Part shown: piece after piece, positions 1 through 32,019 of the stretch
Layout of the letters: the number at the start of each line of letters is the position of its first letter
Numbering within the stretch: the stretch's first letter is position 1
IMG/VR virus record: IMGVR_UViG_3300049432_000064
Span: 1-32,019 of that record
Length of the DNA: 32,019 bases
From: a virus
Strand: one strand, 5' to 3'
Program-made: the position numbers and the translations under genes
The notes under the pieces: model-generated
What the model saw: the letters and a program-made list of their open reading frames with translations, nothing else
What the model was told of the DNA's origin: nothing
The model's database searches: none

Positions 1-17
1 CCCTCCGGAGAGCAACC

Positions 18-137
18 ATGACCAGCAGCGACAACAAGAAGACGTCCCGCGTCCGCATCAACCTCGGCGCCCGTAAGCCCACCGAGCCGCAGCCGGAATC
101 CAGGGTCCGCATCAACCTGACCGGTCGCAAGAAGTAG
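18..137 (+). CDS. 39-aa basic protein with internal RVRINL repeat
   Basis: A very small ORF with an ATG start preceded by a GGAG ribosome-binding site (6-9), ending 10 bases before the next start. The protein is lysine/arginine-rich and contains SRVRINL twice (residues 10-16 and 28-34), each followed by a basic tail (GARK, TGRKK). The 14-bp DNA repeat behind it lies at 51-64 and 105-118. No known domain is recognised. It is the first gene of an operon that continues through a SpdB-like protein to a TraB-like translocase. That suggests a small accessory or nucleic-acid-binding role in plasmid transfer, but this is only inferred from position. Confidence 0.6.
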   Translation: MTSSDNKKTSRVRINLGARKPTEPQPESRVRINLTGRKK

Positions 138-147
138 CGGAGGCGAC

Positions 148-360
148 ATGGCCCACCAGACCGCCCGCCGCCCGGCTTGCGCCCAATGCGCTCGCCGCCG
201 CCGACGCCTACGCGCCCACTCTCCATTCCTGAACGCCCTGTGCATGCCGGTCTCGCGCTGGGGCTTCACCCTCTGCGCCGGCCTCGCGTTCTACGCCGAG
301 CTCACGATCCCCGCACTCATCGCGACCGCTGTCGCCGCCGCAGCCTGGCGCTACAACTAA
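148..360 (+). CDS. Small membrane protein, 70 aa
   Basis: ATG start with a GGAGG ribosome-binding site just upstream. The N-terminal third is rich in arginine and contains a CAQC pair (residues 11-14). The C-terminal half (about residues 38-67) is hydrophobic and should form one or two membrane segments. Small membrane proteins of this kind are usual in Streptomyces transfer/spread (spd) operons, where they help plasmid spreading through mycelium. Here it lies between a tiny basic protein and a DUF2637/SpdB-like protein, all co-directional and closely spaced. The family was not recognised, so the role is inferred from context. Confidence 0.6.
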   Translation: MAHQTARRPACAQCARRRRRLRAHSPFLNALCMPVSRWGFTLCAGLAFYAELTIPALIATAVAAAAWRYN

Positions 361-380
361 CCCACGAAAGGAACAATCGG

Positions 381-1265
381 GTGACCACCGTCCAGACCCC
401 CACCAGCCGGCGCAGCCCGTTGCTCTACCCGGCGGCCTTCCTGTCGCTGGCCTCCCTGGCCTGGACGACATGGAGCCTCGTCGACCTCCTCGGCACCGGC
501 TGGATCGGCTTCACCGTCGCCGCCGGATCCGACATCATCTGGGGCTCCGTCATCCTCGCCGAGGCCCGCGGCCTGCGAATCGCCGGACGATCCTGGGTCG
601 TGCCAGCCCTCGGATGGGCCACTCTCCTCATCGTCGCCGTGTTCCTCGCTTCCCACGGCTTCGCCCGCGAGTCGCTCGCCATGGCCGCGGCGGGCCCGTT
701 CCTCCCGCTCGGCGCGAAGATCGTGTGGGCGCTGGCCCTCGCAGACATGCGCGACCCCGCCGACCTCACCCACGACGAGCTCCACACCCTCGCCGCGATG
801 GAACGCGGCATGGTCTTCGAGGAGCGGGAGCACGACATCCAGATGCGGCAGCAGCGCATGCGTGCCGAGCTCCTCATGGCCGAGGTCTCCACCGACTTCG
901 ACATCGAGGTGATGCGGCAGGACCGGGTGCGGGAGCTCCGCCGCCGCGCCCCCCTCGCGATCACTCCGGGGTCCGCGCCGACCGCGCCCGAACCGTCGGC
1001 CGATGTGATCGGCGAACAGCCTCCGAACCCTCCGATCATGCTCGCGAACATTCCGAGCGAACAGCTGGCGAACAGCCCGTTGAACAGGCCGAACCCTGTT
1101 CCCGAGCAGCGGCCCATCGCCGATCTCGTTCGCGAGCAGATCGCGAACACCACGAACAACACCGACGCGATCAACAACGTCATGGCCAAGCGCCCTGACG
1201 CCAATCGGGACAGCGTGGCCGCCGCTGTCCGTCGAGCCCGTAGGAAGGCAGGGCCGTATCTGTGA
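381..1265 (+). CDS. DUF2637/SpdB-like membrane protein, 294 aa
   Basis: The GTG start at 381 is preferred because AAAGGA (367-372) lies 8 bases upstream. The open frame extends further back but overlaps the preceding gene. The N-terminal ~115 residues contain four hydrophobic segments (starting LLYPAAFLSLASLAW, then GWIGFTVAAGSDIIW, and so on), the pattern of DUF2637 proteins found beside Streptomyces conjugation genes. The middle (about residues 130-180) is charged and helical. A proline/asparagine-rich linker with loosely repeated SEQ/AN motifs follows, then a C-terminal basic segment resembling the DNA-binding tail of SpdB-type proteins. It overlaps the next gene by four bases (GTGA), implying translational coupling. 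Likely role: membrane component of intramycelial plasmid spread. Confidence 0.7.
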   Translation: MTTVQTPTSRRSPLLYPAAFLSLASLAWTTWSLVDLLGTGWIGFTVAAGSDIIWGSVILAEARGLRIAGRSWVVPALGWATLLIVAVFLASHGFARESLAMAAAGPFLPLGAKIVWALALADMRDPADLTHDELHTLAAMERGMVFEEREHDIQMRQQRMRAELLMAEVSTDFDIEVMRQDRVRELRRRAPLAITPGSAPTAPEPSADVIGEQPPNPPIMLANIPSEQLANSPLNRPNPVPEQRPIADLVREQIANTTNNTDAINNVMAKRPDANRDSVAAAVRRARRKAGPYL

Positions 1266-3394
1266 GCGCCGACACGATCTCCCCGGTTGGGGAAGGCTCG
1301 CCGTCGCCGTCGGGCGCTACGGCGAGTGATAGTGCGGGCGGCGGGGCGGGGCGGGGCGGAAGCCAGCCCAGCTCAGGAGCCCCTCTCGTGGTCGTTCAGC
1401 AGCCTCGCGGCGCTTCCCCGCCCCGCCCCGCCCCGCGTCCGCCGCAGCCCGCCGCGGACGCTTCGCTGCGCAACGGGTACGCGGCGATCTCACACAGCGT
1501 GTCCAGTGAAACGGCGGCGATCGGCCTCGGGTTCCTCGCCGCCGGTCCGGTCGGTGCGGTCATCGCTGGGGCCACGCTGCCTGTGCTGGTGGCTGCGTCG
1601 ATGTGGCGTGCGCGGCGCCGTGAGCACGACGAGAACGCCAACGCTGCCGCCAACGAGCCGGGCGCCGGCAGGGACCGGTCGGGCCGCGACCGTTCCGGCA
1701 GCGACGGCGGTAGGCGTCGTTCGCCGAACAGCCCGAACAGCCCGGGCGGCGGCACCGGTGGCGGCCGGCCGAAGACCCCCAAGACAACGGGCCCCGGCGG
1801 CGGCTCCGGCTCTGGCGGGAGGCAGCGCAAGCCGAAGGTGAAGGACCCGGTCGCCGAGAAGCTCCTCAAGGGCCTGAACAAGCTGAAGCCCAACAAGGAC
1901 AGCGGTGACCTGAAGGGCCCGAAGAACAAGACCCCGAAGGACAGCCCGGGAAAGGGGCTGAAGGGACCGAAGCCCGGAAGCGGCGACAGCTCGGCGAAGG
2001 GCCTGAAGGACGGGCCGAAGGGCCGCGGCAAGCAGCCGCCGAGCGACAGGCCGTGGCGCGGCCGAGGCGACAAGCCCGGCAGGCTGCGGAAGGACAAGAC
2101 TCGTACCGGCGCCGACACTTCGTCGGCCACGGCACGCGACGGCCTCCACCCGAAGAAGCCGAAGGGCCCGAAGAAGCCCAAGGGCGGCGGCGACGTCGAG
2201 GTCTTCGACGCGGAGATCGTCGACGACGGCCTGCCCCCCAAGCCCGACCGCGCCCCCGGCGACGTCATCGACGGCGAGATCATCGACGACCGCATCGAGC
2301 TCGTGAAGAAGACCCGCGAACGCAAGCGCCGCCGCCAAGCGATCGCTGCTGGGAAGCGAGCCGAGCAGGACGCCGCCCGCGACGGCACCCAAGGCGACCC
2401 CCACGCCGTGAAGGTCCACGTCATCCGAGAAGCGAACGCCCGCATCGACCTGGAACTCGCCCGCACCGACCAGATGCTCGTCCTCGCGGCGTCGACCGCA
2501 CAACGAAGGAGCACCCCCGTGACCTACCCCGTCGCCACCGTCCAGCCAGCAGCCACACGGACAGCCGGTGTTGCGGTCGCCCGCCAGGTCGACGTCCGCG
2601 CTTCCGACGCCTACCGGCTCCTCGTGGCCATGGCCGAGCAGCTCGCCAACGGCCTCCACGGTGACGACGACGCCGACATGGCCGACCACGTCGTCGAGCT
2701 GGTCGGCATCCCGGCCATGTGCCGGAACCTGTCTGTCGCGGTCCGTGAGGGCGCGGCCGCCCTGCAGAAGACGGCGCCCCTGCACCCTTCGGTGATCAAG
2801 CACCTCAACAACGCTGCCGTCGCCGCCGTCACGGCGGCACGCATGGCGGACACGATCCTCAGCGTGTTCGTGCAAGCCCACCGCGCGGACATCATCCGCG
2901 TCATGCAACCCCGTGTAGGCGAGCCGCGGTGGAACATCCGCAACGCCCCCGGCACCCTCGACGCCGCGAAGCTGCGCGCCGCGCTCCTGGCCGCCGCCCA
3001 GCGCCCCGCACTCCCCGCCGGATCCACAGCGGGCGGCAGCACGGGCAAGGTCGTGCCAGCCTCTGCCGCGAGCACGAAGAGGCTCGTCAGCCTGATGATG
3101 AACTTCGACCGCGGCCACATGGTCGTCGTCCTCTCGGAGATCGCGGGCGCGGCCCGCGGTGTGGACGTTGTCGCCGACTCCGTCATCCGGCTCTACCGGC
3201 GGATGGCCACCTCGTGGCCGACCGAGCAGGTCGTCGACGACACCGTCCGCGCGACCGCCTCCAAGGTGAAGACCGTGGCGGCCGAACTCCACAAGGCGAT
3301 CAAGGCGGCGCAGCGAGCCCACCAGCGCGAGCTCAAGCTGAACGCGAAGCCCCGCAAGGGAGCCCGCGCCGAGCAGAAGTGGGACGTCGTATGA
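1262..3394 (+). CDS. Large membrane-anchored, Lys/Pro/Gly-rich transfer-operon protein, 710 aa
   Basis: GTG start overlapping the previous stop by four bases. Visible layout: a Gly/Ser/Pro-rich N-terminus (1-68); a hydrophobic hairpin (about 83-118) ending in a cluster of arginines; a long disordered basic stretch (about 125-310) with repeated GLKGPK/PKKPKG-type motifs; an acidic segment repeating the pattern D.EI(I/V)DD; and a mostly helical C-terminal half of about 330 residues ending in a lysine-rich tail. No enzymatic motif was found. Its position directly before and overlapping the FtsK/TraB-like gene, and its membrane anchor plus polycationic linker, suggest a DNA- or translocase-binding membrane scaffold of a Streptomyces transfer system. 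This is inference; no characterised homologue is recognised. Confidence 0.65.
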   Translation: MSADTISPVGEGSPSPSGATASDSAGGGAGRGGSQPSSGAPLVVVQQPRGASPPRPAPRPPQPAADASLRNGYAAISHSVSSETAAIGLGFLAAGPVGAVIAGATLPVLVAASMWRARRREHDENANAAANEPGAGRDRSGRDRSGSDGGRRRSPNSPNSPGGGTGGGRPKTPKTTGPGGGSGSGGRQRKPKVKDPVAEKLLKGLNKLKPNKDSGDLKGPKNKTPKDSPGKGLKGPKPGSGDSSAKGLKDGPKGRGKQPPSDRPWRGRGDKPGRLRKDKTRTGADTSSATARDGLHPKKPKGPKKPKGGGDVEVFDAEIVDDGLPPKPDRAPGDVIDGEIIDDRIELVKKTRERKRRRQAIAAGKRAEQDAARDGTQGDPHAVKVHVIREANARIDLELARTDQMLVLAASTAQRRSTPVTYPVATVQPAATRTAGVAVARQVDVRASDAYRLLVAMAEQLANGLHGDDDADMADHVVELVGIPAMCRNLSVAVREGAAALQKTAPLHPSVIKHLNNAAVAAVTAARMADTILSVFVQAHRADIIRVMQPRVGEPRWNIRNAPGTLDAAKLRAALLAAAQRPALPAGSTAGGSTGKVVPASAASTKRLVSLMMNFDRGHMVVVLSEIAGAARGVDVVADSVIRLYRRMATSWPTEQVVDDTVRATASKVKTVAAELHKAIKAAQRAHQRELKLNAKPRKGARAEQKWDVV
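1336..1436. repeat. Long G-rich/C-rich inverted repeat with quadruplex motif
   Basis: The left arm 1341-1363 and right arm 1412-1436 are complementary over 17 bp (GCGGGGCGGGGCGGGGC) plus 6 bp (GGAAGC/GCTTCC), interrupted only by a 2-nt bulge, around a 48-nt loop. The left arm also contains four runs of three or more Gs (GGG at 1336-1338, then three GGGG runs), so it can fold as a G-quadruplex; the right arm can do so on the opposite strand. It lies inside the linker-coding 5' part of the 710-aa gene. It may only reflect Gly/Arg and Pro/Arg codon repeats. Confidence 0.7.
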
Positions 3395-5571
3395 CCGCCA
3401 CCGAGTCCCCGGCCGGCCTGGAGACCCTCTCCGACAAGCCCAAGCGCTGGGACTTCTCCCGCGACGCCGTCACCCCCGGACGTCTCACCGCCTGGGGTGC
3501 CGAACTCGCGTGCGCCAGCGCACTCATTGCCCCCCTCGCCGACATCCCCTGGCAGGGCGGCACCGCCGCGGGCGTCATCTGCACCGGGACAGCCGTCGTG
3601 TACGAGAAGGCCAAGGGCTCCTGGCGGCGCGTCACCGTGGCCCGCGCCTCGTCGTGGCTGGCCACCACCGGATGGCTGTCCTACGCGCTCGCCACCGGCC
3701 CGACCCTGATCACCATGGCCGTCGGTGTCACCACGTGGGGCGCTGGGGCGGCGATGAACATCGGCATGGACCGGTGGGGCCAGACCACCCGCGAGGCCGA
3801 GAAGGAACTCGACAGGCGGATCGCTGAGGGCGAGCAGATCAAAGCCGCCCAGGACCAGTGGGCGAGACTCCTCTACGACATCTGCGGCATCGAGGGCGCC
3901 ACCGCGGACCCCATCGTCGACCGGTGGCCGTCCGGCGCCGGGGAGACCGTGAAGGTCACCCTCCCCGCGCACATGAACATCGACGCGCTGCGCGGCTGGG
4001 AAGCCGAACTCGCCGGAGCCCTGCACCTGCCGAAGGGCGGTGGTGTCGCCTTCTCCGCCGGAGGCGCAGACGTCCCCCGCAACGTCGTCTTCATCGCGAT
4101 CACCCGCAAGAACATGATGTCCGGCGCGATCCCCTACCCGCGGCTGACCCCGACCACGATCAACAAGCCGGTCGCCTTCGGCGTCATCGGCAACGGCTCC
4201 GAGGCCGCACTCAACCTGAAAGACGAAGGCTTCATCGCGATCGGCGCGCAGGGCTCCGGCAAGACCGTCCTGATGAAGACCCTCGGCCTCGGCCTGATCC
4301 GCTGCGACGACGCGATCGTGTGGGACCTCGACACCTCCGCCAAGATGAGCGCCGTCTTCATCAACCCCTACCTGCGGCACGGCATCGGCGTCCCCCTCAT
4401 CGACTGGCCCGCCACCACCCACGACGAATGCCGCCTCGTCGTCCAAGCCGCCCGTGCGGTGATCGCCGCCCGAAAGACGGAGTACGCCGACCTCCTCGAA
4501 GACGAGGACATCGACAACCTGCCCGCCAGGCCGGAGATCCCCGCCATCCACATCCGCGTGGACGAGACCAAGAGCATGCCGGACGAGGTGCTGGAAGGCA
4601 TCGACTTCATCATCGAAGAGGGCCGCTCCGTCAACGTCCGCGTCTCCAACACCGGCCTGCGGGCGACCCGCGACTACATCACCGCCGCGATGGACGAGCT
4701 CACCCCGGGCCGTATCGGCTTGCGCACCAACAACTCAAGCGAGCTCGACATGCTGTTCCCCGGGTTCGGCGCCCCCGACATGGCGATCTTCACCGACCCC
4801 GGGACCGTCGTCTACATGTCCGCCACGAAGGGCCCGCACCAGCCCGCCCCGGCCAAGGCCTACGCCGTCGTAGCCGAAGCGTTCCCCGAAGGCAGCGCCG
4901 ACTACGAGCGGACACAGACCCTCTTCATGGACGCCGCCCGCCAGCTGTCCCCGATCCGGCCCGACCTCGACGAAGTGTCCGCCCGCGCCGCCGGCCTCGC
5001 CTACGGCCAACGCTGGGCACGCTGCATCCCCAACCTCCGCGGCGACGCCCACGGCAACATCGACGCCAGCCGCATGCACGAGTCGGTGTGGGAGCTGTAC
5101 CAGACGTGGCCCCAGCCGGTGTCGTATGACGTGCTCCTCGGCCGCGCCGTCGACGACGACGGGCACACCGTCACCCCGCACGGAACGGCCCTGACGATCC
5201 CGCGGCTCACCGAGCAGATGCTCGACGAGGACGAGCTGGAGCGGGTCGCCGCGCAGGAGGCGGCGATCGAACTGGCTGCCACGAAGGTCCGCCCGAAGTC
5301 GGACGCCGACCTGGCGGTTCAGCTGTTCGCGTCTATGGGGCAGCCGGTCAAGCCGTCCGAGGTGTTCCCGCTGATGGTGAAGGCCGGATACACGCTGTCC
5401 GACCGCACCTTCCGCGACCTGTGCGCACGCCTCGGCCTCCAGGACAAGCTCGTCCGCACCAGCGACGGACGCTACAGCGCACCGGAGGGGGGTGAGAGCA
5501 CTGAAGGAGCAGGACGGGATGCCGGACCCGACGATGACACCGATGGACCAGGCGATGGCTCAGATGGCTGA
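3391..5571 (+). CDS. TraB-like FtsK/SpoIIIE DNA translocase, 726 aa
   Basis: ATG start overlaps the previous stop (ATGA). Two or three hydrophobic segments lie in the first ~130 residues. They are followed by an FtsK/SpoIIIE-type ATPase with Walker A GAQGSGKT (residues 285-292) and Walker B ending in D391-E392 (IHIRVDE). The C-terminal ~60 residues look like a small winged-helix domain (VKPSEVFPLMVKAGYTLSDR). This matches the single-protein translocases (TraB/TraSA type) that move double-stranded plasmid DNA between Streptomyces hyphae, where the C-terminal winged helix reads short repeats at the clt locus. No relaxase is present, consistent with that mechanism. An alternative is a phage FtsK-like protein of unknown use; the SpdB-like neighbours favour transfer. 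Confidence 0.85.
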   Translation: MTATESPAGLETLSDKPKRWDFSRDAVTPGRLTAWGAELACASALIAPLADIPWQGGTAAGVICTGTAVVYEKAKGSWRRVTVARASSWLATTGWLSYALATGPTLITMAVGVTTWGAGAAMNIGMDRWGQTTREAEKELDRRIAEGEQIKAAQDQWARLLYDICGIEGATADPIVDRWPSGAGETVKVTLPAHMNIDALRGWEAELAGALHLPKGGGVAFSAGGADVPRNVVFIAITRKNMMSGAIPYPRLTPTTINKPVAFGVIGNGSEAALNLKDEGFIAIGAQGSGKTVLMKTLGLGLIRCDDAIVWDLDTSAKMSAVFINPYLRHGIGVPLIDWPATTHDECRLVVQAARAVIAARKTEYADLLEDEDIDNLPARPEIPAIHIRVDETKSMPDEVLEGIDFIIEEGRSVNVRVSNTGLRATRDYITAAMDELTPGRIGLRTNNSSELDMLFPGFGAPDMAIFTDPGTVVYMSATKGPHQPAPAKAYAVVAEAFPEGSADYERTQTLFMDAARQLSPIRPDLDEVSARAAGLAYGQRWARCIPNLRGDAHGNIDASRMHESVWELYQTWPQPVSYDVLLGRAVDDDGHTVTPHGTALTIPRLTEQMLDEDELERVAAQEAAIELAATKVRPKSDADLAVQLFASMGQPVKPSEVFPLMVKAGYTLSDRTFRDLCARLGLQDKLVRTSDGRYSAPEGGESTEGAGRDAGPDDDTDGPGDGSDG

Positions 5572-5680
5572 GCTGATCGACAGCTTGAAGCGTGCCGGCC
5601 TCAGCGAGCCGGCCGCAGTGCGGTTCGCGGCGATCTACTTCAACGAGCAGTCGGGCAACGGCGATCCGGACGCCGACTGA
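5519..5680 (+). CDS. Small hypothetical protein, 53 aa
   Basis: The ATG at 5519 is preferred because AAGGAG (5504-5509) lies 9 bases upstream. A GTG at 5492 in the same frame is possible but its GGAGG is only 3 bases away. The 5' end overlaps the end of the translocase gene by about 50 bases in another frame. The protein has a helical, methionine-rich N-terminus (MTPMDQAMAQMAELID), a second predicted helix and an acidic tail. No family recognised. It is translationally close to the TraB-like gene and may be an accessory protein of the transfer operon. Confidence 0.55.
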   Translation: MPDPTMTPMDQAMAQMAELIDSLKRAGLSEPAAVRFAAIYFNEQSGNGDPDAD

Positions 5681-5715
5681 TCCCCTCACGCACCACTGAA
5701 CGGAGACCCAACGCC

Positions 5716-6165
5716 ATGTCCGCGCTGCCCTCGCAGTACCAGCAGTACGCCGCCCAAGGGCAGCGCCATATCCGCCCGGCCGAGGTCGAGTTGTACGGCG
5801 AGGCCGACCCGATCGTTCACGTCCCCGACCCGTACGACCCGACCGCGTTCGTCGCTGTCCGCCGGTCTCAGCTGCAGCCCGCCACCCCCACGCCACCCCG
5901 CGACCTCGCCCCGCAGCCCCTCCTCGACCCGCAAGCGCAGCGCATCCTCGCCGGCGGGGTCAGCATCGGCGCGGCCGGCGCGGGCGTTGGCTGGGGGTTC
6001 GGGCAGATGGCTGCCGGGATCGCGATGATGGGCGGCTCCGGCCTCGCGATCCTCCTCGGCCTGCTCCTCGCCGCGGCCAGCATGCGGGGGCGGGGTGTGA
6101 CGCATGTCCGGCAGGAGGTGCATCAGCACGCCGGCTGGTTCGGGAAGAACACCACGACCATGTAG
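5716..6165 (+). CDS. Membrane protein of transfer operon, 149 aa
   Basis: ATG start with CGGAGA ribosome-binding site 10 bases upstream. The N-terminal ~75 residues are soluble and rich in Tyr, Gln and Pro. Residues ~78-124 are strongly hydrophobic and glycine/alanine-rich, probably two membrane passes separated by a short turn. The C-terminal ~25 residues are polar and basic. This arrangement is common among small proteins of Streptomyces integrative and conjugative elements. It is the last gene of the left operon and is followed by a strong terminator. Function not recognised; a spread (Spd)-type role is inferred. Confidence 0.65.
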   Translation: MSALPSQYQQYAAQGQRHIRPAEVELYGEADPIVHVPDPYDPTAFVAVRRSQLQPATPTPPRDLAPQPLLDPQAQRILAGGVSIGAAGAGVGWGFGQMAAGIAMMGGSGLAILLGLLLAAASMRGRGVTHVRQEVHQHAGWFGKNTTTM

Positions 6166-6217
6166 CGCCGGTGCCACACCGGAGGCTACGCGTCGGGTAA
6201 CGCCCGGCACCCCTGGA

Positions 6218-6252
6218 GAAGCCCCGCCGCATCCCCCCGTCGGTGGGGCTTC
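6218..6252 (+). terminator. Hairpin terminator after transfer operon
   Basis: An 11-bp stem (GAAGCCCCGCC with GGTGGGGCTTC, one G-T pair) with a 13-nt loop, 52 bases after the 149-aa gene. High-GC actinobacterial terminators often lack a long U tract, so the stem strength and the position at the end of a run of genes are the evidence. It separates the transfer operon from the next gene. Confidence 0.75.
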
Positions 6253-6322
6253 GCCATGTTCGGGCCCGGGCTGTCGGTGCCGGCGGCTACGATCCGGCGC
6301 ACCACACGTCCTTGGGGGGACC

Positions 6323-6634
6323 ATGCGCCGTCGTACTGTCTGGATCAGCCTGTCCGCTGCTGTCGTCACCGCACTGATCGTGGCCGGGGCCGTCGTCTGG
6401 TTTCGTGCCGAGTCGTATGAGGACAAGGTCGCGGACTGTAAGCGGGCCGTGGCCGTCCACGATTTCGACGCCGAGCCGGTGGCCGAGGGCGGCACGCTTG
6501 CAGGCTGTGAGGGCGTGGACCGGGACGACTATCTGACGTTGGTCGTGGCGAACGCGATCAGCGACATGCCGAAGGACGACAAGGACATGCTGGACTACTA
6601 CGACAACGGGACGATCGACGGCAGCATCGGCTGA
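6323..6634 (+). CDS. Single-pass membrane/secreted small protein, 103 aa
   Basis: ATG start behind a G-rich GGGGGGA ribosome-binding site. Residues 1-4 are basic (MRRR), residues ~5-26 are a hydrophobic segment, and the remaining ~75 residues are acidic and polar with a pair of cysteines (DCKRAV, GCEGV) that could form a disulfide outside the cell. It could be an anchored or signal-peptide protein. It stands alone between two terminators, which suggests an independently expressed accessory (moron-like) gene. The short repeated acid motifs (DMPKDDKDM) resemble many Streptomyces surface proteins of unknown function. A TACGAT sequence at 6288-6293 could be a -10 element, but no matching -35 is clear. 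Confidence 0.65.
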   Translation: MRRRTVWISLSAAVVTALIVAGAVVWFRAESYEDKVADCKRAVAVHDFDAEPVAEGGTLAGCEGVDRDDYLTLVVANAISDMPKDDKDMLDYYDNGTIDGSIG

Positions 6635-6644
6635 CGGCACGCAG

Positions 6645-6669
6645 AGGCCCCGCCGAACTGGCGGGGCCT
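6645..6669. terminator. Bidirectional terminator between convergent genes
   Basis: A perfect 10-bp stem (AGGCCCCGCC / GGCGGGGCCT) with a 5-nt loop, placed between the rightward 103-aa gene and the leftward 56-aa gene. It can terminate transcription arriving from both sides. Confidence 0.8.
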
Positions 6670-6684
6670 TCGTCATGCGGTGGG

Positions 6685-6855
6685 CTACGCGCCGGAGGCG
6701 TCGGGCCAGGGCTCGTCGTCGTCCGGCGGGCAGGTGCAGAGATCAGACCACTGGGCTACGCCGCACTCGCATCGTGGGCAGTCGCAGGAGCCGATGCCGT
6801 CACCGTATCCGTGGTGGAGGTCGGGCAGGCTGCACACGTCGCATCGCTCGGTCAC
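6685..6855 (-). CDS. Cys-rich small protein, 56 aa
   Basis: Leftward GTG start with GAGGAG 5 bases upstream; the start overlaps the stop of the upstream gene by four bases (GTGA). The protein has nine cysteines/histidines placed in zinc-ribbon style: C..C near residues 5-8, HH, then CDCPRCEC (about 24-31) and CTC (about 40-42), followed by an acidic tail. It probably binds zinc. It is the third gene of a leftward operon headed by a helix-turn-helix protein. No function is known, and the gene is too short for family assignment by eye. Confidence 0.65.
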   Translation of the reverse strand: MTERCDVCSLPDLHHGYGDGIGSCDCPRCECGVAQWSDLCTCPPDDDEPWPDASGA

Positions 6856-7127
6856 GGCTGCTCCTCGTCCGGGCGCCTCGGGCCCGCGCTGGCGTGCGGG
6901 TCGATCAGGGCGGCTTGCTCCCGAAGTCGTTGGTACGTCATCTCGTCCACATAGATGTCCTTGTCGTACGTCTCCTTGGCCCAGGCCCGCTGCTTCTCCG
7001 CCAGTTCGTGCGCGAGGGCGTCGATCAGCCCATCCACGCTGGCCCTACTCATCCCCTCGGAGGGCAGGAACAGCGCCTTGAACAGCGCGTACCGTGCCGG
7101 GTTCTCGGTCTCTGCTGCCTCGCTCAT
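6852..7127 (-). CDS. Hypothetical protein, 91 aa, in repressor operon
   Basis: Leftward ATG start, GAGGAG ribosome-binding site 8 bases upstream, overlapping the stop of the HTH gene by four bases (ATGA). The protein is acidic and predicted mostly helical (the segment LIDALAHELAEKQRAWAKETYDK reads as one amphipathic helix, cut here only in description). No transmembrane segment, cysteine cluster or known motif. Coupled translation with the HTH regulator on one side and the Cys-rich protein on the other suggests the three proteins act in one process, perhaps immunity or maintenance. The role is unknown. Confidence 0.6.
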   Translation of the reverse strand: MSEAAETENPARYALFKALFLPSEGMSRASVDGLIDALAHELAEKQRAWAKETYDKDIYVDEMTYQRLREQAALIDPHASAGPRRPDEEQP

Positions 7128-7375
7128 GTCGTGTTCTCCTCGCTGCCCACCGGGCGCTTGGCGGCGCGGCGGGCGTTGCGGATGGCCTCGGCCGCCTCGG
7201 GGTTGGCGATGCGGCGAACGGTCTCGCGGGTGTAGCCGGTGGCGTCAGCGATGTCCTTCTGTGTGGCGCCGTCGGCGAGGGCGGCCTTGACGTCTTCGGT
7301 GCGCTGCTTCTCGGCGTCTTCGACGGCCATCTCGTAGCGGACTCGGATGGCGGCGAGGTCGTTGGTGGTGGGCAT
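7124..7375 (-). CDS. Small helix-turn-helix DNA-binding protein, 83 aa
   Basis: A probable repressor. Residues about 35-58 (GATQKDIADATGYTRETVRRI) form a helix-turn-helix with the typical Q.DIA..TG.....TV.RI pattern, flanked by an N-terminal helix and a basic C-terminal helix. The ATG at 7375 is chosen: a -10-like CACAAT (7383-7388, minus strand) lies 7 bases upstream, as expected for a leaderless Streptomyces transcript. The other ATG, at 7384, overlaps that -10. It heads a three-gene leftward operon divergent from a WYL-like gene. The two 11-bp direct repeats in the shared promoter region are its likely operators, so it probably controls both operons. Confidence 0.75.
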   Translation of the reverse strand: MPTTNDLAAIRVRYEMAVEDAEKQRTEDVKAALADGATQKDIADATGYTRETVRRIANPEAAEAIRNARRAAKRPVGSEENTT

Positions 7376-7382
7376 GGGTCCC

Positions 7383-7411
7383 ATTGTGACTGATCCGGTA
7401 GGCCTAGTCTA
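7383..7411 (-). promoter_or_regulatory. Leftward promoter of the HTH operon
   Basis: On the minus strand, TAGACT (7406-7411) and CACAAT (7383-7388) are separated by exactly 17 bases and lie 7 bases before the ATG at 7375. This fits a sigma-70-like, leaderless promoter. Direct repeat copy 1 lies in the spacer. Confidence 0.5.
7396..7406 (+). repeat. Direct repeat copy 1, candidate operator
   Basis: CGGTAGGCCTA, repeated identically at 7428-7438. The core TAGGCCTA is an 8-bp palindrome, suited to a dimeric regulator. The copies are 32 bp apart, about three helical turns, so bound proteins would lie on the same DNA face. This copy lies in the spacer of the leftward promoter. Confidence 0.6.
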
Positions 7412-7412
7412 G

Positions 7413-7442
7413 TTGACATGCGTAACGCGGTAGGCCTATCGT
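7413..7442 (+). promoter_or_regulatory. Rightward promoter of the WYL operon
   Basis: A perfect TTGACA (7413-7418), 18-bp spacer and TATCGT (7437-7442), about 30 bases before the ATG at 7472. Its -35 is one base from the -35 of the leftward promoter, so the two promoters are back to back. Direct repeat copy 2 overlaps the spacer end and the -10. Confidence 0.65.
7428..7438 (+). repeat. Direct repeat copy 2, candidate operator
   Basis: Second identical copy of CGGTAGGCCTA, overlapping the -10 of the rightward promoter. Protein bound here would block RNA polymerase on that promoter. Confidence 0.6.
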
Positions 7443-7471
7443 GTAGCTATCACCGCAACGAGGGGGACCCG

Positions 7472-7861
7472 ATGAGGCAGACCAAGAACGAGACCAGCAC
7501 CCAGACCCTCACCCGCCTCATCACCGCCCTCGACAAGACCCAGCCCGTCACCATCACCTACACCAAGGCCGACGGCACCACCACGGTGAGGACGGTCGAA
7601 CTCTTCGACATCGTCGTGAGCGCGGCGGGCGACATCCTCCTGAAGGGGATGGACCGCGAGACCGGCGAGGCCCGCACCTTCCGCCTTGACCGCCTCGTCT
7701 CCTACACGGTCCACCGCACCGCCTACACGGTGGAGCGCCCCGCCGTCGACGAGCCCAAGACCCGCCCCGCGCACGGCCTCAACACGGTCACCGTGCTCTA
7801 CCCCATCGACTGCCCCGCCACCACGCGCATCGCCCTGCTCGCCGATGCCCTCGCCGCCTAG
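7472..7861 (+). CDS. WYL-domain-like protein, 129 aa
   Basis: ATG start with GAGGGGGA upstream. Residues about 20-80 follow the WYL ligand-sensing fold pattern: V.I.Y...DG....R.V, a short strand pair, then a Gly/Asp turn and a FRLDRL.SYTV ending that is characteristic of WYL domains. There is no helix-turn-helix, unlike full-length WYL regulators. WYL domains are known to bind nucleic acid or nucleotide-like ligands and to regulate defence and DNA-damage genes. This protein may be a stand-alone sensor partnering the divergently encoded HTH protein. The C-terminal 40 residues are of unknown fold. It is the first gene of the rightward control operon. Confidence 0.65.
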   Translation: MRQTKNETSTQTLTRLITALDKTQPVTITYTKADGTTTVRTVELFDIVVSAAGDILLKGMDRETGEARTFRLDRLVSYTVHRTAYTVERPAVDEPKTRPAHGLNTVTVLYPIDCPATTRIALLADALAA

Positions 7862-7870
7862 GAGCCCGCC

Positions 7871-8044
7871 ATGGCCCACACCATCCGCTGCGCCCACGAC
7901 GACTGCCCCGAATACTCCCTACGCGCCTCCTGCCAGCCCACCACCCGCGAACAGGAAGCCGCCGACCACCGCCGCAGCCTCACCGCCGACGGATGGAGCG
8001 ACGTCGAAGGCCGGGACTACTGCCCCAACCACAGCCCCGCCTGA
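7871..8044 (+). CDS. Small Cys/His protein, 57 aa
   Basis: ATG start 9 bases after the WYL gene stop, with GGAG 6 bases upstream. The protein contains CAHDDC near the N-terminus, a further cysteine at about residue 25, and CPNH near the C-terminus, which may bind one zinc ion. It is acidic with one predicted central helix. The family is not recognised. It is probably co-transcribed with the WYL-like gene. Confidence 0.6.
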   Translation: MAHTIRCAHDDCPEYSLRASCQPTTREQEAADHRRSLTADGWSDVEGRDYCPNHSPA

Positions 8045-8094
8045 CCGCCCGACACGACAGAATGGCCCACGCCGCCACCACAAGGAGAACCCGC

Positions 8095-8874
8095 ATGGGA
8101 CGCGAAGTCCGCCGAGTACCCCTCGACTTCGACTGGCCGCTCAACAAGGTCTGGGAAGGCTTCCTGACGCCCGACAGCCTCAACGGCGAGAAGTGCCCCC
8201 ACTGCAACGGAAGTGGCCAGACCCACTTCGGGTGGTGGCTGCAGCACTTCTCCTACCTCATGGGCATGCTCGCCGAGGATGTCCGAGAGCAGGAGCGCGG
8301 CAAGCCGATGCACCCGTGGCTCCGCGAGTTTCCGCACCCGCACGGCCACTTCGAGTACCCCATCGAGGACGACCCGAAGTCGGGCCCCGGGCGCTTCGTA
8401 ATCGACCGCCCCTCCGCAGACGCCGTCGACTTCTTCGCCGCCCTGATGGGTGTTCCCCCGGAGAAGATCACCGGCTCCCTGTTCGGGCAAGACCCGCACT
8501 ACGCGGTCATGCGGAAGCTGACGGAAGCGACCGGCGTAGACGTTGCTTGTAAGGCGTGCGAGGGCCACGGCTCGACAGAGAAGTACCCGGGCCAGCGCGG
8601 CGAGGCCGAGGCGTGGGAGCCGACCGACCCGCCGAAGGGCGACGGCTGGCAACTGTGGGAGACCGTTTCCGAGGGCTCCCCGATCAGCCCCGTGTTCGCC
8701 ACGGCCGACGAGCTCGCCGTATGGATGTCCGACCCGGAGCGTGGTGACCGGTGGGTGCCGCAGGAGGTCGCCGCGAAGTTCATCGCGGACGGCTGGGCTC
8801 CCTCGTTCGTGTCCAGCCCGCAAGCCGGCCTCGTCTCCGGCGTCGAGTGGACCGGCACCCGCGACACCGCCTGA
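8095..8874 (+). CDS. Zinc-ribbon phage protein of a widespread unknown family, 259 aa
   Basis: ATG start with AAGGAG 9 bases upstream. Two half zinc-ribbon motifs of the DnaJ type are present, CPHCNGSG (about residue 34) and CKACEGHG (about residue 153). They are followed by the very characteristic WEPTDPP.GDG.QLWETVSEGSPISPVF segment that I recognise from a family common in phages and prophages of diverse bacteria. The function of that family is not established. The paired CXXCXGXG motifs suggest a single zinc site made by bringing both halves together. It is the last gene before a terminator and closes the control operon. Confidence 0.75.
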   Translation: MGREVRRVPLDFDWPLNKVWEGFLTPDSLNGEKCPHCNGSGQTHFGWWLQHFSYLMGMLAEDVREQERGKPMHPWLREFPHPHGHFEYPIEDDPKSGPGRFVIDRPSADAVDFFAALMGVPPEKITGSLFGQDPHYAVMRKLTEATGVDVACKACEGHGSTEKYPGQRGEAEAWEPTDPPKGDGWQLWETVSEGSPISPVFATADELAVWMSDPERGDRWVPQEVAAKFIADGWAPSFVSSPQAGLVSGVEWTGTRDTA

Positions 8875-8886
8875 CCCCGAACGCGT

Positions 8887-8920
8887 CGGAGGCCCGCCCC
8901 CGACAAGGAGCGGGCCTCCG
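8887..8920 (+). terminator. Hairpin terminator before the packaging genes
   Basis: A perfect 11-bp stem (CGGAGGCCCGC / GCGGGCCTCCG) with a 12-nt loop, 12 bases after the zinc-ribbon gene. It separates the control operon from the virion gene block. Confidence 0.8.
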
Positions 8921-8967
8921 TCATGCGCCCGGAAGATCACCACCCCGGCCCGGGCCACAATCACCCC

Positions 8968-9525
8968 ATGCCGACCTACCCGGCCCGCTGCCCCCACCGC
9001 AACCTCAACGGCCGCATGTGCTGCAACCGAGCAGGCCAAGGCACCAACCACCCCGGCTACGGCGGCTGCTTCTGGCACAAAGGCTCACAACACCACGTCG
9101 AGGAGGCATGGCGCATGGCCCAAGAGATCGCCGCCGAACGGAACATCACCCCACACGAAGCCCTCCTCAACCTCGTCCGCACCGCCACCGGCCGCGCCGC
9201 CTACATCGACACCATCATCCACGAGCGCCTCCGCGAACACATCGCCAAAGGCGGCGACCCCCTCAACCCCCCACGCGAACTCGCACCCTGGCTCAAAGAG
9301 TCCCGCGAGGAACGCAAGCTCGCCGCCGCTACAGCGAAGCAGGCCGTCGACGCCGGCGTCATGGTCGCCCTCGAACGCCGCCTCGACATGGAAGGCGAAC
9401 TCGTCGCCGCGGCCCTGTCCGCCGCCCTCGACGCAATCGAGCTGACCCACGAGCAGCGGGCCGCAGCCCTCGGCGCAGCGCAGCAGCACCTCCTCGTCGT
9501 GGGGGAACTGCCTGCCGCCGGCTGA
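8968..9525 (+). CDS. Putative terminase small subunit, 185 aa
   Basis: The recognition component of the packaging motor. The N-terminus holds a Cys/His cluster (C at about 8, C-C at 18-19, C at 34, H at 37) of the kind seen in actinophage small terminases, where a CXXH-like zinc site precedes the helical body. Residues ~45-175 are helical, with a long central oligomerisation-type helix. No ribosome-binding site precedes the ATG; instead CACAAT sits 6 bases upstream, suggesting a leaderless transcript. It starts the virion gene block immediately after a terminator. It is separated from the large subunit gene by 4.2 kb, which is unusual. Assignment rests on pattern and position. Confidence 0.6.
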   Translation: MPTYPARCPHRNLNGRMCCNRAGQGTNHPGYGGCFWHKGSQHHVEEAWRMAQEIAAERNITPHEALLNLVRTATGRAAYIDTIIHERLREHIAKGGDPLNPPRELAPWLKESREERKLAAATAKQAVDAGVMVALERRLDMEGELVAAALSAALDAIELTHEQRAAALGAAQQHLLVVGELPAAG

Positions 9526-9578
9526 CCCCTGTTCGGGTCCGGAATGGGGGTGCGGATTCCGCTGGCATCCTGCCGCGC

Positions 9579-10244
9579 ATGAGAGGCGTCATTCTCGCGG
9601 GCGGCCGCGGCACCCGGCTCGGGGACACCACCCGTGTCGTGAACAAGCACCTCATCCCGGTCTACGACCGGCCGATGATCTACTACCCGATCGCCACCCT
9701 GAAGGCGATGGGGTGTGACGACATCCTGATCGTGACGGGCGGGGAGCAGGTCGGCGGATTCGCGCAGCTCCTCGGCTCCGGGTTCACGTATCGGGTGCAG
9801 GACCGGCCGGACGGGATCGCCGGAGCGCTGGCCATGGCGGAGGGCTACGTCGGAGCCAAGCCCTTCCCGGTGGTCCTCGGCGACAACTACTTCTCCGCTG
9901 CACCCGTGATGCCGTCGCGCCCGGCGGTGTTCACGTCGAGGACGGACCGGCCGGAGGCGTTCGGGATCTACGATCCTGGCGCGGCGCGGATCGTAGAGAA
10001 GCCCAAGGATCCCGTCTCGGATCTCGCGGTGACCGGGCTGTACGTGTACGACGTGGACGTCTTCGACGTCATCCGCAGCCTGACCCCGTCGGCGCGCGGC
10101 GAGCTGGAGATCACCGACGTCAACAACTGCTACCTCTCGCGCGGTGCGATGGACGTCCACGAGGTGCCCGGCGTGTGGTCGGACATGGGGACGCCGGACA
10201 GTCTGCTGCGGGCGGCACTGCACGCGCAGGCGGCCGCCGCGTGA
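9579..10244 (+). CDS. rmlA: RmlA-like glucose-1-phosphate nucleotidylyltransferase, 221 aa
   Basis: Makes a nucleotide-activated hexose, probably dTDP-glucose, from NTP and hexose-1-phosphate. All core motifs are visible: GGRGTRL (8-14), K23 in NKHLIPVYDRPMIYYP, Q74-DRPDGIA (base/sugar pocket), LGDN with metal-binding D102, EKP (140-142), GLY.YD, and GELEITDVN with the second metal ligand D180. At 221 residues it is shorter than typical RmlA (about 290). The catalytic Rossmann domain is complete, but most of the C-terminal dimerisation/allosteric region is missing. The start lacks a ribosome-binding site, and CATCCT lies 7 bases upstream. First gene of the sugar cassette; it overlaps the next gene by four bases. 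Confidence 0.85.
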   Translation: MRGVILAGGRGTRLGDTTRVVNKHLIPVYDRPMIYYPIATLKAMGCDDILIVTGGEQVGGFAQLLGSGFTYRVQDRPDGIAGALAMAEGYVGAKPFPVVLGDNYFSAAPVMPSRPAVFTSRTDRPEAFGIYDPGAARIVEKPKDPVSDLAVTGLYVYDVDVFDVIRSLTPSARGELEITDVNNCYLSRGAMDVHEVPGVWSDMGTPDSLLRAALHAQAAAA

Positions 10245-10918
10245 CCGGCCTCTTCCGGGCCGTAGTCATCCCGGCCCGGGACCGGCACGACATGCTGCAC
10301 GACTGCATCGAGTCCGTCGTCGACCAGGTCGACCGGGTCATCGTCATCGACAACCTCTCGAACCCGCCGATCGATCCGGACCCGTGGCACGGGAAGGTCG
10401 GCGTTGTCTCGCTGCCCATCGACCCGCCGAACATCTCCACCCTGTGGAACGTCGGCCTCTCGCTCGCCGACGCACAAGCCCACCGCGCCGGCGGCGAGCA
10501 CTGGGACATCGCCGTCCTCAACTCCGACGTCATCGTCCCCGCGGGCTGGGTGATGTCCCTTTCGATGGCCATGCGCAGCACGACCGCCGTCCTCGCCTAC
10601 CCCGACCAGCACGGCGGCCGCGACGTCGTACTGCACACGAAGGCCGAGCCCGTCGACCTCCGCCAACGGATCACCGGCTACGCGTTCATGCTCCGCGGCG
10701 AACACGGCCTGCGCTTCGACGAAGACCTCGCATGGTGGTTTGGCGACGACGCGGCCGACTGGACAGCGCGCGAGCAAGGCGGAGCCCTCCTCGTCCCCGG
10801 CATCCCCGTCGAACACCGCGCCCCCAACATCTCCACCCACGAGCGGCCCGAACTCCTGGAACAAACCGGCCGGGACCGCGCCACATTCGCACGCAAGTGG
10901 GGCCGGACCCCATGGTGA
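10241..10918 (+). CDS. GT2-type glycosyltransferase, 225 aa
   Basis: GTG start overlapping the rmlA-like stop by four bases. The N-terminus VVIPARDR followed by a LHDCIESV helix and VDRVIVIDN strand is the usual start of a GT-A fold family 2 glycosyltransferase. The metal-binding motif is LNSDVIVP, with D96 as the last residue of an N-S-D version of DXD. Further downstream, GYAFMLRGEHGLRFDEDL and the WWFGDDAADW segment correspond to the acceptor-side region containing the catalytic acid pair. It probably uses the activated sugar made by its neighbours. The acceptor is unknown. It has no membrane segment, so it acts in the cytoplasm. Confidence 0.8.
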   Translation: MTGLFRAVVIPARDRHDMLHDCIESVVDQVDRVIVIDNLSNPPIDPDPWHGKVGVVSLPIDPPNISTLWNVGLSLADAQAHRAGGEHWDIAVLNSDVIVPAGWVMSLSMAMRSTTAVLAYPDQHGGRDVVLHTKAEPVDLRQRITGYAFMLRGEHGLRFDEDLAWWFGDDAADWTAREQGGALLVPGIPVEHRAPNISTHERPELLEQTGRDRATFARKWGRTPW

Positions 10919-10926
10919 GGAGCCAC

Positions 10927-11742
10927 ATGAAACTCGCAGTCACCGGAGGCTCCGGCTTCCTCGGCCAAGCCGTCATCAAGCACGCCGAGCAGGCCGGCCA
11001 CGAAGCCTGGTCGTTCGACCGCGCGCACGGCAACGACGTCCTCGGCAGCCTCGACGCGCTCCGCGGGGCGGACGCAGTCATCCACCTCGCCGGCATGCTC
11101 GGCACGTCGGAGCTGTTCGACGCCGCGGAGTCCGCAGTCCACGCGAACGTGATCGGGACGCTGCGAGTCCTGGACTGGTGCAAGGCGAACGACGCCGGGT
11201 ACGTGGGCATCACCATGCCGCCCGTGTTCCCGTCGGTGTACACGGCGACGAAGGTGTGCGCCGACCGGCTGGCGACGGCGTGGCATGAGGCCTACGGGGT
11301 GCCCGTCTCTCACGTGAGGGCGTTCAACGCCTACGGTCCGGGCCAGAAGTGGGGGCCGGGGCACCCGCAGAAGATCGTGCCCACTTTTGCTCGGGCGGCG
11401 TGGGAGGGGCGGCCGCTCCCGGTGTGGGGTGACGGCGAGCAGACCATGGACCTCGTCCACTCGGACGACGTCGGCCGCATGCTCGTCGACGCTGCCACGC
11501 ATGGGGACGACGTCACGTTCGACGCCGGGACTGGCGTGGCGGTCACGGTGAACGAGCTCGCCGCCGCGGTCCTCGACGTCACAGGGTCGACGGCCGGGGT
11601 GGAGCATCTGCCGATGCGGAAGGGTGAGCGGCCGACGCGGATCGTCGCGCAGGGGGATGGGTGGGATCGGCTGGAGTGGAAGCCGGAGTTCGCGTGGCAG
11701 CGTGTGGCGGAGGTCGTGGACTGGTATCGGTCTCCGGTATGA
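10927..11742 (+). CDS. NAD-dependent sugar epimerase/dehydratase, 271 aa
   Basis: Extended short-chain dehydrogenase/reductase family. The NAD-binding motif is TGGSGFLG (6-13), and the catalytic pair is Y105-X3-K109 in VYTATK. A following segment RAFNAYGPGQ and a C-terminal MDLVHSDDVGRM are diagnostic of nucleotide-sugar epimerases/dehydratases (GalE/RmlB/UXS group). At 271 residues it is shorter than RmlB (about 330), so 4-epimerase or related activity is as likely as 4,6-dehydration. ATG 10927 is chosen because GAGGAG lies 5 bases upstream; ATG 10912 is in frame but overlaps the previous gene. It probably converts the nucleotide sugar made by the RmlA-like enzyme. Confidence 0.85.
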   Translation: MKLAVTGGSGFLGQAVIKHAEQAGHEAWSFDRAHGNDVLGSLDALRGADAVIHLAGMLGTSELFDAAESAVHANVIGTLRVLDWCKANDAGYVGITMPPVFPSVYTATKVCADRLATAWHEAYGVPVSHVRAFNAYGPGQKWGPGHPQKIVPTFARAAWEGRPLPVWGDGEQTMDLVHSDDVGRMLVDAATHGDDVTFDAGTGVAVTVNELAAAVLDVTGSTAGVEHLPMRKGERPTRIVAQGDGWDRLEWKPEFAWQRVAEVVDWYRSPV

Positions 11743-12410
11743 GCCGAGTTGCGCTGATCACAGCGATCTACGACGGGTATGACGAGTTGAAGCCGGTGCT
11801 GCCGCAGACGGGTGTGGACGTGGAGTGGATCTGTGTCCACGACGGCCCGCTGCCTGACGCGGAGGCCGCGCAGGGCTGGACGCTGGTGTACGAGCCGCGG
11901 CCGGGGGTGCATCCGAACCGGGCGGCGAAGCATCCGAAGTACGAGCCGTGGAAGTACACCAGCGCACCCGTCTCCATCTGGGTGGACGCGTCGTTCCGGG
12001 TGGTCTCCGAGACGTTCGCGGCCGAGGCGGCAGCACTGCTCACGGACGAGGAGCCGATCGCGCAGTTCGCTCATCCGTGGCGGGACTGCCTGTACGCGGA
12101 GGCCAAGGAGTCGGCGGGGCTGGCGAAGTACGCGGGTGAGCCGGTGCTGGAGCAGGCCGAGGACTACAGGCGGGCCGGGCACCCGGAGAACTGGGGGCTG
12201 TGGGCGACCGGGGTGATCGCGCGCCGTCACACGGAGGCGGTACGGAAGATGGGCTGGCTGTGGCTGGCAGAAACGTACCGGTACTCGTTCCAGGATCAGA
12301 TCTCGCAGCCGTTCGCACTGCGGGAGAAGGGGCTGCGCCCGACGGCGCTGCCGGGGAATCATCTGGCCACACCGTGGCTGGCTTACGAAGGAAGCGCGAG
12401 GCACGGATGA
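11739..12410 (+). CDS. DUF616/TOD1-MUCI70-like glycosyltransferase, 223 aa
   Basis: ATG start overlapping the epimerase stop (ATGA). The sequence follows the DUF616 pattern: an N-terminal ALITAIYDGYDEL strand-turn, a D/E-W-x-C.HD segment, an RAAKHPKYEPWKY basic block, SIWVDASF as the metal-binding-type Asp motif, FAHPWRDCLYAEA and a C-terminal DQISQPFALRE. DUF616 proteins include plant TOD1/MUCI70 and bacterial surface-polysaccharide enzymes and are regarded as GT-A-like glycosyltransferases. A donor sugar cannot be predicted. The 3' half of the cassette from here uses more G-ending codons than the genes before it. Confidence 0.75.
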   Translation: MSRVALITAIYDGYDELKPVLPQTGVDVEWICVHDGPLPDAEAAQGWTLVYEPRPGVHPNRAAKHPKYEPWKYTSAPVSIWVDASFRVVSETFAAEAAALLTDEEPIAQFAHPWRDCLYAEAKESAGLAKYAGEPVLEQAEDYRRAGHPENWGLWATGVIARRHTEAVRKMGWLWLAETYRYSFQDQISQPFALREKGLRPTALPGNHLATPWLAYEGSARHG

Positions 12411-12670
12411 GCGAGCAGCAGATACCGACGGTGGGCCGGATCGTCCACTACGTCAGCCACGGGACGCCCGTCCGTGAGGATGGCACGCAGGCGTACACCG
12501 AGCAGTGCCGCGCAGCAATCATCACGGGCGCACCCGACTGCGATGCCCACATGGAGTGCGCGTCTCTCGCCGTGCTCAACCCGACAGGCCTGTTCTTCGA
12601 TCAGCACGTTCCGCACAACGAGACCAGCCAGCAGCGCGGCGGCACGTGGCACTGGCCGGAGCGTGTCTGA
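12407..12670 (+). CDS. Small actinophage protein of unknown function, 87 aa
   Basis: ATG start overlapping the previous stop by four bases, with GGAAG further upstream. The sequence VHYVSHGTPV near the start, an ECASLAVLNPTGLFFD middle and a GGTWHWPE C-terminus are those of a short protein family that I recognise as common in actinobacterial phages, usually near structural genes. No function is established. The compact SH3-like beta pattern and conserved Trp/His suggest a small beta-barrel. In this window it sits inside the sugar cassette, although relatives are found apart from such genes, so it may not take part in the sugar pathway. Confidence 0.7.
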   Translation: MSEQQIPTVGRIVHYVSHGTPVREDGTQAYTEQCRAAIITGAPDCDAHMECASLAVLNPTGLFFDQHVPHNETSQQRGGTWHWPERV

Positions 12671-13113
12671 TGGCGAGCATTGAGATCGGCGGCGGCACCC
12701 TCGTCCAACCCGGCTGGATCAACCTCGACTCCCGCAACGGCGACGGCGACTGGAAGCGCATGGCGCAGGACACGCCGTGGCCCACGCCGGACAACAGCAT
12801 CGACGCGATCCGCGCCTCGCACGTGATGGAGCACATCCCGGCCGGGCAGCCCCGCATTGACGTGATGAACGAGGCGCACCGCGTGCTGAAGCGGGGCGGT
12901 GTCTTCGAGGTCATCGTGCCGATCGTGAACGACCCGCTGTCGTGGCACGCGATCGCCGACCCCACCCACGTCAGCTTCTGGGTGCTGGAGTCGTTCCACT
13001 ACTTCGACGGGCACTTCGCCGCGAACGCCGACTACGGGATCCGGCTGTGGCAGACGCTGGAGCTGCGGGTCGAGGGCGGCTTCGAGTGCCACTGGAAGGG
13101 CACCCCGCGGTGA
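12670..13113 (+). CDS. Class I SAM-dependent methyltransferase, 147 aa
   Basis: The ATG shares one base with the preceding stop (TGATG). The SAM-binding motif I is a short IEIGGG (4-9), followed by GWINLD (acidic end of strand 2), the VDAIRASHVMEHI segment (motif II/III region) and EAHRVLKRGGVFEVIVP (post-III). This matches predicted SAM methyltransferases of the COG4627-like group often found beside glycosyltransferase genes. It is small (147 residues), with the core Rossmann fold but little substrate domain. The likely substrate is the sugar or glycan made by the neighbouring enzymes; a protein or DNA substrate cannot be excluded. Confidence 0.75.
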   Translation: MASIEIGGGTLVQPGWINLDSRNGDGDWKRMAQDTPWPTPDNSIDAIRASHVMEHIPAGQPRIDVMNEAHRVLKRGGVFEVIVPIVNDPLSWHAIADPTHVSFWVLESFHYFDGHFAANADYGIRLWQTLELRVEGGFECHWKGTPR

Positions 13114-13691
13114 CGCCAGGCGTGACGGTCGTGACCCCCTTCCACGCTCAGCGGAAGGCCAACGGCATGCTCGAACGTGCCGCGCGCTCCGTCCAAGCCC
13201 AGACGTTCCCCGTCGCCCACATCCTCGCCGAGGACATCCACCACGTCGGCGCCGCCATCACCCGCGCACACGGCCTCCACCTCGTCGACACCGAATGGAC
13301 CGCATTCCTCGACAGCGACGACGAGCTCGACCCCGACCACATCGAGCATCTCCTCGCCTGCGCCGAGGAGACCGGCGCCGACTACGTGTACCCATGGTTC
13401 CGCGTCGTCGGCGGGACGGACCCCTTCCCGATGTTCTTCGGCCGCCCCTTCGACCCGGCCTGCCCCAACAGCACGACGATCACGATCCTCGTCCGTACCG
13501 AGCTCGCCAAGCAGGTCGGCTTCGCCCGCGACCCCAACGTCCAAGTCTCCGGCGAGGACTACGCCTTCACCCTCGGCTGCATCGCCGCCGGAGCAAAGAT
13601 CGTCCACCACCCGGCGAGGACATGGACGTGGCACCACCACGGCAGGAACTCGGCCGGCCTACCCGACCGCGGTGACGCACGCCGCCGCTGA
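13110..13691 (+). CDS. GT2-type glycosyltransferase, 193 aa
   Basis: GTG start overlapping the methyltransferase stop (GTGA). A GT-A fold is indicated by VTVVTPFHAQR at the N-terminus, the SVQAQTFPVAHI strand, and FLDSDDELDPDHI with the D68-S-D70-D71 metal/nucleotide motif, the classical GT2 sequence. A later VSGEDYAFTLGCIAAGAKI corresponds to the catalytic ED. HHP and WHHHGRNS near the C-terminus match the end of many GT2 domains. It is soluble and lacks a processive-synthase membrane region, so it adds single sugars. It ends 42 bases before the large terminase gene and closes the cassette. Confidence 0.8.
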   Translation: MTPGVTVVTPFHAQRKANGMLERAARSVQAQTFPVAHILAEDIHHVGAAITRAHGLHLVDTEWTAFLDSDDELDPDHIEHLLACAEETGADYVYPWFRVVGGTDPFPMFFGRPFDPACPNSTTITILVRTELAKQVGFARDPNVQVSGEDYAFTLGCIAAGAKIVHHPARTWTWHHHGRNSAGLPDRGDARRR

Positions 13692-13733
13692 GCTCCGGAC
13701 GAACAACCGCCCGACAGCCGTCACAATCCGACC

Positions 13734-15098
13734 ATGACCACCGAGGACAGGGCCCGAGTAGCGCAACGCGCCGCCGCCCTCCTCAGCGCCCAACTCGCCC
13801 CCCGCTGGCAGCCGCAACCCCACCAGATCCCACCCGACGGCAACTGGACCGGCTGGCTCCTCATGGCAGGCAGAGGCAGCGGGAAATCGAAAGCCTGCGC
13901 CGAATACGTACGCCAGCACGTCGCCGGACCGGCCTGCCTCCCCGGCGCTGTACCCCACTGGATCGCCATCATCGCGCCCACCCTCGGCGACGGCGTCACC
14001 TCCATGTACGAAGGCCCCGGCGGTATCCGCAACGCCGACCCCGGCGCGAAACTCGTGCAGGCCCCGGGCGGCATGGTCATCCGCTGGCCCAACGGCAGCC
14101 AGGCCAAGCTCTTCGGCAGCCACAGCCCCGAGGACGTCGAACGCCTCCGCGCCGGCGGCAACTCGTGCCTCGCCGTGCTGGAGGAGTTCGCCGCGTGGCG
14201 GTACATGGAGCAGGCCTACGACCAGCTCAGGTTCGGCCTCCGGTCCGGGCCGCGCCCGCACTGGATCGCGGCGACCACGCCGAAGCCGCGCCCGCTCCTG
14301 AAGCGGATGCTCGCCGGGGAGATCGCAGGCGTCGTGCATACGCACGCGACGATGTACGACAACCCGCACCTCGAACAGTCCGTCAAAGACGCACTGGAGG
14401 ACACCTACGCGGGCACCGACATTGGCGCACAGGAACTCCAAGGGCGCCTGATCGACGAGGTCGCCGAAGCCTTGTGGACGCGCGCCACGCTGGAGGAGAC
14501 CCGGGTACGGTCGGACGAAGTCCCGGAGCTGAAGCGGATCTCCGTCGGCGTCGACCCGTCCGGCGGGGCCGGGGAGCAGGGCATCGTCGTCGTCGGCAAG
14601 TCCGGGCTCGTCATCCCCGGCGACGGCGGCCGGCCGCAGCACCACGGCTACGTCCTCGACGACCGGTCATGCAAGCTGTCGCCGGACCAGTGGGGGCGTC
14701 GCGCGGTGCAGGCCGCGATCGACTGGGAGGCCGACGAGATCACGTGTGAGGTCAACTATGGCGGGGCGATGGCGGTGGCCACCCTCCGCACGGCGGCCGA
14801 GGCGCTCGGCGTGGACATCCCGATCCGCACGGTGACGGCGACGCGCGGCAAGGTGGTGCGGGCGCAGCCGGTCGCGGCGCTGGGAGCGCAGGGCCGTTGG
14901 CACATGGCCGGGGTGTTCCCCGAGCTGGAGGATCAGCTGGCGACCTGGTACCCCGAACTCGGCTGGTCGCCGGACCGGTTGGATGCGATGGTGTGGCCGG
15001 CCTGGCAGATGAAGCTGGTCGGGACGGCCGCGCGCGGTCAGGGTTCGTTGGGTGGGGATCTGGCCAGAAAGCAGATCGTTGGCGGGCGGCTACGGTGA
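13734..15098 (+). CDS. terL: Terminase large subunit, 454 aa
   Basis: The ATPase and nuclease that packages phage DNA into the prohead. Walker A is AGRGSGKS (45-52), Walker B is LAVLEE ending at E150-E151, and a coupling motif follows as IAATTPKP. The C-terminal RNase H-like nuclease begins at ISVGVDPSGG, with the catalytic D274. A second acidic motif lies in the EVNYGGAMAV region. The length matches actinophage siphoviral terminases. No ribosome-binding site precedes the ATG; CACAAT sits 6 bases upstream. It overlaps by a few bases a possible GTG start of the next gene. Confidence 0.92.
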   Translation: MTTEDRARVAQRAAALLSAQLAPRWQPQPHQIPPDGNWTGWLLMAGRGSGKSKACAEYVRQHVAGPACLPGAVPHWIAIIAPTLGDGVTSMYEGPGGIRNADPGAKLVQAPGGMVIRWPNGSQAKLFGSHSPEDVERLRAGGNSCLAVLEEFAAWRYMEQAYDQLRFGLRSGPRPHWIAATTPKPRPLLKRMLAGEIAGVVHTHATMYDNPHLEQSVKDALEDTYAGTDIGAQELQGRLIDEVAEALWTRATLEETRVRSDEVPELKRISVGVDPSGGAGEQGIVVVGKSGLVIPGDGGRPQHHGYVLDDRSCKLSPDQWGRRAVQAAIDWEADEITCEVNYGGAMAVATLRTAAEALGVDIPIRTVTATRGKVVRAQPVAALGAQGRWHMAGVFPELEDQLATWYPELGWSPDRLDAMVWPAWQMKLVGTAARGQGSLGGDLARKQIVGGRLR

Positions 15099-15103
15099 CG
15101 GGC

Positions 15104-15517
15104 ATGGATCTGTGGCTGCTGCTAATCGTGATGTCGCTCGCGGTGTACCGCCTGACGCGCCTTGTCGTGGCCGACACTTTCCCGCCGGTGCTGTGGGTGC
15201 GCGACCGGCTGGCCGGTGGCTGGCGGCCGATGACCGACCCGGAGCGGGACGCGTGGGCCACAGCCCTGCGCGCGAAGACAAAGCCGCCGTTCCAGACCAT
15301 CGGTGAGGACGGCGAGGTGACTCGCTACGTGCATCGTGCGCGCTGGTCGCCGTACTGGCTGGCCGAGTTGGTCTCCTGCCCTTGGTGTGCGTCGGGCTGG
15401 GTGGCGCTCGGGGTGACGGGCGGCGTGTGGGCGGCGGTGGGGCTGGCGATGCCGGTCCTGGTGTGGCCTGCGGTGTGGGCGGCGGGGGCTCTAATCGCGG
15501 CACAGGAGTGGGCGTAG
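15104..15517 (+). CDS. DUF1360-like membrane protein, 137 aa
   Basis: Residues 1-23 form one hydrophobic helix (MDLWLLLIVMSLAVYRLTRL), the middle is polar, then ELVSCPWCASGWV leads into a second hydrophobic helical hairpin. The short N-terminal membrane helix followed by R-L-T-R-L and a later CP.C..GW motif is that of DUF1360 proteins, common in actinophages between terminase and portal genes. Their function is unknown; the CXXC could bind metal. The ATG at 15104 follows TACGGT by 7 bases, so it may be leaderless. An in-frame GTG at 15095, overlapping the terminase stop, is also possible. The central ~75 residues are an insertion relative to the minimal two-helix form. Confidence 0.75.
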   Translation: MDLWLLLIVMSLAVYRLTRLVVADTFPPVLWVRDRLAGGWRPMTDPERDAWATALRAKTKPPFQTIGEDGEVTRYVHRARWSPYWLAELVSCPWCASGWVALGVTGGVWAAVGLAMPVLVWPAVWAAGALIAAQEWA

Positions 15518-15541
15518 CAGCCCGCAAGCCCACTCTGCTTC

Positions 15542-15733
15542 TCAGGCCGCGTGTACGGCCTTCACCTCGTCATGCCGGTACACAAACCGGCCGCCGCCCT
15601 CGACACGGATCGAGAGGCCACGTTCGCCCTGGCCGAGGAAGACACCTCTCTTCGGTCCCCTCACTGCCCAGCGGTGAAGCTTCAGAGTCACTTCCTTGCC
15701 GACGAGCTCAGCGCGGTCCGGAATCTCGTTCAT
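15542..15733 (-). CDS. Small reverse-strand protein, 63 aa
   Basis: Opposite in direction to all surrounding late genes. The reverse-strand reading is favoured over the overlapping forward one because it has a high GC third position, an ATG with GGGA 10 bases upstream and a compact beta-rich sequence (VTLKLHRWAVRG, RGVFLGQGERGLSIRVEGGGRFVYRHDEV), as in small SH3-like proteins. The function is unknown. Its isolated reverse position in the head operon resembles a prophage-expressed moron gene. A longer in-frame start at 15829 would run into the portal promoter region and is less likely. Confidence is limited by the short length. Confidence 0.5.
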   Translation of the reverse strand: MNEIPDRAELVGKEVTLKLHRWAVRGPKRGVFLGQGERGLSIRVEGGGRFVYRHDEVKAVHAA

Positions 15734-15780
15734 GCCGTCATGGTCCCACGTTCGGAATGATCTTCCGCGGCCAGTACCTA

Positions 15781-15807
15781 CCCTGCCGCGGAGACTCGCG
15801 GACAGGG
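15781..15807 (+). promoter_or_regulatory. Hairpin sequestering the portal ribosome-binding site
   Basis: CCCTGCCGCG (15781-15790) pairs with CGCGG-A-CAGGG (15797-15807), a 10-bp stem with one bulged A and a 6-nt loop. The last bases of the right arm (AGGG, 15804-15807) are the core of the portal ribosome-binding site AGGGAGA, 7 bases before the ATG at 15815. The folded form would hide the site. It could alternatively be part of a terminator for upstream transcripts. Confidence 0.55.
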
Positions 15808-15814
15808 AGAACCC

Positions 15815-17635
<1,821 letters not shown>

Positions 17636-17661
<26 letters not shown>

Positions 17662-20542
17662 CGGCTCGCATCTGCAGGGCGGGATGATCGCGCTCATGCC
17701 GACGGCGGAGGACGCCGAGCGGCTGGCGATCGAGGGGGGCGAGGCTGCCGACCAGCTGCATCTGACGCTGTACTTCCTCGGCGATGGCGACGATTTCAGC
17801 AAAGAGCAGCAGCGCGCCCTGGCCGCCGCCGTCGAAAACGCCATGGACTACATCGGTCCCGGACCGATCACCGCGCGCGTCTTCGGCGCAGCCCACTGGA
17901 ACGGAGGCAGCGACAGCCCATCCTGGGTGTGGTCCGTAGGCGACGACCGGGAAGCGCAGTCTGACGCGCCTCGGCTGGAGGATGCGCGCACCGTCGCCGC
18001 TGAAGCGCTGCTGCAGAGCGGCCTGTTCGCCGATATGCCAGTGCAGCACTCGCCGTGGGTGCCGCACATCTGCGCTGCCTACTCGGACGAGCCGGACCTG
18101 ATCCTCGCGCTGGAGGAGCGTCTCGGTGAAGTGACCTTCGACCGGATCCGGGTGGCGTTTGCCGGGGACCACACTGACGTCCCGCTGGCACTGGCGGTCG
18201 TCGCTGCGGCCGGGCCGCTGCGCCGGAAGCCCACGGCGCTCGAACTCGCCTCCCGCGCCGACTTCGCCGCGATGGACAAGGCCTGGCACGACGCCGTCGA
18301 CGCCACGGTCGGCGCGTGGGCCGACGTCCAGGCGGCACAGCGCAAGCAGATCACCGCCGCCGTACAGGCCGCCGCCGAGGCCGACAACCTCGACCGGCTC
18401 GACGAGTTCACCGTCGACACCGACGACGGCGCGACACTCCTCATCGCCCGCATGATCTCCTACGCCCGCGAGGCAGGCGAGCAGCAGCAGGCCGAGGCCG
18501 AAGCCCAGGGCGTCACCGTCCCAGACTGGTCGCTCGACGACGAAGCGTTGACCGCCGCCGCGATCCGCGACCGGCTACGCCAGGTCGGCCGGACCGCCGC
18601 GCGCGTGCTGGGGACGGGGCTCGTGCAATCCGCGGTCCGGCAGGCGATGCGAGTGTGGGGCTCCGGTACGGCGCAGCACGTCGCAGCGCAGGTCGACGAG
18701 CACCTTGCGGCCCTGTCCGGGGCGGCAGTTGAGGAGCAGATCGGCGCGGCCATGACCGCCGCACAGAACGAAGGACGCATGGCGGTCCTCGCCGTTGCCC
18801 CTCCTGCGGAGTATGTGGCGACCGAGATCCTCGACAGCAAGAACACGTGCAAGCCGTGCCGCGAGATCGACGGCCGCCGTTTCACCACCCTCCCCGATGC
18901 ACGCGAGGCCTATCCGACCGGCGGCTACACCAAGTGCCAGGGCGGCTCCCGCTGCCGGGGCACCCTCGTCACCGTCTGGCCGCAGGACGACGAGCAGGCA
19001 GCAGCCGGAACGATCATGGCGTTGGCTGCGGCCACAATCCCACCGACCGACCACCAGCAAGGAGGCACCGTGGCGCGCACAGTGCAGGACCACCCGGACT
19101 GCGGTGCTGACACGCCGTGGGCCGTCGTCGACGACGAAGACCAGCTGCAGGGCTGCTTCGCCACCCAGACCGAAGCGGACGCCGCCTGCGCCGAGATGGA
19201 CGAGGACACAGGCAGCAACGAGGAACCCGACGACGCGAGCATGGACTACACCGGCAAGACCGCCCCGTGGGAAGGGCCTCTCGCGGTGGAGGGCATCGTC
19301 ACCGGCGACGGCAGAGAGTTCGCCGAGGGCGCCCTCACGTGGGCCGACCTCCCGGTGCCGCTCAGGTGGAACAAGGAAGACTCCCACGGTGGTGAGGCCC
19401 GCACGATCGCCGTCAACGTGGGCCGCATCGACCGGATCTGGCGCGACGGCAACAAGATCATGGGCGCGGGAGTCCTCGACCTGTCCGACGACGACGGCCG
19501 CCGCGTCTACGCCAAGATCGAAGGCAAGTTCCTCCGCGGCGTGTCCATCGACGCCGACTCCATCGCCGACGCCGACGTCGAGTACGTCTTCCCCGAAGAC
19601 GTCAACGCGGGCACCGGAGAAAGCGACGGCGAGGACGACCTCTTCGAGATGCTGTTCGCGCAGCCCGAGAAGGTCATCTTCCACGGCGGCCGGATCCGCG
19701 CCGCCACCCTCGTCGACATCCCCGCATTCGCCGAGGCGTACATCGCCCTCCTCGACGAGGCCGGCGCGGTCGTGGCCGGCGGGGTGCCTGTCACCGCGGC
19801 GGAGGTCGAAGCCCTCGCCGCGCCCGAGCTGGAGGAGCAAGAGCCGAAGCCGCGCCTTCTGCGTGCGGTGACCGCCAGCGTCGACCTGTGGAAGCCGCCG
19901 GCCGAGTGGTTCACCGATCCGGGCCTCTCGCTGCCGACGCCGATCACGGTGACGGACGACGGCCGGATCTACGGGCACGCCGCGCAGTGGGGGTCGTGCC
20001 ACATCGGGCAGGACGACGTGTGTGTGCAGCCGCCGCACGAGGATGCCCACCCGTACTACCGCACCGGCGAGGTGGCGTGCGCGGACGGCTCGCGGGTGGC
20101 GGTGGGTCAGATCACGGTAGGGACCGGGCATGCGCCGCTGCACTACGGCGCGTCTCCGGCGGCCGAGCACTACGACAACACCGGCGCAGCGGTGGCGGAT
20201 GTCGCGGTCGGCAATGACGCGCACGGCATCTGGGTAGCGGGGTGCGTGCGGCCGGGCGCGGATCCGCTGAAGGTGTATGAGCTGCAGGCGGCGGGTCAGG
20301 TGTCGGGTGACTGGCGGCGGATCGGCGGGTCGCTGCGGCTGGTGGGCCTGCTGGCGGTGAATGTGCCCGGTTTCCCGGTGCCGAAGATGCGGGCGCGGGT
20401 GGCGTCCGGGGAGCCGCAGGCGCTGGTGGCGGCGGGTCGTCCGACGGTGGCGTGGGGGAAGTCGCAGATGGATCTGGAGCGTGATGCGGTCCGGATTGTG
20501 ATGCGGATGCTGTCGCGCCGCGTCCACCCCGGAGGGAGGTGA
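17636..20542 (+). CDS. Fused 2H-phosphoesterase, MuF-like and prohead protease protein, 968 aa
   Basis: ATG 17636 is chosen because CGGAG lies 5 bases upstream; a GTG at 17606 lacks one. Residues ~15-190 form a 2H phosphoesterase/LigT-like domain: H42-L-T-L in HLTLYFLG, and a second motif H144-I-C-A where T or S is usual. Residues ~200-460 are helical and end in a MuF-like head morphogenesis segment with C405, C408, C434 and C440 (NTCKPCREIDGR, KCQGGSRCRG), a probable zinc site. Residues ~530-720 resemble a herpes/HK97-type prohead protease with candidate catalytic H584 and S637 (LRGVSID). About 200 further residues have unknown fold. It probably processes the scaffold part of the capsid protein. 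The next gene pair follows after a small ORF and hairpin. Confidence 0.75.
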
Positions 20543-20548
20543 GCAAAC

Positions 20549-20611
20549 GTGTGCAGCTGCAATAAGCGGAGGCGTCCGGCGCCCCCACCGCCACCCCCGT
20601 CAGGCGCCTGA
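20549..20611 (+). CDS. Tiny Cys/Arg/Pro-rich peptide, 20 aa
   Basis: GTG start seven bases after the protease stop, with a strong GGAGGGAGG ribosome-binding site. It encodes a 20-residue peptide with CSC near the N-terminus, a KRRR basic patch and a run of five prolines. I recall similar very short MC-C-starting ORFs just before capsid genes in actinophages. That is a memory-based impression. It could be a leader peptide or a true small protein; its ribosome-binding site is one of the best in the window. Confidence 0.5.
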   Translation: MCSCNKRRRPAPPPPPPSGA

Positions 20612-20624
20612 CCTTTATTTATGC

Positions 20625-20658
20625 GGACCGGTAAAGAGAATTGACTCTTTGCCGGTCC
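20625..20658 (+). promoter_or_regulatory. Strong hairpin upstream of the capsid gene
   Basis: GGACCGGTAAAGAG (20625-20638) pairs with CTCTTTGCCGGTCC (20645-20658): a 14-bp stem with one wobble and a 6-nt loop, in the only sizeable gap (126 bases) of the head gene block. No U-rich tail follows on the + strand. TTGACT (20641-20646) and TATGCG (20665-20670), 18 bases apart, could be a weak promoter overlapping it. It may be a terminator, an RNA-processing site or an mRNA-stabilising structure for capsid expression. Confidence 0.65.
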
Positions 20659-20737
20659 GTGTGCTATGCGCTAACCTCGCGTCAACTAGGCGCCGACAAG
20701 ACGGGCGCACAACACCTCTTCACACCGGAGGACCCAG

Positions 20738-22498
20738 GTGGCAGCCGAGGAACTGTTCAGCGCCCCGTCCGATCTCACCCTCACGTCCGACGCCGACCTC
20801 AACGAACTCGAAACACGAGGCGTCGCCGAGTTCGACCGCGTCAACGCCCTCGACGGCGTCGACCCCGACACGCTCTCCTACGCCATGCGCGTCGCCGAAG
20901 ACCTCGACCGCGTCCGCGCCGAGCTCCGCGTCCGCGAGGTCCGCGCCGAGCAGCAGGCCACCCTCCAGCAGGCCCGCGTCGCCGACCAGCTCAGCCAGCT
21001 CCAGGCCCGCGTCCACGGCGCCCCCTCCGCGCAGGCCGCCGCCGACCAGGCGCCCACCGTCGACGTCGAAGCGATCGCCGCGGCCGCCGCGCGCGGCGCC
21101 GCCGTCGGCATGGCCCAGCTCATGGCCGACCGCCGCGGTGGCAGCGTCCGCCCCGACGAGGTTGCCCGCCGCGCCACCGCCACGCTTGCCGAGACCGCCG
21201 CGCACGCCCCGGCCCCGCAGATCCCGACGCAGCAGCTCGCCGTCACCGCCTCGGTCGACATTCCCGGGGTCGCCCGCGGTGAGGGCATCAGCAACCTGAC
21301 CGCTCTCGCCGAGGTCACCTCGCGCAAGGCCAAGAGCATGCCGGTCACCACGGGCCAGCCCAGCGAGCAGCTGGTCGCCTCGATCCGCAACGACTTCTCC
21401 CACAGCGTCGACAGCCACACCCGGCGCAGCGAGATGCGGGACCTGATCGCCTTCCTCACCGCCCCGGAGAAGAAGGAGGCGCTCGTCGCAGGCGGCGGCT
21501 GGTGCGCCCCCTCCGAGACGCGCTACGACTTCTTCAACATCGCCTGCGAGTCCGGCCTGATCGACCTGCCGACGTTCGGTGTCACCCGCGGCGGCATCAG
21601 CTTCCCTGTCTCCCCGTCCCTCGCGGACGCCCTCGGCGGCGGCACCGCGTTCGCCGGGTTCGCGGCCACCCTGTCGAACACGTCGACGCCGTTCCTGTGG
21701 ACCGAGGCCGACGACATCGCGGCCGCCACCGGCTCCCCGACCAAGCCGTGCATCCGCGTGCCCTGCCCGGACTTCGACGAGGAGCGCCTGGAGGCCTACG
21801 GGTACTGCCTCACCGCAGGCAACTTGACCGACGACGCCTACCCCGAGGCCACGCAGAACACCCTGCAGCTGCTGATGGCCGCGCACGCGCACGTCATCAA
21901 CGCACGGTTGATCGCCCTCATGCTCGCCCGCTCCACGGCGACCACCACCATCTCCGGCGGCGCCGCCACCGACTCCGCCGCACCGCGGATCTACAACGCG
22001 GTCGGCCTCGCCGCCACCGACTACCGCGCCCGCTACGGCATGTGCATCGAGGACGTCCTCGAAGTCGTCCTCCCGTACTGGGTCCGCGACGTCATCCAGG
22101 CCGACCTCGCCTGGAAGGCGGGCGTCGAACTCGGCGACATCCCGCTCTCCGAAGTCAACCGGTACTTCACCGCCCGGAACATCGCCGTGCAGTGGGTCAA
22201 CGACTGGCAGGTCCGCGGCGCCAGCCAGTTCGGCAACGCCACCAAGATGACCGCCTGGCCGACCACCGCCGACTTCCTCATCTACGCGGCCGGCACGTTC
22301 GTCCACGGCAACGGCATGACCCTCGACCTCGGCGTCATCCGCGACTCCGTGCTGAACGAGACCAACGACCACACCGCGGCCTGGTCCGAGGAGGCGCACC
22401 TCATCGCGAAGGTCGGGCACGAGTCCCGCCGGTACACGGTCGCCTTCAACGTCAACGGCTCCACCTCCGCGCTGCTGACCGGCACGGTCCGGGTCTAA
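20738..22498 (+). CDS. Major capsid protein, 586 aa
   Basis: Builds the phage head shell. GTG start with GGAGG (20727-20731) 6 bases upstream. The N-terminal ~170 residues are charged, helical and Ala/Arg-rich (coiled coil about 40-115), acting as a fused scaffold (delta-like) domain probably removed by the neighbouring protease. The remaining ~400 residues have the HK97-fold pattern of actinophage capsid proteins: a GGGWCAPSETRYDFFNIACESGLI start, an RGGISFPVSPSLAD loop, LTAGNLTDDAYPE, a long QLLMAAHAHVINARLIALM helix, and a VLPYWVRDVIQADLAWK spine-like helix. The position after the protease and length are as expected. Confidence 0.9.
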   Translation: MAAEELFSAPSDLTLTSDADLNELETRGVAEFDRVNALDGVDPDTLSYAMRVAEDLDRVRAELRVREVRAEQQATLQQARVADQLSQLQARVHGAPSAQAAADQAPTVDVEAIAAAAARGAAVGMAQLMADRRGGSVRPDEVARRATATLAETAAHAPAPQIPTQQLAVTASVDIPGVARGEGISNLTALAEVTSRKAKSMPVTTGQPSEQLVASIRNDFSHSVDSHTRRSEMRDLIAFLTAPEKKEALVAGGGWCAPSETRYDFFNIACESGLIDLPTFGVTRGGISFPVSPSLADALGGGTAFAGFAATLSNTSTPFLWTEADDIAAATGSPTKPCIRVPCPDFDEERLEAYGYCLTAGNLTDDAYPEATQNTLQLLMAAHAHVINARLIALMLARSTATTTISGGAATDSAAPRIYNAVGLAATDYRARYGMCIEDVLEVVLPYWVRDVIQADLAWKAGVELGDIPLSEVNRYFTARNIAVQWVNDWQVRGASQFGNATKMTAWPTTADFLIYAAGTFVHGNGMTLDLGVIRDSVLNETNDHTAAWSEEAHLIAKVGHESRRYTVAFNVNGSTSALLTGTVRV

Positions 22499-22545
22499 CC
22501 CGGAACCTGGCCGTGACACGAGCTGAAGAAGGGTGGTGAGCGCCA

Positions 22546-23430
22546 ATGGCCGCACGCCAACTGATCGACCTGCCTGCGGTGTTCACCCCCCTGCCGTATG
22601 GCCTGTGGGACGCCGTCCAAGAGCCGGGCTCGGACGGCCCCCACTGGCAGAACGGTGTCACCTGGATCGAGCGCTGCCCGACCGGTGACACCACCTACGA
22701 CGAGTGCATCGCCGTCACCGGCACCGGCTCCGCGCCGGAGCCGCCGGCCAAGACGCCGAACGTCGACCAGGACTATCGGGGTGCGACGCCGTTCACGGTG
22801 ATCGCCGAGTTCCAGTGCGGGCCGATCGGTCTCGGTGATGCGCAGACCGTGGCCCGGGATGCGCTGGACCGTGTGGAGCAGCAGCAGGTTGAGGCCGCGT
22901 TCTGGACGGGCGCGGCGGCCGGGCAGCAGGTCGTGTTCCCGCACCTCGCTGGCGACACGGAGGTGCTGGACGGCGACGTTGTGCTGCAGCCGGTCGCGTC
23001 TCCGACGGTCACTGGCGCGGATGTTGCTCACGCGCTCGGCGTGCTGGAGCAGGAACTCGCCGACTGCTACAAGGGCCAGGGCCTGATCCACGTCCCCCGT
23101 ATCGCGCTGCCGACGCTGGCCGCGTGGGGGCTGGCCCGGCTCGATGAGGCCAGCGGGCGGCTGGTGACCCCGTCCGGGAACCTGATCGTTGCCGGAGGCG
23201 GCTACACCGGCAGCGGCCCGGACGGGGGCGCCCCCGCGGCGGGCACCACGTGGATCTATGCCACCGGTGCGGCGTTCGGCTACCGCTCGGACGTGTACGT
23301 CACGCAGATCCCCGACTCCCTGAACCGCACCTCCAACACCCTGCGGATGCAGGCCGAGCGCACCTACCTCATCGGGTTCGAGTGCTGCCTGCTGGCCGCG
23401 CACATCGCCCTGGGCGTGCCCACCGAATAG
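22546..23430 (+). CDS. Unknown virion-block protein, 294 aa
   Basis: ATG start with AGAAGGGTGGTGAG upstream. The protein has a mixed alpha/beta sequence: a PFTVIAEFQCGPIGL strand, ARDALDRVEQQQVEAAFWTG helix, SGNLIVAGGGYTGSG glycine loop and C-terminal AERTYLIGFECCLLAAHIALG. These resemble segments of capsid-like or head-decoration proteins of actinophages but no clear family is recognised. It lies between the major capsid and major tail genes, so it is likely a structural protein of the head or neck. A second capsid-like protein (vertex or minor shell) is one possibility. Confidence 0.6.
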   Translation: MAARQLIDLPAVFTPLPYGLWDAVQEPGSDGPHWQNGVTWIERCPTGDTTYDECIAVTGTGSAPEPPAKTPNVDQDYRGATPFTVIAEFQCGPIGLGDAQTVARDALDRVEQQQVEAAFWTGAAAGQQVVFPHLAGDTEVLDGDVVLQPVASPTVTGADVAHALGVLEQELADCYKGQGLIHVPRIALPTLAAWGLARLDEASGRLVTPSGNLIVAGGGYTGSGPDGGAPAAGTTWIYATGAAFGYRSDVYVTQIPDSLNRTSNTLRMQAERTYLIGFECCLLAAHIALGVPTE

Positions 23431-23442
23431 GAGATAGATCCC

Positions 23443-24120
23443 ATGGCCACAGTCTCCACGTGCGCGACTCCCATCAAGGGCACGCACATGCGCATCATCG
23501 AACTCGACTCCTGCGGCGTCCCCATCACCGGCGCGGCCGGGATGGTCGTCGTCACCGAGGGCTTCGTCCAGGTCAACATGGAGCCCCAGTACGAGGACGG
23601 CGTCGAATTCTTCGAGCGGACAGCATCCGGCAAGGCCTGCGTGAACCAGAAGGACGACCCCACCCTCAAGAGGTTCAACCTCACCTCACAGTTCTGTGAG
23701 GTCAACGTGTCCGCGGCCTCCCTCATGATCTCGGCGCGTGAGCTGGTCAGCGCCAACGCCGTCACCGGCACCGGCTTCGCTGTCGCCGAGGGCAACCCCA
23801 CCAGGCGTTACAGCCTGGAGGTGTGGCAGGAAGTCGCCGGAGCCGGAGCCTGCGACGCGACCGGGGCGCAGCGCTACATCTACAACGCGTGGCCCAACGT
23901 CGGCGCCACGCAGCTCGGCGCCTACATGATCGAGAACGGGCGCTCCACGCTGGAGACCACCAGCGAGACCAAGGCGCCGTCCCCCCTGTGGCTGGCCATC
24001 GTCGGGGCCGACTACCTGCCGGTGGGGGAGACGATCGAGGACGACGAGCACTGGGTGTGGAACGTGACCACCACGGCTCCGCCTGAGGCCGCCTGCGACC
24101 CGGCGGTACTGGCCGCGTAG
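23443..24120 (+). CDS. Putative major tail protein, 225 aa
   Basis: Subunit of the tail tube. ATG start with TAGGAG upstream. The protein is beta-rich and cysteine-bearing, with MRIIELDSCGVPITGAAGMVVVTEGFVQV at the N-terminus (a typical tube-subunit opening), a FNLTSQFCEVNVSAASLMISA middle, and a C-terminal RSTLETTSETKAPSPLWLAIVG. The length is usual for siphoviral tube proteins. A strong terminator directly follows, as is common after highly expressed tail or capsid genes. It precedes the connector genes, whereas many siphoviruses place it after them; this order is an oddity. Confidence 0.65.
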   Translation: MATVSTCATPIKGTHMRIIELDSCGVPITGAAGMVVVTEGFVQVNMEPQYEDGVEFFERTASGKACVNQKDDPTLKRFNLTSQFCEVNVSAASLMISARELVSANAVTGTGFAVAEGNPTRRYSLEVWQEVAGAGACDATGAQRYIYNAWPNVGATQLGAYMIENGRSTLETTSETKAPSPLWLAIVGADYLPVGETIEDDEHWVWNVTTTAPPEAACDPAVLAA

Positions 24121-24130
24121 CACGCAGCTC

Positions 24131-24164
24131 GCGAGCCCGGTCGACCTGCTCCGGCCGGGCTCGC
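24131..24164 (+). terminator. Hairpin terminator after tail gene
   Basis: A 10-bp stem (GCGAGCCCGG / CCGGGCTCGC) with a 14-nt loop that can pair further (CCGG), 10 bases after the putative major tail protein gene. It would reduce transcription into the fibre-like gene, keeping capsid and tail-tube messages more abundant. Confidence 0.75.
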
Positions 24165-24184
24165 CTTCACCCTGAGGGGGAACG

Positions 24185-25459
24185 ATGGCGCTTGCCCAGT
24201 ACAGCGAGCTGTTCTGGTTCCCCTCCGGGGCGCTGGCTGCGAGCGTTGTGGCGAGGGTGTTCGACCACGACACGAACACTCTCGCCACGCTGTGGGCCGA
24301 CGCTGGTGGGACGGTGCCGCTCGCCAATCCGCTCAGCACGAGCGGCGCTGGGCGGCTGGAGTTCTGGGTCGAAGAGGGCGAGTACTGGGTCCACATCGAC
24401 AGCGAAGCCTTCGAGATCGCGGTGGGGGCGTCGACTGAAGGGGCAACGCTCGCCGACATCACGGCCGCCGTGTCCGCGCACAACGCCGACACCACCGACG
24501 TCCACGGCCTCGCCGACACATCCGCCGTGGTGCTCACCAGCGACGCGCGCCTGACCAATGCGCGCACACCGACAGGCCCCGCCGGAGGCGACCTCAGCGG
24601 CACCTACCCCAACCCCGCGGTGGCCAAGGTCAACGGCGTGACCGTAACCGGCACCCCGACCGCCGGCCAAGTCCCCACCGCTTCCTCCGGCACCGCCGCT
24701 TCATGGCAGACCCCGGCCTCCCCGCCGTCGCCTGCGGCCACCGTCACCGCAGAGACCGGCTACGCGCAGGCGTCAGCGGCTGGCGCGGCGTCGACGTTCT
24801 CCCGCGGCGACCACACGCACGGCACCCCGTCACTCCCGACCCCGGCAGCCATCGGCGCTCTCGCCACTGTCGGGGACCAGACGTATACGGGTGAGCTGTC
24901 CTTCGTCGACCGCATCCCTGTGCTGCCTGCGTTCGATGCGGCGTTCGCGAATCAGGCGGTGCGCAAAGCGCAGTTGGATGCGGCGGTTGCGGGCGCCGGG
25001 TCTTCGATCCGCACCGCGCGCGTACGGATCACCGACGACAACCTCTCCGGGTTGCCCTCGGCACCGTCATGGACCGTGGTACAGACATCGGCTGGCACCA
25101 AGCTCCAGTGCTCTATCGCCGCGGCCGACGGAGACCGGATCAAGGTCTACGGGAACTTCATGCACGACGGCTCCCACTTCCTGGACTGGACTCTCCTCGA
25201 CAGCGCAGGCCTGCCTGACGAGTACGGCGCCGCCGAATCAGGCACGCCCCTCGCCGAGGGCAACCCCACGATGTACACCAACAACGCCTTCCTGCGGGTG
25301 ACATCAGCGGACATGTTCACCGTCGCGGCAGGCAACATCAACGCAGGGATGGCCACGGTCGCCCTGGCCCACCAGGGCACCGGTGCCGGGAAGGTGTACG
25401 CACACACCCTGTACCCGTGGCGGCTGCGCCTGGAGAACATCGGGCCCGAACCGGCATGA
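24185..25459 (+). CDS. Fibre-like virion protein, 424 aa
   Basis: ATG start with GAGGGGG upstream. The N-terminal ~80 residues are the small beta domain seen in actinophage minor tail proteins ([22 protein letters not shown]). Next come short collagen/fibre-type repeat segments ([44 protein letters not shown]) and a C-terminal beta-rich ~200 residues that may be a receptor- or carbohydrate-binding head. This is the composition of a tail fibre or capsid spike. Its position between the tube gene and head-tail connector genes is unusual; a fibre on the capsid or neck is possible. Confidence 0.7.
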
Positions 25460-25478
25460 GCAGACAGGGGGCGGCGCG

Positions 25479-26309
25479 ATGCCCGTCATCAACCAGATCC
25501 TGAGCCAGCCGTCCGGCAGCGGCGGCATGCGCGGCCCGTGCTCCGACTGGCCTGTCCAGTGGACGTGCGATCTGTCGACGCTGAACCCGGCCGTGACCGG
25601 GGCGGCGGTGTCGGCTGCGACGGAGACGCTGTACGCGCTGTCGGGGATGCGGTTCGGTTTGTGCGAGGTGACGCTCCGGCCGTGCCGCGACGACCTGAAC
25701 GACGGCCGGTTCTACGACGACTTCGGGCCGCCGTGGACCGCCCAGTTCTGGCCGATCCCCGCACTGATCGGGGGGCTGTGGTTCAACCTCACCTGCGGCT
25801 CCTGCTCGGGCGGCTGCGGCTGCGCCGGACTGTCGGAACTGCGGCTGCCAGCCCCGGTGTACGACGTTACCGAGGTCGTCATCGACGGCGTGGTGCTGGC
25901 GTCGTCGGCGTACCGCCTCGACAACAACCGCATCCTCGTGCGCACGGACGGCGGCCAGTGGCCGTCCCGCAACGACCTCACGGTCGACTCGGGTGAAGGT
26001 GCGTGGTCGGTGACGGCCCGGTTCGGGGAGCCGCTGCCGGAGGGTGCCGCGTTGGCGATGGGTGAGCTGGCGTGTCAGTTTGCGAAGGCGGCGGACGGGG
26101 TGGACTGCCGTCTGCCTGCTGGGGTGCAGCAGTTGGTGCGGCAGGGTGTGACGATCTCGTATCCGGATGTGGGTGAGCTGTTCCGGCAGGGCCGGACGGG
26201 CCTGTATCTGGTGGATGCGTTCATTGCGACGTGGAATCCGTATGGGCTGCGGCAGCGGTCGCGCGTGTACCGGGTGGATCAGCCGACGGTACGGAAGCCG
26301 GGGCCCTGA
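25479..26309 (+). CDS. Head-tail connector/adaptor-like protein, 276 aa
   Basis: ATG start with weak GGGGGCGG upstream. Position and the short hydrophobic strand pattern after an N-terminal disulfide-type region suggest an adaptor that attaches to the portal (gp6/HK97-type role). It is unusually rich in cysteine: CGSCSGGCGCAG near residue 107 forms a tight cluster, with others at about 21, 30, 62 and 69. The central segment VYDVTEVVIDGVVLASSAYRL and ACQFAKAADGVDCRLPAGVQQ are typical of such connectors in R4-like phages. The last third of the gene uses G-ending codons heavily, in contrast to the first part. Confidence 0.6.
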   Translation: MPVINQILSQPSGSGGMRGPCSDWPVQWTCDLSTLNPAVTGAAVSAATETLYALSGMRFGLCEVTLRPCRDDLNDGRFYDDFGPPWTAQFWPIPALIGGLWFNLTCGSCSGGCGCAGLSELRLPAPVYDVTEVVIDGVVLASSAYRLDNNRILVRTDGGQWPSRNDLTVDSGEGAWSVTARFGEPLPEGAALAMGELACQFAKAADGVDCRLPAGVQQLVRQGVTISYPDVGELFRQGRTGLYLVDAFIATWNPYGLRQRSRVYRVDQPTVRKPGP

Positions 26310-26311
26310 CG

Positions 26312-26818
26312 ATGCCGATGATCTCTGGTGAGTTGAAGTGGTACACGGTCGCGTCCCGCCTGGAGCAGGCGATCTATGAGGAGCTGAGCGTCTCCCCGGC
26401 CCGGCACTCCGTCGTACCTGGAGCCATCGCCTGGGATGCCTGCGACTGCGGGCTGCTGGCCGTCTCGGTCGGCACGATCTACCCGACCGAGCAGTTCCCG
26501 AACCCAGCACTCGCGCGCGTCGGCAACGCCTGCGACGCACCCTGGGAAGCCGCCGAGATCGTCATACAGGTCGTGCGCTGCACGCCGTGCCCGGACGACA
26601 ACGGCAACCCGCCGACCACCGCCGCCCTCGACACCTCGGCGCAGGAGATCCTCCGCGACGCGTACGAGATGATGCGCGCCGTCTCGACGAAGCTGTGCGA
26701 GATGAACAAGGCCCGCGAGATCAGCGACTACATCATGCGGCCACTCACCCCGCAGGGCCCGTCTGGCTGCTGCGGGGGCAACGAGCTCCGCGCCGTTGTC
26801 GCGCTGCAGAGGAACTGA
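26312..26818 (+). CDS. Neck/tail-completion-like protein, 168 aa
   Basis: The ATG at 26312 is three bases after the upstream stop; no strong ribosome-binding site, so it is probably coupled. The protein has an N-terminal helix, a CDCGLLAVSVGTIYPTEQFPNP strand-turn, and paired cysteines (CDC, C, C-C at the C-terminus CCGGNELRA). The size and position between the connector and the gp10-like gene fit a neck or tail-terminator protein. Family not certain. It shares the high cysteine content of its neighbours. Confidence 0.55.
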   Translation: MPMISGELKWYTVASRLEQAIYEELSVSPARHSVVPGAIAWDACDCGLLAVSVGTIYPTEQFPNPALARVGNACDAPWEAAEIVIQVVRCTPCPDDNGNPPTTAALDTSAQEILRDAYEMMRAVSTKLCEMNKAREISDYIMRPLTPQGPSGCCGGNELRAVVALQRN

Positions 26819-26824
26819 GGCGCC

Positions 26825-27223
26825 ATGTTCACGGTGTCGACGAGCTTTGATCTCAACCGCACGGCGATCGAGCGGATGCTGCGGCTGCCCGGCGGCATGG
26901 TCTACCGGAACATGGAACGCCGCGTAGGGCGCGTCGAGGCGGAGGTTAAGCGGCGCGCTCCGGGCAGCATGGCGGCCGGAATCACGGTGCAGATCCGACG
27001 CGGACCAGGCGGCGACTTTCAGGGCGTCATCCGCTCCACCCACCACGCCACGGTCTTCGTGCTGTACGGAACCGGCGTGCACGGGCCGACCGGCCAGAGG
27101 ATCACCCCCCGTCGTGCGCGCGCCCTTCGGTTCACAGTAGGCGGACGTATCGTCTTCGCCACCTCAGTGGCCGGACAAAAGCCGAACAACTTCCTGCTCG
27201 AAGGGTTGAGGGCGGCGCTCTAG
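26825..27223 (+). CDS. HK97 gp10-like neck protein, 132 aa
   Basis: ATG start with GAGG upstream (gaggcgccATG). The N-terminus is basic and helical (VYRNMERRVGRVEAEVKRRAPG); then ATVFVLYGTGVHGP, ITPRRARALRF and IVFATSVAGQKPNNFLLEGL form the small beta domain and closing helix of the HK97 gp10/tail-component family. These proteins join the head connector to the tail tube. It is placed just before the chaperone genes, as expected. Confidence 0.7.
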   Translation: MFTVSTSFDLNRTAIERMLRLPGGMVYRNMERRVGRVEAEVKRRAPGSMAAGITVQIRRGPGGDFQGVIRSTHHATVFVLYGTGVHGPTGQRITPRRARALRFTVGGRIVFATSVAGQKPNNFLLEGLRAAL

Positions 27224-27250
27224 CGCCCCGGAATGATCATGCGCGGGGCG
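27224..27250 (+). terminator. Hairpin between neck and tail chaperone genes
   Basis: CGCCCCG (27224-27230) pairs with CGGGGCG (27244-27250), with a second palindrome (ATGATCAT, 27233-27240) inside the 13-nt loop. It directly follows the neck gene stop. Weaker than the other terminators, so the call is tentative. Confidence 0.4.
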
Positions 27251-27267
27251 AACCTACCGTCACCCGC

Positions 27268-27756
27268 ATGACCGAACTCCTCACATCCCCCAACGGGGTC
27301 GCACCCATGGCAGCCTCCGGCGGACCGCCCGCGACCCGCGACTTCACCCGTCCCCGCAAGCGCCTCAACTTCACCATCGACGACGATGAGTTCGAGGCCG
27401 CCGCCGCACTGCCCGGCGATGTCTTCGCCGAGATGGTCGCCCTCCACGACTCCGCCGCCGACGCGCAGACCTTCCAGGACCAGCACGACCTCCTGAAGCA
27501 AGCCCTGCGGATCGCCCTCCTCCCCGAGTCCTGGGAACGCTTCGCCGCCCGCCTCAAGGACAAGCAGCGGCCCATCGACGACGACCAGAGCTCCGACGTC
27601 GTCATCTGGCTGATGGAGGAATACGGGGTGCGCCCTACACAGCCGTCGCAGCCCTCGTCAGATGGGCCGTCCAGCCCGGAGTCTGGCACCAGCTCGACGG
27701 AGAGTACACAGCCCGCGGAGTCGACCTCCGAGCCCTCCCCGCCGACCGATTCCTGA
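27268..27756 (+). CDS. Tail assembly chaperone, short form (gpG), 162 aa
   Basis: The chaperone that binds the tape measure during tail assembly. The N-terminal ~120 residues are conserved-looking (RKRLNFTIDDDEFEAAAALPG, LLPESWERFAARL, DVVIWLMEEYG). The C-terminal ~40 residues are low-complexity Ser/Pro/Glu/Thr, typical of the zero-frame tail of the short form. No ribosome-binding site; TACCGT lies 7 bases before the ATG, suggesting a leaderless start. Position between neck and tape measure is diagnostic. Confidence 0.85.
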   Translation: MTELLTSPNGVAPMAASGGPPATRDFTRPRKRLNFTIDDDEFEAAAALPGDVFAEMVALHDSAADAQTFQDQHDLLKQALRIALLPESWERFAARLKDKQRPIDDDQSSDVVIWLMEEYGVRPTQPSQPSSDGPSSPESGTSSTESTQPAESTSEPSPPTDS

Positions 27757-27983
27757 ACGCGATCTACTTCGAAATGCTGCAGCGGCTGATCGTCCGCGAA
27801 GGCCAGACCGAGGAACAAGCGCGCGCCAAATTCGACGCCGACCTCGGCGTCTCGGCATGGGCCCGACCCGGCCACGAACGCCGCGACATACAGCCCGCCA
27901 CCAACAGCGCCCCCTGGTGGTGGACAGGCGCTGAAGACGCCAGCCAGTCCTTCCTCGCCGCAATGGGGGTGACCCTGGCATGA
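27268..27983 (+). CDS. Tail assembly chaperone, frameshifted long form (gpGT), about 238 aa
   Basis: After the EEYG residues (27616-27627) the reading frame one base back (-1) is open and gives a sensible protein: APYTAVAALVRWAVQPGVW, then LPADRFLNAIYFEMLQRLIV, then a C-terminal APWWWTGAEDASQSFLAAMG. It ends at 27983, overlapping the tape measure start (ATGA). No start codon with a ribosome-binding site exists for it alone, so it must be made by -1 frameshift, as in most long-tailed phages. The slip must occur before 27756, most likely at TACGGGGTG (27622-27630). This site is not a canonical X-XXY-YYZ heptamer. Confidence 0.8.
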
Positions 27984-30900
27984 GCACCCCCGCAGGCGGC
28001 CTCATCGGCGACGCCACCATCAACGTCAACGCCAACACGACCGCCGCGATGCTCGCCATCCGCGGTCTCACCCGCGACGCCAACGGACAACTCCGCGACC
28101 TGTCCGGCCGGTTCGTCTCCGAGTCCCGCATCATCAACGGCAGCTTCAACCGGGCAGCCGGAGGCGGCAACCTCTTCACCGCTTCGCTGTCGAAGCTGAA
28201 GTCCGTCGCGATCTCGCTGACCCCCGCGTTGATTCCGATCGCCGCGCAGGCGGCACCGATCGCCGCCGGAGTAGGCGCCGCCGCAGTCGCGATCGGCGCG
28301 TTCGCCGCCGCGGCCGGCGGGCAGGTCGCGGCGATCAACGAGGCTGCGGACGCGGAGAAGAAGTACCGGGACGCGATCGCCGAGCACGGTGCGACGTCGA
28401 AGCAGGCCATCGATGCGCAGGCCGCGTACGTGCGGCAGATCGAGAAGATGCCTGCCGCGTCGCGGGAGACCGCGGCCGCGCTGTCGGTGATGAAGGACGA
28501 GTACCGGGCATGGTCGGACAGCTTGGCCGACTCGACAATGCCGGTCGCCACGAAGGCGATCCAGACGTTCTCCGCCGTGTTCCCGAAGATGACCCCGCTG
28601 GTGGAGGGATCGTCGCGCCAGCTCGACCGGTTCTTCACCATCGCCGCCGGCTCCGTCGCCTCGCCGGGGCTGGATTCATTCACGGACAAGTTCGCTGACT
28701 TCTCCGAGCGCTCCATGGCCAAGGCCAACGACGCGCTCATCACGTTCCTGCGGACCGCCGACAGCGGCAAGGTCTCGGGCGGTCTCAGCGAGTTCATGGC
28801 CTACGTCCGCTCCAACGGGCCACTCGTCCGCGACACCCTCGCCTCCGTCTCCGACGCCCTCGGCTCCGTCCTGCTGGCCGCATCCAACGTCGGCCCCGGC
28901 ATGCTGACCGTCGTCAACGCCCTGGCTGGCTTGGTCGCCGCGGTCCCGTCGGGCGTCATCACGACGCTGCTGCAGGTCGCGATCGCCATCAAGGCGGTAC
29001 GGCTGGCGGCGGCTGGCATGGCGGCGGTGTCGGGGCAGGTGGCCGTCTTCAGTGCGTCGCTGCTGGCGATGCGGACGGCGGCGGCCGGGGCGACGGGCGT
29101 GGTGCCGAAGCTGTCGGCGGCGCTGGGGGCGCTGTCGTCGGGGGCCCGGCTCGGTCTGGCGGCGGCCGGTATCGGTGCGCTCGTCATTGCGATGCACGAG
29201 TTGTCGGACCAGAAGGCGCCGGTCGCGGTCGATGAGCTGTCGACGGCGCTGAATACCTTGGCGTCGACGGGCAAGGTCACTGGTGCGCTGAAGACGAACC
29301 TCGACGAGATGTCGAAGAGCATCGCGATCGTGTCGAAGGGGGCGTCGGACAACAAGCTCGCTCAGCTGACCAGCGACTTCGGTGCGTGGCTGGGGGTGTC
29401 GACGGGGCCGGGCATCTCGGATGCGCGGGAAAACGTCGACGCGTGGGACAAGTCGATGGCGCAGCTCGTCGCCGGGGGGAAGCCGGCACAGGCGGCAGCC
29501 CAGTTCGAGATCCTTAAAAAAGCGTGGGTCGCCGGCGGCGGCGACTTGGACCGGCTGAACGAGGTCACCAACGACTACCAGAACTCTCTGGCGAACCAGA
29601 AGTTCGAGGCCGATGCCGCCACCCGGGCGATGGGCCTGTTCGGGCAGCAGGCGCAGGCCACGTCGGCGAAGCTCGCCGAGCAGAAGAAGAGCGCGGATGG
29701 TCTGCGGCAGGCGATCCAGGCCCTGTCGGAGCAGCACCGCAACGCCTTCGACTCGGAGACGAAGTTCGAGGCGGCGATCGACGCCGTCTCGGAGTCGATC
29801 CGCCAGAACGGTGCAACGCTCGACGTCAATACGGAAGCGGGCCGCGCGAACCGGGACACGCTCTCTCAGTTGGCGGCGGCGACCGAGGACAGTGCGGCGA
29901 AGGCTCGCGAGAACGGCTCTGCCTGGCAGACGGTGGCAGGGATTTACGACAAGGGCCGTAAGAATCTTGTCGACAGCATCATAGAGATGGGGAAGAGCCG
30001 TACCGAGGCGGAGAGGCTTGCCGCGACGCTGCTGACGATGCCGTCGCCGAAGATGAGCCTCGAGATGCGTACCGAGGACGCGACGCGCAGCCTCAATGAC
30101 GTGATCGCGGCGATGAAGGCGGCGCCGGGTAAGAAGGAAGTCCGCGTCGAGGCCCTCACCTCCGATGCGGTCAGCCTGCTGAAGGATCTCGGGCTGACGG
30201 TCACGAAGATGCCCAACGGCAGCTTCAAGGTGTCGGCGGAGACGCAGTCCGCGAAGGACGCGCTGGCCAATGTGCAGCGGGCCCGGGACGCGCTGAAGTC
30301 GAAGACGATCGACCTGTCCGCGCGGGACAGGGCGTCGAAGATCGCGAAGGATATTGCGGCGGCGATCGCGAACATCCGCTCCAAGACGGTCACGCTGACG
30401 ACGGTCCGGCACACCCTCAACGTCGAGGCCACCGTCGGCCGCAACAATGCGAAATACAACGGCTATGCGTCCGGCGGTACCCCGGTCAAGGGCGAGACCG
30501 CGATCGTCGGCGAGCAGGGCCCGGAGCTCGTGACCTTCGGCTCGGATGCGCGAGTCTTCGACGCGGCCGCCACGAAGAAGATGCTGTCCGGGATCTCCGG
30601 CGCCGGGCTGGATGTGACGCGCGGCCTGGTCGGCGGGATGGGCGCGGGCACTGCGGCTGTGGGTGCGGCGGCCCGGGCGATGGCCGCGATGGTGACGCTT
30701 GGGGTGCGGCAGGAGCTGCAGATCGCGTCGCCGTCTCGGGTGATGAAGGCCCTCGCGAAGGATGTCGGCAAGGGCTTCATCTCGGGACTGACCGGGTCCC
30801 GCGACAAGATCAAGGCCGTGTCGAAGGACTTGGCCGCGGATGTTCGGGCGGCGTTCTCGGGGAAGAAGGAGTCGGCCCTCATCGGGCTGATCACCAAGGA

Positions 30901-31828
30901 CACCAACAAGCTGCTGTCGCTGGCGAAGAAGCGCGACGCGATCGAGAAGAAGATCGCCGAGGCGAACAAGTTCGCGGCCGACACCACCAACCAGGCCAAG
31001 GCCACCGGCAGTCTCGGCTCGATCGTCCAGGACGACGCGTACTCCCCGAAGTACGTCAAGGGCCAGATGGCCGCCTCCCTGAAGCAGATCAAAGCGTTCA
31101 CGGCGAACATCAAGAAGCTGCAGAAAAAGGGCCTCAACAAAGACCTCCTGCGCCAGATCCTGGAGATGGGGCCGGAGCAGGGCGCTGCTTTCGCCGCATC
31201 CCTCGCCGGAGCGGACAAGGCGACGATCAAGGAGTACAACTCCCTCAACTCGCAGATCAACAAGGAGTCCGGGAAGCTCGGCAAGTACGGCGCCGACCTG
31301 CTCTACGACTCGGGGAAGAAGGCCGGGGACGGCTTCCTCACGGGGCTGAAAGGCCAGCAGAAGCAGATCGAGAAGTTCATGCTCGACCTCGCCAAGGCCA
31401 TGCAGAAGGCGATCAAGAAAGCCCTCGGCATCAAGAGCCCGTCGCGGGTCATGGCCGCCGTCGGCCACATGACCATGCTCGGCCTCGAAGGCGGCATCAC
31501 CCGCCAGCTGCCCGCCGTCGAAAACACCATGCGCAAGGCCGCTGGCGCCGTCGCTTCCGCCGCGAAGACGACGCTGCCCGCCGCCACCGCCCGCCGCCCC
31601 GCCGCGCAGGTACCGGCCCTGGCCGTGAGTGCACGGCGCGCGGCAGGCGCCGGCACGGGCCGTACTGCACTGCCCAGCGGCGACATCCACGTCCACGTCC
31701 ACCTGGACAACCACGGGGTGATCGGCTCGAAGATCGAGCTCGACAACTGGCTGATGAGCTCCGTCAACCGGCTCGCCGGACAGGGGCGGCTGCGGCGCCT
31801 GGTCCAAACAGGGGGGACGTTCGCCTGA
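27980..31828 (+). CDS. Tape measure protein, 1282 aa
   Basis: Sets tail length (about 1282 residues predicts a tail of roughly 190 nm by the usual 0.15 nm per residue) and helps DNA exit. ATG overlaps the chaperone stop. It has long alanine-rich helices and hydrophobic segments about residues 75-115 and 310-355. Near residue 835 is the usual ASGGTPVKGE...GEQGPELV motif. Two copies of the tape measure motif SPSRVM followed by GF.SGL/GLEGGI occur near residues 910 and 1153. No lytic-transglycosylase or peptidase domain was seen. The basic lysine-rich region about 960-1140 is predicted coiled coil. Confidence 0.93.
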   Translation: MSTPAGGLIGDATINVNANTTAAMLAIRGLTRDANGQLRDLSGRFVSESRIINGSFNRAAGGGNLFTASLSKLKSVAISLTPALIPIAAQAAPIAAGVGAAAVAIGAFAAAAGGQVAAINEAADAEKKYRDAIAEHGATSKQAIDAQAAYVRQIEKMPAASRETAAALSVMKDEYRAWSDSLADSTMPVATKAIQTFSAVFPKMTPLVEGSSRQLDRFFTIAAGSVASPGLDSFTDKFADFSERSMAKANDALITFLRTADSGKVSGGLSEFMAYVRSNGPLVRDTLASVSDALGSVLLAASNVGPGMLTVVNALAGLVAAVPSGVITTLLQVAIAIKAVRLAAAGMAAVSGQVAVFSASLLAMRTAAAGATGVVPKLSAALGALSSGARLGLAAAGIGALVIAMHELSDQKAPVAVDELSTALNTLASTGKVTGALKTNLDEMSKSIAIVSKGASDNKLAQLTSDFGAWLGVSTGPGISDARENVDAWDKSMAQLVAGGKPAQAAAQFEILKKAWVAGGGDLDRLNEVTNDYQNSLANQKFEADAATRAMGLFGQQAQATSAKLAEQKKSADGLRQAIQALSEQHRNAFDSETKFEAAIDAVSESIRQNGATLDVNTEAGRANRDTLSQLAAATEDSAAKARENGSAWQTVAGIYDKGRKNLVDSIIEMGKSRTEAERLAATLLTMPSPKMSLEMRTEDATRSLNDVIAAMKAAPGKKEVRVEALTSDAVSLLKDLGLTVTKMPNGSFKVSAETQSAKDALANVQRARDALKSKTIDLSARDRASKIAKDIAAAIANIRSKTVTLTTVRHTLNVEATVGRNNAKYNGYASGGTPVKGETAIVGEQGPELVTFGSDARVFDAAATKKMLSGISGAGLDVTRGLVGGMGAGTAAVGAAARAMAAMVTLGVRQELQIASPSRVMKALAKDVGKGFISGLTGSRDKIKAVSKDLAADVRAAFSGKKESALIGLITKDTNKLLSLAKKRDAIEKKIAEANKFAADTTNQAKATGSLGSIVQDDAYSPKYVKGQMAASLKQIKAFTANIKKLQKKGLNKDLLRQILEMGPEQGAAFAASLAGADKATIKEYNSLNSQINKESGKLGKYGADLLYDSGKKAGDGFLTGLKGQQKQIEKFMLDLAKAMQKAIKKALGIKSPSRVMAAVGHMTMLGLEGGITRQLPAVENTMRKAAGAVASAAKTTLPAATARRPAAQVPALAVSARRAAGAGTGRTALPSGDIHVHVHLDNHGVIGSKIELDNWLMSSVNRLAGQGRLRRLVQTGGTFA

Positions 31829-32019
31829 TGGCACGCCTGTGGACCTGCGGCTTCGAACTCCAGTCGACCGCCGCGAACGTCGAATTCACCTCCCTGACCG
31901 GCACCGCCACCATCTCCAACAGCGTGCACCGCGAGGGCGCCGCGGCCCTGCGCTCCAACCCGACCGCCGCGACCGGCTTCATCGAGCACCAGGTCGACAC
32001 CGCCGCCGTGGTGAAACGC
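31828..32019 (+). CDS. Distal tail/minor tail protein, partial
   Basis: ATG shares one base with the tape measure stop (TGATG). Sixty-four residues are visible before the window ends. The opening MARLWTCGFELQS followed by a beta-rich jelly-roll-like sequence (SVHREGAAALRSNPT) is typical of actinophage minor tail proteins placed just after the tape measure. It is truncated by the window edge, not by mutation. Confidence 0.7.
   Translation, partial: MARLWTCGFELQSTAANVEFTSLTGTATISNSVHREGAAALRSNPTAATGFIEHQVDTAAVVKR

Follow-up and report, generated by a model that had tools for sequence, protein, structure and literature searches.

Seven co-directional genes lie immediately upstream of the gene for the large terminase subunit (TerL) in the stretch of DNA analyzed here, a 32,019-base virus record from IMG/VR (hereafter the window, itself a fragment), where they occupy positions 9579-13691 of the plus strand. 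We consider it likely that they form a virion-glycosylation module, with a putative acceptor, of a temperate Streptomyces siphophage lineage. This reading builds on an invariant order of five of the genes among relatives, purifying selection and conserved catalytic motifs, on coupled gene starts, the apparent lack of any promoter- or terminator-like site inside the cassette and its place in the head gene block, and on the swapping of sugar genes in the same slot among relatives. The choice of virion proteins as acceptor is favored most strongly by analogy with modules in mycobacteriophages (Che8 and cluster O-type).

Table 1. The cassette and its terminase neighbors in the window.
Feature	Position	Strand	Basis
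Putative small terminase subunit (TerS), 200 aa	8923..9525	+	position; phrog_3678; chimeric homologue
RmlA-like glucose-1-phosphate nucleotidylyltransferase, 221 aa, short C-terminus, optional	9579..10244	+	TIGR01207, PDB thymidylyltransferases
GT2a, GT2-type glycosyltransferase, 225 aa, core	10241..10918	+	PF00535 4e-5
Short SDR nucleotide-sugar epimerase/dehydratase, 271 aa, core	10927..11742	+	PF01370 (Epimerase) 8e-34
DUF616 (TOD1/MUCI70) glycosyltransferase, 223 aa, core	11739..12410	+	PF04765 5e-9
87-aa protein, phrog_2293, probable passenger	12407..12670	+	phrog match; scattered homologues
Class I SAM-dependent methyltransferase (MT), 147 aa, core	12670..13113	+	PF08241 (Methyltransf_11) 6e-7
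GT2b, GT-A fold glycosyltransferase, 193 aa, core	13110..13691	+	PF00535 1e-10, phrog_14775 1e-44
Large terminase subunit (TerL), 454 aa	13734..15098	+	PF03237 2e-14, PF17289 2e-5

All seven open reading frames named in a first-pass annotation of this DNA are present, with Pfam matches that agree with the functions it had assigned (Table 1). The genes had also been described as overlapping, which holds for five of the six junctions (four by 4 nt, one by 1 nt) but not for GT2a and the short SDR, which are separated by a gap of 8 nt. Gene starts within the cassette are coupled at these overlaps, and no promoter- or terminator-like site was found between 8800 and 15100, which is weak evidence in a GC-rich actinophage. 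Downstream of TerL, the window continues with genes for the portal, a MuF/protease-like fusion, the MCP and the MTP, i.e. a head gene block.

The same annotation had placed the cassette between the two terminase genes. From its family matches, the downstream neighbor is certainly TerL. The upstream one encodes a protein that matches phrog_3678 (function unknown), with no phage match and no profile match against four TerS or TerS-position proteins. One relative has a chimeric gene in this slot, the middle of which matches OnionKnight gp1 (annotated as TerS, E 3e-6) and mu1/6 gp31, while a C-terminal stretch of 44 aa is 66% identical to the window protein. Since this relative joins the OnionKnight gp1/mu1/6 gp31 region to a window-like C-terminus, the window protein is likely TerS, and the proposed position of the cassette is retained.

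Among the individual enzymes, the first is matched by the Pfam domain NTP_transferase (5e-40), by PDB glucose-1-phosphate thymidylyltransferases (down to 1e-54) and by TIGR01207 (6e-56, profile positions 1-235 of 286), and it carries the sequence and the active-site motifs of the RmlA family (GGRGTRL, LGDN and EKP). We label it as RmlA-like only, because its score of 189.7 bits is below the TIGR01207 equivalog cut-off (360.65) and the C-terminal 51 profile positions are unmatched. No RmlB-type dehydratase occurs in the window slot, which leaves the sugar pathway incomplete there, and no member of the RmlC family was found among 14 relatives. The short SDR has a GG-G NAD motif and a YTATK motif that are conserved throughout its family, and its nearest PDB chain is Pal (6bwl). 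The idea that its catalysis was lost by an internal deletion was dropped, as the short loop before YTATK is common to the whole family; such a loss is also disfavored by the Ser/Thr at the strand end, which only one sequence lacks. The methyltransferase shows invariant class I motifs across its family (EIGGG..GW.N.D and EHIP).

Three of the cassette genes encode glycosyltransferases, two of which (DUF616 and GT2b) have modelled GT-A folds. The DUF616 enzyme scores 36.3 bits against PF04765, above the gathering score of 21.4 for the family, and its predicted structure (pLDDT 93.5) lies near GT6/ABO enzymes and viral TOD1/MUCI70 proteins; a profile search gave no solved relative for it, nor did a sequence search for GT2a. 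In GT2b, residues D42, D68, D70, D71 and E149 are conserved. No clear transmembrane segment was seen by hydropathy in any cassette protein. Homologues of the 87-aa protein were found in 263 actinophage records, scattered over many unrelated positions, and it was consequently rejected as a cassette enzyme; it is probably a hitchhiker.

Related loci were gathered from IMG/VR in three scans and from bacterial genomes by searching with a TerL alignment, and were mapped using the window proteins. This resulted in 27 TerL-bearing loci, namely 24 IMG/VR contigs, the window and two Streptomyces genomes, although two contig pairs look redundant and the number of independent phages is thus slightly below 27. 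In these loci GT2a, the short SDR, the DUF616 enzyme, the methyltransferase and GT2b occur ahead of TerL in a single invariant order, a recurrence that argues against a chance grouping. The stable unit is accordingly GT2a-SDR-DUF616-MT-GT2b. The seven-gene set, which had been proposed as a unit, is therefore reduced to this five-gene core, with RmlA as an optional member (eight mapped loci, the window and Streptomyces caniscabiei counted in) and the 87-aa gene present in only 16 of the related loci. Two Streptomyces genomes, S. caniscabiei NE06-02D and Streptomyces sp. 549, harbor complete cassettes within large contigs, and tyrosine integrases were detected in six of 14 related records; a Streptomyces host and a temperate habit of the lineage are thus well supported.

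The surroundings of the core are more variable. Many relatives have an RmlB-like SDR2, which carries TDE and YxxxK motifs, between TerS and GT2a; the window lacks it. Other sugar genes exchanged in the same slot are RmlA, a UDP-sugar dehydrogenase, a 2OG oxygenase and extra glycosyltransferases, and in one relative most of the cassette has given way to SDR2, a glycosyltransferase-like gene, a UDP-sugar dehydrogenase and another methyltransferase-like gene. The five-gene core is missing from relatives with a more distant TerL, three of which retain only an SDR2-like gene. In contig 3300044698_000217 (L036) the methyltransferase is separated from the 87-aa gene by an inserted gene for a TnpB-like protein, called from its sequence (locus coordinates 3734-4924, minus strand).

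Selection was estimated by Nei-Gojobori calculation of dN/dS between the window and its closest relatives, for pairs of moderate synonymous divergence. The core genes and RmlA gave values of 0.14-0.28, the 87-aa gene was higher (0.30-0.45) and TerL lower (0.09-0.12). The cassette genes are hence under purifying selection (0.14-0.45). Absence from all close relatives, with signs of decay, had been named in the first-pass annotation as an outcome that would speak against its proposal; the cassette is instead conserved and selectively maintained. Pairwise distances of DUF616, GT2b and the SDR are intercorrelated (r 0.63-0.82; DUF616-GT2b 0.82, SDR-DUF616 0.76) but only weakly correlated with those of TerL (r 0.20-0.31), which suggests that the inner cassette is exchanged partly en bloc. 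The distances of GT2a instead follow those of the portal (r 0.82) and the MuF fusion (r 0.87).

Could the locus then be a cargo or moron island, i.e. metabolic genes collected at a tolerant insertion point without a single joint product? The variation of accessory genes among relatives (RmlA, 87 aa, SDR2, 2OG oxygenase, UGDH, TnpB-like gene) would fit, as would the weak correlation of cassette genes with TerL (r 0.20 for GT2b and 0.10 for MT). Such an island would, however, leave the fixed five-gene order in 27 loci and the purifying selection unexplained, and the covariation of the inner genes speaks for joint function or joint exchange. We regard it as quite improbable.

In the favored scenario of virion glycosylation, RmlA would convert glucose-1-phosphate, its presumed substrate, to dTDP-glucose or a related NDP-sugar, which the short SDR would turn into the sugar used, aided by a host dehydratase or, in relatives, by SDR2. 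GT2a, the DUF616 enzyme and GT2b, all predicted to be cytosolic, would then add sugars successively to side chains of late structural proteins, and the methyltransferase would O-methylate the short glycan. The putative acceptor would most likely be the major capsid protein, the major tail protein or both. If transcribed together with TerS, TerL and the head genes, the enzymes would be produced at the time of virion assembly. Another candidate, the Ser/Thr/Ala-rich fibre-like protein of 424 aa encoded at 24185-25459 (between the MTP and the head-tail adaptor), was rejected as an obligatory acceptor, because it has no match between these two genes in the cassette-bearing L069 and L070 (Streptomyces).

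Precedent comes from mycobacteriophages. Che8, Corndog and Myrna are reported to have glycosylated proteins (PMC12363180), and the same article, citing Freeman et al. 2023, reports Che8 gp110 and Corndog gp38 as essential for glycosylation of the capsid. In Che8 (cluster F), gp108-gp110 resemble the cassette in combining several glycosyltransferases and a methyltransferase in adjacent, overlapping genes: gp108 reads as a fusion of a GT2 domain and a methyltransferase-like domain, while gp109 and gp110 are glycosyltransferases. Unlike the cassette, these genes are situated away from the terminase, at the right genome end, and no RmlA, SDR or DUF616 gene is annotated in the Che8 stretch consulted. 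GT2b matches the GT2 domain of Che8 gp108 with a profile probability of 87.5%, which may reflect GT2-superfamily membership only; the other cassette proteins have no detectable homology to gp108-gp110, and none of GT2a, DUF616, GT2b and MT gave a profile match to Che8 gp110 or Wildflower gp36.

Wildflower stood in for Corndog in the comparison with cluster O, to which we take it to belong from its size and gene order. Its gp33-36, one methyltransferase and three glycosyltransferases, are like the cassette found inside the head operon (portal-MT-GT-GT-GT-protease-MCP). This cluster O-type module is placed after the portal, whereas the cassette precedes TerL, and it consists of non-orthologous enzymes without adjacent nucleotide-sugar genes. 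On sequence grounds, the cassette and the mycobacteriophage modules are analogous and not orthologous, with similarity in function only, so that the mycobacteriophage parallel suggested earlier holds for function and layout (Che8, Wildflower; PMC12363180) but not for the genes themselves. This lack of orthology to proven mycobacteriophage enzymes weighs against virion glycosylation. The earlier preference for a virion target is nevertheless upheld in its direction, with precedent as the strongest argument: overall, this is a real, conserved and probably virion-directed glycosylation cassette, whose acceptor is putative.

The nearest solved folds of the GT2b model (pLDDT 90.8) point elsewhere, to RmlT, TarP and TarS, enzymes that glycosylate teichoic acid. 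They share the GT-A fold with GT2b (TM-score to query about 0.70-0.76) but are larger, with extra domains, are 14-19% identical to it, and use a cell wall polymer as acceptor. This weighs against a virion target, as do the incomplete sugar pathway of the window and its fragmentary nature. The cassette might thus modify a host surface glycan from the cytosol, likeliest wall teichoic acid, and thereby block superinfection or alter adsorption. The prophage-encoded TarP of Staphylococcus aureus is a precedent for teichoic-acid modification by a phage gene. Since GT2b has these predicted fold neighbors and the lineage is temperate (integrases in six of 14 records, copies in large Streptomyces contigs), we regard teichoic-acid modification as the main rival; moreover, RmlT, TarP and TarS are cytosolic, and thus compatible with the lack of clear transmembrane segments. 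Against it, a position between TerS and TerL favors late over lysogenic expression, RmlT and TarP are longer than GT2b, a minimal GT-A domain of 193 aa, and the three glycosyltransferases with a methyltransferase parallel virion modules. On balance it seems rather improbable.

Because the cassette adjoins the DNA-packaging terminase, glycosylation of modified phage DNA bases, as a means of restriction evasion, was considered as well; phages such as T4 glycosylate their DNA. No thymidylate synthase/hydroxymethylase (PF00303) was found in 14 related records, some of them perhaps incomplete, while controls were detected, and base hypermodification is therefore unlikely. The glycosyltransferase folds furthermore match glycan/teichoic-acid transferases and GT6-type enzymes, and base glucosylation would not call for a sugar methyltransferase, all of which makes DNA as the target most improbable.

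Returning to virion glycosylation, a partial counterpart of the cassette occurs in the Streptomyces phages Zuko and KimJongPhill (Zukovirus). They share the order GT2a-MT-GT2b, with GT2a (Zuko gp108 and KimJongPhill gp109) and GT2b about 60% identical to those of the window. By contrast, the DUF616 enzyme and the short SDR were not detected in them, their methyltransferase is different, their cassette is found at the far genome end, and a 2OG-Fe(II) oxygenase is positioned ahead of GT2a. This oxygenase directly precedes GT2a in Zuko-type phages and one relative (L002:3823-4470, L003:3990-4634, L016:2462-3115 and L019:6061-6762), belongs to PF13640 in L002 and L016, and possibly hydroxylates the attachment residue or the sugar. 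Just upstream of the Zuko terminase genes, gene 4 (L099:1319-2380), annotated as UDP-glucose dehydrogenase, is an SDR and an orthologue of the SDR2 of the relatives (about 53%). We found no glycosylation data on these two phages in the literature, and nothing specific on Streptomyces phage glycosylation or on a phage hydroxylase-glycosyltransferase pairing.

A more far-reaching proposal, which we hold to be possible but doubtful, is that these phages make a dedicated nucleotide sugar and coat the virion with an O-methylated glycan that varies between lineages. The terminase slot would then act as a 'serotype' locus, with exchange of the donor-sugar genes around a constant transferase core, and the prolyl-hydroxylase-like 2OG oxygenase of the Zuko branch may hydroxylate the attachment amino acid. 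Virion glycosylation itself, documented in few phages, has already been shown in a few mycobacterial ones, and the window cassette would be a further version of it. If true, virion glycosylation would extend to Streptomyces phages, nucleotide-sugar synthesis and a DUF616 transferase would join its toolkit, and soluble phage glycosyltransferases would become available together with their natural variants. With related cassettes present in two Streptomyces genomes, the idea is open to test. In a soil setting, evasion of animal antibodies cannot be the benefit, and another selective reason is needed, e.g. stability or adsorption.

Lastly, some features outside the cassette deserve mention. The TerL of L070 (8750-10936) has a large in-frame insertion near residue 145, giving an open reading frame of 728 aa compared to 454 aa in the window. 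Insertions are also present in L072 and in several relatives from IMG/VR, and a break near residue 47 splits the protein in some relatives. Both have the look of inteins placed in the ATPase motifs; the TerL of the window is uninterrupted. The portal open reading frame of the window opens with a run of 22 prolines (CCN repeat, 15862-15927), which may precede the true start or may be an artefact of assembly. At 17684-20542, a protein of 952 aa combines a 2'-5' RNA ligase-like N-terminus with MuF/head-maturation-protease-like regions, and such fusions are annotated in Streptomyces woodruffviruses. An FtsK/SpoIIIE-like ATPase gene (phrog_31069) at 3391-5571 recalls actinobacterial conjugative elements.
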